Assembly (NCBI GenBank): GCA_035275405.1
Contig: DATEMU010000015.1
Location: forward strand, 186,001 to 250,000
Length of the DNA: 64,000 nt
DNA from: Phycisphaerae bacterium
GTDB lineage: Bacteria > Planctomycetota > Phycisphaerae > UBA1845 > UTPLA1
Reading direction: 5' to 3'
Each line of letters opens with the position of its first letter. Position 1 is the first letter of the stretch. A program made the translations under genes and the position numbers. The notes under the pieces were generated by a model. The model was not told the DNA's origin. It was given only the letters and a program-made list of their open reading frames with translations, and did not search any database. Of the stretch, positions 1-64,000 are shown piece by piece.

Positions 1-473
1 TTGACCCATCCCGTAATTCCATCCCCAAGAGGATTCCAATTAACACCGTCCCATCGTGCAACCTGGTTTGCACTAATCCCGCCTGCACTCGTGAAGGTCC
101 CACTCGCTATCAGGTCGCCTTCGAAAACCGAGAGGCAGTAAACATCAGTCGTGGGATATCCCCCAGTCACTCCGGTTCCAAACGGCTCCCAATTTGTTCC
201 GTCCCAGGCAACGATTCCGTTTACCTGTCGGCCGTTCGCGATCGTAAAACTGCCTCCCAAAACAAGAAGTTCTGCCAGTGGACCGGGACCGTCGCGATCC
301 CACGTTGCTGACGCGCGAACGGGACCATTGATATCCTCGATTGCAGGGTCCAATGGCCATTGGAACGGACATTGGGCATTAGTCGGATTCGAAGTTGAAG
401 CTGCGATCAAGAAGGCGCAAAGAGGGCTAAGGACGTAACCAGGCATCAAACGAAAATCAGGTCGTAATAACAA
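1..473 (-). CDS. Secreted propeller-repeat protein, N-terminal part (runs off left edge)
   Basis: The open frame runs from the left edge to a TTG start with no stop, giving 157 visible residues. The TTG is chosen because a full AAGGAGG lies at 481-487, seven bases upstream, whereas the in-frame ATG at 446 has no ribosome site. From TTG the N-terminus has arginines, then a hydrophobic stretch (LSPLCAFLIAAS) ending near NAQ, a plausible signal peptide. The mature part has units such as VNGIVAWDGTNWEPFG and ISANQVARWDGVNWNPLG, the same 'F(T)xAGGxxANxxARWDGxxW' pattern as the 900-residue protein at 38366-41068. Inference: an exported beta-propeller of unknown ligand. The C-terminus, and any calcium-binding or sorting tail, is outside the window. 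Confidence 0.8.
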   Translation of the reverse strand, partial: MLLRPDFRLMPGYVLSPLCAFLIAASTSNPTNAQCPFQWPLDPAIEDINGPVRASATWDRDGPGPLAELLVLGGSFTIANGRQVNGIVAWDGTNWEPFGTGVTGGYPTTDVYCLSVFEGDLIASGTFTSAGGISANQVARWDGVNWNPLGDGITGWV

Positions 474-615
474 GGCGGGCCCTCCTTATGGTGCGTATCG
501 TACCGCATTCCGAGGTTTTTCTGCAACCCAACCAGTGGGGGCATCGAGGGAGGATTCTCACAAGAGTGGGTCGCGGCGGGTTCCGTCGGGCCTGCGATCG
601 GCGATAATACTCCGC

Positions 616-798
616 ATGAAAGAGGAAGCCTCCTACACTTGCGGCGCGTGCGGGGAGCGGATTGTGATCCCTGTCGATCCTTCGGCGGGGGCGCGGCAGG
701 AGTATGTGGAGGATTGTCCGGTGTGCTGCCGGGCGAATGTCATTCATGTGGAGATCGATGCGGAGGGGGAGGCGCGGGCTTGGGGGGAGGCGGAGTAG
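616..798 (+). CDS. Small CPXCG-type cysteine-rich zinc-binding protein
   Basis: A 60-residue protein beginning MKEEASYTCGACGE and containing CGAC near residue 10 and CPVCC near residue 36, separated by an acidic, Val/Ile-rich strand region. This fits the Cys_rich_CPXG family (two Cys knuckles, probably one zinc). An in-frame ATG at 535 exists, but the family starts just before the first knuckle, so 616 is preferred; no strong ribosome site precedes either. The acidic C-terminus (EIDAEGEARAWGEAE) is usual for the family. No function is established. It stands alone, divergent from the propeller gene on its left and followed by a purine-rich repeat tract. Confidence 0.75.
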   Translation: MKEEASYTCGACGERIVIPVDPSAGARQEYVEDCPVCCRANVIHVEIDAEGEARAWGEAE

Positions 799-806
799 GA
801 AGAATA

Positions 807-954
807 GGGAACAGGGAACTGGGAACAGGGAACAGGGGAAGAACAGAGCAGGTGAGGAGCTGAGCAGGGGAATAGGTGAGCAGGTGAGCAGGAGAGCAGG
901 TGAGAAAGTGAGAAAGTAAGAAGGTGAGAAGGGGAGAAGGGGAGCAGGGGAACA
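807..954 (+). repeat. Purine-rich 7-bp and 8-bp tandem repeat tract
   Basis: Four heptamers (GGGAACA, GGGAACT, GGGAACA, GGGAACA) occupy 807-834. From 867 to 954 there are eleven consecutive degenerate octamers of the form GGKGAGMA (for example GGTGAGCA twice at 875-890, GGGGAGAA, GGGGAGCA, GGGGAACA). Nearly all pyrimidines lie on the other strand, making the tract strongly strand-asymmetric. It sits between the CPXCG gene and the 3' end of the epimerase gene. It resembles short tandem repeats that grow by slippage; no coding role is supported. Confidence 0.85.
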
Positions 955-984
955 GAGCAGGAGAAAAGGGATTCCCGCGGAGGG

Positions 985-1015
985 GTGCGAGAATCCCGGC
1001 GCGCCGGGATCGCAC
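985..1015. repeat. Long hairpin downstream of the epimerase gene
   Basis: ATCCCGGC at 993-1000 pairs perfectly with GCCGGGAT at 1003-1010. The stem continues as GTGCG/CGCAC (985-989 and 1011-1015) after a three-base bulge on the left side. There is no T-run, so it is not a standard intrinsic terminator, although it could stop or stabilise the 3' end of the minus-strand transcript. Confidence 0.6.
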
Positions 1016-1054
1016 CAACGGGCAACCCGCTCGCTTGCGCTCGGGGCTCGGATC

Positions 1055-1073
1055 GTCCGGCAGGGCGCCGGAC
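1055..1073. repeat. Short perfect hairpin just 3' of the epimerase gene
   Basis: GTCCGGC (1055-1061) and GCCGGAC (1067-1073) form a perfect 7-bp stem with a five-base loop, six bases beyond the epimerase stop codon. With the 985-1015 hairpin it gives two strong structures in the same 3' region. Confidence 0.55.
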
Positions 1074-1079
1074 GCTACG

Positions 1080-2021
<942 letters not shown>

Positions 2022-2160
2022 GGTGAAAGGTTAGCAGGTATGTGCGGCCCGTCGAGGGTAGGGGCCAATGTGGTGGGGGCGATCTGCCAAACGGCAAGCC
2101 AATTCCATGCGATTGTCCATAGGCCGATTGTCGCGCTTGGGCCGGAGTCGCGGTGTTCCA

Positions 2161-2194
2161 CCACGGCCTGGCTGCTGCCAGACCGTGCCACCCG
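2161..2194 (+). repeat. REP-like palindromic element, family A, copy 1
   Basis: CACGG-c-CTGGC-tgct-GCCAG-a-CCGTG (2162-2187) is a two-segment stem with a four-base loop, followed by CCACCCG. A near-identical copy lies at 45244-45275. It sits immediately after the FliN-like gene's stop codon, a typical place for REP-type elements. Confidence 0.75.
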
Positions 2195-2197
2195 GGG

Positions 2198-2638
2198 TTA
2201 TATCAGGGATTCGATGCGCTGGCGGACGTCGCCGATGAAGTTCACCCGAACCCCGAAGTGCTCATTGTACTTGACGGCGACGCCCGTGCCGATCTGCTGG
2301 TTGGCGACGAGCAGGTCGAGTTCGGCATCGACGGGCTGGTCGAATTCGACGATGCGGCCGGGGCCGAACTTGAGGACTTCGCCGACGGGCATGGTCCGCT
2401 CGGCGACACGGACGCTGACGGGGACTTTGAGGCGAAGGATGCGGCGGAGGTGAGGAGGAAGGGATTGAGGGATTGAGGGATTAAGGGATTGAGGGGTCGA
2501 GGGGCCGGGGGACTGAAAGCCAGGTTGTGCTGTCACCGGCGCGTCTACACCGGTCAGGCGGCTCAGGTCGCCGGCGAGGGTGTCTACGGCGTTCTTGGCG
2601 TCGGCCAGTACGGCGTCGAGGTCGTCTGATGCGGGCAT
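2198..2638 (-). CDS. FliN/SpoA-domain protein, orphan
   Basis: A 146-residue protein. Residues ~66-142 form a SpoA (FliN/FliM C-terminal) domain: the segments LRLKVPVSVRVAERTMPVGE, GPGRIVEFDQPVDAELDLLV and NQQIGTGVAVKYNEHFGVRV follow the FliN consensus closely. The first ~45 residues are acidic and helical, and a Pro/Ser-rich linker (residues ~47-62) joins them to the domain. The family builds the flagellar switch C-ring or type III sorting platform. No flagellar or secretion gene is adjacent, so its partner is unknown. The linker is encoded by 8-bp tandem repeats (2461-2504), so its length may vary between strains. Confidence 0.8.
   Translation of the reverse strand: MPASDDLDAVLADAKNAVDTLAGDLSRLTGVDAPVTAQPGFQSPGPSTPQSLNPSIPQSLPPHLRRILRLKVPVSVRVAERTMPVGEVLKFGPGRIVEFDQPVDAELDLLVANQQIGTGVAVKYNEHFGVRVNFIGDVRQRIESLI
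2461..2504 (-). repeat. 8-bp tandem repeats inside the FliN-like linker
   Basis: On the plus strand the octamers read GGGATTGA, GGGATTGA, GGGATTAA, GGGATTGA, GGGGTCGA, GGGGCCGG. Because 8 is not a multiple of 3, the encoded peptide repeats every 24 bases (PQSLNPSI then PQSLPPHL). A related array with the same order of variants is at 41161-41192. Confidence 0.8.
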
Positions 2639-2663
2639 GGGGGATTTATCGACGAAGGGAGAA

Positions 2664-2690
2664 TGGGACCTATAGGACGGATAGGGGCTA
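2664..2690. repeat. Short 9-bp-period repeat downstream of fabF
   Basis: The stretch GGGACCTATAGGACGGATAG and what follows consists of variants of a CCTATAGGT-like nonamer. Similar stretches fill the fabF-acpP gap and the acpP-fabG gap. It lies between the fabF stop and the FliN-like gene start. Confidence 0.5.
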
Positions 2691-2697
2691 TGGCAGG

Positions 2698-3933
2698 TCA
2701 GATTTTGCCGACGACGAGGCAGGCGTTGTGACCGCCAAAGCCGAAGGAGTTGCTCATGGCAATGTTGACGCGGGCGTCCTGGGGCTTGAGGGGCGTGTAG
2801 TTGAGGTCGCAGCCGTCGCCGGGGTTTTCAAGGTTGATGGTGGGGGAGATGACGCTGTTTTTGATGGCCATGATGGTGGCGACGAGTTCGACGCCGCCGC
2901 TGGCGCCGAGGAGATGACCGATGGAACTTTTTGTGCTGCTGATGCGGACGCTCTTGGCATGCGGGCCGAGGACGGACTTGATGGCGACGGTCTCGGCGAC
3001 ATCGCCGAGGGGCGTGCCGGTGCCGTGGGCGTTGATGTAGTCGACCTTGTCGGGGGAGACGCCAGCGTCGTTGAGGGCGTAGCGCATGGCGGCGGCGCCG
3101 CCGCGGCCCTGCTCGTCGGGCTGGGTGATGTGGTTGGCGTCGCCGCTCATTCCGAAGCCGAGGACTTCGCAGTAGATTTTGGCGCCGCGCTTTTTGGCGT
3201 GCTCGTATTCCTCGAAGACGAACATGCCGGCGCCTTCTCCCATGACGAAGCCGTCGCGGTCGCGATCGAAGGGACGCGAGGCGCGGGCAGGCTCGTCGTT
3301 GCGGGTGGAAAGGGCTTTCATGGCGGCAAAGGCGGCCAGGCCCAGGCCGGTGAGGGCGGCTTCGGAACCGCCGGTGATCATGACATCGGCGTCGCCGCGG
3401 CGGATGGCGAAGACGGCGTCGCCCATGGCGTTGGTGGCGGAGGCGCAGGCGGTGCCGACGGCGGTGTTAGGGCCCTTGGCGCCGAGGGCGATGGAGATGT
3501 TTCCACTCGCGGCGTTCACCATGAGCTTGGGGATGGTGAAGGCGGAGACTTTGTCGGGGCCTTTTTGATGGAGGCGGAGGCACTGCTCTTCCAATTCGAG
3601 GAGGCCGCCGATTCCTGAGCCGGTGATGACGCCGAATTTGGTCGGATCGCCGGCGCCTTTCTCGAGGCCGCAATCCTGGAAGGCGTCGAGGGCGGCGACC
3701 ATCGCCATTTGGGCGAAACGGTCGAGGCGCTTGATTTCCTTGCGGTCGAGGCGCTTCAGCGGGTCAAATTCGCGACATTCGCCGCCGAAGCGGACATCGA
3801 TCCTGGAGGCGTCGAAATTCTGGATCGGGGCGATGCCGCTCTCACCGGCGACGAGGCGTTCCCAAAAGAGGTCGACGGTGGTTCCCAAAGGGGACACTAC
3901 ACCTATTCCGGTGACTACGATTCGCCGACGCAT
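2698..3933 (-). CDS. fabF: Beta-ketoacyl-ACP synthase II
   Basis: A 411-residue thiolase-fold condensing enzyme that elongates acyl-ACP with malonyl-ACP. The active-site triad is visible: C163 in GTACASATNAM, H303 in NAHGTGTPLGD and H340 in KSSIGHLLGASGG. The start MRRRIVVTGIGVVSPLG and the end FGFGGHNACLVV are canonical, and the length is standard. It is the last gene of the rpmF-plsX-fabH-fabD-fabG-acpP-fabF operon, 30 bases after acpP; that gap is filled by a 9-bp-period repeat. Probably expressed from the promoter upstream of rpmF. Confidence 0.96.
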   Translation of the reverse strand: MRRRIVVTGIGVVSPLGTTVDLFWERLVAGESGIAPIQNFDASRIDVRFGGECREFDPLKRLDRKEIKRLDRFAQMAMVAALDAFQDCGLEKGAGDPTKFGVITGSGIGGLLELEEQCLRLHQKGPDKVSAFTIPKLMVNAASGNISIALGAKGPNTAVGTACASATNAMGDAVFAIRRGDADVMITGGSEAALTGLGLAAFAAMKALSTRNDEPARASRPFDRDRDGFVMGEGAGMFVFEEYEHAKKRGAKIYCEVLGFGMSGDANHITQPDEQGRGGAAAMRYALNDAGVSPDKVDYINAHGTGTPLGDVAETVAIKSVLGPHAKSVRISSTKSSIGHLLGASGGVELVATIMAIKNSVISPTINLENPGDGCDLNYTPLKPQDARVNIAMSNSFGFGGHNACLVVGKI

Positions 3934-3940
3934 GGGAGAC

Positions 3941-3969
3941 AGGTCCTATCGGTCCAACAGGACCTATTG
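3941..3969. repeat. 9-bp-period repeat between acpP and fabF
   Basis: On the minus strand the sequence reads as nonamers ATAGGTCCT, GTTGGACCG and ATAGGACCT. AGGTCC and GGACCT at its ends can also pair as a hairpin. The first nonamer overlaps the acpP stop codon (TAG), so the array begins exactly where coding ends. Confidence 0.6.
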
Positions 3970-4230
3970 TTGTCCTTTGGTGCCCTGGGCCTTGGTGATG
4001 TACTCCACCGCGGCGCCGACGGTTTGGATCTTTTCGGCCTCTTCGTCAGGGATGGACAGCTCGAATTCGTCTTCGAATTCCATGACCAGCTCGACGGTGT
4101 CCAGGGAGTCGGCATTGAGGTCGTTGACGAACGAGGTCTCCATGCTGATCTCGGATTTGTCGACGCCCATCTGGTCGCTGACGATCTTGATGACTTTTTC
4201 TTTGATCTCTTCGGATGTTGCCACTGCCAC
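3964..4230 (-). CDS. acpP: Acyl carrier protein
   Basis: An 88-residue acidic helical protein with the phosphopantetheine site DSL (S42 in [11 protein letters not shown]) and the usual helix-II sequence after it. The GTG at 4230 is chosen because GGAG (4237-4240) lies six bases upstream and the translation begins [13 protein letters not shown]; a longer in-frame ATG at 4293 would add 21 residues unlike any ACP. It carries growing acyl chains for all the Fab enzymes of this operon. The last codons (GTKGQQ) run into a 9-bp repeat. Confidence 0.95.
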
Positions 4231-4256
4231 TCGCGTCTCCCTTCTTGGAACCTGGG

Positions 4257-4283
4257 GCCTATAGGTCCCATCGGACCTATCTT
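4257..4283. repeat. 9-bp-period repeat between fabG and acpP
   Basis: On the plus strand the nonamers are CCTATAGGT, CCCATCGGA and CCTATCTTC. Together with 2664-2690 and 3941-3969 this makes three related repeats confined to the non-coding gaps of the acpP-fabF end of the operon. Confidence 0.55.
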
Positions 4284-4289
4284 CCTGTT

Positions 4290-5039
4290 TCACATGTGCA
4301 GTCCGCCGTCCACGACGAGGACGTGACCGTTGATGTAACCGGCGGCGGGCGAGGCGAGAAAGGCAATCGCGGCGGCGACTTCCTCGGGCTCCCCAAATCG
4401 CTGGAGGGGGATCAACGGTCGGACCTGCTCCTTGACCTTTTCGGACAAGACGTTGGTCATGTCGGTATTGATGAATCCGGGGGCGACGGCGTTGCAGGTG
4501 ACGCCCCGGCGGGACAATTCCTTGGCGACGGACTTGGTGAGGCCGATGACGCCGGCCTTGCTGGCGGCGTAGTTGGCCTGGCCGCCGTTGCCCATCATGC
4601 CGGAAATGCTGGTGATGTTGACGATGCGGCCCCAGCGGGCGCGGACCATGTGCTTCGCGGCGGCGCGGGTCATCACGAAGACGCCGCGGAGGTTGGTGTC
4701 GATCACTTCGTCGAACTGCTCGTCGGACATGTTCATGACGAGACCGTCGCGGGTGATGCCGGCGTTGTTGACGAGGATGTCGAGGCGGCCGAAATCAGCG
4801 ACGATGTCGTCGACCCATTTTTCAATCTTGTCGCCTTCGGTGACGTCGCAGGTGCGGGCGACGATCTTGCCGGGGCAGCGAAGGTCGGCGGCTTCCGAGG
4901 AGAGAGCCGAGAGCCGTTCGGCATTGCGGGCGCAGGCGATGACGGTGGCGCCTTCACGAGCGAGGGCCAGGCTGGTGGCGCGGCCGATGCCGCGCGAGCC
5001 GCCGGTAACGATCGCCACTCTGTCCACGAGATCCGCCAT
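4290..5039 (-). CDS. fabG: 3-oxoacyl-ACP reductase
   Basis: A 249-residue short-chain dehydrogenase that reduces 3-ketoacyl-ACP with NADPH. It has TGGSRGIG near residues 12-19, NNAG near 91, and the catalytic S144, Y157 and K161 (in [11 protein letters not shown]). The ATG at 5039 gives the usual [14 protein letters not shown] start; a GTG at 5045, directly after the fabD stop, is an equally frame-compatible alternative. The C-terminal [11 protein letters not shown] is canonical. It sits between fabD and acpP and is probably translationally coupled to fabD. Confidence 0.95.
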
Positions 5040-5045
5040 GATCAC

Positions 5046-5978
5046 CTATCCGATTCCTTTGTCGATGGCCGCCGCCGTCGAGAAATTGAGGGCGGTCGCC
5101 GAACGATTGATCCTTCTCATCAGGCCCGTCAGTACCCGTCCGGGGCCGACTTCGACGAACCGGTCAAACCCCTGGGCGATCAGGCCTTCAATGGACGCCT
5201 GCCAGCGCACAGGTTTGGCCACCTGCTCCCGAAGCAGGGTCCGAACGCTACTGGGGTCGCCATGATAGCGGGCGGAGACGTTGGAGACTACAGGAATCCT
5301 GCCTGGGGCGATTTTAGCATCAGCCAGAGCCTTTTCGAGTCCCGTCACGGCGGGTCCCATAAGGGGGGAATGGAATGCCCCGGCGACGTCGAGCGCGACC
5401 GCTCTGGCACCGTGTTTTTCAGCGAGTGTCAAGGCTCTTTGGCAGGCGGCCTTGGCCCCGGAAATGACGATCTGACCGGGGCAATTGAAGTTTGCGGGGC
5501 CGAGGGGTTCGCCCAGTGCGGCTTCGTTGCAAAGAGCGACGGTTTGCGGTTCATCGAGGCCCATGAGGGAGACCATTCCGCCGGCGGATTGGGTCGCGGC
5601 GGACTGCATAAGCCGGCCGCGTTCCGCCACGAGGCGCAGGGCGTCGGCGAAGTCCAGCCAGCCGGCCAGATGGAGGGCGGTATATTCGCCGAGGCTCAGG
5701 CCGGCCATGGCCTGGGGGTCGAGAGACTGTGTAATACCCTTGGCCTCCAAGGCCTTCCAGATTGCCACGGACGTGACAAAGATCGCGGGTTGCTGGATGT
5801 CGGTGCCATTGAGCTTTTCTGCGGGACCGTTGAAGCAAAGCTCAGCAATGTCCCAACCGAGGATTTCATTGGCGCGGGAATAGACAGATTGCGCCGCGTC
5901 GGATGACTCGGCGACATCCTTGCCCATGCCGGGGTGCTGGGCGCCTTGTCCGGGGAAGATGATAGCGGTCTTGCTCAA
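5046..5978 (-). CDS. fabD: Malonyl-CoA:ACP transacylase
   Basis: A 310-residue enzyme that moves malonyl from CoA to ACP. The N-terminal FPGQGAQ (residues 8-14), the nucleophile S95 in GLSLGEYTAL (Leu replaces the commoner His of GHSxGE), and H203 in GAFHSPLM are all present. Length is normal. It lies between fabH (57 bases upstream) and fabG (adjacent) in the fab operon. Confidence 0.95.
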   Translation of the reverse strand: MSKTAIIFPGQGAQHPGMGKDVAESSDAAQSVYSRANEILGWDIAELCFNGPAEKLNGTDIQQPAIFVTSVAIWKALEAKGITQSLDPQAMAGLSLGEYTALHLAGWLDFADALRLVAERGRLMQSAATQSAGGMVSLMGLDEPQTVALCNEAALGEPLGPANFNCPGQIVISGAKAACQRALTLAEKHGARAVALDVAGAFHSPLMGPAVTGLEKALADAKIAPGRIPVVSNVSARYHGDPSSVRTLLREQVAKPVRWQASIEGLIAQGFDRFVEVGPGRVLTGLMRRINRSATALNFSTAAAIDKGIG

Positions 5979-6035
5979 GGTGTCGGCCTCATGTCGTCTT
6001 GGATTCGCGGCGTCCTTTCCGCATTGGATCGGGTA

Positions 6036-7031
6036 TCAGATACGAATCAGACTTGAACCCCAGGTCAGTCCGGCGCCGAACGAGACCAGCAGGATCATGT
6101 CGCCGGTCTTGATGCGGCCGCTGCGACGGCACTCATCGAGTCCGAGCGGAATTGATGCGGCGGAGGTGTTTCCGTAACGCTGAATGTTGGTGAAAACGCG
6201 TTCCGTCGGCAAGCCCAATCGCAGGCGTGCGGATTCGATAATGCGGAGATTGGACTGGTGCGGGATGACGATGGCGATGTCCTCGGGGCTGATGCCGGCC
6301 TCGGAAAGGGTCTCGTCGATCAGTTCGAGATTGCGTTTGACGGCGAGCTTGTAGACCTCGCGGCCCTGCATCTTGATGTAATGCAGGCGTTCGTTGACGG
6401 TCATGATGGAGGCGGGGACGCGCGAGCCACCGGCGGGAACGGTCAGCATGGTCGTGCCGGAGCCCTCGGCATGGAGCTTGTAATGGAGGACGCCGGGGCC
6501 GTTCGGGTCCGGGCTGGCGGAGAGCACGGCGGCGGCCGCGCCGTCGCCGAAAAGGATGCAGGTCGCGCGGTCTTCGTAGTCGGTGATGCGCGACATCGTC
6601 TCGGCGCCGATGATGAGGATGTTCTTGTGAAACCCGCCCTGAAGGAGAAACGTCGCGTTCATGAAGGCATAGATGAATCCCGAGCAGGCGGCGGCAAGAT
6701 CGAAGGAGGGGATGGGCGGGGCTTTCAGGGCCTGCTGGACGAAACACGCCGTCGAGGGAAAGAAACATTCGGGCGTGATGGTCGCGACAATGATCATGTC
6801 GAGGTCAGCGGGCGTCAGCTTGGCGTCCTCCAGGGCGATTTTGGCGGCCTGGGTGGCGAGCGTAGCGGTGGATTCGCCTTCGCTCACGACGCGGCGCTCG
6901 AGAATGCCCGTGCGTTCGCGGATCCATTCGTCCGTCGTGTCCAGGCGATTGACGAAGAACTGATTGGTCAGCACTTTTTCGGGAAGCGCGCGCCCGGTCC
7001 CCGCGATTTTGACTCCCAGCCGATTACGCAT
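6036..7031 (-). CDS. fabH: Beta-ketoacyl-ACP synthase III
   Basis: A 331-residue initiating condensing enzyme that joins acetyl-CoA (or another primer) to malonyl-ACP. The triad is C116 (AAACSGFIYAF), H258 (VIPHQSNLRI) and N288 (RYGNTSAASIP). The N-terminal segment DTTDEWIRERTGILERR (from D31) is typical. The start overlaps the end of plsX by eight bases, indicating translational coupling. Primer preference cannot be read from the sequence. Confidence 0.96.
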   Translation of the reverse strand: MRNRLGVKIAGTGRALPEKVLTNQFFVNRLDTTDEWIRERTGILERRVVSEGESTATLATQAAKIALEDAKLTPADLDMIIVATITPECFFPSTACFVQQALKAPPIPSFDLAAACSGFIYAFMNATFLLQGGFHKNILIIGAETMSRITDYEDRATCILFGDGAAAAVLSASPDPNGPGVLHYKLHAEGSGTTMLTVPAGGSRVPASIMTVNERLHYIKMQGREVYKLAVKRNLELIDETLSEAGISPEDIAIVIPHQSNLRIIESARLRLGLPTERVFTNIQRYGNTSAASIPLGLDECRRSGRIKTGDMILLVSFGAGLTWGSSLIRI

Positions 7032-8028
7032 TGGCCGGCTCCTCCGTGAGACGTTCGGTGATCACGCGATTCAGTTCGGTCTTGACGTATTCGACGGCCA
7101 CGCGGACGGCGTTCTTGATGGCGCGATGGTCACTGCTGCCATGGCAAATGATGCAGATTCCATCGACGCCGAGCAAGGGGGCGCCGCCGTACTCGCTGTA
7201 ATCATGGCGTGCCCAGACGGCCTTGATGACCGGCTCAAAATCCTTGATCAGGTCCGGTCGCTCAGAGACGATCTCGCGTTTGATGGTCTTGAAGAGGCCA
7301 TCGGCCAGGCCCTCGGTGAGTTTCAGGACGACGTTTCCGACGAAGCCGTCGCAGATGGCGACTTCGCAGGCCCCCGCGAAGAGGTCGCGGCCCTCGACGT
7401 TGCCGACAAAGTGGATCGAGGCATCCTGCTTGATCAATTCGCGGGTCTGTTTGACGAGGGGATTGCCCTTAACCTCCTCGCTGCCGATGGAGAGCAGGCC
7501 GACGCGGGGGCGGTGGATCTTGAGGATGGTCTCGGCGTAGGCGCTGGCCATCTGGGCGTATTGCAACAGGTGATGGGGCTTGGGGGCGATATTCGCGCCC
7601 ACGTCGCACATGGTCAGCGGGCCGGAAAACGAAGGGATAATGACGGCGATGCCGGGGCGCTGGACGTTGCCCAGCGTGCGCATCTTGAGTTGACAGGCCG
7701 CGGCACAGGCGCCGGTGTTGCCGGCGCTGATAACGGCGTCGACCTGTTTTTCGGCGGCCAGCTTGGCCATGACGACGATGGAGGAGTCTTTCTTCTGGCG
7801 AAGGGCCTCGACGGGGGAATCGTCCATCTCAATCGTCTCGGAGCAATGATGGATGGAGATTCGCCGACGGACGGAGGCATCCGCGGGCAGGTGCGCGCCA
7901 ACCGCGTCTTCGCGGCCGAGCAGGATCAGTTCGTCGCCGGCGCCGAGAAAGGCGAGACCTTCCACGGCGCCGCGCACGATCTGGGCGGGCGCGTGATCGC
8001 CTCCCATGGCATCGATGGCGATCCGCAT
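7024..8028 (-). CDS. plsX: Phosphate acyltransferase
   Basis: A 334-residue protein starting MRIAIDAMGGDHAP, the PlsX signature, with the internal segments SAGNTGACAAACQLKMRTLG and CDVGANIAPKP. PlsX converts acyl-ACP to acyl-phosphate, the donor for PlsY-dependent glycerol-3-phosphate acylation, so it links the fab genes to membrane lipid synthesis. It follows rpmF by eight bases and overlaps fabH, the common bacterial rpmF-plsX-fabH order. Peripheral membrane association is known for the family. Confidence 0.96.
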   Translation of the reverse strand: MRIAIDAMGGDHAPAQIVRGAVEGLAFLGAGDELILLGREDAVGAHLPADASVRRRISIHHCSETIEMDDSPVEALRQKKDSSIVVMAKLAAEKQVDAVISAGNTGACAAACQLKMRTLGNVQRPGIAVIIPSFSGPLTMCDVGANIAPKPHHLLQYAQMASAYAETILKIHRPRVGLLSIGSEEVKGNPLVKQTRELIKQDASIHFVGNVEGRDLFAGACEVAICDGFVGNVVLKLTEGLADGLFKTIKREIVSERPDLIKDFEPVIKAVWARHDYSEYGGAPLLGVDGICIICHGSSDHRAIKNAVRVAVEYVKTELNRVITERLTEEPANA

Positions 8029-8036
8029 GATCGGGG

Positions 8037-8222
8037 CTACTTCTCCTCGGCCTTGATCTCGATGGATACTTTGGACGTGTGGTATCCGCAGTTACCACAG
8101 GCACAGTGGGGCCGTTTGGCCGTTCCGCACTTCGGACAGGCGGAGAGGTTGATCGGTTTGAGGGCATGATGGGCCCTGCGGGTGCGGGTCATTGACTTGG
8201 AGCTACGTCTTGCCGGGACCAT
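8037..8222 (-). CDS. rpmF: 50S ribosomal protein L32
   Basis: A 61-residue basic protein. MVPARRSSKSMTRTRRAHHA matches the L32 N-terminus, so 8222 is preferred over the internal Met. The zinc-ribbon cysteines are in CPKCG and CGNCG. A GGTGA lies six bases before the start. It is the first gene of the fatty-acid operon, coupling ribosome and lipid synthesis as in many bacteria. The DUF177/YceD gene often found upstream is absent here. Confidence 0.94.
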   Translation of the reverse strand: MVPARRSSKSMTRTRRAHHALKPINLSACPKCGTAKRPHCACGNCGYHTSKVSIEIKAEEK

Positions 8223-8308
8223 GTCTTGTCACCTGTGTCCTGTGGGAACGACGACGATGCTACTTCATCGACGCGACCGCACTAATATGTTTCCATGCCG
8301 AACCAAAC

Positions 8309-8337
8309 AATGTAGTGGGGAGACGCAGTGGTGTCAA
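8309..8337 (-). promoter_or_regulatory. Sigma70-type promoter of the rpmF-fab operon
   Basis: On the minus strand TTGACA (8332-8337, perfect -35) is followed by a 17-base spacer and TACATT (8309-8314, 4/6 to -10). Transcription would begin near 8302, giving a leader of about 80 bases before rpmF. This is one of the best promoter matches in the window. Confidence 0.7.
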
Positions 8338-8428
8338 GACGGTGTTCGGCGCCTAAGCGTATGAATCGAAGGGACTTGAAGCCAGTCCATCGACCCACGC
8401 TCCGTCCCCCGACGATCATGGGAGGAAC

Positions 8429-11152
8429 TTATCCCGTGCTCTGCATTGCGGCGGCAATCGCGTCGACGCTTGAATAGAGGATCGCCTGGAGGAGTTTCCG
8501 ATCTTCGGGTTCGCCTTTCTTGATCTTTCGATTGAGCAACTCAACCTGAAGGAGATTCAGGACATCTGTCCAGGGGTTCCGGGCGTGGATGGAGGCCTGG
8601 ATCGTCGGGTGATTGTCCAGGAGTTCTTTTTGTTCCGTAATGTCCAGGATCCACTGTCGAGTGATTGCGAATTCCTGAAGAATTCGTGCATGAAATCCTT
8701 GTTCGTCTGGAGCGGCGTAATGGCGCGCGATCTGGAGTCGGGCCCGGGCCATCTCTTGTTGCGCATTGTCGATGAGCGTTCGGAAGAACTGCCAATGTCG
8801 ATACCCCTCGCGAAAGACGCTGAGCGAGCCGGGCCCCTGGTCCGCCAGGGCGGTTCCCAGACCGTACCAACCTGGGACGTTGTATCGCATCTGCGTCCAG
8901 CCGAAGACCCAGGGTATCGCCCGGAGATTTTCGAAATCGGCGCGGGCGGCAGCGCGGGAGACCGGCCGTGACGCGATGGGCAGGCCGCTGATTTCCTTAA
9001 TTGGAGAGACCTCCACATACCAGGACCAGAAGTCGGGGTCGTCAATCAATTCCCGATACACCTGTCGGGATCTCAACGCGAGCTGATCCATGAGCGCCTC
9101 GACCGGTTGGGCGGGCGGGCCCGCGTGAAGATTGGTTTGCTGAACGGTGGAGCCCGCAGCGACCGACAGGATCATGGCGTTGACGATCTGTTCGAGGTGT
9201 CGTCGGGTGAGGGCCGGAAGGGCGTAGCGAAAGGAGATCACTTCGCCCTGTTCGGTAAAGCGAATGCGGCCATTTTGACTTTCGGGCGGGGCGGAGAGGA
9301 TCGCTCGATTCGCCCGGCCGCCTCCGCGTCCGACGGTTCCACCGCGGCCGTGAAAAAAGCGCAGGTCGATGCCGGCGCTGCGGCCACTCCGGGCGAGCGC
9401 CGACTGGGCGCGATGCAACGCCCAATTGGACATGACATAACCGCCATCCTTGTTGCTGTCTGAATAGCCGAGCATGATTTCCTGGAAATCCCCGCGCCGG
9501 CGCAGGTGCGATCGATAGAGGCGGTTCTGGAGGAGGTCGGTCATCCAAGTGGCGCCGGTTTCAAGATCGTCGATCGTTTCAAGAAGCGGCACGACATCGA
9601 GGTCGCCGTGCCGCTCGTCACCGTCCACGTGCCACAGGCCCGTCTCCTTCATCAAAACCAGCACTTCGAGCACATCGCTGACCGCGTGGGTCATGCTGAT
9701 GACATAGCTTCCGACCGAATGGCGATCGCGGTCCAATGCCTGCTTGAGAATCGAGAGCACTTCCAGCGATTCGCGCGTTGGATCGGAGATCTGCGAGTCG
9801 CGCGGCAGCAGAGGGCGGGGGCCGGCGAGTTCGCGCTCGAGCAGCTCGATCCGCTGCGTTTCCTCAAGGGCCGCGTAATTCTCCGTGATACCCGCGATTC
9901 GCAGCAATTCCGCCACGGCGGATTCGTGTACTTCACTGTGTTGGCGGACATCGAGGGCGGCGAGATGAAAGCCGAAGGTCCGCGCCTGGATGCGCAGATC
10001 GGCCAGGCTTCCGTCGCTTGCGACTCTGTCGAGTCCGGTGGATACGAGCGCACGGGTCAGCACGTCGAGGTCGTCGCACAGCGCGTCCGCGGAGTAGGCG
10101 CGCGCGTCGCGCAGGGCCGCATGAAGCCGGGCGATCATGAATTCGAGCTTGAGCCGGAACGGCTCAGGCAGACGGCGGGCGACTTCGGGTGCAGGGAGCA
10201 GGCCGGTCCGGGTGTCGGCTTCGATTGACGCGGTCAACTCGGCGGGGATATCGACTTGTTCGCTCGAAATGCTCAGGAGCCGGCGCATGGGTCGAAGCGC
10301 GCGAAGGTGGCGGCGAATTGCGGCCCTCCGCATGATGTCGAACGTGCGGCGGGTGATGTCCGGAGTCACCTGGGGATTGCCGTCGCGATCGCCGCCGATC
10401 CATGTCCGGTAGCGCAGGAAGACCGGCAGGTCCGGGCGTTGTTGAAAAGAGGACTCCAGGGCCTCCAGAAGATCGCGGTAAAGCAAGGGGACCGATTGCC
10501 AGATCGAGTTGACGAGGAAGTGAAGACCGTTTCGGACTTCCTGAAGGACGCGGAGGCGTTCCGCGCGGACTTCGGTGGTCGCGTACATCAGGGCGATGAG
10601 TTGGTGCAGCTCCGAACGAATGCGCGACTGCTCGCTCGGCGTCAATTGCGGGTCGCGCAGTTGCTGCATGAGAATGGCGATCCGTTTTTGTTTCACGAGG
10701 ATCGAACGGCGGCGGGCCTCGGTCGGGTGCGCGGTCAACGTCGGCTGGATGTCGATGCGGGCCAACAGCTCGATGAGCCGGGGGGCGTCGACGCCGGCGC
10801 GTCGGAGGCGATGGACCGCTTCGGAGATGGACTCATTGCGCGGGCGATCCGGGCGGGCATTTCGCTCCCGGCGCCGGTTGATGCGGATGATTTCCAGTTT
10901 TTCCGCCTGATTACGCAGGTGGAAGAGCAGGGTCAGGGAGCGGATGACGGCGCCGATCTGGGCGAGACCTAAAGAGTGAATGCGTGCGACGGCGGGCGAT
11001 ACGGCGGCTGGATCATGGACCGCGGGTTCGCGTTCACACGCCGCGCGGAGTTCGTGCAGGAGATCGAAGGTCTCGTGGCCTTCGAAGGTCCGAACGACGT
11101 CCGCCAGCAGGTCGTCGAGCAAGTCGATGTCGGCTTTCAGTTCCTGTGACAC
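8429..11152 (-). CDS. ppc: Phosphoenolpyruvate carboxylase
   Basis: A 907-residue enzyme converting PEP and bicarbonate to oxaloacetate, an anaplerotic feed to the TCA cycle. The catalytic H142 lies in TLTAHPTEARRR; other hallmarks are WIGGDRDGNPQ, GYSDSNKDGGY (~residue 566) and FFHGRGGTVGRGGG (~602), and MRYNVPGWYGLG lies near 760. The GTG start at 11152 begins VSQELKADIDLLDD. Length is typical of bacterial PEPC. It is separated from uvrB by about 100 bases and not obviously in an operon. Confidence 0.96.
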   Translation of the reverse strand: MSQELKADIDLLDDLLADVVRTFEGHETFDLLHELRAACEREPAVHDPAAVSPAVARIHSLGLAQIGAVIRSLTLLFHLRNQAEKLEIIRINRRRERNARPDRPRNESISEAVHRLRRAGVDAPRLIELLARIDIQPTLTAHPTEARRRSILVKQKRIAILMQQLRDPQLTPSEQSRIRSELHQLIALMYATTEVRAERLRVLQEVRNGLHFLVNSIWQSVPLLYRDLLEALESSFQQRPDLPVFLRYRTWIGGDRDGNPQVTPDITRRTFDIMRRAAIRRHLRALRPMRRLLSISSEQVDIPAELTASIEADTRTGLLPAPEVARRLPEPFRLKLEFMIARLHAALRDARAYSADALCDDLDVLTRALVSTGLDRVASDGSLADLRIQARTFGFHLAALDVRQHSEVHESAVAELLRIAGITENYAALEETQRIELLERELAGPRPLLPRDSQISDPTRESLEVLSILKQALDRDRHSVGSYVISMTHAVSDVLEVLVLMKETGLWHVDGDERHGDLDVVPLLETIDDLETGATWMTDLLQNRLYRSHLRRRGDFQEIMLGYSDSNKDGGYVMSNWALHRAQSALARSGRSAGIDLRFFHGRGGTVGRGGGRANRAILSAPPESQNGRIRFTEQGEVISFRYALPALTRRHLEQIVNAMILSVAAGSTVQQTNLHAGPPAQPVEALMDQLALRSRQVYRELIDDPDFWSWYVEVSPIKEISGLPIASRPVSRAAARADFENLRAIPWVFGWTQMRYNVPGWYGLGTALADQGPGSLSVFREGYRHWQFFRTLIDNAQQEMARARLQIARHYAAPDEQGFHARILQEFAITRQWILDITEQKELLDNHPTIQASIHARNPWTDVLNLLQVELLNRKIKKGEPEDRKLLQAILYSSVDAIAAAMQSTG

Positions 11153-11253
11153 CCAGGCGCTCCGTTTGAACTCGGCCGGCTACCGGCGGAGCAATTCGCT
11201 CAGACTAGAAACGTGCACGCGATATTGTCCAGATTCCTGAACCTGCGCGGTTT

Positions 11254-13254
11254 CTATTTCCTCGGACTGCCCACTGAAAAGAGGGTCGGTGATTCTTTGA
11301 GCTTTCGGATCCGGTCGCGGAGTTGGGCGGCCTTTTCGAATTCGAGGGCCTCGGCCGCCTCGAACATCTGGCGCTCCAGGTCCGCGACGGATTCGGTGAG
11401 GTCGAACGCCTCTTCACTGGCCTTGATGGCCTCGCGGGCCGTTTTTCGGGCGGCGATCTGATCTTCGAGACCGCGGCGGATGGCCTTTTTCACCGTTTCC
11501 GGTGTGATGCCGTGCTCTTTGTTGTACGCCTCCTGCAATACGCGGCGGCGAATCGTCTCGTCGATGGTCTGCTGCATGGCGGTCGTGACTTTGTCGGCGT
11601 AGAAGAAAACCTCGGCGTTGACGTTTCGCGCGCAGCGGCCGATCGTCTGAATCAGGCTCGTTGCGCTGCGCAAGAAGCCTTCTTTGTCCGCGTCGAGGAT
11701 GGCGACGAGCGAGACCTCCGGCAGGTCGAGACCTTCGCGAAGCAGGTTGACGCCTACGAGGACGTCGTATTTGCCGTCGCGCAGCTCTCGCAAAACCTGA
11801 ACGCGCTCGATCGTGTCGATTTCGCTGTGCAGATAGGCTCCCTTGATGCCGGCCTGTTGGATATAGGCCGCCAAGTCTTCGGCGAGGCGCTTGGTCAGAG
11901 TGGTGACGAGCGTGCGCTCGCCGGCGGCGGTGCGGGCCTGGATCTGGTGCAGCAGATCGGGCACCTGGCCCCGCGCGGGTTTCACGGTAATGACGGGGTC
12001 GAGCAGACCGGTGGGGCGGATGACCTGTTCGATGACTTCGCCGCCGGATTTCTTCAGCTCGAAGGGCCCCGGCGTGGCGGAGACGAAGAGGACCTGGTCC
12101 CACATGGCCTCGAATTCTTCGAATCTCATGGGGCGGTTGTCGAGGGCGCTGGGCAGGCGGAAGCCGTGCTCGACGAGGACTTCCTTGCGGGCACGATCAC
12201 CGTTGTACATGGCGCCGATCTGGGGGATGGTGGCGTGCGACTCGTCCACGATGAGCAGGAAGTCCTTGGGGAAATAGTCGACGAGGGTGTAGGGCTTGGA
12301 CCCCGGCGGGGAGCCCACGAGGTGGCGGGAGTAGTTCTCGATGCCGGAGCAGTAGCCGACTTCGAGGATCATCTCGATGTCGTATTTGGTTCGGGCGGCG
12401 AGGCGCTGGGCTTCGAGGAGCTTGCCCTGGCGGCGGAATTCCTGGAGGCGCTGCTCCAATTCCGCCTTGATGCCGGCGACGGCGGCCTCGATTCGCTCCT
12501 CCGGCATGACATAGTGAACGGCGGGATAGATATAGAGCTGATCGTGCTTTTCAAGGACGGCACCGGTCAGGGGGTTGATCGTGGACATTTTTTCGATTTC
12601 GTCGCCGAACAGCTCGATGCGATAGGCCAGCTCTTCGTAGGCCGGGTAGAGTTCGATCACGTCGCCGCGGACGCGGAAGTTGGCCCTTTGAAGGTCGACA
12701 TCGTTGCGCGTGTATTGGAGGGCGACGAAGCGGCGGAGGAGGTCGTCGCGCGGGGCCGTCTGGCCCACGACGAGGTTGATGACGCTGGCTTTATACTCGT
12801 CGGGGGAGCCGAGTCCGAAAATGCAGGAGACGCTGGCGACGACGATGGTGTCGCGGCGGGAGACGACGGCGCTGGTCGCGGCGAGGCGGAGGCGGTCGAG
12901 GTCGTCGTTTCGGGAGGAATCCTTTTCTATATAGATGTCGCGGGCGGGGATGTAGGCCTCGGGCTGGTAATAGTCATAGTAGCTGACGAAGTATTCGACC
13001 GCGTTGTAGGGGAAGAGATCCTTGAACTCCTCGTAGAGCTGGGCGGCGAGCGTCTTGTTGTGGGAGATTACGAGGGTGGGGCGGTTGAGGGCCGCGATCA
13101 TGTGCGCCATCGAAAACGTCTTGCCGGAGCCGGTCACGCCGAGAAGGGTCTGGAATTTACGGCCTTTTTTGTCGAAACCGGTCATCAGCGACCGGATCGC
13201 GGCGGGTTGATCGCCGGCGGGGGTAAGGTCGGTGGTGAGGCGAAACTGGGTCAT
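11254..13254 (-). CDS. uvrB: UvrABC excinuclease subunit B
   Basis: A 666-residue DNA repair helicase-like ATPase. Walker A GVTGSGKT is at residues 39-46; the damage-probing beta-hairpin region with [15 protein letters not shown] is near 90-105; DESH follows; and the UVR motif ([20 protein letters not shown]) is at the C-terminus. UvrB verifies damage handed over by UvrA and recruits UvrC. Start [16 protein letters not shown] is canonical. Its upstream region is divergent from the PEP-CTERM gene and holds an AT-rich inverted repeat (13385-13413); SOS control cannot be judged from sequence alone. Confidence 0.97.
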
Positions 13255-13535
13255 AACAACAATAAAAGAGACATTGGCGTTCTATTTTGGGTCGGGTTGA
13301 TAGTAGCGGAAACACTCTATCGACGTTACGGACCCATTCGTCTCCGCTAGCGTCCCTGCCAAGATGGCAAAAACATATGCCGGTTGTAACTAACTTGTTA
13401 GCAATTAGTTACATTTATTCCAGGCCTCGAAATCGCCGTGCGCCATGCCGTTGGAGTATTTGCGAATGGACCCAATGGGGAGGGGCAGCGTCTTAGAACC
13501 TGCGAAGAAACAATGAAATTCAACGGCTGTAACCC
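13255..13535. other. Intergenic region between uvrB and the PEP-CTERM promoter
   Basis: No gene is supported here. The region is AT-richer than its surroundings and contains the inverted repeat at 13385-13413. The uvrB promoter must lie here, but no clear -35/-10 pair was found. Confidence 0.6.
13385..13413. promoter_or_regulatory. AT-rich inverted repeat, possible operator
   Basis: TGTAACTAA (13385-13393) is repeated in perfect inverse as TTAGTTACA (13405-13413). Inside it TTG/CAA pair around a TTAG loop with one bulged C, so a 12-bp stem is possible. It lies ~130 bases upstream of uvrB and ~120 bases upstream of the PEP-CTERM promoter. No T-run follows, so a terminator is unlikely. Confidence 0.55.
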
Positions 13536-13565
13536 TTGACATAGGGAGGTCGTTTCTGGTAGAAA
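13536..13565 (+). promoter_or_regulatory. Sigma70-type promoter for the PEP-CTERM gene
   Basis: TTGACA (13536-13541, perfect) is followed by 18 bases and TAGAAA (13560-13565, 4/6). Transcription would start near 13572, leaving a leader of about 270 bases before the ATG at 13844. The leader is unusually long and has no convincing coding region. Confidence 0.55.
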
Positions 13566-13843
13566 TGATTATTGTATAGGAGGGGCACATCATAGAGGCG
13601 TGCCCCAGGAAGTGTTCGGCTTGTGAAAGTCGGGCGAGGGAAAGTAGGACTGCCAGTCACTTTGATCCGGGGAAACGTGGCTTTCGTGGCTTGAAGTCCA
13701 ACTCGCTCAAACAGTTTTTGTGGAGAAGTTTTAAAGGGAAACAGCACGGTTAGGTATTCAACGCGAGCGGGCGGTCTCCGGATGACCGAGTGCAAGATGT
13801 TGAAGGCTCCGACCGGATGCGAGAAAGGACAGGAGGAAGAGTT

Positions 13844-14668
13844 ATGAAGAAGTTTTTGATGGTAGCAGCACTGGTCGGCATGGTTGCCGCCCCCGCGTTT
13901 GCCGGTCTGGCCCCGGAGCCCGCGTCGAGTACGACGCTGAACACGGTCAGCATGAATGCCAGCCTTCGGTCGCCTGCGTACGCGCCGAACGATGCCGCTC
14001 ACGTGTATGACGGCATGACAACCGAAGTCGCGGGTCCGGAGAACCTGACGTATCAGGTCACCCAGAACCCCGCCTCGGGCGCGTTCTGCAACCTGATTCA
14101 CCTCAAGCCGGGCGCGACCTCGATCTCCTCGATCCATATCGTCCTCGACCAGCGGCCGGCGACGGCTGCCTGGACGTGGTCCATTGCGTTCCGCAATGAC
14201 GTCGGCGGCGCGGCCCCGATCGGTTCCTTCCTGACGACGCAGTCGCTGGGCTTCAGTGCCTGGTACGTCGTCGGTGGCATGCCCTTCGGTGGCGCTGGCC
14301 CGACGCTGTTCCAGTTCAGCTTGGGCGCGATTTCCGCCAACGTAGGCGCGACGACGTCCATCTGGGCGTGCGTGCAGGGCACCCAGCCCTTCCGCGTCCG
14401 CACCGGCAACGTCAGCGGCAATGAAGTCAACGGCAATCCCGGTGACGGCACCCCGACTTCGTTCTACATCGGCAGCGGCTCGGGCGTCTATGCCTCGAGC
14501 TACGGCGTCGGCATCGGCTCGGCGAGCCTGATGTCCTCGTTTACGTTTGCCGGTGGCGCCGGTCAAGTCGGCAACTGGCACATGGCCCTCGGTGGAGCTC
14601 CTGAGCCCGCGACGGCCGCCTTGCTCGGTCTGGTCGGCCTCGTCGCTCTGCGACGCCGCCGCGCCTAA
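13844..14668 (+). CDS. PEP-CTERM sorting-domain secreted protein
   Basis: A 274-residue exported protein. AGGAGG (13831-13836) lies seven bases before the ATG. MKKFLMVAALVGMVAAPAFA is a clear signal peptide (cleavage after residue 20). The C-terminus (~253-274) is a PEP-CTERM signal: PEPATAALLGLVGLVALRR followed by basic residues. Such proteins are processed by an exosortase and placed on the surface or in exopolysaccharide. The middle part is rich in Gly, Ser, Thr and Ala and gives no recognised enzyme domain. It is monocistronic, with its own promoter and a strong terminator. The exosortase is not in this window. Confidence 0.9.
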   Translation: MKKFLMVAALVGMVAAPAFAGLAPEPASSTTLNTVSMNASLRSPAYAPNDAAHVYDGMTTEVAGPENLTYQVTQNPASGAFCNLIHLKPGATSISSIHIVLDQRPATAAWTWSIAFRNDVGGAAPIGSFLTTQSLGFSAWYVVGGMPFGGAGPTLFQFSLGAISANVGATTSIWACVQGTQPFRVRTGNVSGNEVNGNPGDGTPTSFYIGSGSGVYASSYGVGIGSASLMSSFTFAGGAGQVGNWHMALGGAPEPATAALLGLVGLVALRRRRA

Positions 14669-14724
14669 GACCCTTCGAATTTGGAATCGAGACGATTCCC
14701 GTTCGAAACGAATGTGATTATCAA

Positions 14725-14764
14725 CCCGCTCCGGTCCCGAAAGGTTCCGGAGCGGGTTTTTTTT
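14725..14764 (+). terminator. Intrinsic terminator of the PEP-CTERM gene
   Basis: CCCGCTCCGG (14725-14734) pairs perfectly with CCGGAGCGGG (14747-14756), and eight T residues follow at 14757-14764. It lies about 60 bases after the stop codon. Confidence 0.92.
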
Positions 14765-14880
14765 CGGAGACGGCTTGCCGATTACATTATCCATAGCCCT
14801 TAAGGGATTGTTGGTCTAAGCCGATCAGTATCCGAACTTTTGAATGGGCCCGGACGTCGGCAAGTGAGAGGAAGCGTTGA

Positions 14881-14896
14881 TGGCACGGTTGTTGCG
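14881..14896 (+). promoter_or_regulatory. Sigma54 promoter upstream of the first sulfatase-TPR gene
   Basis: TGGCACGGTTGTTGCG matches the -24/-12 consensus TGGCACR-N4-TTGCW at every conserved base except the last. GG (14882-14883) and GC (14894-14895) have exactly ten bases between them. Transcription would begin about 14907, some 45 bases before the ATG. It implies control by RpoN and an enhancer-binding activator. Confidence 0.7.
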
Positions 14897-14951
14897 GGCT
14901 AAACTTCCCCGTTTCGTGAACCACCCTCGAAAATACCGAATGGTAATATGA

Positions 14952-17429
14952 ATGTCCGAAACGGTTGCCCTTCCGAAGAAATCTAAGACCAAACGAAAAC
15001 CGCGGGCCTGGTGGCAGTGGGTGATCGGACTCCTGCTCATCGGGGTGGCGGTCTGGTCTTTTGCGCTTCGGTGGGTTCGTTCGAGCATGCCGGATTGGTT
15101 TATTCGGCTTGGCGCTCTTAAGACGGTTCCGCTACGAATTCCAGATGGAATGACCGAGGCGAGCGCCCTTCCTGCCCAGGCCGGATCATTGGCCGGCTAC
15201 AGCCTGTTGTTCATTACGCTTGATACGACGCGAGCCGACCGTATCGGGTGCTACGGGAACGAGGCGATCCAGACGCCCTTTATCGACGGCCTGGCGAAGA
15301 ACGGCGTCCTTTTTTCACGGGCGATTGCCGTCGGCCCGACGACGCTTCCATCCCACTCGTCCATGATGACAGGGCTCTTTCCCCATCACCACGAGGCCCG
15401 GGCCAACGGTTTCACGCGATTGCCCAACGACAAGACCACGCTCGCCGAAGTGCTGGGCGCCAAGGGCTATCAGACCGGGGGATTTGTGTCGGCGTTCGTG
15501 CTGGATGCCCGGTTCGGGATCGGCCAGGGCTTCAATGAATATGACGACAAGGTGGAGGAGAAATTGGATCGGGTCGCCACGCTGCGCGATCCGGAGCGCC
15601 GGGCGAACCATACCACCGACCGGGCAATCGCCTGGCTGGAGCATAAGAGCGACCAGCCGTTTTTTGCGTGGGTACACTACTTTGATCCGCACCAGCCCTA
15701 CACGCCTCCCCAGGAATTCGCTGATGCGTATCCGTTCTATTATGACGGCGAGATCGCGTTCGTCGATACGCAGATCGGTCGGCTCCTGCAGGCGCTCAAA
15801 GATCTCAAGGTGGCGGACAAGACGATCGTTGTCGTTATGGGGGATCATGGACAGGGGTTTCTCCAGCATTTCGAATTGACCCACGGCTTATTCGTCTATG
15901 ACTCCACGCTGCACGTACCGTTCGTGATGTCGTGGGGCGGGTGGAAGGGCGGCGGATTGCACATTCCCCGGGAAGTCTCCGGGGTCGATGTGATGCCGAC
16001 GGTCCTGTCCCTCCTGGGCGTTGCGGCCCCGGCGGGAGTGGACGGGGTGGACCTGACGAAGTCGCCGGCCGGTGCTGATCGGGCGATTCTCGGAGAGACA
16101 TTGGAGGGGCTGGATCAATACGCGGTGGCGCCCCTCCTCACTCTGCGGCAGGGCGGGATGAAATACATCTATGCCCCCGAACCGGAGCTTTATGACGTCC
16201 TGGCGGACCCGGATGAGGAACACAACCTGGTCGATGAACAGCCCGAGGTAGCGGCGAAACTCCGGAAGCTTCTCGAGCAGAATCATGGGGGCGACCTGGC
16301 GAAGGCGGCCTACATCAAGAACACCGAGCAGCTTTCGCCGGACGAGATTCGCCAGCTTCAGGCGCTGGGCTATGCGGGGAGCAGCCTGGGCGGGGCGCTG
16401 GTCCCCGGAGAGGGCTCGTTGCCGGATCCGAAATCGGTCGTCCGGCTCATCAAGCGCTGCGAACAGGCCTGGGAGATTTCCCAGGCGGAAGGGGTGGAGG
16501 CGGCGGTCCGGCACCTGGAGGAGATCGTCGACGAAGCGCCGGACTTCTACGCCGGGTATCGACTCCTGGCGACGTTTTTGCTGGATGCCAAGGACCACGA
16601 GCGATCGCTCAAGGCGCTGGAGCGGTGCCTGGAGATCCACCCGGATATTCCGTTTCCTCTGGTACACATTGCCCGTGCGCATTTCAAATCGGGCCGCGTG
16701 GAACAGGCGATCGAGTATTATGACAAGGCGATCAAGGCGAGTCCGGACCTCGTCGCGGCGCACCTAGAGCTGGGACGGATTCTTTTATCGCGGAACCAGC
16801 CGGCGATTGCGGTCGATCACCTGCTTAAGGCGTTTGTGCTCAGCCCGACGGATCAATCCTGCGTCGAGGCCATGGCGATGGCGATGGCCCGGTCGAACCG
16901 GCTGGAGGAGGCCGTGTCGCACCTGCGAACGCGGCTGCAACAAAACCCCGATCTGTTGGCCGTGCGAAACGCACTTTGTGGACTGCTGCTGGAGCAGAAA
17001 AAGTGTGAAGAAGTCATCGTGTTGATGCGCGAGGGGCTCAAGCGGCACCCGGGCCAGAACGATCTGACCCACAATCTGGCCTATGCGATCATCATGTGCA
17101 AGCTCCCGGACGCGCCGATGATCGAGGCCGCCGTGATGATGGAAAAACTCTGCGAGGAGACGGGCTATCAGACGCCTGAATACCTGCGAACGCTGGCCAT
17201 GGTTTATGCGGAATTGTTTAGAGTCGACGAAGCCATCGGCGTGGCAGAAAAGGGACTGGCCCTGGCCCAGGAAAAGGAACGACCCGTCCTGGTGGCCAAC
17301 CTCAAGGACCTATTAGCGATCTATCGCGAGATGAAGCGGCGGGGAATCTCCCCGATGAGCGGTAATAAGCCGGGCCTGACAGGGACGGCGCCCCCGACCA
17401 GCCAGCCCAGCGCTTCGCCGCAACCGTGA
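14952..17429 (+). CDS. Membrane-anchored sulfatase-like hydrolase with C-terminal TPRs (Thr at FGly site)
   Basis: An 825-residue protein: a basic N-terminus, one membrane segment (~21-39), a sulfatase/alkaline-phosphatase-superfamily domain (~80-470) and TPR repeats (~515-790). Metal ligands are visible as D91 in ITLDTTRADRIGCYG and DH in VMGDHGQGF (~297). At the formylglycine motif, normally CxPSR followed by ASLLTG, it has TLPSHSSMMTG: T131 replaces Cys and H135 replaces Arg. Classical sulfatase chemistry is therefore unlikely; a Thr nucleophile is known in other members of the superfamily, such as phosphoethanolamine transferases. Substrate unknown. A related gene follows. Confidence 0.85.
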   Translation: MSETVALPKKSKTKRKPRAWWQWVIGLLLIGVAVWSFALRWVRSSMPDWFIRLGALKTVPLRIPDGMTEASALPAQAGSLAGYSLLFITLDTTRADRIGCYGNEAIQTPFIDGLAKNGVLFSRAIAVGPTTLPSHSSMMTGLFPHHHEARANGFTRLPNDKTTLAEVLGAKGYQTGGFVSAFVLDARFGIGQGFNEYDDKVEEKLDRVATLRDPERRANHTTDRAIAWLEHKSDQPFFAWVHYFDPHQPYTPPQEFADAYPFYYDGEIAFVDTQIGRLLQALKDLKVADKTIVVVMGDHGQGFLQHFELTHGLFVYDSTLHVPFVMSWGGWKGGGLHIPREVSGVDVMPTVLSLLGVAAPAGVDGVDLTKSPAGADRAILGETLEGLDQYAVAPLLTLRQGGMKYIYAPEPELYDVLADPDEEHNLVDEQPEVAAKLRKLLEQNHGGDLAKAAYIKNTEQLSPDEIRQLQALGYAGSSLGGALVPGEGSLPDPKSVVRLIKRCEQAWEISQAEGVEAAVRHLEEIVDEAPDFYAGYRLLATFLLDAKDHERSLKALERCLEIHPDIPFPLVHIARAHFKSGRVEQAIEYYDKAIKASPDLVAAHLELGRILLSRNQPAIAVDHLLKAFVLSPTDQSCVEAMAMAMARSNRLEEAVSHLRTRLQQNPDLLAVRNALCGLLLEQKKCEEVIVLMREGLKRHPGQNDLTHNLAYAIIMCKLPDAPMIEAAVMMEKLCEETGYQTPEYLRTLAMVYAELFRVDEAIGVAEKGLALAQEKERPVLVANLKDLLAIYREMKRRGISPMSGNKPGLTGTAPPTSQPSASPQP

Positions 17430-17498
17430 GTAGGACCTGGGCGATCCGGGGCCGCGGTTCCCGCACAGCGCTCGCATGATACAGGACCGAACTTTGTG

Positions 17499-20375
17499 AT
17501 GCTGAGGAGCGGAAAGCGATCCCTGATCCTGTTGGCCTCGTTGGCCGCAATGGTCCTTTGCTGGGCCGTGGGGTGTAAGCCGAGCGACGAGTCCGGCACA
17601 TCCGCCGAAGGTGCGAACGGCCCGACCTCGACCGCGCCTGGAGCCAAGACGGTCTCGACCGCTCGGCTCGCGCTGCCTGCGCGGCCCGGTCTCAATGTGC
17701 TTTTTGTGTCGGTCGACACCACGCGCCCCGACTATCTCGGGTGCTACGGCCGCACCACTGCAAAGACGCCCAACATCGATCGTCTGGCCGCCGAGGGGAC
17801 GCGCTTCGCGACGTGCATCAGTTCGATGCCGCTGACGCTGGGATCACACTGTACGATGCTGACCGGTTCCTATCAGTACGTGCACGGCGCCCGTGAAAAC
17901 GGCATCTTTTCGCTCTGCGACAACAATCAAACGCTTGCCGAAGTCCTTCGCGATCGCGGCTACGCGACGCGGGCGGAGGTCGCCACGGTCATTCTCGACA
18001 AGAAATACGGAACGGACCAGGGTTTCGAGCATTATGGCCAGGTTGCGGCGCCGTCCGAGGAGCAGGTGGAATTAGCAGCGTTCGGAAAGCGCGACTCGCC
18101 GATCCCTACCGCGACCAGTCAACCGATGAAGGTGGATGAGCAATACCTTGGAGTCGAGCGGACCGCGGGACAGGTCGCCGATCAGGTGATTGAAGGTCTG
18201 GAATCGCTGGCACAAGGATCCAAGCCGTTCTTTTTCTTTGTGCACTGTTATGACCCGCATTGGCCGTTTAGCGCCCCCGAGGCCTTCGCCAAGCTGTTTC
18301 CCGATGATCCCTATTCCGCCGAACTCTCTTATTTCGATACGCAATTGGGCAGGATGCTGGACGCGCTGAGTCGGCTGGGGTTGGACGACAAGACGCTGGT
18401 GATCCTCACGTCCGATCACGGCGAGGGCAAGGGTCAACATGGAGAGTTCACGCACGGCTCTTTCCTGTACGATGCCACGCTGCATGTGCCGCTCGTCCTG
18501 CGTTGTAAGGGGCTCATTCCGGCCGGGCAGGTGGTCGAGTCGCAGGTGCGTCTGGTCGACCTGGCGGAGACCATTCTGGAGTTGGCCGGCCTGGGCGCGG
18601 CCCGAACGAAGCAAATGCAGGGGACGAGTCTGGCGCCGCTGCTGTCCGATCCACGCCTGGATTTGAACCTGATGTGTTACTCGGACACGATCGTCCCCAA
18701 GACGACGTACGGCTTTTCGCCGCTGCGCTCACTGCGGACGCAGGAGTGGAAGTACATCCTGGCCCCGGTCCCGGAACTGTACCACCTCAAAGGCGACGGC
18801 CTGGAGTTATTCAATGTCAGCGGCGAGCGGTCGGATCTCGCCATGGCGATGCGCCAGCAGCTTTGGAACGTCATCAAGGATTCGCCGAGCCCGGCGTGCG
18901 AAGGGGCGACGATTCAGGCGGCGGACAAGAAGTCGTTGACGGCGTTGCGGGCCCTGGGCTACATCGGTTCGACGACCGCGCTGGACGATTTCGCATCGGG
19001 AACCGAACTGGATCGATTCGAGCCGCGGGGAGTCAACCCGCGCGAACACGTGGAAGAAATGGAGCTGATGTGCGGAGCACTGGGCACCCTTCGCTTCGGC
19101 TACTTTGAAGAAGCCGAAAAAATGTTGCGGCGGCTCCACGCGCTGCTTCCGGATCATGCCATGGTCGCCAGTTCCCTCGGCACGGCTCTGGCGGCGCTCA
19201 AGAAGTATGAAGAGGCGGAGACGGTGATTCAACGGTCGGTCCAACTGGCGCCGGATGACGCCGCGGAGTTGGCCCGCCTGGGAGGCGTTCAGGCCATCCT
19301 GAAGAAATACAAGGCGTCCGAGGCGTCGTCACGAAAAGCGACCGAACTGGATCCTCAAAACGCTTCTGCATGGGGCAACCTCGGGGCCGTCCTCTTATTC
19401 CAGGGACGCCATGAGGAAGCGATGTCTCCGCTGACGAAAGCAGACCAGCTCTCGTCCCGATTGGCACCGGTTATCGCCATGATCGGCGAGGTCCATCGCG
19501 TGGCCAAGCGATTCGAGCCGGCGATGGCCGAGTACCAAAGAGCCCTGGGAATTGACCGGAAGGTGCTTCGGGCCCAGAACGGAATAGGGCTGATCCTGTT
19601 GGAAGAGGGCAAAGTGGATGACGCCATCGAACATTACTCGAAGGCGGTCGAGCTTCTTCCGCAGGAGACGATCCTCGCGAGTCAACTCGCCCGATGCTAT
19701 TCGCTCAAAGGTCAGCCGGAAAAGGCCATCGAAGTACTGAAGCGTTTGACCGAGAGCAACCCCAAAATAGTCGAGGGATTCGTGGTTCTGGCGTCACAGC
19801 TGCGAGCGTTGAAGCGCGCTTCCGAGGCCGTGGACGCACTGCAAAAAGCGATCGAGTTGGCGCCGGATCGCCCACAGGCGCACTTTCAACTGGCCGGTGC
19901 GTTACACGAGGCCGGCCGGCCCAAGGAATCCCTGGCGGCCTACGACCGCGTGTTGACCCAATGGCCGGAGCAGCAAGCGGCGTATCGATCGGCGGCGCGG
20001 GTGGCGCTGGAACTGAAGCAGACGGCGAAGGCGATCGAGATACTGGACCGGGGGGCGAAGCGATTCGAGGATGATGCGAACATCGTCAACGACCTGGCGT
20101 GGCTTCTGGCGACATCCTCGGATTCGCGACTTCGTGACGGTCGGCGGGCGCTGGCGCTGGCGGAGCGAAACAGCATGTTGGCGGATCATCACGACGCCAA
20201 CCGACTGGACACGCTGGCGGCGGCGTACGCGGAGGTCGGTAATTTTGAGAAGGCGCGGTCGACGCTGGATCGCGCGATCGAATTGGCCGAGCCGTCCGGC
20301 GAAAAATCGCTGGTGGAAGAACTCAAGATGCGGCGCGACTTGTACGAGCGCGCTCAGCCGTTTCGCAGCCATTAG
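17499..20375 (+). CDS. Sulfatase-like lipoprotein with C-terminal TPRs (Thr at FGly site)
   Basis: A 958-residue paralogue of the preceding protein (ATG chosen; a GTG three bases upstream is equivalent). It has a lipoprotein signal ending WAVGC with C26 as the lipid site, then a low-complexity Ser/Thr linker. The hydrolase domain starts at VSVDTTRPDYLGCYG (D73) and includes SDHGEGKGQHGEFTHG (~304). The formylglycine motif is replaced by TLGSHCTMLTG, with T113 at the nucleophile position and H117 for Arg. TPR repeats cover ~510-940. It begins 69 bases after its neighbour and is probably cotranscribed from the sigma54 promoter. Location: periplasmic face, lipid-anchored (inference). Confidence 0.85.
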   Translation: MLRSGKRSLILLASLAAMVLCWAVGCKPSDESGTSAEGANGPTSTAPGAKTVSTARLALPARPGLNVLFVSVDTTRPDYLGCYGRTTAKTPNIDRLAAEGTRFATCISSMPLTLGSHCTMLTGSYQYVHGARENGIFSLCDNNQTLAEVLRDRGYATRAEVATVILDKKYGTDQGFEHYGQVAAPSEEQVELAAFGKRDSPIPTATSQPMKVDEQYLGVERTAGQVADQVIEGLESLAQGSKPFFFFVHCYDPHWPFSAPEAFAKLFPDDPYSAELSYFDTQLGRMLDALSRLGLDDKTLVILTSDHGEGKGQHGEFTHGSFLYDATLHVPLVLRCKGLIPAGQVVESQVRLVDLAETILELAGLGAARTKQMQGTSLAPLLSDPRLDLNLMCYSDTIVPKTTYGFSPLRSLRTQEWKYILAPVPELYHLKGDGLELFNVSGERSDLAMAMRQQLWNVIKDSPSPACEGATIQAADKKSLTALRALGYIGSTTALDDFASGTELDRFEPRGVNPREHVEEMELMCGALGTLRFGYFEEAEKMLRRLHALLPDHAMVASSLGTALAALKKYEEAETVIQRSVQLAPDDAAELARLGGVQAILKKYKASEASSRKATELDPQNASAWGNLGAVLLFQGRHEEAMSPLTKADQLSSRLAPVIAMIGEVHRVAKRFEPAMAEYQRALGIDRKVLRAQNGIGLILLEEGKVDDAIEHYSKAVELLPQETILASQLARCYSLKGQPEKAIEVLKRLTESNPKIVEGFVVLASQLRALKRASEAVDALQKAIELAPDRPQAHFQLAGALHEAGRPKESLAAYDRVLTQWPEQQAAYRSAARVALELKQTAKAIEILDRGAKRFEDDANIVNDLAWLLATSSDSRLRDGRRALALAERNSMLADHHDANRLDTLAAAYAEVGNFEKARSTLDRAIELAEPSGEKSLVEELKMRRDLYERAQPFRSH

Positions 20376-20391
20376 CCCGCAAAAAACCTCA

Positions 20392-20420
20392 TTCACGTTT
20401 CGGTTGTAAAGCATTATAAT
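20392..20420 (+). promoter_or_regulatory. Sigma70-type promoter upstream of purM
   Basis: TTCACG (20392-20397, 4/6) and a perfect TATAAT (20415-20420) are separated by 17 bases. The predicted leader before the purM ATG at 20642 is about 215 bases and holds no supported gene. Confidence 0.6.
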
Positions 20421-20641
20421 GCCACTAGTTATGGCTGCGGTACCGCCTCGCGACTCGTTCGGCCGAGCGGGCGAGGGTGCCGGGTTCCAACCTCCAGTCA
20501 TGTCGTTCCCTGGCGAGTCGCTTTTGCGAGGCGCAGTGGCGACACGATTGGTCGACAGGCTATGAACGCGACGATAAGGTGAGTCGAAGCGCGCCGGCGG
20601 CGACAATATCGCGGATGCGCCCGGTCTCACTCGAGTTTTTC

Positions 20642-21718
20642 ATGGCTGTGAAGACGAAGAACGGTCGCCACGATCTCACCTATGCGGCCGCGGGGGTGGA
20701 TATCACCGCCAACGATCGCATGGTGGAGCGGATCAAGCAGAGTCTGCGGCGGACGTACGATCCGCGCGTGATGTCGCGGCACAATGCCTTTTCGGGGTTG
20801 ATGCGGATCGATTTCCGGGAAGCGCTGCTCAAGCGCGGGTACAAGGAGCCGGTGCTGGCGGCGGGGGCGGACGGCGTCGGATCGAAGCTGCTCGTCGGTA
20901 TTGAGTACGGCCGGGTGCGAGAACTGGGCATCGATCTCGTGGCGATGAATGTCAACGACGTGCTGACCTGCGGGGCTGAGCCGCTTTTTTTTCTGGACTA
21001 TGTGGCGTGCCACCGGCTGGAGCCGGAAGAGATTGCCACAATCGTCGCGGGGATTTCAGACGGCTGCATGCTGGCAGGTTGCGCTCTCCTTGGCGGCGAG
21101 ACGGCGGAGCTGCCGGATTTGTACGCGCCGGGGCATTTCGATCTGGCGGGCTTCAGCGTCGGTGTGGTGGAGCGGCGGCGGATCATCGACGGGCGTGACG
21201 TCGAGCCGGGGGACGCCGTGCTGGGGCTGGCATCGAGCGGGGTCCATTCGAACGGTTACGCGCTGGTGCGAAAGGCCCTGGCGGAGTTGAAAAAGCGCGG
21301 GCACCTCCCGGTCGATCTGGGCGAGCCGCTGGAGGACGCGGTGCTGCGACCAACGCGTATCTACGTTAAGCCGGTGCTGGCTTTGCTCAAAAAATACCGC
21401 CGCAAGCGGATCGTTCGGGCGATGGCGCATATTACGGGCGGGGGGCTGGAAGGGAATGTGCCGCGGGTCATTCCCAAGAACTGCGACGTGCAGTTGACTC
21501 GGGAGAGCTGGCCCATTCCTCCCATTTTCAAGCTGATTCAGAAGGCGGGCGTCGCGGAGGAGGAGATGTACCGCGTGTTTAACATGGGAATCGGGTACGT
21601 CTTGATCGTGCGACCGGCTTTCGCGAAGAGCGCGGCGGCGCTGCTCAAGCGGCACGGCGAGGCGGTCTATCGCATTGGGACGATCCGGCGCGGCGAGGGG
21701 CGACTGGTGTGGCGTTGA
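20642..21718 (+). CDS. purM: Phosphoribosylformylglycinamidine cyclo-ligase
   Basis: A 358-residue AIR synthetase of purine biosynthesis, turning FGAM into AIR with ATP. The start MAVKTKNGRHDLTYAAAGVD is chosen because the 55 upstream in-frame residues are low-information. Recognisable segments are VLAAGADGVGSKL, the ATP-binding DLVAMNVNDVLTCGAEPLFF, LLGGETAELPD, GLASSGVHSNGYAL and AHITGGGLEGNVPR. Length fits PurM. It is followed 64 bases later by lysC, and the two may be cotranscribed although their pathways differ. Confidence 0.95.
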   Translation: MAVKTKNGRHDLTYAAAGVDITANDRMVERIKQSLRRTYDPRVMSRHNAFSGLMRIDFREALLKRGYKEPVLAAGADGVGSKLLVGIEYGRVRELGIDLVAMNVNDVLTCGAEPLFFLDYVACHRLEPEEIATIVAGISDGCMLAGCALLGGETAELPDLYAPGHFDLAGFSVGVVERRRIIDGRDVEPGDAVLGLASSGVHSNGYALVRKALAELKKRGHLPVDLGEPLEDAVLRPTRIYVKPVLALLKKYRRKRIVRAMAHITGGGLEGNVPRVIPKNCDVQLTRESWPIPPIFKLIQKAGVAEEEMYRVFNMGIGYVLIVRPAFAKSAAALLKRHGEAVYRIGTIRRGEGRLVWR

Positions 21719-21757
21719 CGCTCGGTGCGGCCCGTTCATAATCACTCGCGGGGATGT

Positions 21758-21783
21758 CCCTCTCCTCACGGAAGGAGAGAGGG
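21758..21783 (+). promoter_or_regulatory. Hairpin enclosing the lysC ribosome-binding site
   Basis: CCCTCTCCT (21758-21766) pairs with AGGAGAGAGGG (21773-21783; one bulged A) around a six-base loop CACGGA. The AAGGAG ribosome site (21772-21777) is in the 3' arm, so the folded RNA would hide it. The sequence resembles the palindrome inserted in valS (26087-26106). Confidence 0.55.
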
Positions 21784-23030
21784 TGCGAATGGGACTGATC
21801 GTTCAGAAATTCGGCGGCACGAGCCTGGCCAACGCGGAGAAGATTCACCGCGCGGCGCGACGGGCGATCCGCGCGAAACAGGACGGCAACCACGTCGTGG
21901 TGGTCGTGTCGGCGATGGACCAGACGACGGATGAGCTGATCGACCTCGCGTATCAGATTACCGATCGGCCCAGCCGCCGGGAGATGGACCAGCTCCTGGC
22001 GACGGGTGAACAGGTGTCCATCGCGCTCATGGCGATGGCGATCCACCATGCCGGTCACGATGCGATCAGCCTGACGGGTGGGCAGATTGGCCTGCGAACG
22101 GACCGATCGTTCGGGCGGGCGCGGATTCGGGAGATCACGGAGCGCGGGCGGCTTATGGGCTTCCTGAACCAGGGCAGCGTCGTGATCGTGGCGGGGTTTC
22201 AGGGGGTGGACGAGTCGGCGAACATCACAACTCTGGGCCGTGGCGGGTCGGACACGACGGCCGTGGCGCTGGCGGCGTCACTCAAGGCGGACGTGTGCGA
22301 GATTTATACCGACGTGGACGGTATTTACTCCGCCGATCCGCGGATGGTGCCGAAGGCCCGCAAGCTGGATTTTATTTTCTACGACGAGATGCTCGAAATG
22401 GCCTCGCTCGGGGCGCAGGTGATGCACTCGCGGAGCATCGAGCTGGGCAAGAACTACGGCGTGCGGATTCACGTCCGCAGCAGCTTTACCGATGCGAAAG
22501 GAACGGACATCGTGAAGGTTTCCTCCGATCTGGAACAGGTCATCGTGCGCGGGGCGGCGCTGAAGAAGAATCTCGCCCGGGTGGAACTCAATCGCGTGCC
22601 CAACCGGCCGGGCATCGCCAGCGAGATATTTCGGCGCGTGGCGGAGCGCGAAGTGATGGTGGACGACATCATCCAGGTCATCCATGAAGGCGGTTCGTCG
22701 GCGGATATCAGCTTTACGATCGACGCCGAGGCGATCGAGACGGCGCGGGCGGTGGGAAACCAACTCGCTGCCGAGATGCCGGGAATGATGATGGAAATCA
22801 AGGACCGGCGGGCGAAGGTGTCAGTCGTCGGCGTGGGGATGCGGACGCATTCGGGCGTGGCCAGCCGGATGTTCGAGGCGCTGCACCAGGCGAACGTGAA
22901 TATCGAGAACATCAGCACGAGCGAGATCGTGATCAGTTGCGTGGTGAAGCAGGACGACGGGGAGACGGCGCTGAAGGCGGTGCATACGGCGTTTGAGCTG
23001 GATCAGGAGACGCGGCCGAATGGGGCGTGA
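21783..23030 (+). CDS. lysC: Aspartate kinase
   Basis: A 415-residue monofunctional aspartokinase: the first step to lysine, threonine, methionine and diaminopimelate. It has VQKFGGTSLAN at the N-terminus, VIVAGFQG and TLGRGGSDTTAVALAA in the kinase domain, YTDVDGIYSADPR, and two C-terminal ACT domains (~residues 265-400), so feedback inhibition is expected. AAGGAG (21772-21777) is five bases from the GTG at 21783 and eleven from the ATG at 21789; the GTG fits better, though MGLIVQKFGG is the more usual N-terminus. Length is normal. Confidence 0.95.
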   Translation: MRMGLIVQKFGGTSLANAEKIHRAARRAIRAKQDGNHVVVVVSAMDQTTDELIDLAYQITDRPSRREMDQLLATGEQVSIALMAMAIHHAGHDAISLTGGQIGLRTDRSFGRARIREITERGRLMGFLNQGSVVIVAGFQGVDESANITTLGRGGSDTTAVALAASLKADVCEIYTDVDGIYSADPRMVPKARKLDFIFYDEMLEMASLGAQVMHSRSIELGKNYGVRIHVRSSFTDAKGTDIVKVSSDLEQVIVRGAALKKNLARVELNRVPNRPGIASEIFRRVAEREVMVDDIIQVIHEGGSSADISFTIDAEAIETARAVGNQLAAEMPGMMMEIKDRRAKVSVVGVGMRTHSGVASRMFEALHQANVNIENISTSEIVISCVVKQDDGETALKAVHTAFELDQETRPNGA

Positions 23031-23088
23031 GGTGCGGCGTAAAGATCATGAAAGGTCACTTGCCGCAATAGCTATACCGGCTTTGGTG

Positions 23089-23094
23089 TATAAT
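23089..23094 (+). promoter_or_regulatory. Perfect -10 hexamer immediately before a GTG start
   Basis: TATAAT at 23089-23094 has no good -35 at the usual distance. Transcription would begin about seven bases later, at or beside the GTG at 23101, suggesting a leaderless transcript. Confidence 0.4.
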
Positions 23095-23100
23095 CGTGCC

Positions 23101-23523
23101 GTGGACGCAGCGGGCACAAAAGTTGTACAAAACGAATCAATCGATAGCGATCTGAATTGCATCAAATGCGCGTATAACCTCCGCGGGCTTCGGCCATGTG
23201 GCCGCTGCCCTGAATGTGGAACGTGTATCAAGGAGACGATCGTAGCGAGGTCGTTAGTTCGCAGTAAGCCGCCAGCCGTAGCATGTTTTCTGGTCTCGTC
23301 GATCGGGCCGTTGATGCCAATTGGACTCTATGGGTACGGCAATATCGTGATCCCCTTTTGGGCTATGCAGCACATTGCGGCAATTTGGCTGTTTTGTGTT
23401 TGTGTAGCACGAATGGAAACAGCCCGCTGGTGGGAAAAGTTACTGTCCGTTCTTGGTTTGATACTGCTTATTGCATCCGTCATCTGGGACTTTGCATTCT
23501 TCGCCATGCTACCAAGGTGTTAG
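23101..23523 (+). CDS. Zinc-ribbon (CxxCxYxLRGL) small membrane protein
   Basis: A 140-residue protein. Near residues 18-40 it has CIKCAYNLRGLRPCGRCPEC, a zinc-ribbon signature very common in planctomycete genomes and of unknown role. Two or three hydrophobic segments follow (VACFLVSSIGPLMPIGLYGY, HIAAIWLFCVCVA, LLSVLGLILLIASVIWDFAF), so it is an integral membrane protein with the ribbon on one face. The GTG at 23101 is chosen from the -10 box just upstream; an in-frame start at 22993 inside lysC would add 36 basic residues. Base composition is lower in GC than its neighbours lysC and valS. Confidence 0.7.
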   Translation: MDAAGTKVVQNESIDSDLNCIKCAYNLRGLRPCGRCPECGTCIKETIVARSLVRSKPPAVACFLVSSIGPLMPIGLYGYGNIVIPFWAMQHIAAIWLFCVCVARMETARWWEKLLSVLGLILLIASVIWDFAFFAMLPRC

Positions 23524-23593
23524 TCGATCGTCGGCTTGCGACTTAGCCTCAGGTCCTTGATAATCTTTTGTTTTCACTACGAGCGTGATTTGG

Positions 23594-26500
23594 ATGGGTA
23601 AGGAATCGAAATCCTATGAGCCTGCTTCCGTTGAAAAGCGCATCTTCGCGCGCTGGGAGGAGTCCGGGGCGTTTCGCGCAGTGCCGGACGACAGGCCGCG
23701 GGAGAAGCGCTTCTGCATGGTGATTCCACCGCCGAACGTGACGGGGGCGCTGCATCTGGGCCATGCACTGAATAACACGCTTCAGGACATCCTCGTCCGC
23801 CGCAAGCGAATGGAAGGGTTCAACACCTTCTGGCTCGTCGGGACGGATCACGCGGGGATTGGCACGCAGGCGATGGTGGAGAAGACGATCCGCAAGGAGG
23901 AGGGCAAGAGCCGGCGCGATCTGGGCCGCGAGGAGCTGGTGCGGCGCATCTGGGAGTGGAAGGAAAAGTTCGGCGGGCGGATCATCGAACAGCTTCGGCT
24001 GATGGGCTGTTCGTGCGACTATTCGCGCGAGCGATTTACGCTGGACGAGGGCTGCGCGAAGGCCGTCCGCGAGACGTTTTTCAAGATGTTTCGCGACGGA
24101 CTCATCCACCGCGGAAAGCGGCTGGTGAACTGGGATACGCAGTTGCAGACGGCCGTGGCGGATGATGAGGTGTATCACGAGGAGGTGAAGGGGCATTTTT
24201 ACCACTTCAAGTACCCTGTGAAGGACCCCAAGCCCGGCGAGCCCGCGCACGTGCATGTGGCGACGACGCGACCGGAGACGATGCTGGGTGATACGGCGGT
24301 GGCGGTGCATCCGGACCCGGCGGGGGCGCTGGACAAAGCTGAGAAGGAACTTCGGGGGAGGCTGGCGGAGTGCGCGGAGAAGGAGCGGGCGGGGATTCAG
24401 GCGCAGATCGATGACATCGGCGAGCGGCGGCGGACGCTGCTGCCGACGCTGATCAAACTTCGCGACATGGCCCGCGACGGTCGCAAGGTGATCTTGCCGC
24501 TGATGGAGCGGGAGATTCCGCTCATCTGCGACGAGTGGGCGCAGCCGAACCTGGGCAGCGGGTGCGTGAAGATCACGCCGGCGCACGATGCGAACGACTA
24601 CGACGTCGGGCGGCGGCACGATCTGCCCATGATCAACGTGATGACGCCCGACGGCCGCGTGAGCGAGCAGGGCGGGGCGTACAAGGGGATGAAGTTTCCC
24701 GACGTGCGGAAGAAGGTTGTCGAGGACTTGGAGGCCCGCGGGCTGGTCGAGAAGATCGAGGATCGGCTGATCGATCTGGCGCATTCGGATCGGAGCAATC
24801 AGCCGATTGAGCCGTATCTGTCGGATCAGTGGTTCGTCCGGATGGGCGATCTGGAGCCGGAACACGCGGCGCGGATCGAGGGGCTGCGGCACAAGGCGCC
24901 GGGGCTCGCGCAGATGGCGATCGATGCGGTGAAGCGCGGGGATGTGCGGTTTTATCCTCCGCGATACGAGAATTCCTACGTCGATTGGCTGAGCGAGAAG
25001 CGGGACTGGTGCATCAGCCGGCAGCTTTGGTGGGGGCATCGGATACCGGTGTGGTGCATTGAACCATCGACGTTGGTTGATGGAACGAAATCGCCATCTC
25101 CTTCGGATTTCGTCGAGAAACTCCGCGAGTACTTTACTTCGCTTGGACTCTCCGACGAAGTAGCAGTTCAGGCGGATCAGCAATCATCGAATACGTATGT
25201 TTGTCTTCGGAGCGAAAAACCGAAAGAAGCTTTTGACGCGTTAGTCACGTGGTTGTTTGCAACTTGCGACGATGAGTTCTTTCATCAAAGTGATGGAACT
25301 ACTTACAAGAGCGCCGCTCACGAGCGTGCATTCAATATCGCGATGGACTTCTTGGGCATTGCCGACTTGCCGGAGCAGGACCGCGACGTCCTAGATACGT
25401 GGTTCTCCTCCGCCCTGTGGCCGCATTCGACGTTAGGGTGGCCGGAGCCGGAGAAATACGACAATTTGCTCGGAAACTTCTATCCGACGAGCGTGCTTTC
25501 GACGGCGCGAGAGATCATCACGCTTTGGGTAGCGCGCATGGTCATTACCGGCCTATACAACGTCGGCGATGTGCCGTTTGGGGAGGTGGTGATCCATCCG
25601 GTCATCCAGGACGGGCAGGGGCGGAAGATGTCCAAGAGCCTAGGCAACGGCGTTGATCCGGTGGACATCATCGACGAATACGGGGCGGATGCGCTGCGGT
25701 TCACGCTGGCGGAGCTGGCGACGGAGACGCAGGACATCCGTTTGCCGGTCAAGCCGAAGAAGCTGCCGGACGGGCGGACGATCAACGTCAGCGAGAAGTT
25801 TGAGAAGGGGCGGAATTTCTGCAACAAGCTGTGGCAGGCGGCGACGGGGTTTGTACTTCCCAACCTCGCCGGTTATGCGACCAAGCCGCTTGATCCAAAG
25901 TCGCTCGGGCTGGTGGATCGGTGGATTCTGTCGCGGATGGCGGCGTGCGAGGAAGAGATGAACGCGGCGCTGGACAAGTATCGGTTCAGCGAAGCAGTCG
26001 GGTGCGTGTATCGGTTCATGTGGGATGAGTATTGCAGTTGGTATATCGAGATGACCAAGCCGCGGCTCGGATCGCCCTCACCCCAACCCTCTCCCGAGGG
26101 AGAGGGAGAACGCGCCGTCGCGCAACAGGTCCTCGTTTTCGTTCTCGACCGGTTGTTGCGGATGTTGCACCCGATCGTCCCGTTTGTGACGGAGGCGATC
26201 TGGGAAGAATTGAACAGGGCCGCTCCCTTCCGCGGGCTGCGCGAGCCAAAACAGGCCGAGTCCATGCTCGTTACCGCTGCATGGCCGATGCAGGAGCCAG
26301 GGTTGCGCGATAAGACGGCGGAAAAGGAGATGCAGAGCCTCCAGGCCATCATCCGCAGTCTGCGCGACATCCGCAGCGACGTGAACGACTATCGGGGCAA
26401 GGCTAAGGCCCCGTCTATTCGAAGCTTGCCGAGCGCGACGATCCGGGCGGATGAGGTGGTTTGCCAATTGGTGGATCGCTATCGGGAATTTATTCGACCG

Positions 26501-26812
26501 CTGGCGGGCTGTGATTTGTTGGAAGTCGGGCCAAACGCTGCCAAACCGGCAGGGGCGATGAGCCGAATCGAGGGCTCGATCCAGGTTTACGCGCCGGTCG
26601 GAACTCTCGTCGACCTCGGAGAGGTGAAACGTTCGGAGCAAGTGAAGCTGGAATCGCTGCGCGCCGCCAAGTCACGCGAGGAGGCCCGCTTAGGGAGCGA
26701 GGACTTTGTGAAACGGGCCGATCCCGCGGTTGTCGAGCAGGCCCGGCAGCGCGTCACCGACCTTGCCGGACAAATTCGCTTGATTGAAAGCCACATAGCG
26801 GAAATCCCTTAG
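23594..26812 (+). CDS. valS: Valyl-tRNA synthetase
   Basis: A class I synthetase of 1072 residues, longer than usual. Signature sites are HLGHAL (HIGH, ~54) in PPNVTGALHLGHALNNTLQD, RKMSKSLGNGVDP (~678), TDHAGIGTQ and DVLDTWFSSALWP, and a C-terminal coiled coil (EQVKLESLRAAKSREEARL). ATG at 23594 is preferred; a GTG at 23585 is in frame. Two insertions account for the length: ~100 residues of lower-GC sequence (~489-594) between IPVWCIEP and QDRDVLDTW, and a short SPSPQPSPEGEGE segment (~828-840) encoded by a palindromic element. Both lie between conserved blocks, so the enzyme is presumably functional. Confidence 0.95.
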   Translation: MGKESKSYEPASVEKRIFARWEESGAFRAVPDDRPREKRFCMVIPPPNVTGALHLGHALNNTLQDILVRRKRMEGFNTFWLVGTDHAGIGTQAMVEKTIRKEEGKSRRDLGREELVRRIWEWKEKFGGRIIEQLRLMGCSCDYSRERFTLDEGCAKAVRETFFKMFRDGLIHRGKRLVNWDTQLQTAVADDEVYHEEVKGHFYHFKYPVKDPKPGEPAHVHVATTRPETMLGDTAVAVHPDPAGALDKAEKELRGRLAECAEKERAGIQAQIDDIGERRRTLLPTLIKLRDMARDGRKVILPLMEREIPLICDEWAQPNLGSGCVKITPAHDANDYDVGRRHDLPMINVMTPDGRVSEQGGAYKGMKFPDVRKKVVEDLEARGLVEKIEDRLIDLAHSDRSNQPIEPYLSDQWFVRMGDLEPEHAARIEGLRHKAPGLAQMAIDAVKRGDVRFYPPRYENSYVDWLSEKRDWCISRQLWWGHRIPVWCIEPSTLVDGTKSPSPSDFVEKLREYFTSLGLSDEVAVQADQQSSNTYVCLRSEKPKEAFDALVTWLFATCDDEFFHQSDGTTYKSAAHERAFNIAMDFLGIADLPEQDRDVLDTWFSSALWPHSTLGWPEPEKYDNLLGNFYPTSVLSTAREIITLWVARMVITGLYNVGDVPFGEVVIHPVIQDGQGRKMSKSLGNGVDPVDIIDEYGADALRFTLAELATETQDIRLPVKPKKLPDGRTINVSEKFEKGRNFCNKLWQAATGFVLPNLAGYATKPLDPKSLGLVDRWILSRMAACEEEMNAALDKYRFSEAVGCVYRFMWDEYCSWYIEMTKPRLGSPSPQPSPEGEGERAVAQQVLVFVLDRLLRMLHPIVPFVTEAIWEELNRAAPFRGLREPKQAESMLVTAAWPMQEPGLRDKTAEKEMQSLQAIIRSLRDIRSDVNDYRGKAKAPSIRSLPSATIRADEVVCQLVDRYREFIRPLAGCDLLEVGPNAAKPAGAMSRIEGSIQVYAPVGTLVDLGEVKRSEQVKLESLRAAKSREEARLGSEDFVKRADPAVVEQARQRVTDLAGQIRLIESHIAEIP
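26075..26110 (+). repeat. REP-like palindrome, family B, inserted in valS
   Basis: CCCTCACCCCAACCCTCTCC and the rest form a half-palindrome whose core CCCTCTCCC (26087-26095) and GGGAGAGGG (26098-26106) pair perfectly across two bases. Read in frame it gives SPSPQPSPEGEGE. The same kind of sequence is widespread between genes in many bacteria (from memory), so its presence inside a synthetase gene is unusual. Confidence 0.8.
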
Positions 26813-26877
26813 GCCCATAGAGGCTCGCCAATGAGACGTCGTTGTCTCGTTGATTCGGCGATTCACATTCGGGCATG

Positions 26878-26906
26878 TTGCAAACTCCGGCGCAGTTGGG
26901 TACGCT
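26878..26906 (+). promoter_or_regulatory. Candidate promoter of the BFN-domain gene
   Basis: TTGCAA (26878-26883) and TACGCT (26901-26906) are separated by 17 bases, each matching 4/6 of consensus. The leader to the ATG at 26934 would be about 20 bases. Confidence 0.4.
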
Positions 26907-26933
26907 CTAGTTCGAACTTGGGCGGAGGCGGTC

Positions 26934-27332
26934 ATGGAAGTGCGGATGGATCTCGCGAGGATCGTGATTCAGGATGCGCACGACCAGCAGATCATTTTTT
27001 TGAGAGAGCGTGGCGGCGAGCGAGAATTTCCCATCGTCATCGGGGACTCAGAGGCGTGCGCGATCGATCGGCGGCTCAAAGGCTACAAGCGACCGCGGCC
27101 GATGACGCACGACTTGATGGCGGACATCATCGAGCGGCTGCACGGCGAGCTGGAAAAAATCGTTATCAACGACTTGAAGGAACATACGTTCTACGCGAAA
27201 CTGGTCATTCGGGCCCAGGGTGAAGTGATCGAGGTGGATAGTCGCCCCTCGGACGCGATTGCGCTGGGCGTGGCGAGCGAGACTCCGATTTTCGTCAACG
27301 AACACGTCCTGCGCGAAGTCGGCCGAGCCTGA
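26934..27332 (+). CDS. Bifunctional nuclease (BFN/DUF151) domain protein
   Basis: A 132-residue single-domain protein. GGAGG (26924-26928) lies five bases before the ATG, which selects MEVRMDLARIVIQ over a start 28 codons upstream. The segments REFPIVIGDSEACAIDRRLK, RPMTHDLMADIIERL and VDSRPSDAIALGVASETPIF are the conserved core of the BFN family (PF02577). The plant founder was reported to have RNase and DNase activity; bacterial members are mostly uncharacterised, and whether this one is a nuclease is unknown. It lies between valS and a GHMP kinase on the same strand, 45 bases before the latter. Confidence 0.88.
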   Translation: MEVRMDLARIVIQDAHDQQIIFLRERGGEREFPIVIGDSEACAIDRRLKGYKRPRPMTHDLMADIIERLHGELEKIVINDLKEHTFYAKLVIRAQGEVIEVDSRPSDAIALGVASETPIFVNEHVLREVGRA

Positions 27333-27376
27333 ATAGGGCCGGCGCTTCAGCGGACGCATCAGAACTGGTCGGTCGC

Positions 27377-28804
27377 ATGGGTCAAACGATGGACGAGGGT
27401 GCGTCGCTGCATCGACTGAGCGAGGCTCTGCGAGCCGCGTTCGCCGCGCACGGTCAGCCGAAGGGCCGCATCGAGATGGCCCAGGCGCCGGGCGCCGTGG
27501 ATGTCATGGGGGGGCTTTGTGAAGACCGGGGGTCGCTGGTCCTGACGACCACGCTGGCCCTGGCGATCCGGGCGGTTGTGTGGGAGTCGGGCGGGTCTGA
27601 GGTTCGCCTCCGGTTGGATTCTCCTGGGAATGGGGATACCGCCAGCGAAATCAAGTTTGGCGTTTCTGCTTTCGCCGCTCCTGATGCGGATTCGGGGAGT
27701 CTCAGCGAGCGTTGCCGGCTTGCCGGAGCAGAGTGGGCGGCTCCGGCCTGCCTGGTGATGCATCGAGCGTTTTCTGAAAAGACCCTCCCCCAACCATCCG
27801 CCGGCCTCACAATTCTGTTGCAATCCGATTTTCCGGCGGACGCCGACCTGGGCCGGCCGTGTGCGACGGCGACGGCTGTGCTCGACGGGCTCTGCAAACT
27901 TTATGGCAAGACCGTTGAGCCTTGGAAGCGGGCGACGATGGCTTCCGAAGCGGCCATGCCGCTCACAGGACTGCGCCGGGTTCGAGCGGCCATGACGGCG
28001 TTTTGCGGAAAGGGAGACGGCGCGCTGATGCAGATGCGCTTCCGTCCCCAACCCGAGTGCGAACCGCTCACCCTTCCCAATGGCGTGACGATGGCGGTCG
28101 TACGAACCCAATTAGACCGGCCGACCAAACGCGAACGTTTGCTGGAAACGAAGTTGTGCGCGGAGATGGGCGAGCGGATGATCCACCAGCTCCGCGCGCG
28201 CGACGGGATGTCTCCGGAGAAGGCCCAGGCGCTCCTGGCGGCGATTTCGCCGGTCGACTATGTTGAGAACTATCGCAACCGCCTGCCATTGAAGATCTCC
28301 GGAAAGGCCTTCACGGCGTCGTTCGGGGACTTTCGCGGGTTGGACGGGGAGGCGAATGGCAAAGCCGTTTACAAGGTACGCTCGCGGCTGGAACACCACA
28401 TCTACGAAAACCAGCGCGTACAGGAATTCGTGTCGTTCATCGCCCTGGCCCGGCGGACCGGGGCAGCCAGTGCGTTGATTGAGGCGGGTGAGCGGATGTA
28501 TGCCTCCCATTGGAGCTACAGCCAGCGCTGTGGAATTGGCGGGGCGGAAGCGGATCGGATTACGCAGTGCGTTCGACGGCGCGGGGCGGAAGCAGGGCTC
28601 TTTGGGGCCAAGGTGACCGGGGGGGGGGCCGGAGGCGAAGTGGTCGTGCTGATGCGCAACGACGAGCGGGCGCGAGCGGCATTGGCCGAGGCGATTCAGG
28701 AAGCGGGAGAGTCCACGAATCGACCGATCGAGATTCACCAGGGGTCGCTGTGCGGGGCCGAGGCCTTCAAGCCGCCGGATTTGGCCGCGATGATGGTGCC
28801 ATAA
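27377..28804 (+). CDS. GHMP-family sugar kinase (galactokinase/arabinokinase-like)
   Basis: A 475-residue GHMP kinase. Motif 1 near residue 37 is APGAVDVMGGLCEDRGSLVL, aligned with the galactokinase APGRVNLIGEHTDY segment but lacking GEHTDY. Motif 3 near residue 410 is FGAKVTGGGAGGEVVVL. The stretch YASHWSYSQRCGIGGAEADR resembles plant L-arabinokinase and galactokinase relatives. The phosphate-binding second motif is less clear (the DLGRPCATATAVLDGL region). Substrate is uncertain: arabinose, galactose or another sugar; the altered motif 1 argues against a standard galactokinase. No leloir-pathway gene is nearby. It starts 45 bases after the BFN gene. Confidence 0.78.
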   Translation: MGQTMDEGASLHRLSEALRAAFAAHGQPKGRIEMAQAPGAVDVMGGLCEDRGSLVLTTTLALAIRAVVWESGGSEVRLRLDSPGNGDTASEIKFGVSAFAAPDADSGSLSERCRLAGAEWAAPACLVMHRAFSEKTLPQPSAGLTILLQSDFPADADLGRPCATATAVLDGLCKLYGKTVEPWKRATMASEAAMPLTGLRRVRAAMTAFCGKGDGALMQMRFRPQPECEPLTLPNGVTMAVVRTQLDRPTKRERLLETKLCAEMGERMIHQLRARDGMSPEKAQALLAAISPVDYVENYRNRLPLKISGKAFTASFGDFRGLDGEANGKAVYKVRSRLEHHIYENQRVQEFVSFIALARRTGAASALIEAGERMYASHWSYSQRCGIGGAEADRITQCVRRRGAEAGLFGAKVTGGGAGGEVVVLMRNDERARAALAEAIQEAGESTNRPIEIHQGSLCGAEAFKPPDLAAMMVP

Positions 28805-28854
28805 CGGGCACTTACGTGGTCGTGGCACGGCGGCGGGCTGAGCCAGCTCTACCT

Positions 28855-29325
28855 CTACGGCATCACGAATTCGTGCTCGGGGTGGCGGATCGTCAAGACC
28901 GGGCAGGGGGACTTGCGGACGATTTTTTCCGCGACGGAGCCGAGCAGGACGTGGCTGAGGCCGCCGCGGCCATGTGTTCCGAGGACGATGAGATCGATTT
29001 CCTTGTCGCGGGCGTAGCGGATGATCTCCAGGAACGGCCGGCCAACGATCATCGTCGAGGATAGAGGTGTCGTGACGCCGGAGAGGTTTTTCTTGACGAA
29101 CTTGTCCAGTTCCGCCTTGGCATCCCTGGCGATGTCGGCGGGCGACGGGCCGATCGGCATGGCGTTGGGGGCCGTAGCCATCCAGTATTGATAGGCCTCG
29201 TCCACGACGTGCAAGACGTGTAGCTCGGCCTTGTACGCCTCCGCAAAGGAGCGCGCGTAGGTCAGGGCGTGGAGGGAGAGTTCGGAGAAGTCCGTGGGAA
29301 ACAGGATTCGGCGGAGCTGAATCAT
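28855..29325 (-). CDS. Universal stress protein, UspA family
   Basis: A 156-residue alpha/beta protein starting MIQLRRILFPTDFSELSLHA; a GAGGTG six bases upstream fixes this start rather than one 16 codons earlier. The C-terminal GTHGRGGLSHVLLGSVAEKI fits the ATP-binding G-x2-G-x9-G(S/T) motif, so it is of the nucleotide-binding class, and CPVLTIR ends the fold. Cytoplasmic, with a general role in stress survival known for the family. It converges with the GHMP kinase gene and stands apart as a single gene. Confidence 0.92.
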   Translation of the reverse strand: MIQLRRILFPTDFSELSLHALTYARSFAEAYKAELHVLHVVDEAYQYWMATAPNAMPIGPSPADIARDAKAELDKFVKKNLSGVTTPLSSTMIVGRPFLEIIRYARDKEIDLIVLGTHGRGGLSHVLLGSVAEKIVRKSPCPVLTIRHPEHEFVMP

Positions 29326-29387
29326 GGCACACCTCGCAGTTGTGAGCGGGCCGTACGAACCGAGCCTCCGCATCTTACCCTACGCGG

Positions 29388-29416
29388 TTCGATGATCGGC
29401 GTAAACCGGCTATACT
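29388..29416 (+). promoter_or_regulatory. Candidate promoter of the lipA-tmk-holB set
   Basis: TATACT (29411-29416, 5/6 to -10) lies 17 bases after TTCGAT (weak -35). The leader to the lipA ATG would be about 50 bases and includes a short C-run/G-run hairpin (CCCC-TTT-GGGG). Confidence 0.4.
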
Positions 29417-29475
29417 GAGCTGTTATCCCCTTTGGGGGGTTTCCAACGGCTCGCAGCCGGGACCACAAGGATTCT

Positions 29476-30396
29476 ATGCAACTTACGGTCGTGCAACCCA
29501 GTTCAGCGCCACGCGAGCGGAGATTGCCCTCCTGGCTGAAGCGGCCGCTGCCGACGGGCGATGTGCTGTTGCAAACGCGGCGGATCGTGGCGGACAGCGG
29601 CGTGGCGACGGTGTGCGAGGAGGCGCGGTGCCCGAATTTGAGCGAATGCTGGTCGCACCGACATGCCACGTTCATGATTCTGGGCGATAAATGTACGCGA
29701 CGGTGCCACTTTTGCGCGGTCGCGACGGCGCGGCCCGACCCACCGAGCGCGACGGAGCCCAAGCGACTGGCCGATGCCGTCGCGAAGCTGGACCTTCGAC
29801 ACGTGGTCATTACGGCGGTCGCGCGGGACGATCTGGCGGACGAAGGGGCGGGGCATTTTGCGGAGTGCGTGCGGGAGATTCGCGGCGCCGTCCCGGACTG
29901 TGCGATCGAAGTACTGCCGGCGGATTTTCACGCGCGGGATGAGCTGCTGGCGACGCTTTGCGAAGCGGGTCCGGACATTTACAACCACAATCAGGAGACG
30001 GTGGAACGGCTGTCGCCTTCCATCCGACCGCAGGCGAAATACCGCCGGACCCTGGACGTGCTGCGCAAGGTTAAATCGATGCGGCCGGAGATTTTCACCA
30101 AGAGCGGGTTGATGGTCGGACTGGGGGAGACGCGGGTGGAGTTGTCGCGGACGATGCGCGACCTGCGCGAGGCGGACGTGGACATTCTGACCGTCGGGCA
30201 GTACTTGCGACCGTCGGAGGACCATGCGCCCGTGGCGCGTTTCTATCCGCCGGAGGAGTTCGACGAGATTGCGGAGGAGGCGCGCGCGTTGGGGTTCCGG
30301 TCGGTGGCGTCGGGACCGTTTGTGCGTTCGAGCTACAACGCGGCGGACGTGTATCAGGCGATCGGCCTGAGGCGGGGGGGCGAGCATGGCGGATAA
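29476..30396 (+). CDS. lipA: Lipoyl synthase
   Basis: A 306-residue radical-SAM enzyme inserting two sulfurs into octanoyl-lipoyl domains. The auxiliary cluster cysteines are C47, C52 and C58 (CEEARCPNLSEC), the radical-SAM triad is C73, C77 and C80 (CTRRCHFC), and a serine ligand is in the C-terminal SGPFVRSSYNA. AAGGA lies six bases before the ATG. It needs the octanoyltransferase LipB, which is not in the window; lpd at 43716-45128 encodes the shared E3 subunit of lipoylated complexes. It overlaps tmk by 11 bases. Confidence 0.96.
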   Translation: MQLTVVQPSSAPRERRLPSWLKRPLPTGDVLLQTRRIVADSGVATVCEEARCPNLSECWSHRHATFMILGDKCTRRCHFCAVATARPDPPSATEPKRLADAVAKLDLRHVVITAVARDDLADEGAGHFAECVREIRGAVPDCAIEVLPADFHARDELLATLCEAGPDIYNHNQETVERLSPSIRPQAKYRRTLDVLRKVKSMRPEIFTKSGLMVGLGETRVELSRTMRDLREADVDILTVGQYLRPSEDHAPVARFYPPEEFDEIAEEARALGFRSVASGPFVRSSYNAADVYQAIGLRRGGEHGG

Positions 30397-31084
30397 GGCG
30401 CTGGTTCGGCTGCGCGGCAAATACATCGTCTTCGACGGCATCGATGGCGCCGGCAAGGGGGCGCAGCTCGCGCGACTCACCCAGCAACTTGCCGATGCCG
30501 GCATCGAGACGATATTGGCGCGCGATCCCGGCGGAACGCCGATCGGCGATCGGATTCGGCACGTGCTATTAGATTTCGACCTGTCGGCGATGGATGTTCG
30601 CTGCGAGGCGTTCTTGTTCATGGCGTCGCGGGCGCAACTGGTCACGCAAGTGATCGGGCCGGCGCTGTCGGCGGGGAAGACGTGCCTGGGCGATCGATTT
30701 GTGTCGGCGACGTGTGCCTATCAGGGCGCGGCGGGGTTTGACCCGCGGAGAGTAGTAGAACTGGCGAAGTTTGCCATCGGGGACCAGTGGCCGCACTTGA
30801 CGATCGTGCTGGATGTCCCGCTGGCGGCGGGGTTGGAGCGGACCAAGCGGCCCGTCAACAACAAGAAAAGCGAGGCGACCGGCGATCGGCACCCAACGCT
30901 CTTTCACGACGTGCATCCGGACGCGATGGAGTCCCGGCCGATGGATTTTCACCAGCGAGTGCGGGAGTTGTTTTTGGAGCTGCCGAAATATTATCCCGCG
31001 CCGGTGGCCATTGTGGACGGCGTGGGCTCGGTCGATGAGGTTCAGGCCCGCGTAATGGAAGCCATCGCGCATGCCGCTCTCTGA
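30386..31084 (+). CDS. tmk: Thymidylate kinase
   Basis: A 232-residue P-loop kinase phosphorylating dTMP to dTDP. The P-loop is GIDGAGKG at residues 18-25, followed by the substrate-binding DPGGTPIGDRIR (from D47) and the CLGDRFVSATCAYQG segment. Length is a little above average. It is between lipA and holB and overlaps both (11 and 14 bases), the tmk-holB pairing being common in bacteria. The lid region TKRPVNNKKSEATGDRHP looks longer than usual. Confidence 0.93.
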   Translation: MADKALVRLRGKYIVFDGIDGAGKGAQLARLTQQLADAGIETILARDPGGTPIGDRIRHVLLDFDLSAMDVRCEAFLFMASRAQLVTQVIGPALSAGKTCLGDRFVSATCAYQGAAGFDPRRVVELAKFAIGDQWPHLTIVLDVPLAAGLERTKRPVNNKKSEATGDRHPTLFHDVHPDAMESRPMDFHQRVRELFLELPKYYPAPVAIVDGVGSVDEVQARVMEAIAHAAL

Positions 31085-32252
31085 CGTACTGCACCAGGAG
31101 TCTGCCCAGAAGCGCCTGCAACGGGCGCTGGCGTCCGGGCGTGTCCCGCACGCGTACCTGTTCAGCGGCCCGCCCGGGGTGGGCAAGGAGATGCTCGCCT
31201 CGCGGTTCGCGGCGCGGCTGCTTTGCGCATCGCCGGTAGAGATTGCTTCGCTAGATGGCGGGGCGGAATCGTGGACGGACGCGTGCGGCGCTTGTACGGA
31301 CTGCACGTTACTTGCCGCCGGCAATCATCCGGACTTTCATCGCATCTACCGGCGGCTCAATCGGTTTCATCCCGATACCAAAGTCCAAAAGCGTAAGGCG
31401 CTTGATCTGAGTGTCGATGTGGTCCGGCATTTCGTCATCAACGAGATCGCCAAACGACCGTCGCGCGGGCGGGCAAAGGTGTTCGTCGTGGTGGAGGCGG
31501 AGCGAATGAGCGCTCAGGCACAGAATGCCCTGCTCAAGACGCTGGAAGAACCGCCCGGTCCCGGATATCTCATCCTTCTGGCGGCCTCTCCTGACGCCCT
31601 CCTGCCGACAACTCGGTCACGTTGCCAGCACATTTCGTTCCGGGGATTGCCACTCGACTTCGTGGTGGCGCAGGTTCTTGAGCGACATGGCGCGAGCCCG
31701 GAAGCGGCGCGATTTCTGGCGGAACTGTGTCAGGGAAGCCTGGGGCCGGCGGGTCGCTACGTTGAAGCCAAGGTGTTCGAGCGGGTCCCACCGGTCCTCG
31801 AGGCGATCGGCTCGGCCGCACGTGATCCCCTGGGCTGCGGCAAGGCGCTGGCGGAGTTGGCGAAGGGGTTGAGCGAGGACCTCGAAGAGCGCACCGTCGT
31901 GGAGACGGTGGAGGAGGATGTCGAAGAGGAGGACGAGGAAGAAGTGATGGTGGACGCGGACGCCAACGTCGCGCGGCAGGCGCGACTTCTGGTCATCGCG
32001 ATGACGGCGACGATACTCCGCGACATTCAGCGCGTCGCGGTCGGATACGAGCCGGCGGCGCTCCCGGACGAGGGGGTCATCCGCGAATTGGCCGCGGGAG
32101 TCGACCCACGCTCGATGATTGCAGCGATCCGGGCCGCGGGAACGGCGGAGTACCAAATTGGGCGCAACGCGCATACCGGGCTGGTGTTTGATTCGCTGGG
32201 CATTGCGCTGGGCAATGGGCTGAAGCGAATGGCCGTCGCCTCGAGAGCCTGA
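31071..32252 (+). CDS. holB: DNA polymerase III delta' subunit
   Basis: A 393-residue clamp-loader AAA+ protein. Walker A is GPPGVGKE (33-40); the zinc module uses C52 plus C72, C75 and C78 in ACGACTDC; FVVVEAERMSAQAQNALLKTLEEPP is the sensor/SRC-adjacent block, although the usual SRC arginine appears as TRSRCQH. A strongly acidic stretch (~280-300: EEDVEEEDEEEV) interrupts the C-terminal part and is not usual. It overlaps tmk by 14 bases. Works with DnaX and HolA at the replication fork. Confidence 0.88.
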   Translation: MPLSDVLHQESAQKRLQRALASGRVPHAYLFSGPPGVGKEMLASRFAARLLCASPVEIASLDGGAESWTDACGACTDCTLLAAGNHPDFHRIYRRLNRFHPDTKVQKRKALDLSVDVVRHFVINEIAKRPSRGRAKVFVVVEAERMSAQAQNALLKTLEEPPGPGYLILLAASPDALLPTTRSRCQHISFRGLPLDFVVAQVLERHGASPEAARFLAELCQGSLGPAGRYVEAKVFERVPPVLEAIGSAARDPLGCGKALAELAKGLSEDLEERTVVETVEEDVEEEDEEEVMVDADANVARQARLLVIAMTATILRDIQRVAVGYEPAALPDEGVIRELAAGVDPRSMIAAIRAAGTAEYQIGRNAHTGLVFDSLGIALGNGLKRMAVASRA

Positions 32253-32363
32253 GCACGTCTCGCTTTAGCGGGCGTCGGCACGGCGGGTTTCGAATCCTCG
32301 TTCGATTTACGATTATGTCCGTTTCGCAAACTCGGTCCGTCCGATGGCCGATACGACTGTAAC

Positions 32364-33920
32364 ATGGATGAAGTCAGCCGAAATCGCCTCCGCGGTTGGA
32401 CACCCGCGCTGTCGTGCTTTCTGATCCTCTGGGTCACCCTGTTGGCCCTTGGTTTTGAGCGATTGCTCCGCGATCCGGGGACGTTCTGGCATACGGTCGT
32501 CGGCGAACGGATTCTCGAGCGCCATAGGCTGATCACGACGGATCCGTTCAGCTTTACTTTTGAAGGGCGGCCGTGGATCGCCCAGCAGTGGTTGGGCGAG
32601 TGTGTGATGGCGGTAGTCCATCGCGCGGCGGGGCTGGACGGGCTCCTGCTCGTCGGGGCTATGCTGATCGCCGCGACGTTTGCCTGGCTCTACGGTCGCC
32701 TGCGCCGCGGGGGGTTTCGTGCGCCCGCGGCTGCGTTGCTTCTGGCCCTGTTCCTGGCGGGCTGCAGCTATCACTTTCATGTGCGACCGCATCTAGTGAC
32801 CATCGCACTGACAGCGTGGACGCTGGGGCTGCTGGTGGACATCGAGTCGGGGGGGCGCTCCGCGCGATGGTTGTATGCATTGCCGCCAATCATGGTTTTG
32901 TGGACGAACGTACACGGCGGGGCTTTGGCGGGCGTTCTCACGACGATCGTCGTGTTGACGGCGTGGGCTATCTTGTCGCTACGAAGTCAGGCCAAGGACA
33001 AAGTCGGCGCAACAGGAATCAGACCGGCGGTCTGTGTGGTCATTGCCGCGCTTTGCGGGGCTTCCATACTTGTCAATCCGTACGGCGTCGAGATGGTCCG
33101 GGTTTGGACTGCGCTGAGCACATCGAAAGTCCTGCCGACAATCATCAGCGAACACGGTCGCGTTGCTCTCGGGAGTCCGGAGAGTCTGATTCTCGGGGCG
33201 CTGGCGGGCATCTATCTGGCGATGCTATTGGGCTGCAACCGCTCGGACGTCCGGGTGACTTGGCTGGTTCCGCTCCTTTGGCTGCCGTTGGCGTTTCTGC
33301 GAGTGCGGCATGGCCCGCTTTTTGTCGTGACCGCAGCGGTGGTGATTGCGGAAATGGCGCCGGTTTGCCGTTGGATGCAGCGGCCGACGCTGAGGCGGCG
33401 GTTTCTTGGCGAGGCGCTTGCTACGCGTCGCGCATCGTGGCCGTGTGTTGTCGTTTGCGGGCTGCCCATTGTCGCCAGTCTCCTGATCCAAATGGCCGGG
33501 TGGCGGATCCCTTTGATCGGGGCGGGCTGGGCGCGGCTCGATGCGGACTACTGGCCGATCGCGGCGACGCGGGCGGCCAAAGTCTATCTACGTGACCGAG
33601 GGACTGAAGCGCGGATTTTCAACGATATGCTATTCGCGGGCTACCTTATCTACCAGCGGGTTCCCGCGAAGGTGTACATCGACGATCGGTGCGAGTTGTA
33701 CGGCGACGAATTCCTCCTGCACTTCGTGGACCTTCTAAGAAACCCTTCCAAGATCGAAGGGGAGGCGCCGGCGCGCAAGATCGACCTGGCCATGGTCAGA
33801 ACGGGTTCGCGTATGGCCCAATATCTGACCACGAGCGAGGCTTGGACTGTGCTGCATTGTGACGAGACGGCAACTCTTTTTTTGAGGGCGCCGGCCGCGG
33901 CCGGCTCTCCCGCCCCGTAA
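32364..33920 (+). CDS. Polytopic membrane protein, GT-C-like
   Basis: A 518-residue protein with about ten hydrophobic segments. After the first one it has DPGTFWHTVVGERILE, TDPFSFTFEGRPWIAQQWLG, RPHLVTIAL and LWTNVHGG, a pattern seen in a broadly distributed family of membrane proteins resembling GT-C glycosyltransferases (from memory). The C-terminal soluble part contains FNDMLFAGYLIYQ and YIDDRCELYGDEF. If it is a GT-C enzyme it would use a lipid-linked sugar donor, but no catalytic residue can be assigned with confidence. It lies 111 bases after holB and ends before a nested terminator hairpin. Confidence 0.7.
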   Translation: MDEVSRNRLRGWTPALSCFLILWVTLLALGFERLLRDPGTFWHTVVGERILERHRLITTDPFSFTFEGRPWIAQQWLGECVMAVVHRAAGLDGLLLVGAMLIAATFAWLYGRLRRGGFRAPAAALLLALFLAGCSYHFHVRPHLVTIALTAWTLGLLVDIESGGRSARWLYALPPIMVLWTNVHGGALAGVLTTIVVLTAWAILSLRSQAKDKVGATGIRPAVCVVIAALCGASILVNPYGVEMVRVWTALSTSKVLPTIISEHGRVALGSPESLILGALAGIYLAMLLGCNRSDVRVTWLVPLLWLPLAFLRVRHGPLFVVTAAVVIAEMAPVCRWMQRPTLRRRFLGEALATRRASWPCVVVCGLPIVASLLIQMAGWRIPLIGAGWARLDADYWPIAATRAAKVYLRDRGTEARIFNDMLFAGYLIYQRVPAKVYIDDRCELYGDEFLLHFVDLLRNPSKIEGEAPARKIDLAMVRTGSRMAQYLTTSEAWTVLHCDETATLFLRAPAAAGSPAP

Positions 33921-33962
33921 ATGTTGCCGAAGACCCTTCATTTCAAATCGGCCTTGAACCAA

Positions 33963-34030
33963 GGCCCGCCGATTGCTGGTGGAGGAACCTGCGCGGGCAA
34001 CGCGCAAGACCGGCGGGCCGTTTCTTGTTT
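33963..34030 (+). terminator. Nested-hairpin terminator after the GT-C-like gene
   Basis: GGCCCGCCG (33963-33971) pairs with CGGCGGGCC (34011-34019). Within the loop GCGCG (33991-33995) pairs with CGCGC (34001-34005). The outer stem is followed by GTTTCTTGTTT. The long loop is atypical, but the T-rich tail and position 40 bases after the stop codon support termination. Confidence 0.65.
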
Positions 34031-34192
34031 CGTCGCCACGAGCGCGTGGAGGCGACCCTAAAGGGCGCCCTGAAAGCGGGTCGATACGACAGACGCCGAA
34101 GTTCGCGGACGGTCCCTCGGCCGCGGGTTTCACAAAAATCATCGCCTGGGAAACAGTCCATGCACGCATCCGGGACGCTGGAGTATGAAGTG

Positions 34193-34357
34193 ATGTCGAA
34201 ACAGGAGTTGATCGGCCGGATCCGCGAAGTAAACCGCTCCGCACGTCCGGAATTTCTCATCGCCTTCACCGAAAGTGAGTTAGCGGATTATTTGCAGCGC
34301 CTGAACGGGGCCGAACTCGCGGGCGAAATCCCCGAACAACCCCTCCTTTTCGAATAA
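34193..34357 (+). CDS. Small conserved protein, unknown function
   Basis: A 54-residue protein beginning MSKQELIGRIREVNRSARPE and ending with an acidic tail (EIPEQPLLFE). It is predicted to be two helices around FTESELADYLQRL. The pattern 'ELxxRIxEVNxxAxPEFLxxFxExxLxxYL' looks like a small family met in planctomycetes (recollection, uncertain). GGAG lies nine bases upstream; an in-frame ATG at 34160 is an alternative start. It follows the nested terminator and precedes a large lipoprotein gene. Confidence 0.5.
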   Translation: MSKQELIGRIREVNRSARPEFLIAFTESELADYLQRLNGAELAGEIPEQPLLFE

Positions 34358-34545
34358 GCCCGGCCGATCCATTTGAACGGCGTCTGATGGTCCGCATACC
34401 GTGCCGGTTGGCGGACCCTCGCGTTTGCCATTGGGCGATACTCGGTCTACCATTAAGGGTAAGCGAAGGGGGACAGGCCGGTTTGGCGGCATTGTCAATC
34501 AATTCAACGTTTCAGGGTGATCGCGGAGTTTGAGGGGCGTCTACC

Positions 34546-36615
34546 ATGCGTCTATCCGGTTGGGGAAGGACTTCGGCCGCGGTGCTGTCCGCGGCGCTCA
34601 TCGCTTGTGCGGCGGGTTGCCCATTCTTCGCGGAGACACTGGAGCTGGTAGGCCCCGGCGGGAACGTCGTCCTGCGGGTGGAGAACCAATCCGGTCTGCC
34701 GGTTGTCGTCACCGCGCGCTATGTCATCAACGATAACGATGTCCGCGAGACGGTTCGCCGACTCGCGGCGGAGGGGCCCGAAGCCAATGCCGAGGCACTG
34801 CCGACTCGGACACGGGTGTTAACGGTCGTCGCAGTCGTGAGCCAAGCCGTTTTCTCGCTGGACAGTGCTCTTGTCCAGCCGGGGACGGTCCTGGCTCAGG
34901 GGGAGTTTGTCTGGCAGGAGGATTTCGCCGAAGGGGAAACGGTCGTCTTTGTCATCCCGCGACCAGGGCCGCCGGCAGAGCCGCCGGGTCCCGGGCAGCT
35001 GGATTGCAACTCGAACGGAATCCTGGACGGCGAGGACATTTCCGAAGGGACCAGCCAGGATTGCAATATTAACGGCGTGCCGGATGAGTGCGATTCTCCG
35101 CCGGATGCGGTGGACAACCCCGATCCAATGGACGGCGCCACGGACATCCCGCTGGATGTCGTATTGTCGTGGAACACTGCGGCGCGTCTGCGCGCCACGC
35201 TGGAGTCACCCGTTTACACCGTCGTGGAAAACGTCACCCCCCGCGGTGGCGAGCCCAGCGCGTCACTGTCGGAGTTTTATTCCGCCGTCGGGCGGGTGTT
35301 TCTGTCCGTTGACGGCGGCGGATCCAATTCGACTTCCCATACCATCGAAGTGCAAAAGCCCAGTGCGCTGGCCACGGTTCGCAAGGCCTTTGTATTGGCC
35401 GCGTCGGCGGGCTTTTCCGGTCGGCAGCTTGTGGACGGCGACGTTCGGATCACTCCACCGGACGCGGGCGTGACGTGGAGCGATTCTGTTCCCTCCGCGA
35501 TCAGTAGTTTCAATCATCTCGCCGATGTGACGACGCTCCTGGCCCCGATCATCGACGGCGCGCCGGCGGGCCGGATGGCGTTCTCGTTTTCGGAGGTCGG
35601 CCCCACCTCCATCGATGGCGAAGTGCTGGCGGTGGTGTTCAACGATCCCGCGCAACCGGCCGATCGCACGGTCATCCTTCTCTTCGGCGCGCAAGCTCTC
35701 GCAGGCGATGACTTCGGGATCACGCTGGCCGAGCCAATCAACCCGGAGTCGGCAGGGGCCGTGGCGGTCATGAGCCTGGGAATCTCCTTTGGATTTCAGC
35801 CGACGAACCAGGTGAGCCTGGTCGACGTTAACTCCCAGCGATTGACCTCATCAGCCGGCGGGCAGGACGACGGCCCGCCCGGCTGCAGCGGGCTTGATGG
35901 CGAACTCGTTACGGTCGGCGGGCTGGATGACGATATCGACAATCCCGTCGATCCGATGGGTGGCGCAGCAGACTGCCGCACGGACGACGAGCTTTATTCG
36001 CTCCTTCCCTTCATCACCAGCGCAGATACGCAAATCGCTGTCCACACGGGCAACCCTTCCAACGACGACAATATCTTCTTCGGTGCGTTCGGCCTTTCCG
36101 GCGCGGCGGTACTCGGAGAGGGCATCGTCCTCGGGCCGACCGGCGCGACGAATCCGGTCGGGACCGAGCACACGGTAACTGCCACCGTGACGAATGAGCA
36201 GGGACAGCCCGTGGCCGAGCGAACGGTGACGTTCAGCGTCATTGCCGGGCCGAATCAAGGCGTCAGTGGCACGGTGGACACGAACGGAAGCGGCCAGGCG
36301 AGCTTCACGTATTCGGACGCGGGCGGGCCCGGCATCGATCAGATCCAGGCGTCGTTCGTGGACTCACAGGAACAGACTCGCCTGTCCAACATCGTCACGA
36401 AAGAGTGGGTGGTGACATGCCCCCTGACCTTCGACGTGTTGTTCGGAACCAGTTCTCCGCCGAACACGCCGATCTGCAGTGACATTGCGGAGACTTTCTG
36501 CCAACCGCCGACCCTTGCACCGCAGACGACATACTTCTGGCAGGTCGTTGCGGACGACGGAACTCATGTGGTGCCGGGTCGGGTCTGGTCGTTCACGACG
36601 GGGGTCGGGGACTAA
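34546..36615 (+). CDS. Lipoprotein with calcium-binding repeat and a split Ig/FnIII-like domain
   Basis: A 689-residue exported protein. The signal peptide ends LIACAAGC, with C25 as probable lipid site. Residues ~154-183 contain two DCNxNG motifs (DCNSNGILDGEDI, DCNINGVPDECD), the calcium-binding planctomycete signature. A beta-domain starts as DGATDIPLDVVLSWNT (~195-211) and its natural continuation, CPLTFDVLFGTSSPP to VWSFTTG, appears only at ~624-686. The intervening ~410 residues include a region starting ESPVYTVVENVTPRGGEPSA and a bacterial Ig-like (Big_1) domain (~525-620). No enzymatic motif is seen. It is probably a cell-surface protein; see the finding on the split domain. Confidence 0.8.
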   Translation: MRLSGWGRTSAAVLSAALIACAAGCPFFAETLELVGPGGNVVLRVENQSGLPVVVTARYVINDNDVRETVRRLAAEGPEANAEALPTRTRVLTVVAVVSQAVFSLDSALVQPGTVLAQGEFVWQEDFAEGETVVFVIPRPGPPAEPPGPGQLDCNSNGILDGEDISEGTSQDCNINGVPDECDSPPDAVDNPDPMDGATDIPLDVVLSWNTAARLRATLESPVYTVVENVTPRGGEPSASLSEFYSAVGRVFLSVDGGGSNSTSHTIEVQKPSALATVRKAFVLAASAGFSGRQLVDGDVRITPPDAGVTWSDSVPSAISSFNHLADVTTLLAPIIDGAPAGRMAFSFSEVGPTSIDGEVLAVVFNDPAQPADRTVILLFGAQALAGDDFGITLAEPINPESAGAVAVMSLGISFGFQPTNQVSLVDVNSQRLTSSAGGQDDGPPGCSGLDGELVTVGGLDDDIDNPVDPMGGAADCRTDDELYSLLPFITSADTQIAVHTGNPSNDDNIFFGAFGLSGAAVLGEGIVLGPTGATNPVGTEHTVTATVTNEQGQPVAERTVTFSVIAGPNQGVSGTVDTNGSGQASFTYSDAGGPGIDQIQASFVDSQEQTRLSNIVTKEWVVTCPLTFDVLFGTSSPPNTPICSDIAETFCQPPTLAPQTTYFWQVVADDGTHVVPGRVWSFTTGVGD

Positions 36616-36638
36616 TAGTCCGTCTCAATTGACAGTTC

Positions 36639-36671
36639 GGGTGGCAAGGTCTCGCAGCAGCGAGGCCGTGG
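36639..36671 (-). repeat. REP-like element, family A, copy 3 (inverted)
   Basis: Read on the minus strand it matches copies 1 and 2 but with the inner stem CTCGC/GCGAG in place of CTGGC/GCCAG: both sides changed, so pairing is kept. One outer base pair is lost. Confidence 0.65.
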
Positions 36672-36680
36672 CGTGCATTT

Positions 36681-36722
36681 CCCACACGGCCTGCCCGCTT
36701 CGCAGTCAGACCATGGCACCCC
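36681..36722 (+). repeat. REP-like element, family A, copy 4 (degenerate)
   Basis: CACGGCCTG and CAGACCATGGCACC flank a longer, altered loop region. It is the most divergent copy and points the opposite way to copy 3, 10 bases away, making a doublet. Confidence 0.5.
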
Positions 36723-36934
36723 AGACCCATTTGCGGATCGACGCGTTTTTCACCGATGCCGCGGCCACTTCCGGACGGCGGCGAAACCGCACTTGATGGA
36801 CATTTTCCCCTTTCTATAATGCGGCCCAGACCTCCAGAGGGCGATTTGTATCGAGGCGAAGTAGACGCTCGAACGGCCGACGCCGGTTCGAGTCCTACGG
36901 TCGCGAAGCCGCTCCGACAAAAAGGGATCCGTGC

Positions 36935-38293
36935 ATGTCCGAGGCGACGAGCAACGAACTGAAACGAATTGACTGGTCCGAGTGTTGCGGTTTTACCCGG
37001 CTGTTTCGGTCGTTCAAGATGGCCATTCACTGGCCGGCGCTGTGTCTCGCGTTTTTCGGCGTCGTCTTGACTTACGGCTCCGGCCGGCTGCTGGACGCGA
37101 TGTGGGCGAACTCGTGCAGTCCGGCGGTTTCCACCGACGGAAGCATTTTGGAGGTCGAGGTTTTTGCCGGCGGAGGCCGGCAGGCGGTGAAGGAATGGAC
37201 CAAGGGGCTCGGGGAACCTGAGAAGATCAACCGGTCCGGCGTCTTCGAGATGTTCCTGAAGCAAATGCGAACTTCGGTCAATCACATCCTGGCGGCGGTC
37301 GTTGGCCTCAGCCTCACGGGGGTCATTGCCGGAGTCAGCGCCCTGTTCCTGGCGCCGGCCTGGCTGTTCGCCATGCACTTCGGATATGCCGTCCTTTTCG
37401 GGATACTGGTGCTGGCGATCTGGTCGCTCTTCGGCGGGGCGTGTTGCCGCGTGGCGGCGTTGCGCGCGACGCGCGACGAACGGATCGGTATGGGCGAGGC
37501 GCTGACATTTGCCAAGGGCCGATTCCTCAACTTCTTCTTCGCCCCGCTCATGCCCTTGATGGTCATCCTGGGGATTGGGCTGTTCCTGTTCCTGGGCGGA
37601 TTGATCGGGTGGATTCCGTGGGTGGGAGAGGTGATCGTCGGTCTGCTCTTTTTCCTGGTGCTCCTGGCGGGCTTCGCCCTGGCGTTTGTGATCATCGGGG
37701 CGGCGGCCGGTGGTTCGCTGACATTCCCCACGGTGGCGGTGGAAGGCTCGGACGCCTTCGACGCCTTCAGCCGCACGTACAGCTACATCTATGCGAAGCC
37801 GTGGCGGACCGCCCTGTATATGCTCGTCGCGATCGGCTACGGGGCGATTTGTCTGCTGTTTGTGAAGTTCTTCGTGCGGCTCATGCTCTGGGCCGCGAGT
37901 TTGTTCCTGGGCTTTTCGATGAACTGGGGCACGGCCGCGGTGGAAAAAGGTCAGCCGACGGACGTCTCCAAGCTTCATGCGATCTGGCAGGCGCCAACTC
38001 TATCGGGCGAGGGTTCTTTCTGGGGGAGCTTCGATGAAGTGAAGTTGGCGAACATCAGCTGGTTCGCGCAGCTCCTGGTTCGAGGTTGGGTTTATCTGCT
38101 CTGGGCCCTCGTGGCGGCCTTCGCCATCAGCTTCTTCTACTCCGCGAGTACCGTGATCTACCTGCTCTTGCGGCGCGAGGTGGATCTGACCGATGTCGAG
38201 GACGTGTATTTCGAGGATCTGCCCGCCGAAGAAACTGCCGCCGCGCCGCCGACGGCCCCAGAAGGGGGCACATCGTTGCCGGTCATTCCGTAG
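36935..38293 (+). CDS. Polytopic membrane protein of unknown function
   Basis: A 452-residue protein with hydrophobic segments near residues 32-50, 112-170 (two or three), 203-265 (two or three), 292-328 and 385-418. Between the first two is a soluble loop of about 60 residues (SILEVEVFAGGGRQAVKEW). The C-terminus is acidic then Pro/Ala-rich, ending APPTAPEGGTSLPVIP. No catalytic or transporter signature was recognised. A 57-base relic of the 3' end of a paralogue lies at 41220-41276, so this gene was once duplicated in the region. MSEATSNELKRIDWSECCGF is taken as the start; ribosome site weak. Confidence 0.75.
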   Translation: MSEATSNELKRIDWSECCGFTRLFRSFKMAIHWPALCLAFFGVVLTYGSGRLLDAMWANSCSPAVSTDGSILEVEVFAGGGRQAVKEWTKGLGEPEKINRSGVFEMFLKQMRTSVNHILAAVVGLSLTGVIAGVSALFLAPAWLFAMHFGYAVLFGILVLAIWSLFGGACCRVAALRATRDERIGMGEALTFAKGRFLNFFFAPLMPLMVILGIGLFLFLGGLIGWIPWVGEVIVGLLFFLVLLAGFALAFVIIGAAAGGSLTFPTVAVEGSDAFDAFSRTYSYIYAKPWRTALYMLVAIGYGAICLLFVKFFVRLMLWAASLFLGFSMNWGTAAVEKGQPTDVSKLHAIWQAPTLSGEGSFWGSFDEVKLANISWFAQLLVRGWVYLLWALVAAFAISFFYSASTVIYLLLRREVDLTDVEDVYFEDLPAEETAAAPPTAPEGGTSLPVIP

Positions 38294-38365
38294 GCTCATG
38301 TGACCTGCGTTCACCATTAGACTCGACTTGGCGGCACCTCGCGTCATAACCGGAAGTCATAGCGT

Positions 38366-41068
38366 TCAGTTCGTGTCGTCGTTCACGAGCAGATCGGCAA
38401 ACAGCGGCAAGTCATCGAGGTCGATGACGCCGTCCACGTTCATGTCGTAGGCGCAGCGACCGCGGCCGAAGGTCAGTCCCTGGACGGTCAGGATATACCC
38501 GGCGATGTCGTTGCCGTCGGCCGCGCCGTTGCCGTCCCCATCACCGTCGGCGGCGACGAGGGATACGGTGAGACTGGCGCCGGTACTGGTAGCGTCCCCG
38601 CAAACGTTTGAGATCACGCAGTCGTAGGTACCTTCGTCCGCGTGTGACACGTCGGCAATGGTCAGCGTCGGTCCATCCGAGGCAATCACCGAACCCGTCG
38701 CCGTCGCACCGAGCACCACGGGCGTACCGTCCTTGCGCCACTGATAATTCAATGCGTCGTATCCCTGGGCCGGCTCGACGTAGAAGTTCGCGGTGCCGCC
38801 GCAGTCGGTAGACTGCGCTATGGGCTGGCTGACGATCCAGGGCGTGCCGGTTTCCAGGTAACGTCCCCAGGAAGGAGAAACAAGGGCGCCGTTGTTCACC
38901 GTGTCGAAGTACCCACCCACTTGCAGTTCCCCGTTGTACAGGTGCAGTGCGATGATGGAGCTTTCAGTCCCGGCGGGCACCGCCGACCAATTCGTTCCAT
39001 TCCAGCGGGCAATTCGGTTCACGGCGATTCCATCCACGGAGGTGAACGCCCCCGCGGCGTAGAGATTTGGGCCGGACGACTTCAGGACAAAAACGGGCTG
39101 ATTGAAACCGACGCCGGTGCCGACCGGTACCCACGCGCTACCGGTCCAGCGACCGATTCGATTCAGCGTCGTGCCGCCGGAGGTGGTGAAGGAGCCGCCA
39201 GCATAAGTGCTACCGGCGTGGCGTTCGATGGCATAGACGATTCCGCCCGAGAACCCAGAGCCCATGGGGCTCCACGCACTGAAGCTGCCCCCGAAGGCGC
39301 TTTGGGTGCAGACGGCGATACGGTTCGCAGTCGCGCCGCCGGCCGTGCTGAAATCGCCGCCGGCGATCAGCACGTATTGCAGAAAAGGTTGAGTTTGAAG
39401 GTAGGACTTAAGTGCCCGCACCGTGCCGTTGGTTCCGCCTTGTATTTGGGTCCACGTGTCGGTCGATTCATTCCAGACGGCGACGCGATTGGCCGTTGTC
39501 GCTCCGGACTGCGTAAACAGCCCGCCGGCGACGTACGAATTGGTCATTCTTTCAACCGCGAGCACCCAATTATTGAAGCCGCTGCCCATGGCCTCCCAAT
39601 GCGGGGGAGGAGATCCGATAAACGAGCTTTCCAGCCACCGGGCGATGTAGTTGGCGGAGACGCCCCCGGCCATGGTGAATCGCCCCTCGGCCACCAGCTC
39701 GTGATTGTCGGCGGATGGAGAATAGCCTTTGAGCGCATAGGCGCCGCTGTTCAGGCCGGACCCCAACGGTGAAAGCTCCGCGCCATCATACTCAACGACG
39801 TTGTTGGCCACTTGTGCAACATTGGTGGATTGGAAAATATCGCCTGCCGCGATGATGCGCGACCCCAGCGTGGCAAACGCGTTGACCGCGCTGACTGTGC
39901 CTCCACCGAAGTTGATCCACGCGCTGCCGTTCCAACGGGCCAAATGGTTAGCCGATTTGCCGCCTGCGGTGGTAAACAACCCCCCGGTGATGAGGTCGTA
40001 ATTCAGTCCGTCGTAGTACGCGGTGAGGGCGGAGACTCCGCCGGGGTTTCCGATTCCGGCGCCGAGGGCGAAAAACGCTGAACCGTTCCACGCAACGATG
40101 TTATTTGCCGCTACCCCGCCGGCGTCGGTGAAGCTGCCGCCCATGATCACGTCGTCGCCGTAGAGCGTGAAGGCGCCGACGCTGCCGGACACGTACGGGA
40201 AATCACTCCAGGCCGAGCCGTCCCAGAAGGCCATCCGGTTGGCGCCGGCGACGTAGAGATGGTTGTGGTTGACGCCGAGTGCATCGACGGTGAAATCCAC
40301 ATACTCGGTGAATGCGCCCCACGCGGCGGAGTAGGGGCCGCCCCAGGGATACGACCAGGTGATGCCGTTCCAGCGGGCGATCGGGGCGAGGTGGCCCGCC
40401 TGGTTGCTCCACATGTTGCCGCCGGCGACCAGCTCGCCCAAGTACACGGCAAGTGTCTTGACGTGGACGTTCGGCTGGCCGGGGCTGGAGAGTCCGGCGC
40501 CCAATTGCTGCCACGTTGAACCGTTCCGGCGGGCGACTTGGCGCGCGGCGACGCCCCCGATGCTGGTAAAGCCGCCGGCGGCGATGAGGTCACCATCGTA
40601 GACGGTGATGGCGTGGATGCCGGCGTCGGCGAACGCGAGGGTCTGCCATGCCTGCGAGGCAGGAACCCAGCGCTTAACCACATTCGAGACACCCACTCCG
40701 CCGAACGTGTAGCCCGCAGCGACGAGGTCGCCGTTGTAGACGGTGAGCGACGTGACCCCACCATCCCCAAAACCGTTGCCCAAGGCGTTCCATTGGCCGC
40801 TGGAGCCGTCGCGGATGGCGATCCCGTTGGCTGGAACCCCCTGGATGCTGGTGAAATAGCCAGCGGCAACCAACGCCGGCGTGCCGACCCCATCCGACGG
40901 CAAGGTCAAAAGGGCCGTGACACCATCATCCGTACCATTGGGGGCGATCCCGTCATCGAGCGGGCCGGCTCGCCAGTCGGCACACTGCGCCCGGGCCGGC
41001 GTGGTCCCTGTCAGACATACGAATAATGCGAGGAGCACAATGGGGCGGAAATGATGGGCGAGCGTCAT
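38366..41068 (-). CDS. Large secreted propeller-repeat protein with Ig and calcium-binding C-terminus
   Basis: A 900-residue exported protein. The signal peptide is at residues 1-28 (VLLALFVCLTGTTPARAQ). About 13 repeats of the form 'xxAGGFTxxGGxxANxIARWNGSxWxxLG' fill residues ~35-750, enough for one or two beta-propellers. An Ig-like domain follows (~760-845, with the IADVSHADEGTYDCVIS I-set pattern). The C-terminus has two EF-hand-like calcium loops (DGDGDGNGAADGNDI and DMNVDGVIDLDDL), dockerin-like. The protein resembles the truncated gene at the left edge. Function unknown: surface adhesion or carbohydrate binding are possible. Confidence 0.85.
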   Translation of the reverse strand: MTLAHHFRPIVLLALFVCLTGTTPARAQCADWRAGPLDDGIAPNGTDDGVTALLTLPSDGVGTPALVAAGYFTSIQGVPANGIAIRDGSSGQWNALGNGFGDGGVTSLTVYNGDLVAAGYTFGGVGVSNVVKRWVPASQAWQTLAFADAGIHAITVYDGDLIAAGGFTSIGGVAARQVARRNGSTWQQLGAGLSSPGQPNVHVKTLAVYLGELVAGGNMWSNQAGHLAPIARWNGITWSYPWGGPYSAAWGAFTEYVDFTVDALGVNHNHLYVAGANRMAFWDGSAWSDFPYVSGSVGAFTLYGDDVIMGGSFTDAGGVAANNIVAWNGSAFFALGAGIGNPGGVSALTAYYDGLNYDLITGGLFTTAGGKSANHLARWNGSAWINFGGGTVSAVNAFATLGSRIIAAGDIFQSTNVAQVANNVVEYDGAELSPLGSGLNSGAYALKGYSPSADNHELVAEGRFTMAGGVSANYIARWLESSFIGSPPPHWEAMGSGFNNWVLAVERMTNSYVAGGLFTQSGATTANRVAVWNESTDTWTQIQGGTNGTVRALKSYLQTQPFLQYVLIAGGDFSTAGGATANRIAVCTQSAFGGSFSAWSPMGSGFSGGIVYAIERHAGSTYAGGSFTTSGGTTLNRIGRWTGSAWVPVGTGVGFNQPVFVLKSSGPNLYAAGAFTSVDGIAVNRIARWNGTNWSAVPAGTESSIIALHLYNGELQVGGYFDTVNNGALVSPSWGRYLETGTPWIVSQPIAQSTDCGGTANFYVEPAQGYDALNYQWRKDGTPVVLGATATGSVIASDGPTLTIADVSHADEGTYDCVISNVCGDATSTGASLTVSLVAADGDGDGNGAADGNDIAGYILTVQGLTFGRGRCAYDMNVDGVIDLDDLPLFADLLVNDDTN

Positions 41069-41160
41069 CGTGGAACTCCAATTGACTACGGCGGGCGGCA
41101 GCCCGTCTTATGCCCTTGGGACGATGTTTCGCCGGGGACCTTCACGCGGATTCTTGAGAA

Positions 41161-41192
41161 GGGATTAAGGGATTGAGGGGCCGAGGGGTTAA
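41161..41192 (+). repeat. 8-bp tandem repeat related to the FliN-linker repeat
   Basis: The octamers GGGATTAA, GGGATTGA, GGGGCCGA and GGGGTTAA follow one another. The order GGGATTAA-GGGATTGA-GGGGyCGA-GGGG is the same as in 2477-2504, almost 39 kb away. Confidence 0.75.
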
Positions 41193-41219
41193 CTCAGCCT
41201 AACGCCCGACGTGGACTGA

Positions 41220-41276
41220 GCGCCGCCGCCAACCGCGCCCCCAGAGGGCGGGACGTCGCTGCCGGTTATTCCGTAG
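41220..41276 (+). pseudogene. Relic of a duplicated membrane-protein gene (3' end only)
   Basis: Eighteen codons plus TAG translate to APPPTAPPEGGTSLPVIP, against APPTAPEGGTSLPVIP at the end of the 36935-38293 gene. Where residues agree, codons differ at synonymous positions (GAA/GAG, GGG/GGC, GGC/GGG, ACA/ACG, TTG/CTG, GTC/GTT). A stop codon (TGA, 41217-41219) directly precedes the relic in frame. The rest of the paralogue is missing. Confidence 0.65.
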
Positions 41277-41340
41277 GCTTCCGCTGCGCGGGACAAAAGT
41301 GTGTAAGAGGTGAAAGGCCCCTATCTTTTCTGGGGCGCCA

Positions 41341-41361
41341 CCAGGGGCCCGCTGCCCCTGG
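41341..41361. repeat. Perfect GC hairpin
   Basis: CCAGGGGC (41341-41348) pairs with GCCCCTGG (41354-41361) around CCGCT. No T-run follows on either strand. It resembles a palindrome found between genes in many GC-rich genomes (recollection). Confidence 0.55.
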
Positions 41362-41489
41362 ACCCCGCCGAATGCGCGAAGCATCCACGTAGAATTCCTA
41401 TGGAGAAAGGGTAGCTTTTTGCCAGAGAGGGCTGCCGCCCTCTCCGGCACCTCTCCCGCCCAGAGCTAACAACCTCTCGACATACAGCT

Positions 41490-41540
41490 CTACTGCCGGG
41501 CGTGGGACTCGGTGTCCGAACAAGGGATGTAATCGGCCAT
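41490..41540 (-). pseudogene. Truncated 16-codon remnant with intact ribosome site
   Basis: MADYIPCSDTESHARQ is preceded by AAGGAG (41547-41552) at six bases, a strong translation signal. MADYIPxSDAEF is the N-terminus of a larger family of hypothetical proteins (recollection, not checked). Here the frame stops after 16 codons, so it is probably a broken gene. It starts 13 bases after the stop of the membrane-protein gene 41554-42375 and may be cotranscribed. A leader peptide is a possible alternative. Confidence 0.5.
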
Positions 41541-41553
41541 GAGAGTCTCCTTT

Positions 41554-42375
41554 TTAATCCTGTTGTGTTCTTGAGTACAGCTCGCGCGCCGTAGAACGCG
41601 AGCCGCCAGCCTTCCACTCCTCGTCCCACTGCATGACCTCCACCGCGAGCGCATAATCGACGGGATTTGGCGAGGACCAATTGGGATCGCGGACACGGTA
41701 GGGTTCGAACCGAACGCCGCCTGAGTGGTCGACAAGGATGTAACCATGCGTCTTCCCATGACGAATAACGAACCGCTCGGTTTCGGGCACGCTCGCAGTT
41801 GTAAGCAGGAGATAATACGGGTAATTGTAGATACCCATGACGTCGCCGTGCGACACCAGACGACCCAGCACCACCTTGTGTTCGGTGGTCGGCAGGACCT
41901 GTCGGATGATGTCCGCCGGAACCGCCACGCCCACAAGTTGCGCGCTGCCCTCGGATGCAATCTCTGCGAGATCGAGTTGTTGGATATTCTCGAACGTGAG
42001 TTGGTAGTTGCCGAATTTGAGCATGGCGATGGCCTCGCCTACCGAGGCGGGCTTATTCTCTTTGACAAAGATGGCCGCCGCAGCAATGGCGAAAATCCCG
42101 ATTAACAGCGTCAGACCCCTGACCGCGCGACCAGGGCGCGCCTGGCCCTTCTTCTCCATATCGACAAACGCGTTCCCAGTGAGAAGCGCCCCGATCGCAT
42201 CGAAACTCCCAACTACGACCGTCCCTAGCCAAAACACGCACGAAGCTCCGAGAAAGAGGTGGAGGGGGTCCTTTGGATTGAATGAGGCGGCTTGGGGGAG
42301 CGGAAAACCGTTTATTGCGACATACCAGTTGCAGGCGATGAGTCCCGTGAAAAGGAGCCATTTGATGAATCGCAT
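41554..42375 (-). CDS. Membrane protein of unknown function
   Basis: A 273-residue protein starting MRFIKWLLFTGLIACNWYVA; GGAGGT five bases upstream selects this ATG over one six codons earlier. Three hydrophobic segments are near residues 4-22, 40-65 (LFLGASCVFWLGTVVVGSF) and 84-104 (GLTLLIGIFAIAAAAIFV). A soluble C-terminal domain of ~165 residues follows, with an alternating strand pattern (GNYQLTFENIQQL, TERFVIRHGKTHGYILVDHS). No known family was recognised. The soluble domain is likely outside the cytoplasm given an odd number of segments (inference). Confidence 0.65.
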   Translation of the reverse strand: MRFIKWLLFTGLIACNWYVAINGFPLPQAASFNPKDPLHLFLGASCVFWLGTVVVGSFDAIGALLTGNAFVDMEKKGQARPGRAVRGLTLLIGIFAIAAAAIFVKENKPASVGEAIAMLKFGNYQLTFENIQQLDLAEIASEGSAQLVGVAVPADIIRQVLPTTEHKVVLGRLVSHGDVMGIYNYPYYLLLTTASVPETERFVIRHGKTHGYILVDHSGGVRFEPYRVRDPNWSSPNPVDYALAVEVMQWDEEWKAGGSRSTARELYSRTQQD

Positions 42376-42725
42376 GTCGCACCTCCATCGCAATTGAACC
42401 GGAGGTCAGCGGAGTCACGCTCCCACCGTCGCGCTGGCCGTTTCGCTCCAAGGGGTCGCCGCGGCGACCGGCTGAGCCATCTGAGCATGTAGTACTCCGT
42501 ATGGCCCGCCTGATCGCAAGAGTACTCCACGATAGCCAAGGTGCGGTTGCAGGGCAAGAGGAATCTAAGGACGGTTGTGAGAAGTAAGGAACCGGCTCCG
42601 GCAACGAATCAAGAATCAGGGGCAACGCTCTCGTCCGACTGCGACGTTGGTCCCTGCGTTCGCAAACCACCGGAGCCGACTCCATTTTCGAAACCCCCTG
42701 CCATCCGCAAACCCCGATGCGCCGC
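42376..42725. other. Non-coding stretch between membrane gene and toxin module
   Basis: Neither strand shows an open frame with credible composition, ribosome site or recognised family. No tandem repeat, strong hairpin or T-run was noticed. The promoter of the 41554-42375 gene must lie in it. Confidence 0.5.
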
Positions 42726-42872
42726 CTACGGGTACGGCAACATCAGGTCGAACGGCGCGACCGGCGCGCCGTCGATGCCGGTCACCAGAACGCCGGTTCC
42801 CAGATAGACCACGCGGGTGGCCGACGGGGCACCGCCCGTCTGCACGAAAAGCGTGTCGGGGGCCACCGTCAC
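42726..42872 (-). CDS. Possible 48-codon reading frame coupled to the PIN gene
   Basis: A GTG overlaps the TGA of the PIN toxin gene (GTGA), opening a frame that reads VTVAPDTLFVQTGGAPSATR and ends VAPFDLMLPYP. The strand-like composition (VVYLGTGVLVTGIDG) suggests a beta-rich fragment, perhaps the C-terminus of a larger lost protein. No family was recognised, and the frame stays open upstream inside the PIN gene. Confidence 0.3.
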   Translation of the reverse strand: MTVAPDTLFVQTGGAPSATRVVYLGTGVLVTGIDGAPVAPFDLMLPYP

Positions 42873-43357
42873 TTCTGCTCTCTCGCCTGCTGAAGTACGA
42901 CGTCCCGAACCTCGCGAGATAAATAGAAGTCGATGTCTTCTACAAGACGATCCAATAATGGGCGAATCAGCGGTACAAATCCCATCGACTTGGCGCGGAG
43001 GAGGACGCCCAGCGTCCCCGTGTGCTGGAGTCCGACTTCGCGCGCCGCCTCGCGGCCAGACTTGTCATCAACGAGCAGGAGATCGGCATGTAATTCCAAG
43101 GCCAGGGCGATGGCTTCTTGCTCTCCTGGATCGATCCGTACGCGAAGGTTTAGGGGAGGTTGGGGTCGCTGGGGAGAACGGATGCGTACGAATGGATAGG
43201 GCGAGAGATCAACAGCCGGCCACTTTTCCGTCCCACGCGCCAGTTCGGCCACCACGGCGGGCGGAACGAGCACCTCTTCGAAGAGGGCGCGGAGCAAATC
43301 CACTTTTCCAAGATGCTGAAGGGCCACCAGGGGAGACGTATCGCTGACGACGATCAC
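42869..43357 (-). CDS. PIN-domain toxin (DUF3368 type)
   Basis: A 162-residue PIN-like protein: the GTG start gives VIVVSDTSPLVALQHLG, with D6 as the first metal ligand; later acidic residues are in DPGEQEAIALALE and LLLVDDKSGREAA. DUF3368 proteins are predicted RNases of toxin-antitoxin pairs. The start overlaps the stop of the UPF0175 gene by four bases (GTGA), the usual coupled arrangement. It is about 50 residues longer than the shortest PIN toxins, through a C-terminal helical extension. RNA target unknown. Confidence 0.85.
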   Translation of the reverse strand: MIVVSDTSPLVALQHLGKVDLLRALFEEVLVPPAVVAELARGTEKWPAVDLSPYPFVRIRSPQRPQPPLNLRVRIDPGEQEAIALALELHADLLLVDDKSGREAAREVGLQHTGTLGVLLRAKSMGFVPLIRPLLDRLVEDIDFYLSREVRDVVLQQAREQK

Positions 43358-43605
43358 GACCGCGGACTCAGCCGTTCGAGGGTTCTGATATCGTCCTTAA
43401 CTTCTTCGACGGAAGGGCGGAAAACCGCGATTCGGCGCTTTTGCAGCTCATTGATGAAGGCCATACGGTCCATGCCGCACAAGCGGGCCGCGGGCCAGAG
43501 CTGGAGTTTTTCCGCGTCGTAGAGTCGACAAGCGAACTCGACGAGCGCATCGTCCTCGCTTAGACCGCTCTCGTGCAGAATATCGTCAGGGATGACCAAG
43601 ACCAT
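43354..43605 (-). CDS. UPF0175-family antitoxin
   Basis: An 83-residue protein. Its N-terminal MVLVIPDDILHESGLSEDDA, the helix EFACRLYDAEKLQLWPAARL and CGMDRMAFINELQKRRI match UPF0175, a helix-turn-helix family that pairs with DUF3368 PIN toxins. It precedes and overlaps the toxin gene, so a single minus-strand transcript, probably self-repressed by the pair, is expected. No clear operator palindrome was identified upstream. Confidence 0.85.
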   Translation of the reverse strand: MVLVIPDDILHESGLSEDDALVEFACRLYDAEKLQLWPAARLCGMDRMAFINELQKRRIAVFRPSVEEVKDDIRTLERLSPRS

Positions 43606-43715
43606 TTGCCACGCAACTCCAATTCAACTTATTCTAGTCCGAGCTGGGGCGGCGTGCTACGGCGAACTTGCCCGTCCGAGAACCGGAACGTCAATAATTC
43701 ACACGAACTCAACGC

Positions 43716-45128
43716 CTAATGTCCGCCGTGGACGCCCATGCCCAGCATGGCCTCGGCGGCTTCGGCGAGGGTTTCGCTGGTGGCGGGGTGCGGGTGGATC
43801 GAGGCGCCGATGTCTTCGGCGACGGCGGCCATTTCCATTCCCAGGACCGCCTCGGCGATCAGGTCGCCGGCATGGGCTCCGACGATGCCGACGCCGAGTA
43901 GGCGGTGGGTCTTGTTGTCGAAAATCATCTTGGTGAGACCGTCCGTGCGGCCCATGGAGACGGCGCGGCCGCTGGCGGCCCAGGGGAACTTGGTCACCTT
44001 TACATCCAGCTTTTTGGCGACGGCCTCGGCCTCGGTAAGACCGCACCACGCGATCTCGGGGTCGGTATAGACGACCGCGGGGATGCAGGCGGGGTCGAAG
44101 ATGGTCGTTTTGCCGGCGATGGCCTCCACGGCCACCTTGGCCTCGCGCATGGCCTTGTGGGCGAGCATCGGCTCACAGGCGACGTCGCCGATGGCGAAGA
44201 TCCGCTTGTCGGTCGTGCGCCGCTGGGAATCGACGGTGATGAACCCCTTGGAGTCGATCTGGACCCTGGTGTTCTCCAGCCCCAGACCGGCGGAATTGGG
44301 TTTTCGGCCGACGGAAACGAGGATGCGGTCGAATTCCTCGGTCCGGTCTTTGCCTTCGAGGGCAAAAGTGACGGCGTAGGCCGAGCCGGTCTTCTTCGCA
44401 CCCTTGAGCGTCGCGGCGGTGTGGATCGCTTTCATCTGTTTGCGGAACTTGGTCAGGAGCGGCCGGACGAGATCGGCATCCGCGCCGGCGAGGACATTTT
44501 CGAGTGCCTCGACGACGGTCACCTCGCTGCCCAGTGCGGCGTAAACCTGCCCAAGTTCGAGACCGATGTAGCCGCCGCCCACGACGAGCAAGCGCTTGGG
44601 GATTTCCTGCACCTTTAGGGCGTCGGCGGCGTCCCAGTAGAAGTCGCGCGGCAGGAGCGATTCGGGCAGGGTTTTTGCGGAGGAGCCGGTGGCGACGATG
44701 CAGTGTTTGAACTTGATCCGCGAGACTTCGGCCCCCTCGATGAAGACGCTGCGGGAGTCCTCGAACTCGGCCGTGCCGTTGATGTATTCCACCTTGCGAC
44801 CGGACAGGAGCGTCTTGACGCCGCCGGAAAGTTTTTTGATGACGCTGTTCTTCCAGTCGCGGAGCCTGGTGACGTCGGTTTGCGGTTTGGAGAAGCTGAC
44901 GCCGAAATCCGCGGCATGGGCGGCCTCGCCGATGATCTTGGCGACGTGCAGGAGGGCCTTGCTGGGGATGCAGCCTTCGCGGAGGCAGACGCCGCCGGGA
45001 ACGTCGGCCTTTTCCACCAGAGCGGTTTGGATGCCATGATCCGCCGCCGCGCAGGCCGCGACATATCCGCCGGGGCCGCCCCCGATAACCAACAAATCGA
45101 CTTCCTGTGCCAAGTCACCAACGACCAT
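43716..45128 (-). CDS. lpd: Dihydrolipoyl dehydrogenase (E3)
   Basis: A 470-residue FAD disulfide oxidoreductase. FAD-binding GGGPGG is near residues 16-21 (LLVIGGGPGGYVAACAAADH), the redox pair is C48/C53 (GGVCLREGCIPSKALL), NAD-binding VVGGGYIGLELGQVYAALG is in the middle, and the catalytic His is in IHPHPATSETLAEA near the C-terminus. It reoxidises dihydrolipoamide of pyruvate or 2-oxoglutarate dehydrogenase or the glycine cleavage system. E1 and E2 genes are not nearby. A family-A REP-like element lies just upstream. Confidence 0.95.
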   Translation of the reverse strand: MVVGDLAQEVDLLVIGGGPGGYVAACAAADHGIQTALVEKADVPGGVCLREGCIPSKALLHVAKIIGEAAHAADFGVSFSKPQTDVTRLRDWKNSVIKKLSGGVKTLLSGRKVEYINGTAEFEDSRSVFIEGAEVSRIKFKHCIVATGSSAKTLPESLLPRDFYWDAADALKVQEIPKRLLVVGGGYIGLELGQVYAALGSEVTVVEALENVLAGADADLVRPLLTKFRKQMKAIHTAATLKGAKKTGSAYAVTFALEGKDRTEEFDRILVSVGRKPNSAGLGLENTRVQIDSKGFITVDSQRRTTDKRIFAIGDVACEPMLAHKAMREAKVAVEAIAGKTTIFDPACIPAVVYTDPEIAWCGLTEAEAVAKKLDVKVTKFPWAASGRAVSMGRTDGLTKMIFDNKTHRLLGVGIVGAHAGDLIAEAVLGMEMAAVAEDIGASIHPHPATSETLAEAAEAMLGMGVHGGH

Positions 45129-45243
45129 GCTAAAAACCTCTCTTGAATGCCAAACCTCGTTGTGCTGCTTCGGGGGGCGATTCTAGGGTGATTAGGATTA
45201 GGATGCTATGTGCCAAGGAAGGCGAGGCTGTGCGGTTGACAAG

Positions 45244-45275
45244 CCACGGCCTGGCTGCTGCCAGACCGTGCCGCC
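45244..45275 (+). repeat. REP-like palindromic element, family A, copy 2
   Basis: The stem CACGG-c-CTGGC-tgct-GCCAG-a-CCGTG (45245-45270) is identical to copy 1 at 2162-2187, including loop and mismatch; the flank CCGCCCG differs by one base. It lies between lpd and the cation-efflux gene. Confidence 0.75.
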
Positions 45276-45285
45276 CGAAACACGC

Positions 45286-46272
45286 TCAGTGGATGAACTC
45301 GCGTTCGTCCGGGGAGGCGTCGTGGGTTCGGACTTTGGGCTGGCCGGCCATCCATTGCTCGTGATTGCGGTCGGCGGTGTTGAGCGGCTCAAGATGCACC
45401 ATCGTCCGCGTGGTTGGCCACTTTTCCGCGATCGCCGCCTCGATTTCGTGGCCCAATGCGTGGGCGCTGGCGACGGTGGTCTCCGGCGCGACGACGAGAT
45501 GCATTTCCAGGTGTCGTTCGGCCCCGGATTGCCTGGTCCGGACGCCATGAACCTCCAGGAATCGATCGCTGAACCGCTCGATGATCCGGCCCAATTCGTC
45601 GAGTTCGTTCGCGGGCAGCGCGGCGTCGGTGAATTGGCGGATGACCTCTCGAAAGATGTGCCCCGAAATCCAGACGAGGCAGATCGCGACGGCAAGAGCC
45701 AGAATGGTGTCCGTGATGGGCCAGTCACCGATCGCGCCGATGAGCAGGCCCACGCCAAGGCCGCCGGTGATATAGATGTGCGTCTGAAGATGCAGGGCTT
45801 CAGCGAGCAGGGCCGGCGACTTCGTGGCCCGGGCCTCACGCATCAGGTAGAGCGAGACGACGAGGTAGAAGACGGCCGCCGCGCCCATCGCCACGCAGAC
45901 GTAAAGCGGAATCTGTTCAGGCGCTTCGCCGCGCAAGAGACGGCCGATGGCCCGCCAGGCGATTCCTCCCGCGGCCACCAGCACGAAGGATCCCTCGACG
46001 GTCGCGCCCAAGGCCTCGAATTTGCCATGACCAAATTGGTGAGATCGGTCAGCAGGCCGCGCGGCGATCAACACGGCGACGAGGACGACGATGGAATCCA
46101 CGCCGTCGAGCAGGGTATGGATCCCTTCCGCGATGAGGCTCTCCAGGCCGAGGATCCAACCGAGTGCGGCCTCGATGACGCCGACGGAAAAGCTCGCGGC
46201 AATGGCAATCCGAACGGCGCGAACCCGTCGCCGGGTCTCCTGCTGGACGGGTGCAAGGGAAGTGTCGGGCAT
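45286..46272 (-). CDS. Cation diffusion facilitator (CDF) metal exporter
   Basis: A 328-residue inner-membrane transporter with about six hydrophobic segments and a C-terminal cytoplasmic domain (~residues 225-320). Typical features are LIAEGIHTLLDGVDS in TM2, HQFGHGKFEALGA after it, and ALHLQTHIYITGGLGVGLL in TM5, where His residues take the place of the usual HxxxD pair. It probably exchanges Zn2+, Fe2+ or Co2+ for protons; the metal cannot be set. The start MPDTSLAPVQQETRRR is chosen; an in-frame start at 46341 would add 23 polar residues. Confidence 0.88.
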   Translation of the reverse strand: MPDTSLAPVQQETRRRVRAVRIAIAASFSVGVIEAALGWILGLESLIAEGIHTLLDGVDSIVVLVAVLIAARPADRSHQFGHGKFEALGATVEGSFVLVAAGGIAWRAIGRLLRGEAPEQIPLYVCVAMGAAAVFYLVVSLYLMREARATKSPALLAEALHLQTHIYITGGLGVGLLIGAIGDWPITDTILALAVAICLVWISGHIFREVIRQFTDAALPANELDELGRIIERFSDRFLEVHGVRTRQSGAERHLEMHLVVAPETTVASAHALGHEIEAAIAEKWPTTRTMVHLEPLNTADRNHEQWMAGQPKVRTHDASPDEREFIH

Positions 46273-46473
46273 GGGGCCGTTCGCCTCGCCCAGTCGAGTC
46301 TTCGACTCGACCGATCTTCGACCGGGGGCGGAATATGGCACGGGCGCTTGGGCCGCGGCCTGAAACGACGTTACAGTTACCGGCGAGTCGCATCGCGACG
46401 GAGCAGCGATTATAGTCGGACCGTTCGGCTCGGATAGGAATCGCCGATTCGCCGGAAGCAGCCCTGGGCGTTC

Positions 46474-47469
46474 ATGGCCTCACCGCTCGCCACCGTCATC
46501 ATCCCCAATTATAACGGCCGCCGGTTTCTACCCAATCTCCTGGAGTCTCTCGCCGCTCAGCGTGGCGTCGAGTCCACGATCATCATCGTGGATGACGTCT
46601 CCACCGATGATAGCGTCGAATACGTGCAAGGCCGGTGGCCGGCCGTTCAACTGATCCGCCACGTTGAAAATGTCGGTTTCGCGGCGAGTTGCAACGCCGG
46701 CATTCGTGCCGCGACGACGCCCTTCGTCGTGCTGCTCAATAACGACACGCACGTTGAGGCGAATTGGCTGGCCGAGGGTCTGCGGCCGTTTGACGAGCCC
46801 GATGTCGGCTCGGTCGCCTCGCTGGCGCTGCTCGCCGAGCCGCCGCACTTGATTGACACGGCGGGAGACGTGTACAGCGTGGCGGGCGGGGCGGTCAAGC
46901 GAAAGCACTTGTGCCCGCGCGAGGACAGCCCTGAATCGGAATCGGCGCCTTTTTCACCTTCTGGGGTGTCGGCGTTTTATCGGCGGGACGCGCTGGAAAA
47001 AACGGGTCTGCTCGATGAACGGTTCGAGAGCTATTACGAAGATGTCGATCTGGGGTTCCGCATGGCGTGGGCGGGGTATCGGTGCGTCTTCGCGCCGGGG
47101 TCGGTCTGTTATCACCACTTAAGTGCATCGTACCATCCGCGAAGCTGGAGGTATCACTACAACTCGGCTCGAAATGCGGAGATCGTCTGGTGGAGCCACA
47201 TGCCTCGCCGCGTCCGCTTTCTGCCGGCGCACCTGGTGTTTCTGGCGATGCAGGTCATGCATAAGACGTGGCAGGGCGTGGGTCCGGCGTATGTGGCGGG
47301 AAAGCTCGGGGCGCTGGGGCATTGGGGTCATGTCCTGCACAAGCGGCGGGAATCCGTGGGCCGCGCGCAGGTCTCGACATCGAAGATTGAGGAACAGTTG
47401 GTGCGCGATTGGTGGAAGCTGCACGTGCGCTCGCGCGGATCTACATCGAATCCCACAGGTGGCGCGTGA
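46474..47469 (+). CDS. Family 2 glycosyltransferase
   Basis: A 331-residue GT-A enzyme, rhamnosyltransferase-like. VTVIIPNYNGRRFLPNLLESL-type strand (residues ~7-26), VDDVSTDDSVEYV (~39-51), the DxD-like LLNNDTHVEANW (~91), and ESYYEDVDLGFRMAWAGYR with the catalytic-base region (~190) are seen. It transfers a nucleotide-sugar residue to a surface glycan; no membrane segment is evident. The stop overlaps the GTG of a second GT2 (GTGA), so the two are translated together. Sugar and acceptor unknown. Confidence 0.9.
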   Translation: MASPLATVIIPNYNGRRFLPNLLESLAAQRGVESTIIIVDDVSTDDSVEYVQGRWPAVQLIRHVENVGFAASCNAGIRAATTPFVVLLNNDTHVEANWLAEGLRPFDEPDVGSVASLALLAEPPHLIDTAGDVYSVAGGAVKRKHLCPREDSPESESAPFSPSGVSAFYRRDALEKTGLLDERFESYYEDVDLGFRMAWAGYRCVFAPGSVCYHHLSASYHPRSWRYHYNSARNAEIVWWSHMPRRVRFLPAHLVFLAMQVMHKTWQGVGPAYVAGKLGALGHWGHVLHKRRESVGRAQVSTSKIEEQLVRDWWKLHVRSRGSTSNPTGGA

Positions 47470-48254
47470 TCAGCATCCTTACGGTGAATTATCATTCGTC
47501 GGCGGACGTGGGGGTGTTGGCGGAGTCACTGCGCAAGCACCCTTCGCGCGGGCCGATGCAGCTTGTCGTCACCAATAATTCGCCGGACGATTCGATCGGG
47601 CTGGTGGGGGACGAACGCCTATCCATTGACATCGCGGATTCGGTGAATCGCGGGTTCGCGGCCGGGATCAACTTGGCCTTTCAGCGGTCACAGGGCCAAT
47701 ACGTCATGATCGCGAACCCGGATGTACAAGTGACCGCGGGAGCCATGGACGCGGCCATCGACCTGTTAGTCGCGGATCGGACGACGGGCGTGGTCCTGCC
47801 GCTTATGCGCAATATCGACGGCCAAGTCCAGCGTTCCGCTCGGCAGTTTTATACCTGGCCGGTCGCACTCTTTGCGCGCTCGCCGCTGCGGTGGCTGGGC
47901 ATCCGGCCCGCGTTTTTTCGCCGGTACCTTTGCGAAGACCTGCCGTTGGATGTTCCGACGACCGTGGATTGGGGCCTGGGCGGCGCGATGTTTCTGCGGC
48001 GCGAGGATTGCGAATCCGACGGGGTCTTCGATGAACGTTTTTTTCTCTACTTCGAGGACGTCGACCTTTGCTATCGCACGTGGCTCCGCGGTCAGCGCGT
48101 GATGTATTGCCCGCGGATCGAGTGTATTCATGCCCACCGGCGGTCCAGCCGCAATCCCTTTACGCTCGCCGGGTGGCATCACTTGCGGAGTTTTTTGGCT
48201 TTTCGAAAGAAATACGGTGGGCTGCCGCAGCGTCCGGTCCCTCAAACTACCTGA
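47466..48254 (+). CDS. Family 2 glycosyltransferase, second copy
   Basis: A 262-residue GT-A enzyme. The GTG start gives VISILTVNYHSSADVGVLAE. It has FAAGINLAFQRSQGQYVMIANPDVQVTAG (split NP-D motif near residue 80), GGAMFLRREDC and ERFFLYFEDVDLCYRTWLRG (~195). It is related to, but shorter than, its upstream partner, suggesting two successive sugar additions (inference). It is coupled by GTGA overlap and converges with the Maf/CgeB-like gene, overlapping its 3' end by 13 bases. Confidence 0.9.
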   Translation: MISILTVNYHSSADVGVLAESLRKHPSRGPMQLVVTNNSPDDSIGLVGDERLSIDIADSVNRGFAAGINLAFQRSQGQYVMIANPDVQVTAGAMDAAIDLLVADRTTGVVLPLMRNIDGQVQRSARQFYTWPVALFARSPLRWLGIRPAFFRRYLCEDLPLDVPTTVDWGLGGAMFLRREDCESDGVFDERFFLYFEDVDLCYRTWLRGQRVMYCPRIECIHAHRRSSRNPFTLAGWHHLRSFLAFRKKYGGLPQRPVPQTT

Positions 48255-50023
48255 CAAAACCTCGCAATGGCTTGCAGCCGGTGCGCCCAGGTATGGCGTT
48301 CGTTCATGATTCTCGAGACTTGAAGGGTGCTCTCAGGCGCGTCACGGCCGTTCAGCAGTTTCAACAATTCGGCGCGCGAAGCGAAGGAAATCTTGAAAGG
48401 GTCCAGATCCGTCAGTGGCGGGGGAACGCCGCCCACGCAGCGATGGAAACAGCGAAGCCCCGCGGCGAGGCCATCCAGCAGAGGCTCCCAGGGTCCCGCA
48501 ATGGAATCGAATCCGATCATCGTTCGGTAGCGAGACAATGTTTCCTTGACATCCGGCGGCGCGGGCCAAGAACCGCAGTGATGTTTCGCAAACGCCGGGT
48601 CGTTTTCCCATCCGGCCCCGTACAGGTCGAATTTACCGATCTTGGCGTGGAGAAACTCCAGAAATTTTGTGCGAATAACGGCCGGCGCCAGGCGGCGCTG
48701 AATCCGCTCGATCAAGCCCGCGCGGACGTCGTCGCTGGTCAGTGTGATTTTGGCCTGCCTTTCGGCGGCCAACAGGACTTCCGCCACACGTTGATCGTGA
48801 TACTCATCACATTGGTTCGCCACGATTCCCGCGGCGAACTCCCAGAGGCGGCGATGCGAAGGCAGGTGCAGACCGGCGGCTTCGGCGGACGCGTCGATGC
48901 GATCGGCGACGACCATCAGGCGCTCGGTCTTCGCCGCCTCGCCCGCATTCTCAACGGTGAGGCCCGATTGTGCTGCGGGAGGAACCAATAGGACAGCCTC
49001 CCTGGAAACGCCGGCTTCCAACGCCTGCCGTTGCTGTAGTTCATTCACCACTCCCAAGCGCACATTTGGTCCAAGCCGGCCCAGCCATTCCTTCGACAGA
49101 GGCCCTCCGTGTGTGCAAAAGACGATCGCCTCTTCTTCGGGCAAAGGGTAGGGCATCATCGACGGGCTCACATCGAGCAAAAGGCACATCGTCGGGGAAA
49201 GCTCTCCCAAGGCCCGGCGAATGCCGAGAGGATGGACCCTGGCAGGGTGGTCGAGAACAAAGGCCTCGGCCCGCCATCCTAGCGATTCGGCGGCCGACGA
49301 AAGCACCTGTGCCCCGCGACGTATTCGAGCATCGACGACGGTGGAGAGGATGGCCAGGCGGGGCGGGGCCGGCGCGTTGGTGGATACCGGTTTGCGAGCG
49401 AGGCACGTGGTCAAACCGCCGGCGCGCTGAGCGGCGAGTCGGACGTTCATTTCCGTGAGGCGTTGGCTGATCTCGGTGATTTGTGGCCGGTCGAACCACG
49501 GCCAGGAGAGAATTCTCTGCGGCTCCCGGTATCCGTCGTTCTCGGTAAGGAATCGCTCCAAGTCCTGCCAGGCCGTTGCTCCGATGAAAAGGAGCAGCCG
49601 CCCTTCGCGAATCTCCCGCGAGAAATCGTAGAGCCGCAGCACACAGACGGTGCTCCACTCGCAATCATCGACCACCATGACCGCCTGGTGCGGGGCGAGT
49701 CGGGCGAAGAGGAGTTGCGCCTCGGCCCCCTGGCCGAATCCGGCAAGCAGGATATTTCCGTCGCCGGGTTGAAAGGCATCTACCAATGCCGCCGCGCGAA
49801 TGTTCGGCATCGTGGTGCGGCCCAGCCAGTGCGAGCGTTCGTCCGTGTCGGTCCAAGTGAAGGTCGACGCGCCATCTCGCGATTTCGCTGGTGTGAGCGT
49901 CCGCGGTCCCCGTGCATCCTCGATCAGCACGGCTGCGGTCGGGTGACGCTTGCGCAGCGCGGCAAGATTAATCTCCAAATTGGCAGTATCAGGCGGTGCG
50001 GCGGATGAGGGCGCGGCGGTCAA
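48242..50023 (-). CDS. Maf/CgeB-like glycosyltransferase-family protein
   Basis: A 593-residue cytoplasmic protein. Residues ~17-160 (NLAALRKRHPTAAVLIEDAR, NILLAGFGQGAEAQLLFARL, VMVVDDCEWSTVCVLRLYDF) resemble the N-terminal part of motility-associated (Maf) flagellin glycosyltransferases. The C-terminal ~230 residues (KFLEFLHAKIGKFDLYGAGW, YRTMIGFDSIAGPWEPLLDG) resemble the CgeB/DUF3880 glycosyltransferase group. Start TTG at 50023 is retained because the N-terminal helix agrees with the family; its ribosome site is poor. Position beside two GT2 genes supports a glycan role. Family assignment is from pattern and moderate in certainty. Confidence 0.6.
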   Translation of the reverse strand: MTAAPSSAAPPDTANLEINLAALRKRHPTAAVLIEDARGPRTLTPAKSRDGASTFTWTDTDERSHWLGRTTMPNIRAAALVDAFQPGDGNILLAGFGQGAEAQLLFARLAPHQAVMVVDDCEWSTVCVLRLYDFSREIREGRLLLFIGATAWQDLERFLTENDGYREPQRILSWPWFDRPQITEISQRLTEMNVRLAAQRAGGLTTCLARKPVSTNAPAPPRLAILSTVVDARIRRGAQVLSSAAESLGWRAEAFVLDHPARVHPLGIRRALGELSPTMCLLLDVSPSMMPYPLPEEEAIVFCTHGGPLSKEWLGRLGPNVRLGVVNELQQRQALEAGVSREAVLLVPPAAQSGLTVENAGEAAKTERLMVVADRIDASAEAAGLHLPSHRRLWEFAAGIVANQCDEYHDQRVAEVLLAAERQAKITLTSDDVRAGLIERIQRRLAPAVIRTKFLEFLHAKIGKFDLYGAGWENDPAFAKHHCGSWPAPPDVKETLSRYRTMIGFDSIAGPWEPLLDGLAAGLRCFHRCVGGVPPPLTDLDPFKISFASRAELLKLLNGRDAPESTLQVSRIMNERHTWAHRLQAIARFCQVV

Positions 50024-50038
50024 GAAAATTGTCCCGGC

Positions 50039-50197
50039 CTATTGCAGCGATCCAAACCACCGATTGGCGGCGATCGCGGCGAGGAGGGCGATCCATGCCG
50101 TGTAGATCAAGCCCACGAGAATGACCTGACCGCGCGTGACTCGCGGGGCCAGTTCCTTCTCCCAGGCTCGATCGTCCTCCTTGACCGCTGTGTTCAC
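50039..50197 (-). CDS. Small single-pass membrane protein (52 residues)
   Basis: The GTG start gives VNTAVKEDDRAWEKELAPRV, then the hydrophobic VILVGLIYTAWIALLAAIAA and a short tail NRWFGSLQ. A charged cytoplasmic N-terminus followed by one membrane helix is clear. It fits exactly in the gap between the Minf_1886 gene (stop at 50204) and the Maf/CgeB-like start (50023), all on the minus strand, so it is likely cotranscribed. A CGGAG lies about nine bases upstream. Function unknown. Confidence 0.65.
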   Translation of the reverse strand: MNTAVKEDDRAWEKELAPRVTRGQVILVGLIYTAWIALLAAIAANRWFGSLQ

Positions 50198-50203
50198 GGT
50201 GGG

Positions 50204-50770
50204 TTACTCCGACTTTTCAGCTTTCGCAGGCTGCCTGGATAAGTCGATCTTGTAGGACTGGACGAAGGCCGTTTCGAAATCGAATACGTTATCGAAGTCG
50301 CGGATATCGTCTTCCGGCTGTTTCTGCAAGAGCCCGTGATCGACCAGGGCGAAGACCATTCTGCCGAAATCCTTGGTCGAGCGGATACCCCAATGCCTCA
50401 GCACGACCGGCGCGAGCAAGCCCCATTGGTCGAGCGCCAAATCCCGCAGTCCCCAGCACAGATCCTCACCGTCCACGTGGAGATTGAGGCGCTGCGTCGC
50501 GGCCTTGATGCTGCCCGATTCTTCGATGAACTTGGCCACGAATCGCGGGACGTTTTTCCTCCGCAGGAGCGCCGGCAATTCGGAAAGCTGCGCCCCTTCT
50601 GATTCCAACCACTCGATGACCTTGCGCACCGACTTGGCGATCTGGCCGTGCGTCTTTTGTACGGTGACGTCCAGGCCCTGGCGCAGGAACTCGTAGGCTT
50701 CCGGTCGATATTTTCCCAACCGATCAGCTATGGCCTCGATCGGGTTTTGAGTCGTTTGTGACACGCTCAT
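50204..50770 (-). CDS. Minf_1886 family protein
   Basis: A 188-residue protein. It opens with YRPEAYEFLRQGLDVTVQKT, and its core HVDGEDLCWGLRDLALDQWG, VVLRHWGIRSTKDFGRMVFA and DFDNVFDFETAF matches the Minf_1886 family, known from Verrucomicrobia, Planctomycetes and relatives and without an assigned function. Between the two parts is an insert of ~60 residues (GQIAKSVRKVIEWLESEGAQ onward) not expected in the minimal family. It is followed directly by a small membrane protein gene. Confidence 0.8.
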   Translation of the reverse strand: MSVSQTTQNPIEAIADRLGKYRPEAYEFLRQGLDVTVQKTHGQIAKSVRKVIEWLESEGAQLSELPALLRRKNVPRFVAKFIEESGSIKAATQRLNLHVDGEDLCWGLRDLALDQWGLLAPVVLRHWGIRSTKDFGRMVFALVDHGLLQKQPEDDIRDFDNVFDFETAFVQSYKIDLSRQPAKAEKSE

Positions 50771-50838
50771 CCAGCACCACCCCCGGCGATCTCGTCGCCC
50801 GCTCTCGTATGCAATAATGATAGCATCTTTGCCCTGTC

Positions 50839-52173
50839 CTACCCTTGTCCGCCCGGCGGAAAACCCGGCCCCGGGTCGCCGGGACCTGCGCCCGCCGGTC
50901 CACCGGCCTCGGGTGGTCTATGCCGCCGACCCCGGCGGCGCCGCCGCCGACCGCGGTGAGGTCGATCAGTTCCCTGGTTTTGATCGGCCGTCTCCGGCAT
51001 GTCACCTGATGGGGCATCCGGCGGCCCGTCCCGGCCCGGACGGTCGATCATATTGTCCGTATTCGCCGGTGGGGCTTCCACTTGCGGCCGAATCGGGCGC
51101 GGGGGATTGGCCGGCTGAATCGGCGGACGTCGATCACGGTCTCCCGTACCCCGTCCGGGATACCGGTCGGCGGCCGGCCGCTGTTCACCTACGTCGGGCA
51201 TCGGCACATTCTGCTCAACGACCTCTTCCAAGCCGACCGTTTCAACGAGGCCGTCTGAATCGTATTCGATCGTCAAGAGCTGCGTGAGGATTTGTCGGTC
51301 GCGGATCGTCCCGGCTCCGCGATCCGTCCGGACGCGCAGGCCGAGGCGCGGAAGCTTCTTGTTCAACTCCTCATAGCCCTCGTGCTCGTAGCGGAGGCAG
51401 CAGCGCAACCGCCCGCATCGGCCGGACACCTTGGCGGGATCGAGGGTCGCCTTCTGCAGCTTGGCCATGCGCATTGAAACGGGACGGAGGGTCTTCAGGA
51501 AGTTCTTGCAGCAGCATTCCCGGCCGCAAATTTCATAATCCGCGACGAGGCGGGCTTCGTCGCGAGCGCCCACCTGATGCATCTCAATCCGTGTATGGAA
51601 GTCGTGTGCCAGGTCGCGGACCAGGTCGCGAAAGTCGACGCGATCTTCAGACATGAAATGAAACACGAGACGCTCGCCACCAAAAAGGTGCTCGCAGGCC
51701 ACGAATTTCATGGTCAAGCCGTGTTGTCGAGCGAGTTCCCGCGCCCGGCTGAGTTTTTCCGAACTTCCGTCGTTGAGGTGTTTTTCTTCCAGCAGGTCCT
51801 GGGGGGTGGCTTCGCGGAGGATTCGCCCGGATTTGAGTCGATAGAAATCCGGTCCGCTGTTCTTGGCGTAGTCGAGCACCTGCTGGCGCTTGATCGATTT
51901 GTCGCAGCCGGTACAAGTCAGACTGACCTGCTGGCCAATCTCGATCCCCCGGCTGGTCTGGACCACAACCTTCGCCCCGCAACCGAACAACATGCCCGGC
52001 GCGTAGCGGAACTCCCCGATGTATCCCATGTAGCCGTATCGAACGGCACAGGTAGGGTAGATCTTCTCCAGACCGTTCCCGCACTTGTGGTTGGGGTTGC
52101 AACCACTCGGGGAAAAGCTCGCGCCGCCGTATTGGTCGGGTTTATTGTTCAGGACGGCCAACGTGGCAACCAT
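50839..52173 (-). CDS. PSP1/RicT-like protein with Arg-rich C-terminal tail
   Basis: A 444-residue protein. GGGAGGA (52181-52187) seven bases upstream selects MVATLAVLNNKPDQYGG over a start 11 codons earlier. The PSP1 C-terminal domain occupies residues ~150-290, with the cysteine clusters CGRECCCKNFL and SGRCGRLRCCLRYE that bind Fe-S clusters in Bacillus RicT (YaaT). There RicT acts with RicA and RicF in RNA processing by RNase Y. An N-terminal Cys-rich part (CNPNHKCGNG, CTGCDKS) is extra. The last ~110 residues are Pro/Arg-rich with RGRRRRRRGRRHR, a likely nucleic-acid-binding tail. Function here is inferred. Confidence 0.8.
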   Translation of the reverse strand: MVATLAVLNNKPDQYGGASFSPSGCNPNHKCGNGLEKIYPTCAVRYGYMGYIGEFRYAPGMLFGCGAKVVVQTSRGIEIGQQVSLTCTGCDKSIKRQQVLDYAKNSGPDFYRLKSGRILREATPQDLLEEKHLNDGSSEKLSRARELARQHGLTMKFVACEHLFGGERLVFHFMSEDRVDFRDLVRDLAHDFHTRIEMHQVGARDEARLVADYEICGRECCCKNFLKTLRPVSMRMAKLQKATLDPAKVSGRCGRLRCCLRYEHEGYEELNKKLPRLGLRVRTDRGAGTIRDRQILTQLLTIEYDSDGLVETVGLEEVVEQNVPMPDVGEQRPAADRYPGRGTGDRDRRPPIQPANPPRPIRPQVEAPPANTDNMIDRPGRDGPPDAPSGDMPETADQNQGTDRPHRGRRRRRRGRRHRPPEAGGPAGAGPGDPGPGFPPGGQG

Positions 52174-52353
52174 CCACTGATCCTCCCGAAACGGCAACAA
52201 GCCCACGCGTACCCATCCCGTTAGCGGTCACTCCATCGCCGCTTCGCCAAGGGGCAGATCGCCAGTAGGGCCCGGCCGACCGCGCATTATAGTGAATTCA
52301 TCCAGGGAATCGAGTGGAAAAAACTTGATGTTCCGGGTGATCGGGGGGCGAAT

Positions 52354-54279
52354 TCACGGGCCGACCAATGCATCCACGAATGCGGTGATGTCTCTTCCGT
52401 CCAATTGGTTGTCGGCGTTGGAATCCAACATGCAGACCAGGAGGGGGTTCTGCGTCGCGGCCAGAAGCTGGCCCACCATCAGGTCGATATCCCGCGACTC
52501 GGGGTCGCATTCATCGGGAAGGCCGTTGACATTGCAATCGCGACTCGTTTCGAGGGCGATGTCGAGGTCGTCGCCCGATCCGTTGGCGTTGCAATCGACG
52601 GCAATCCGTTTGATTTTTTGGCTGGTAAAGCTCGCGTAGTAGAGACCATATCCGGCGGGGTCGAAGGCAAAACATACGGGCTTTCCGTCGGTCAAGGCCT
52701 GGAAATCGCGGATCTCCAGGGCTGCGTCGTTCCGGTCCACCACGAGATTGCGGATCCAGCCTACCCAGCAATCGGCGAAGAAGTACGTGCCCTGATATTC
52801 GGCCGGAAACTTATCCCCGGTGTAAAAGAGGCCGCCAAACGCACACGGCCCCGCAAAACTGGCCCCGATGATTGGCGATGCAGGATCGTCGATGTTCACT
52901 GTCGCCGCAGTCCCATTGGCATTGAAAATAGGCACCCGCGTTTGCGCGATACCGTGGCGCCAGTCGAAGAGCGGGCGTTGGTGCAGGTAGGTCAATTCCG
53001 ATGGAATTGATTCTTCGCTGTCGCACGGATTCGGCCACGACGGAGTCAGGAGTTTCGTATCGACCGCCTCGATCAACAGGTCATTGAAGTAAAAAAACTC
53101 CTGCGTACATGCGATGCCGTCGAACAGTGGATTCGGCGCGTCCCGATTGGCCTTTTGGATCGAGGGGAAACCGGCCGCCAGGCTCATCCCCTCAAAGCGC
53201 GGCCAGCCGTAGTTCGCTTTCCCCGTGCGGGCCAGCGCGGCCGATACCACATCCATCTCTTCCCAGTTGTTCACGCCCACGTCGCCCACGTAGATCGTTC
53301 CGGGCTCGCCGGCCAGGGGATCGGCCTGCCCCGTGCCCGGACGAAGCGAAAACCGATAGGGGTTACGAAACCCCATCGCCCAGGTCTTGGACCTGGGAGC
53401 GTAGGGGCTCGCCGCCTCATAGTACGGATTGCTGGCAACTCCGGCACAGCCGAGCACCGGATCGATGGAATCTACATCGAGGCGGAGGATCTTCCCGTTG
53501 TACGAGTTGACGAGCTGGGCTCGGAATGACCCCACTTGCTCGGGCAGAGTGAGGATTCCGTCGCTCTCCGCCGTGTTCGTGCTGTACGGTGTGACTCGTG
53601 AGCCGCCGCTGTCGGGGTTGTGCCATTGTCCACCATCCCCAACGCTAACCAACAAGGTGCCGTCCGCGGCGAACACCAGTGTGTCCGGGCCGTGCGATGA
53701 GCTGGTGATAGGGATGCCATCGGTGACATGTGGCGGAGTGGGATTGGTTTGCCAGTGGCCAATCAGGATCGTCCAGCTTTCAAGGTCCACCGTGGGAGTC
53801 GCCGAAGGACTGTTGCACGTATACCGGGTCAATCGGCCGATGGTATCCCGCATTTGATCCGGCGCTCCTCCCAACGGATTCGTTCCCTGTGGATCGCCGT
53901 TCGCCACGAGGTACTCGTAATCCACCGCGTACAGAAGGTACAGGTAACCGTTCGTGTTGAAGTCGGGATCCAGGGCAAACCCCAACAGCCCGTGGTCCCA
54001 CCAATTCAACACCTCGGCGGAGATATCGATAAGGAGTCTCTTGACGCCGTTTTCGACGACAAAGACCCGGCCGGCCTTTTCCCAGAAGAACAGCCGACCA
54101 TCGGTGGAAAAGGTCACGCCGACCGGCTGTGTAAGCCCGCTCAGAACGTCTTCCTCGACAAAGCCCGGCGGCAATCCGAGGCCGACCGATTCCATCGATA
54201 GGAGCGACACCAGCGTCAATAACGCGCCCTGCAGACGAGGGAATCCAGGTGCGCTGGATGCTGAGGTAGATCCGCTCAT
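52354..54279 (-). CDS. Secreted sugar-dehydrogenase-like (GSDH) propeller with calcium-binding C-terminus
   Basis: A 641-residue exported protein. After a signal region (QGALLTLVSLLSM) it contains a six-bladed GSDH/PQQ-dependent aldose dehydrogenase-type propeller (~45-540): LTQPVGVTFSTDGRLFFWEK, WWDHGLLGFALDPDFNTNGY, GHWQTN and KTWAMGFRNPYRFSLRPGTG. The catalytic-base region WDHGLLG is recognisable. The C-terminus has DCNANGSGDDLDI, DCNVNGLPDECD and a final DSNADNQLDGRDI, calcium-binding dockerin-like loops. Sugar oxidation with PQQ is inferred. The ATG at 54279 is chosen; a GTG at 54309 is possible. Confidence 0.82.
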   Translation of the reverse strand: MSGSTSASSAPGFPRLQGALLTLVSLLSMESVGLGLPPGFVEEDVLSGLTQPVGVTFSTDGRLFFWEKAGRVFVVENGVKRLLIDISAEVLNWWDHGLLGFALDPDFNTNGYLYLLYAVDYEYLVANGDPQGTNPLGGAPDQMRDTIGRLTRYTCNSPSATPTVDLESWTILIGHWQTNPTPPHVTDGIPITSSSHGPDTLVFAADGTLLVSVGDGGQWHNPDSGGSRVTPYSTNTAESDGILTLPEQVGSFRAQLVNSYNGKILRLDVDSIDPVLGCAGVASNPYYEAASPYAPRSKTWAMGFRNPYRFSLRPGTGQADPLAGEPGTIYVGDVGVNNWEEMDVVSAALARTGKANYGWPRFEGMSLAAGFPSIQKANRDAPNPLFDGIACTQEFFYFNDLLIEAVDTKLLTPSWPNPCDSEESIPSELTYLHQRPLFDWRHGIAQTRVPIFNANGTAATVNIDDPASPIIGASFAGPCAFGGLFYTGDKFPAEYQGTYFFADCWVGWIRNLVVDRNDAALEIRDFQALTDGKPVCFAFDPAGYGLYYASFTSQKIKRIAVDCNANGSGDDLDIALETSRDCNVNGLPDECDPESRDIDLMVGQLLAATQNPLLVCMLDSNADNQLDGRDITAFVDALVGP

Positions 54280-54471
54280 TCGCCAACCGGAAAAACGCAG
54301 TTTCGACACTTCTATCGGTCGCGCGGAACCAGCGTCCCGGGCCCCCGATTATAAAACGCCAGCCTGCTTAATAACATCGGTGAAAGGTCGGCGGCGAACG
54401 TGATGCGACTGGCATGGATCGTGCATAGAATTTTGTGGGGCAATTGGGCGCGCCCCATGGGAGGTGCTGCG

Positions 54472-54657
54472 ATGGTGCTTGAGTTGAACAAAGAGGACCA
54501 AGAGACGCTCCAGGAGTTGATCCGCGAACGGTTGACCGATCTGGGCGTCGAGATTCACCGTACGGATCGGCCGGCCTATCGCCAGAAACTGGAGGCGCTG
54601 CAGGCAGCGCTTTTCGCTCTTCAGGCGAGGCTGGAGGCGACCGAGGTGGCCGCGTAG
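54472..54657 (+). CDS. Small conserved helical protein
   Basis: A 61-residue protein. GGGAGGT lies six bases upstream, selecting MVLELNKEDQETLQELIRER over a start 24 codons earlier. It is wholly helical with a heptad-like C-terminal coil (YRQKLEALQAALFALQARLE). The motif L..EI..T....YR..L......L..L resembles small hypothetical proteins found in several phyla (recollection). No function is known. It stands alone between the sugar-dehydrogenase-like gene and icd. Confidence 0.7.
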   Translation: MVLELNKEDQETLQELIRERLTDLGVEIHRTDRPAYRQKLEALQAALFALQARLEATEVAA

Positions 54658-54853
54658 CCCATACCCGGCCCCTCTCCGTTGCTTGAAGGGCACGAATCCC
54701 TTTCGTCTACCCTGTGTGGCGGCGCTTTTAGCGCGCACGGGGTGCCGCTTGCGGCGTCCCTCTCATTGTCCAACCGGGGTTTCCTGATAGGATGTGGGGT
54801 TCAAAATACGGTGTTTCGGCCTGTACCTACCAGTCCGTCCGGAGGTGAACCCC

Positions 54854-56161
54854 ATGCCTGGCGAAAAGATCAGCCGCGGTCCAGCAGAACGACTTTCCGT
54901 TCCCCATCACCCGATCATCCCCTTTATCGAGGGCGACGGGACGGGCCCGGATATCTGGCGGGCGTCGGTTCGCGTCTTTGACGCCGCCGTCGAGCGCGCC
55001 TATCGAGGAGAGCGGAAGATTGATTGGATGGAAGTCCTCGCGGGGGAGAAGGCCTTCAAGAAGACCGGAAACTGGCTGCCCGATGAGACGGTGCAGGCGT
55101 TCAAAGACTACCTTGTGGGAATCAAGGGGCCATTGACTACTCCCGTCGGCGGCGGCATTCGCTCCCTCAATGTGGCTCTTCGCCAAACGCTGGACCTGTT
55201 CGTTTGCCTTCGGCCCGTTCGCTACTTCAAAGGCGTCCCCTCGCCGGTTCGTCAGCCCGAGCAGGTCGAGATGGTGATCTTCCGCGAGAACACGGAGGAC
55301 ATTTACGCGGGAATCGAATATGCGGGCGGAACCCCGGAGTCGCAAAAGATCCTCGACTTTCTCGGCAAGGAGTTTCCCAAGGAGTTCGGGAAGGTTCGTT
55401 TCGGCACCAGGGAAAAAACGGAAGCGTGGCTCAGGCAGTTGGAGGCCATCGGGGCGCCCAAGCGCGAGATGCCCGTGCAGGTTGGCATCGGTTTCAAGCC
55501 TGTCAGCTACCTCGGCACCGAGCGATTGGTGCACAGCGCCCTCGGTTACGCCATCAAGAACAAGCGCAAGAGCGTCACGCTGGTCCACAAGGGCAACATC
55601 ATGAAATTCACGGAGGGCGCCTTTCGTGATTGGGGTTATCAAGTCGCCAGGGAGTTCTACGGCGCGGTCGAGCTGGACGGTGGACCGTGGTGTAAGATTC
55701 CCGACGGCCGCCCCGGGGCCGGTCTCGTCATCAAGGACGTGATTGCGGATGCGTTCCTGCAGCAGATTCTCACTCGACCGGCCGATTATGACGTTATCGC
55801 GACGCTGAACCTCAATGGCGATTACGTCTCCGACGCCCTGGCGGCGTGCGTGGGCGGGATCGGGATCGCCCCCGGCGGCAACATCAATTACATCTCCGGT
55901 CACGCCGTCTTCGAGGCGACGCACGGCACAGCCCCCAAATACGCCGACCAGGACAAGGTCAACCCCGGCAGCGTGATACTTTCGGGCGAGATGATGCTGC
56001 GGTACATGGGTTGGACGGAAGCCGCCGACCTGATCATCAAGGGTGTGGAGGGGGCGATCGCCGCGAAGCGCGTGACGTACGATCTGCACCGGCTGATGGA
56101 AGGGGCGACGCTTTTGAAGTGCAGCGAGTTCGGGGATGCGGTGATCAAGAATATGGGATGA
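54854..56161 (+). CDS. icd: Isocitrate dehydrogenase (NADP-type)
   Basis: A 435-residue TCA-cycle enzyme decarboxylating isocitrate to 2-oxoglutarate. GGAGGTG (54841-54847) precedes the ATG at a seven-base distance. [14 protein letters not shown] starts the fold; substrate Ser is S104 in [12 protein letters not shown], the residue phosphorylated by AceK in E. coli; [33 protein letters not shown] and the nucleotide-binding [16 protein letters not shown] follow. Length and motifs match the E. coli-type homodimer. It is followed by clpS after four bases, so they are probably cotranscribed. Confidence 0.96.
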
Positions 56162-56165
56162 CAAA

Positions 56166-56507
56166 ATGTCTGTGTCGGCAACAACTACGAAGCAGAAGCC
56201 CAAAACCGCTGCTGCGAGGCCGGCGAACAAGCCCAAGCTCATCCCGCCGTATCACGTCATCCTACTCGACGACGACGACCACACTTACGATTACGTCATC
56301 GAGATGCTCGGGAAGGTCTTTGGCCACGCCACGCCCACGGCCATGCACATGGCCAAGGAGGTCGATACGACCGGCCGAGTGATCGTGGACACGACCTCGC
56401 TCGAACGGGCGGAGCTGAAAAGAGATCAGATCCACGCCTACGGGGCCGATTGGCGAATTCCACGCTGTAAGGGAAGCATGTCGGCGACGATTGAACCAGC
56501 AGAATGA
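56166..56507 (+). CDS. clpS: ClpS-like adaptor
   Basis: A 113-residue protein with a basic/Ala-rich N-terminal tail (~1-27) and a ClpS domain: PPYHVILLDDDDHTYDYVIE, where DDDDHTYDYV carries the N-degron-binding residues, and AMHMAKEVDTTGRVIV with the His/Ala-rich helix. The C-terminal part (SLERAELKRDQIHAYGADWR) is complete. ClpS hands N-end-rule substrates to ClpAP; clpA is not adjacent. It lies four bases after icd. Confidence 0.88.
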   Translation: MSVSATTTKQKPKTAAARPANKPKLIPPYHVILLDDDDHTYDYVIEMLGKVFGHATPTAMHMAKEVDTTGRVIVDTTSLERAELKRDQIHAYGADWRIPRCKGSMSATIEPAE

Positions 56508-56530
56508 TGTGGTTCAGTTCCGAGGGGGCG

Positions 56531-57667
56531 CTACGCGAATTCTTCGGACATGTCCGTCGGCACTTCGCTTGTCAGGACCTCGCAGCCGTCATCGGTCACC
56601 GCCACCACATCCTCGATGCGGATTCCATAGCGCCCGGGGACATAGACGCCCGGTTCGACGGTCACACACATTCCCGCGGCCAGTGGTTGGCGGTTGCCGC
56701 GCACAAGGTAGGGCGGTTCGTGAATATTCAGCCCTACGCCGTGCCCGAGTCGATGGGAGAAGTAATCTCCCAGGCCGGCGTCTTCGATGATCGCCCGCGC
56801 GACTTGATCGACGGATTCGCAAGTGACGCCAGGGCGGACGGCGGCGATGGCGGCCTTTTGCGCCTCGCGGACGATCGCGTAAGCCCGGCGGATGTCTTCG
56901 TCCATCTCGCCGATCGCGAAGGTGCGGGTCATGTCGCCCAAATAGCCGCCACGATAGGCGGCGAAATCGACGATGACAGCGTCTCCCTCGCGGAATCGAC
57001 GGTCGCTGGTCGGTTGATGTGGGATCGCCGCGGACTCTCCCCCCTGGATAAGTTCACCAAAGGGAGTCACCCCCGCGCGATTGAGGTGTTCATAGGCCTC
57101 GCGGCGAAGGTCCCTTTCGGTGATTCCCCGGCGGAGTAGACGTTTGATAATCGCGAAAATCCGCCCCGTGTCGCGGCAGGCCTCGCGGACGATCGCCAAC
57201 TCGTCGGGGCTTTTGGTGATCCGCACGCTCTCGATCACGCCGGGATCAGGGATCAGGCGGGTTCCCGGCAGGTGGGCGACCAGGCGCGTCGAGGCATCGA
57301 GCCACGTATGAGGATCGAGCAGGATCGTCCCGCCGGCGAGGCCGAGGGATTTGGCGGCCTTCGCGACGGTCGCATAAGGGTCTTCGTGCTCGCGCCAATC
57401 GAAGATCTCGTTGTCCGCAAGGATGCCGTCGGCGATCGCAGCCTCAAAGGCGGGAACAATGAAGCCGACAGCGCCGTCGCGATTCAAGAGGGCGCAGACC
57501 AGTCGGTCGGTTGGCGCGAGGGGTACGCCGCAGAAGCCGAGGATGTTGGTGTCGCGAAAGATCAGGAGGCCATCCGCGTCGTATTCGGGCAACACAGCCG
57601 CTGCACGATCGCGATGTTGGCGCAAAAGTTCCGCATCAATGGGGGCCCGAACAATTTCGACTGGCAT
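56531..57667 (-). CDS. M24-family aminopeptidase (Xaa-Pro type)
   Basis: A 378-residue metallopeptidase with an N-terminal creatinase-like domain (~1-140) and a pita-bread C-terminal domain. Five metal ligands are seen: D in VDFAAYRGGYLGDMTRTF (both Asp), H in HRLGHGVGLNIHE, E in CVTVEPGVYVP and E in IRIEDVV. It removes N-terminal residues before proline (Xaa-Pro aminopeptidase or dipeptidase; which one cannot be told). Cytoplasmic: no signal peptide. It converges with clpS, 23 bases apart. An AT-rich promoter candidate lies upstream. Confidence 0.9.
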   Translation of the reverse strand: MPVEIVRAPIDAELLRQHRDRAAAVLPEYDADGLLIFRDTNILGFCGVPLAPTDRLVCALLNRDGAVGFIVPAFEAAIADGILADNEIFDWREHEDPYATVAKAAKSLGLAGGTILLDPHTWLDASTRLVAHLPGTRLIPDPGVIESVRITKSPDELAIVREACRDTGRIFAIIKRLLRRGITERDLRREAYEHLNRAGVTPFGELIQGGESAAIPHQPTSDRRFREGDAVIVDFAAYRGGYLGDMTRTFAIGEMDEDIRRAYAIVREAQKAAIAAVRPGVTCESVDQVARAIIEDAGLGDYFSHRLGHGVGLNIHEPPYLVRGNRQPLAAGMCVTVEPGVYVPGRYGIRIEDVVAVTDDGCEVLTSEVPTDMSEEFA

Positions 57668-57730
57668 CGTTGTTTCTCAACATCCGGCGGCACTGGGCCA
57701 CCGGGGGTGATTCTCTCCCCTGGGAATACC

Positions 57731-57758
57731 AATTTAACGTTATCTTTTTTGAAAACAA
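57731..57758 (-). promoter_or_regulatory. AT-rich candidate promoter of the M24 peptidase gene
   Basis: On the minus strand TTGTTT (57753-57758) and TAAATT (57731-57736) are 16 bases apart in the most AT-rich stretch of this region. The leader to 57667 would be about 55 bases. Confidence 0.4.
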
Positions 57759-57813
57759 GAGAAAAATGGACATTGGATATCGCGGTTATGGGGCGTGCGC
57801 GAGCCGCGACAAT

Positions 57814-59175
57814 TTAAGCTGACGGGCCAGGGCCGGCACCTTCGCCAGTGACCCAGAACCGGTTCTTCCCAGCCTCTTTGGCCCGCAGTAGCGCCTGGTC
57901 GGCAGCCTTGATCAACTCATGAGCCGTACGGGCCTGCCAAGGGAAATGGGCGAGACCGCCGCTGATGGTCAGGCAGCCGACCGCTTCGGGGCCCAAACGG
58001 GAAAAAGAGTGGCTTCGCAGGGCCTCTCGAAAGCGATCCACCACGGCGCGAAAGGCATGGGGGTGCTGCGAGCCGGCGGTACGGGGGCCTTCGGGGTCCC
58101 AGAAGACGACGACGAACTCGTCGCCGCCGTAGCGGGCGACCAGGTCGGACTTGCGGCAGCATTGAACAAAGAGCTTGCCGACTTCGATGAGAATTTCGTC
58201 CCCGGCATCGTGGCCGTAGGTGTCGTTGTAACGCTTGAAATCGTCGATGTCGAAGACGAGGGCCGTGACCGTAGCCTGGGCGTCTGCGGCAAGGGAGAGC
58301 TTTTCCTCGAGAAACTCGAGCAGCCGGCGCCGATTGGGCAGGCCGGTGAGGTCGTCGGTATAGGCTAGGGTCTTGAGTTGGTCGGTTCGCCGGGCGCTTT
58401 CTAACAGGCGACCGAAGAGGACGCCATAATGGCGAAGTTTGGCGGTGTCGTCGTGGGTGTAAGGCTGCGTCGAGGCGGCGGGTTTCGAAGAATCGAGTTG
58501 CCCTACTAATGATTCGTCGCGACGCGCGCCCACGCGGATTTGACCGATGGGCCGATTCTCCTGAAGGATGGGCTCAATCAGCACGGCCGCGAAGCCGCCC
58601 ATCCCGGCGATACCTGTCCGGCCTTCAAGAACAACCGCTGCATCATGGGCGTGAAGCGCCGCGGCGACGAGGGCGGCCATGGCGTCGAGACAATCGGTCG
58701 CGCCTTCGGCCAGCTTTGGCAGCAAATCCGCCATGCGGGCCAGCTCTTCCGGCGACGGCGCGGGAGTGATCGCCGGGGTTTCGACCCAGCGGCGCTGCGT
58801 TCGGCGCGACGGAATGCCGAGGGCTTCTTCAAGGTCGATGGCCTCTGGCGGGAAGATGACGTAGCTGTCTGCGCCATGTTGGGTCAGCCGGCGACCGAGC
58901 GATTCGTAATTGGGTTCGCAACAAAAAACGACGGGGGACTCACCGGCCACGCGTTTCATGGCGGCGATGGCGGCCTCAGGCTGCCGGCAGTTGACCTCGA
59001 AGCCGACCAGCACTGCGCGGGTGGGCGAGCGCGGGATTTCGGCGATGGCCTCCAGGTAGGTGTGAACCCCTTCAATTCGCTGGGGCGCGAAACAGGAGGC
59101 GACAATGGGGCCCAGGCGCGGAAGATCGCCTACGACCAAAAGGCGCCGCTCAGTTGTCGCGTCGGCGGCAGTCAT
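57814..59175 (-). CDS. Diguanylate cyclase (GGDEF) with receiver-like N-terminus
   Basis: A 453-residue protein. Residues ~8-125 form a receiver-like fold (RLLVVGDLPRLGPIVASCFA) without the expected phospho-acceptor pattern; ~140-270 may be a GAF-like domain; and ~285-445 is a GGDEF domain. The active site RYGGDEFVVVF (~347) is intact, and RKSD five residues before it is the RxxD inhibitory site. It makes c-di-GMP from GTP with product feedback. Its ATG overlaps the TGA of the preceding gene (ATGA), so the two form an operon. No c-di-GMP effector gene is adjacent. Confidence 0.88.
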   Translation of the reverse strand: MTAADATTERRLLVVGDLPRLGPIVASCFAPQRIEGVHTYLEAIAEIPRSPTRAVLVGFEVNCRQPEAAIAAMKRVAGESPVVFCCEPNYESLGRRLTQHGADSYVIFPPEAIDLEEALGIPSRRTQRRWVETPAITPAPSPEELARMADLLPKLAEGATDCLDAMAALVAAALHAHDAAVVLEGRTGIAGMGGFAAVLIEPILQENRPIGQIRVGARRDESLVGQLDSSKPAASTQPYTHDDTAKLRHYGVLFGRLLESARRTDQLKTLAYTDDLTGLPNRRRLLEFLEEKLSLAADAQATVTALVFDIDDFKRYNDTYGHDAGDEILIEVGKLFVQCCRKSDLVARYGGDEFVVVFWDPEGPRTAGSQHPHAFRAVVDRFREALRSHSFSRLGPEAVGCLTISGGLAHFPWQARTAHELIKAADQALLRAKEAGKNRFWVTGEGAGPGPSA

Positions 59176-59891
59176 CGCGGTCGTCCTGTATTGCCGTCGC
59201 CCGGATTGGAGGGCGGGATCACGTTCTCATCGGGAGCCAGCAGCGCGTCGAGTTCCTGAGGAGAAATCGTCGGCGCGGCTTTGGGAGGTATGCGGACGGG
59301 CGGTTTGCGCTGGGGAGGGGCGGGTTCCTCGCTCGCCATACGTCGACGGACGGCTTCGTGAAGCGAAGGGCCGTCGCCATCGCTCGGAACGCCGTCGGTG
59401 GAAAGCGGTTTGCGGGGCGCGGCTCTCAGGGGAGGAACTGCGGAAGGCGGCGCTGGAGGCGGACTCGCGATCGAAGCGGACGCCGGCAAGGGCCGCGTCT
59501 GCGGAACGATTTCGGAGGACAGGTCTTGCGGTTGCGTCAATATCGCGGCAACAAATGACTGGACGGTCTTCAAAGGGAGGGTATTTTCGTCGAGCCGCAG
59601 ACGGGTGGATGCGCCCGGCAGATCGGCCACGCAGAACCGAACGCCGCGGAAATAGCGCGGGGCGATCTGGAGAAACGCTCGCTCCTGCGGGTCGAGGCTT
59701 CGGACATCGATGAGAACATGGCGTAAACCCGGCGAAAGGGCGAGTTCGGCCGTTGCGGCGTACACATCCGCGGCGACCGCCAACGCCTTGCTGGAGCGCG
59801 TAAAGGCGGCCACGGCGTCGGAAAATGGCGGCTGAGCCACGTCCGCGACGATGAGAATAGAAGGGTTGTCAGACCGTCCGATAGTGGACAT
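59172..59891 (-). CDS. Receiver-like protein with Pro-rich tail, partner of the GGDEF gene
   Basis: A 239-residue protein. The N-terminal ~120 residues look like an alpha/beta receiver-type fold (SILIVADVAQPP, HVLIDVRSLDPQERAFL, GVRFCVADLPGAS), with D in LIDVRS possibly equivalent to the phospho-Asp but lacking the acidic pair after strand 1. The rest (~130-239) is low-complexity Pro/Ala with one helix (SLHEAVRRRMASEEPAPP). No known family was recognised. The coupled ATGA overlap with the GGDEF gene suggests it controls or localises the cyclase (inference). Confidence 0.6.
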   Translation of the reverse strand: MSTIGRSDNPSILIVADVAQPPFSDAVAAFTRSSKALAVAADVYAATAELALSPGLRHVLIDVRSLDPQERAFLQIAPRYFRGVRFCVADLPGASTRLRLDENTLPLKTVQSFVAAILTQPQDLSSEIVPQTRPLPASASIASPPPAPPSAVPPLRAAPRKPLSTDGVPSDGDGPSLHEAVRRRMASEEPAPPQRKPPVRIPPKAAPTISPQELDALLAPDENVIPPSNPGDGNTGRPR

Positions 59892-60055
59892 GCCCTGCCC
59901 CGATAAGAATCGAACGCCGGACCTCGTCCCTGGCGAGGACTCGGTTGATCGATCGTGACGCGTAGGGTGAACGCTCTCCGTGAGAGTCTACGGGGACGAA
60001 GGGATCAAGTCAAAACTTGCAGGCGGCAAAGGCATTCGTAGGATCAGGAGTCATG

Positions 60056-61525
60056 ATGCGGCGACATACTCGGACTTGGAAACGAAGCGGCTCGGCATTT
60101 GTGCTGATGACGGTCGCGGCGCTCGTACCGCTTGCGACGACTGCGATAATGCGGGCCGAGCCTAAAGACCGTGCGGAAAACTCGCTTGCCGCACAGCTCG
60201 ACAAGGTGCTGACCGGCTACGCCGACAAGCGGGTGCAGTTCGGCGGGTGCGTCATCGAGCTTCCCAGCGGGCGCGTGCTTTACGATCACAACGGCGAGCA
60301 GCCGATGATCCCGGCCAGCAACATGAAGCTTGTCGTCATGTCCGCGGCCCTCGATCAGCTTGGCAAGGACTACCAGTTCAAGACGATCCTGGCGGTTCGC
60401 GGCAAGGACCTGGTCGTCGTGGGAGGCGGCGATCCGACAATCGGCGACGAGAAACCAGCCCGGGCCTCCGGCAAATCCATCACCGCGGTTTTTCACGGGT
60501 GGGCGGAGAAACTCAAGGCCTCCGGCGTCAAGCAGATTCCCGGGAACATTGTGATCGACGATTCTGTTTTCGACCGGCAATTTACACACCCGAACTGGCC
60601 CCCCGAGCAGTTCGAGGCCTGGTACGAAGCGCCGGTGGGGGGACTGAACTTTAATGCCAACTGCGTCGACGTGAGCATCAAGCCCGGTCCGGCGGGTAAG
60701 CCGGCTCAGGTGAGCGTGATTCCCTCCGGCGCGGCGGTCAAGATGGTGAACCAGACGGTGACCGGAAAGAAGCACTCGGCGCGGGTCTCGCGCACCAAGG
60801 GTAGCGACACGATCATTGTCGGCGGATCGGTCGCGCGATCGGACCGGCTGGGGCCGGTGACGGTGCGCGATCCGGGCCTGCACTTCGGACAGGTGCTGCG
60901 GTCCGTGCTGGTCGCCCAGGGTATTCGCGTGGGCGGAAATGTCGTGCGCGAGCGCGTCCGTGTGATGGGCGATGGGATGCCGGAGAACAGCCATGTCGTG
61001 GCGATCGAACAAACGCCCCTTCGGCAGGCGATGTCGCGGGCGGGCAAGGACAGCCTGGGCATGATGGCCGAGGCCCTGATCAAGGCACTGGGCCATAAGC
61101 AATCGGGCGCTGGAACGTGGGAGAACGGCAGCGCGGCGGTGAAGATGTTCTTGCAAAAAGCCGGGGCGGCTCCCGGGGCCGTCGTCGATGACGGCAGCGG
61201 TCTCTCGCGGAAGAATCGCATCAGCGCGGCGGCCATGACGCAGGTGCTGCGGTACATCCACGACTCAAGCGGTTTTGAACTGCTCCGCGACACACTCTCC
61301 AAGGCGGGTGTAGATGGCACGCTGGACGATCGGCTTGGCGGACCGGCCACGCGCGGGCGGGTGTTTGCAAAAACGGGCTACATCAACGGTGTTCGCACGC
61401 TGGCAGGCTATGCCCAAACCAAGGCGGGCCGTTGGGTGGCATTCGCATTCTTCTACAACGGTGCGGCCAGTACCCGGCCGCTGACGCAACTTCAGGACAA
61501 GGCTTGCGAATTATTAGTAAAGTGA
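60056..61525 (+). CDS. dacB: PBP4-type D-alanyl-D-alanine carboxypeptidase/endopeptidase (S13)
   Basis: A 489-residue periplasmic penicillin-binding protein. AGGAG (60046-60050) is five bases from this ATG; another ATG three bases upstream is too close. The signal peptide is SAFVLMTVAALVPLATTAIM. The nucleophile motif SxxK is S88-N-M-K91 (IPASNMKL), and KTG is at ~439 (FAKTGYINGVRTLAG). The SxN position reads SLG (~332, KDSLGMMAE), so the Asn is replaced by Gly. The large insertion domain typical of S13 separates motifs 1 and 2. It trims or cleaves peptidoglycan cross-links; activity depends on whether the SxN change is tolerated. Confidence 0.88.
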   Translation: MRRHTRTWKRSGSAFVLMTVAALVPLATTAIMRAEPKDRAENSLAAQLDKVLTGYADKRVQFGGCVIELPSGRVLYDHNGEQPMIPASNMKLVVMSAALDQLGKDYQFKTILAVRGKDLVVVGGGDPTIGDEKPARASGKSITAVFHGWAEKLKASGVKQIPGNIVIDDSVFDRQFTHPNWPPEQFEAWYEAPVGGLNFNANCVDVSIKPGPAGKPAQVSVIPSGAAVKMVNQTVTGKKHSARVSRTKGSDTIIVGGSVARSDRLGPVTVRDPGLHFGQVLRSVLVAQGIRVGGNVVRERVRVMGDGMPENSHVVAIEQTPLRQAMSRAGKDSLGMMAEALIKALGHKQSGAGTWENGSAAVKMFLQKAGAAPGAVVDDGSGLSRKNRISAAAMTQVLRYIHDSSGFELLRDTLSKAGVDGTLDDRLGGPATRGRVFAKTGYINGVRTLAGYAQTKAGRWVAFAFFYNGAASTRPLTQLQDKACELLVK

Positions 61526-62179
61526 GGGCGAGGCGCGTTCGGCCTCGCGGGGGGCTCCGGGAACGCTGGCCTCTTCATCCTCGATCTTGACGCTCAGTGC
61601 GTTCGCCAATGCGCGGGCTTTCTGCAGATGGTCGCGAAGAAGAGGGAGGTTTTCCCCGGCGGCGTCACGCACCTGCGGGTCGAGGCCATTGCGGGCCTCT
61701 TCGTCGTATTCGCGCACCAGGGTGAGGTGTTCCGCGACCATCATGCGAAGGTACTCGCGATCAAACGCGTCTCCGAAGAGCGGCATAATTTGGCCCAGGA
61801 GCGATCGATGTGCCGGCGTCATGCCCGGGGGAATGGTGATATCCCGATCCATCGCGACATCGAGGAGATCCCGTTCCGCTTTCCGATGATCCTCGATCAT
61901 TTGTCGGCCGAGTTTCTTCACGCGTGCATCGCTCGCCTGGCGTTGGGCAATTCGCCCAAGTTCGACCTGCATCCGGGCCGCGGAAGCGGCGTTTCTAATG
62001 AAGCGTTCCCCGCGTGTCCCGCTTTCGAACGCGACGGTGCGGACGCGCGAAGTCGTATCATTGGAGCTTTGCGCGAGGACGGCTCCCCGATCGTCGATTG
62101 CCGCGTGAGTCGGTTCCGGGCCCGCGTCGCATCCCGTGGTCAAACAAACTATCGTCGTCCCAATGATCGCAAAGCGCAT
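61514..62179 (-). CDS. DUF4142 lipoprotein
   Basis: A 221-residue exported protein. The signal peptide ends VCLTTGC with the lipid Cys at residue ~17. Residues ~55-195 form the helical DUF4142 domain (GERFIRNAASAARMQVELGR, ASDARVKKLGRQMIEDHRKA, EYLRMMVAEHLTLVREYDEE), a four-helix ferritin-like arrangement in predicted periplasmic proteins of unknown function. The C-terminus is Glu/Pro-rich and converges with dacB, overlapping it by 12 bases. It probably sits on the periplasmic face of a membrane (inference). Confidence 0.85.
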   Translation of the reverse strand: MRFAIIGTTIVCLTTGCDAGPEPTHAAIDDRGAVLAQSSNDTTSRVRTVAFESGTRGERFIRNAASAARMQVELGRIAQRQASDARVKKLGRQMIEDHRKAERDLLDVAMDRDITIPPGMTPAHRSLLGQIMPLFGDAFDREYLRMMVAEHLTLVREYDEEARNGLDPQVRDAAGENLPLLRDHLQKARALANALSVKIEDEEASVPGAPREAERASPSLY

Positions 62180-62268
62180 AGACGACTCCCCCCATAGTAT
62201 TTCATATGAGCTTTACGGGAGGGTAAAAACCCGCTGACGAATCTGTAGAAGTAGATTCTGAGTAGAAA

Positions 62269-62655
62269 TCAGCCGTGGCGACCTGGTGGCGGCATGGGTG
62301 TGCCTCCGCGGACGGCCTCAACGTAAGCCATGCGAAGCTGGTGAAGCGTGGTGTCGAGAAGGCGCTTCTCGTCGGGTTGAAGGTTGCCGCTGGTTTTGCG
62401 ATCCAGCATATCCAGAAGGTCGATGTGGTGTTTCGCCAGTTCAAGATTGGGCGGAATCTCCTGACCCGCCGGGCCGGCAAAGCCGCCGAGACCTACGAGG
62501 GCCTGCATGGCGATAAGCTGAACGAGACCGGCGAAACTGGCCTCGGGCATGCCCTGTGGCCGCTCGACGTCGGCGGTCTCGGCGAGGCGCGCTTTTTCCT
62601 GCGCGGCCTGGCTCTTCCAGTCGTCATCCACTTGGATCTTGCGGTCATCGGGCAT
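62269..62655 (-). CDS. DUF1844 protein
   Basis: A 128-residue protein. The charged N-terminus (VDDDWKSQAAQEKARLAETA) is followed by the DUF1844 core ASFAGLVQLIAMQALVGLGG and IPPNLELAKHHIDLLDMLDR, then KTSGNLQPDEKRLLDTTLHQ. The family is common in Planctomycetes, Deltaproteobacteria and Acidobacteria and has no known function. The C-terminus is Pro/Gly-rich. It lies ahead of the DUF4142 gene on the same strand, about 90 bases apart. Confidence 0.88.
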   Translation of the reverse strand: MPDDRKIQVDDDWKSQAAQEKARLAETADVERPQGMPEASFAGLVQLIAMQALVGLGGFAGPAGQEIPPNLELAKHHIDLLDMLDRKTSGNLQPDEKRLLDTTLHQLRMAYVEAVRGGTPMPPPGRHG

Positions 62656-62776
62656 AGGCTAACTCCTCCGCTGGGGAGTCTATCGCGGCTGACCTGAGAA
62701 GGGAAAAAAGTGGCCAGGGTCCGGTCGCGACTGGGGGGAATCGCGTGGATACCGGAACGCCTGGCCGAGTCATCCA

Positions 62777-62798
62777 GTTTACCCGCACGACGGTAAAC
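62777..62798. repeat. Short inverted repeat upstream of the DUF1844 gene
   Basis: GTTTACC (62777-62783) pairs with GGTAAAC (62792-62798) with an eight-base loop. On the minus strand it is preceded by TTGTTTT. It may be part of a bidirectional terminator or an operator. Confidence 0.35.
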
Positions 62799-62849
62799 AA
62801 AACAAGGGAAAAGGCGGGTCGACGGCGTTTTTTATTGGCAGTTCATTTA

Positions 62850-62864
62850 CAATTAGGGTAATTG
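62850..62864. repeat. Perfect AT-rich palindrome at the amidohydrolase stop
   Basis: CAATTA-ggg-TAATTG (62850-62864) begins one base beyond the stop codon of the amidohydrolase gene. On the minus strand an A/T-rich stretch follows. A weak terminator or a binding site are both possible. Confidence 0.4.
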
Positions 62865-62865
62865 C

Positions 62866-64000
62866 TTAGTGCGGATTCCGGGGTTCTCGGCCATTGCAAC
62901 GGCCGCCAATCCAAGTTGTTACCGGTGGATACTCACTTTCCAAGATGTTGAGGTTCGGGTCGCCGGAACCGGCCGGGTCCCAAGGAATGGCAACGAAGTC
63001 CGCATACTTGCCGGAAGCAAACGATCCAAAATGGTCGCCCATGCCCAGGGCGATCGCCGATCTTCGGGTCGCCATGTCGAATAACAGGCCGGGATCGACA
63101 TCCGGTGTCTGACGATACAGATAACGCAGTTCATCGAGGATGGAGAGGCTGGGTGAACTGGCGAGGCTGTCCGTCCCGAGGCAGACATTTATCCCCAGAG
63201 AGATCATCTCCTGCCAGCGGTGTGGGGAATGACCAAAGAATGCATGAGTGCGGGGGCACCAAACGACCGAAATTGGCCCTTGCGAGAGGATATTGAGCAG
63301 ATCATCGTCGGCGTAGTTGACGTGGGCGAGTAGGGGAGCGCGGTCAAGCAGACCGGAGCGGGCCAGGACGTCTCCTGCGGTGCGCGGCCGATCCGTTTGA
63401 GCGTTGGGCAGGCCAAAGCGGTCGAGGAAATTCGCCAATGGTCCGCCGCCGCCCTCCAACCATTGCCGTTCGTCGCGGGTTTCGAGGAAGTGCATGGTGA
63501 GCGGGAGGCGGTGCGTGTCCGCGAGTTCGATCGCGCCCAAAAGGTCGCTCCAACTGACGCTGTAGGGGGCGTGGGGAGACAGGCCGATCATGAGGCGATC
63601 GGGCTCCGTGTGCGTTGAGGCTACTTGGAATACTTGTCGGAGAGACGCCGCGTCGAAGGGGGGCTGGCTGGCGCCGCTGAAGAGTTCGACGAAACAGACT
63701 TTGCGGATCGGTGATCCGCGAAGGAGTTCGACGTTCATCCCGGTTCGGGAAATGTCGCCGACGCAGGTCACGCCCGCAGCGAGAGACTGCGCGGCGCCAT
63801 CGAGCACCGCGGCGCGCTCGCCCTGAGCGGCGCCGGGCTGGCGACGAAGGGTCACGAGTTGCTCCAGCCATTCCCAAAGGGAGCCCGTAGAGAGCTTTTC
63901 CCGGTAACAACTCAATTCGAGATGCGTATGGGGATTAACAAGACCGGGCAGGAGGACAAGGTCTCCGAGGTCATGGACAGCGGCGCCGGTCGCATCCAGG
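62866..64000 (-). CDS. Amidohydrolase-family deaminase (runs off right edge)
   Basis: The frame is open to the right edge, giving 377 residues without the N-terminus. At its visible start, LLPGLVNPHTHLELSC is the metal-binding HxH strand. Then come HAPYSVSWSDLL, TMHFLETRDE (metal His), HVNYADDDLL (metal His) and VCLGTDSLASSPSLSILDEL with the catalytic Asp, all of the TRZ/ATZ and MtaD class of the superfamily. Candidates are S-adenosylhomocysteine/methylthioadenosine deaminase or aminofutalosine deaminase of the menaquinone route; the sequence does not decide. About 40-60 residues are missing at the N-terminus. Confidence 0.85.
   Translation of the reverse strand, partial: LDATGAAVHDLGDLVLLPGLVNPHTHLELSCYREKLSTGSLWEWLEQLVTLRRQPGAAQGERAAVLDGAAQSLAAGVTCVGDISRTGMNVELLRGSPIRKVCFVELFSGASQPPFDAASLRQVFQVASTHTEPDRLMIGLSPHAPYSVSWSDLLGAIELADTHRLPLTMHFLETRDERQWLEGGGGPLANFLDRFGLPNAQTDRPRTAGDVLARSGLLDRAPLLAHVNYADDDLLNILSQGPISVVWCPRTHAFFGHSPHRWQEMISLGINVCLGTDSLASSPSLSILDELRYLYRQTPDVDPGLLFDMATRRSAIALGMGDHFGSFASGKYADFVAIPWDPAGSGDPNLNILESEYPPVTTWIGGRCNGREPRNPH

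Follow-up and report, generated by a model that had tools for sequence, protein, structure and literature searches.

Two tandem TPR-bearing sulfatase-fold proteins of a Phycisphaerae bacterium probably act on phosphate esters through a threonine nucleophile

Introduction

Two adjacent genes in a 64,000-nucleotide stretch of a Phycisphaerae genome (the whole of which is here referred to as the window) encode P1 and P2, proteins in which a sulfatase-fold domain is followed by tetratricopeptide repeats (TPRs) and in which threonine stands in place of the formylglycine (FGly)-forming cysteine. Judged from their sequences, P1 and P2 are probably metal-dependent enzymes that act outside the cytoplasm; as members of the alkaline-phosphatase superfamily, they would employ this threonine as a nucleophile on a phosphate ester, and not an FGly on a sulfate ester, and for both of them the label sulfatase is almost certainly wrong. 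In 2016, the SulfAtlas paper listed 30 of the 59 PF00884 seed sequences with Thr at the nucleophile place, none of them proven sulfatases (PMC5066984). Since the presence of Thr in many PF00884 proteins has been published, P1 and P2 represent an uncharacterised variant and not a new kind of protein; a characterised TPR-bearing sulfatase-like protein with Thr was not found in the literature searched. New here are the agreement with EptA/MCR at individual residues, the sharp separation from the Cys type, the wide spread of the TPR clade, and the conservation of the locus.

Many soil and aquatic bacterial genomes carry Thr-type proteins, which would be labelled as sulfatases on the basis of a PF00884 match alone, and sulfatase counts serve to infer polysaccharide degradation. 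A simple residue test, namely Thr with His at +4, H-x4-H, and His at +13 of DHG, sorts the Thr types from the sulfatases at once.

Gene organization, domains and predicted structure

P1 and P2 are encoded on a common strand and are separated by a gap of 66 bp; the coordinates and strand of both open reading frames (ORFs) were verified. The main features are as follows, with family sites given in P1 numbering.

P1, 14952..17429, + strand: 825 aa; single N-in transmembrane (TM) anchor, Thr-type sulfatase-fold domain at about 80-475, linker, and at least five TPRs
P2, 17496..20375, + strand: 959 aa; lipoprotein signal, Thr-type sulfatase-fold domain at about 60-470, and a TPR array of about 12 helix pairs (515-951)
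T131 codon of P1 (TLPSH), 15342..15344, + strand: predicted nucleophile
T114 codon of P2 (TLGSH; TLVSH in P2 orthologs), 17835..17837, + strand
P1 D91-T-T-R-A-D96, 15222..15239, + strand: putative metal-ligand Asp, with Thr replacing the second Asp/Gln of sulfatases
P1 H242-Y-F-D245-P-H247, 15675..15692, + strand: candidate H-x4-H site with Asp245
P1 D298-H299-G ... H311, 15843..15884, + strand: putative metal Asp/His, with His at +13 replacing the sulfatase Lys

The Thr of P2 is T114 when counted from GTG 17496 and T113 when counted from the directly following ATG 17499; the latter count was used in the original prediction, whose TLPSH and TLGSH motifs were borne out. PF00884 (Sulfatase) is matched with 155 bits by P1 and 140 bits by P2 (cut-off 25), and the TPRs are C-terminal in both. 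PF01663 (Phosphodiest) is also matched above its cut-off of 23, with 58 bits for P1 and 60 bits for P2, and the best NCBIfam models over the catalytic part (arylsulfatase, choline-sulfatase, PehA, and Mn arylsulfatase) all score far below their cut-offs. The ORFs, PF00884 scores, and T131/T114 motifs agree with the tandem of sulfatase-fold and TPR proteins with Thr at the FGly Cys position that had been proposed. The proposal of one membrane-anchored and one lipoprotein member likewise stands by sequence, and the arrangement is kept in orthologs: P1 starts with a basic stretch and one TM helix (RAWWQWVIGLLLIG...), an anchor retained in all P1 orthologs when the sequences were read by eye, and P2 carries a lipobox-like AVG-C, for which its orthologs, read in the same way, have IGA-C, VPG-C, AAG-C, or PLG-C.

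The P1 catalytic domain was modelled with AlphaFold2 from 101 sequences (mean pLDDT 91.5, pTM 0.93), and in this model a helix is predicted to begin with T131 (T61 of the modelled stretch). The full-length P2 model (pLDDT 88.9, pTM 0.78), from which the TPR helix pairs were counted, places T114 as the first residue of the predicted helix 114-123. The N-terminus of a helix is the usual place of the nucleophile in the alkaline-phosphatase superfamily. Likewise, C61 of the Mn-dependent arylsulfatase EfAS lies at a helix N-terminus (PMC12421950). Structure prediction, which had been suggested as a check, thus has the Thr of both proteins heading what appears to be a nucleophile-type helix. The top Foldseek matches of the P1 model were FGly sulfatases and phosphonate monoester hydrolases (PMHs), with a TM-score of about 0.7, and the top profile matches in the PDB were also all sulfatases/PMHs, not EptA or nucleotide pyrophosphatase/phosphodiesterases (NPP). 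EfAS (9koq), a close structure match, was considered as a possible Thr sulfatase and was ruled out, as its nucleophile is Cys/FGly.

P1 and P2 lack the residues that define FGly sulfatases

With FGly sulfatases (SulfAtlas S1) and PMHs (S1_0), P1 and P2 have in common the fold, PF00884, the first Asp, the DHG/DNG Asp, the His of PHxP, and the C-terminal sub-domain LYDLxxDPxExxNL; they differ in having no C/S-x-P/A-x-R, second Asp/Gln, or GKxH, and in having His for Lys at +13. These differences were assessed in 154 Thr-type and 25 Cys/Ser-type sequences. Position 92 is T/S/C in Thr types and D/Q/E in Cys types (24/25), so the D-D or D-Q pair that binds Ca/Mn is absent from P1 and P2, which have D-T instead. 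Position 94 is R in most Thr types and mixed in Cys types, position 135 is H in Thr types and R in all 25 Cys types, and 242 H and 245 D are present in Thr types and in none of the 25 Cys types. Position 299 is H in Thr types and N/H in Cys types, while H at position 311 characterizes Thr types and occurs in a single one of the 25 Cys types. Counted by motif, GKxH was found in 2/153 Thr types against 24/25 Cys types, and the residue at +13 from the DHG/DNG Asp is His in 135/153 Thr types and Lys in 16/25 Cys types. The C/S-x-P/A-x-R motif is absent from the TPR clade: the first residue is T in 119/119, and none has the Arg of CxPxR. In EfAS, Q21, C61, R65, K110, H112, and K324 (+13 from D311) all matter when mutated (PMC12421950), and each of these six is replaced in the Thr family.

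The remaining PF00884 proteins of the source genome (5.3 Mb) are four Cys sulfatases (CSPTR, CTAGR, CSPTR, and CNASR) along with a single NPP-like protein that carries Thr (TYPNT), which indicates that the Thr described here is specific to P1 and P2 and is no effect of assembly or annotation. One of the Cys sulfatases is adjoined by a protein of the FGly-generating enzyme (FGE) family, so normal sulfatases are present besides P1 and P2. It is very improbable that P1 and P2 are true sulfatases as well, acting via Thr itself or another modified residue: the sulfatase fold would be in line with this, but every sulfatase-specific residue is replaced, conversion of Thr to FGly has never been demonstrated (PMC5066984), and the genome has its ordinary Cys sulfatases and FGE-type protein elsewhere. 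A PF00884 search of the source genome returned no LTA-synthase/EptA-like protein. In other genomes of the family, such proteins with a GTSNPS motif are encoded at L039 1183-3525 (- strand) and L041 703-2949.

The threonine is invariant in a widespread TPR clade

Fifteen relatives within the order, chosen by a motif that included Thr, were aligned first, and the D, Thr, several His, and DHG were invariant among them. For a wider sample, 84,980 species genomes were scanned with two peptide patterns, neither of which touches the Thr site or the H135, H299, and H311 sites, yielding at least 588 matching stretches; the TPR-clade set also took in paralogs and tandem neighbours retrieved by similarity. 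The T131 site is Thr in 119/119 TPR-clade members examined, and D298 is likewise among the residues common to all 119. H135, H242, D/E245, H247, H299, and H311 are each found in 119/119, with the counts for H242, D245, and H247 being partly selected in the scanned loci, since one pattern (FxWxHxFDPH) holds these residues. The objection that Thr might not be conserved in the clade therefore falls.

P1 and P2 fit a Thr-type PF00884-TPR pattern consisting of DTxRADR, TLP[SA]H, WxHxFDPH, DHGExxGEHxExTHG, and C-terminal TPRs. They had been viewed as a peculiar pair; instead, they are two members of a broad family, with Acidobacteriota, Aminicenantes, Planctomycetota, Myxococcales/Deltaproteobacteria, Gemmatimonadetes, Hydrogenedentota, and others named among the matches listed. 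The family to which P1 and P2 belong consists of uncharacterised proteins, annotated as 'sulfatase' or 'tetratricopeptide repeat', from Acidobacteriota, Aminicenantes, Planctomycetota, and other groups, which have the same residue set and architecture and show no essential difference from the pair; in the P2 subgroup, the P of TLPSH is replaced by G or V. Thr-type genes occur in tandem in 11/81 loci.

Could the domain be a dead sulfatase, retained as a TPR-bearing scaffold or binding protein? The loss of the sulfatase nucleophile and the large TPR arrays would suit such a role. Catalytically dead domains, however, usually lose metal ligands or the nucleophile, and this reading is unlikely because the metal ligands, Thr, and His set are invariant in 119 sequences from several phyla.

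An unrooted maximum-likelihood (ML) tree was made from 95 rows after removal of 13 active-site columns. Even without these columns, one change separates the Thr from the Cys types, so that the family-tree check against Cys sulfatases, as originally suggested, gives a Thr/Cys split on one branch. SH-aLRT support was 99 for the TPR clade, 100 for the P2 group, and 96 for the P1 group; a recent tandem duplication giving rise to P1 and P2 was rejected on the grounds that each belongs to its own supported group. The branches of EptA and of the genome's NPP-like protein are long.

Two further groupings were observed. One acidobacterial contig (L094 5909-14226) carries four clustered Thr-type genes on both strands, and additional Thr-type PF00884 groups occur in the same order (L032-L035 and L137-L156), mostly as shorter ORFs without long TPR tails and with many paralogs per genome; some of these groups are without H135 (TTPSI, TLPSF, and TRPSM).

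The predicted active-site residues match the plan of EptA and MCR-1

Replacement of E246, T285, H390, H395, D465, H466, or H478 of MCR-1 by Ala abolishes lipid A modification (PMC5893884), and the same is reported for several of these residues in a second study (PMC12658134). All seven have counterparts in P1, namely, D91, T131, H242, H247, D298, H299, and H311, among which H242/H247 would correspond to MCR-1 H390/H395 and H311 to H478 by sequence comparison. The full set is present in 143/153 Thr types and 0/25 Cys types. No counterpart of MCR-1 K333 was identified in the family.

The local spacing of H-x4-H and D-x12-H is identical to that of E. coli EptA. When the family profile was aligned with E. 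coli EptA (hhalign), WVHYFDPHQP paired gap-free with VLHTIGSHGP and DHGQGFLQHFELTHG with DHGESLGENGIYLHG, and DTTRAD paired with EptA ETSRAE; around the nucleophile, the alignment with this single EptA sequence puts Thr one residue off. P1 and P2 resemble EptA/MCR-1 in the Thr nucleophile, D/E-T-x-R-A-D/E, H-x4-H, and DHG with His at +13, and differ from them by Asp for Glu as first ligand, the extra D245 (G in EptA) and H135, and the TPR array, while their overall sequence and fold are nearer to sulfatases. The EptA multi-helix N-terminal membrane domain is absent, P1 having a single TM helix and P2 being a lipoprotein, with no such Pfam domain in either. The invariance of Thr in the clade and the residue-by-residue likeness of the site to phosphoethanolamine transferases uphold the earlier view that it occupies the nucleophile position and is unable to give FGly.

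The sequences fit transfer and hydrolysis about equally well. As transferases, P1 and perhaps P2 would resemble EptA/MCR, OpgB, and LTA synthase and would move phosphoethanolamine or phosphoglycerol from a membrane phospholipid to a protein or glycan of the surface. The match to 7/7 essential EptA/MCR residues, a His plan that is the transferase plan, and the membrane anchor of P1 speak for this; the missing membrane domain for a lipid donor, the lipoprotein nature of P2, and the additional acidic residue D245 speak against it.

Comparison with NPP and proposed mechanism

The stretch TLPSHxSxxTGxxPxxHG aligns gap-free with the nucleophile stretch TYPNTVSLLTGRFPGHHG of the NPP-like protein of the genome, with Thr exactly on Thr. 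P1 and P2 are like NPP in having Thr at the matching place in T-x-P-x-x-x-S-x-x-TG and in matching PF01663 above its cut-off, and differ in second-metal spacing and in matching PF01663 more weakly than PF00884. In NPP, a D-x3-H pair and a further His are ligands of the second Zn, the pair being D326/H330 in NPP3 (PMC6052110); P1 has D245, H247, H242, and H311, but their spacing is unlike D-x3-H, which has no obvious counterpart at that spacing. About as likely as a transferase role is that P1 and P2 are hydrolases, i.e., NPP-like two-metal phosphodiesterases acting on a nucleotide, a phospholipid head group, or a teichoic-acid-like substrate. The PF01663 match in both proteins and the gap-free nucleophile stretch point this way, D245 could complete a second metal site, and the absent lipid-binding membrane domain and lipoprotein form of P2 count in favour of a diesterase; on the other hand, an obvious D-x3-H counterpart is lacking, the His pattern is that of EptA, and in the ML tree the TPR clade and the NPP-like protein, a long branch, stand apart.

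For P1 and P2 as Thr-dependent enzymes on phosphate esters, the following mechanism is proposed. D91, T131, D298, and H299 would hold the nucleophile metal, and H242, D245, H247, and H311 would form a second half-site, either for a second metal or for the phosphate/leaving group as in EptA/MCR-1. Thr would attack a phospho(di)ester, with the phospho-alcohol group being retained as phospho-Thr; in the second step, a transferase would hand the group to an acceptor and a phosphodiesterase would hand it to water. P1 would have its site of action at the inner membrane, P2 would act as a lipoprotein bound to a membrane, and the most likely role of the TPR superhelix is to bind the substrate or a partner protein. 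Should the Thr types prove to transfer phospho groups or to cleave phosphodiesters, simple assays could be applied to a large set of surface-modifying enzymes.

Genomic neighbourhood

A gene for a secreted PEP-CTERM protein lies upstream of P1, and its relatives are found next to P1 orthologs.

PEP-CTERM secreted protein of the window, 13844..14668, + strand: upstream of P1, a separate transcription unit by sequence
Intrinsic terminator (stem-loop followed by a T-run), 14726..14755, + strand: between the PEP-CTERM gene and P1
PEP-CTERM counterparts: L046 5840-6724; L047 14566-15489 (- strand); L048 5831-6679; L049 6449-7330

The order PEP-CTERM protein - P1 - P2 is kept in five genomes. Three genomes of a sister genus have uvrB - PEP-CTERM - P1 - P2 - (third copy in two) - purM - lysC - valS, with flanking gene names read from the translated sequences, and the genes for the PEP-CTERM protein, P1, and P2 lie side by side in one genome from a different family. 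The sequence of the PEP-CTERM neighbour changes fast and its position upstream of P1 is constant; all four neighbours tested passed the TIGR02595 cut-off, and besides one exosortase, at least 16 further PEP-CTERM matches occur in the source genome. A single operon of the PEP-CTERM gene and P1 was considered and rejected: co-transcription is unlikely because a strong terminator lies between them in 4/5 loci. The link of the PEP-CTERM gene to P1 and P2 as a conserved neighbour is suggestive only. For a transferase, a surface protein gene adjoining in five genomes is a point in favour, and the fact that this gene has its own terminator is a point against. More speculative, and unlikely in its entirety, is the idea that the family comprises phylum-spanning, TPR-guided phospho-alcohol transferases with an EptA-plan site on a sulfatase scaffold, which without the usual membrane domain would modify glycans or surface proteins, exosortase-sorted ones among them; P1 would then be the partner in the inner membrane and P2 the one in the outer membrane.

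A TMTC-like O-mannosyltransferase neighbour, seemingly present in 16 loci, was rejected, as this reflected clustering by TPR repeats and the motif was found in one locus. A GWxTD-TPR protein is encoded beside the Thr-type gene in eight Aminicenantes/Acidobacteria loci (L071, L078, L082, L083, L084, L086, L098, and L100), often together with a small CarboxypepD_reg-domain protein. Elsewhere in the window, positions 27377-28804 encode a GHMP-kinase-like protein with a weak galactokinase match, far below the cut-off.
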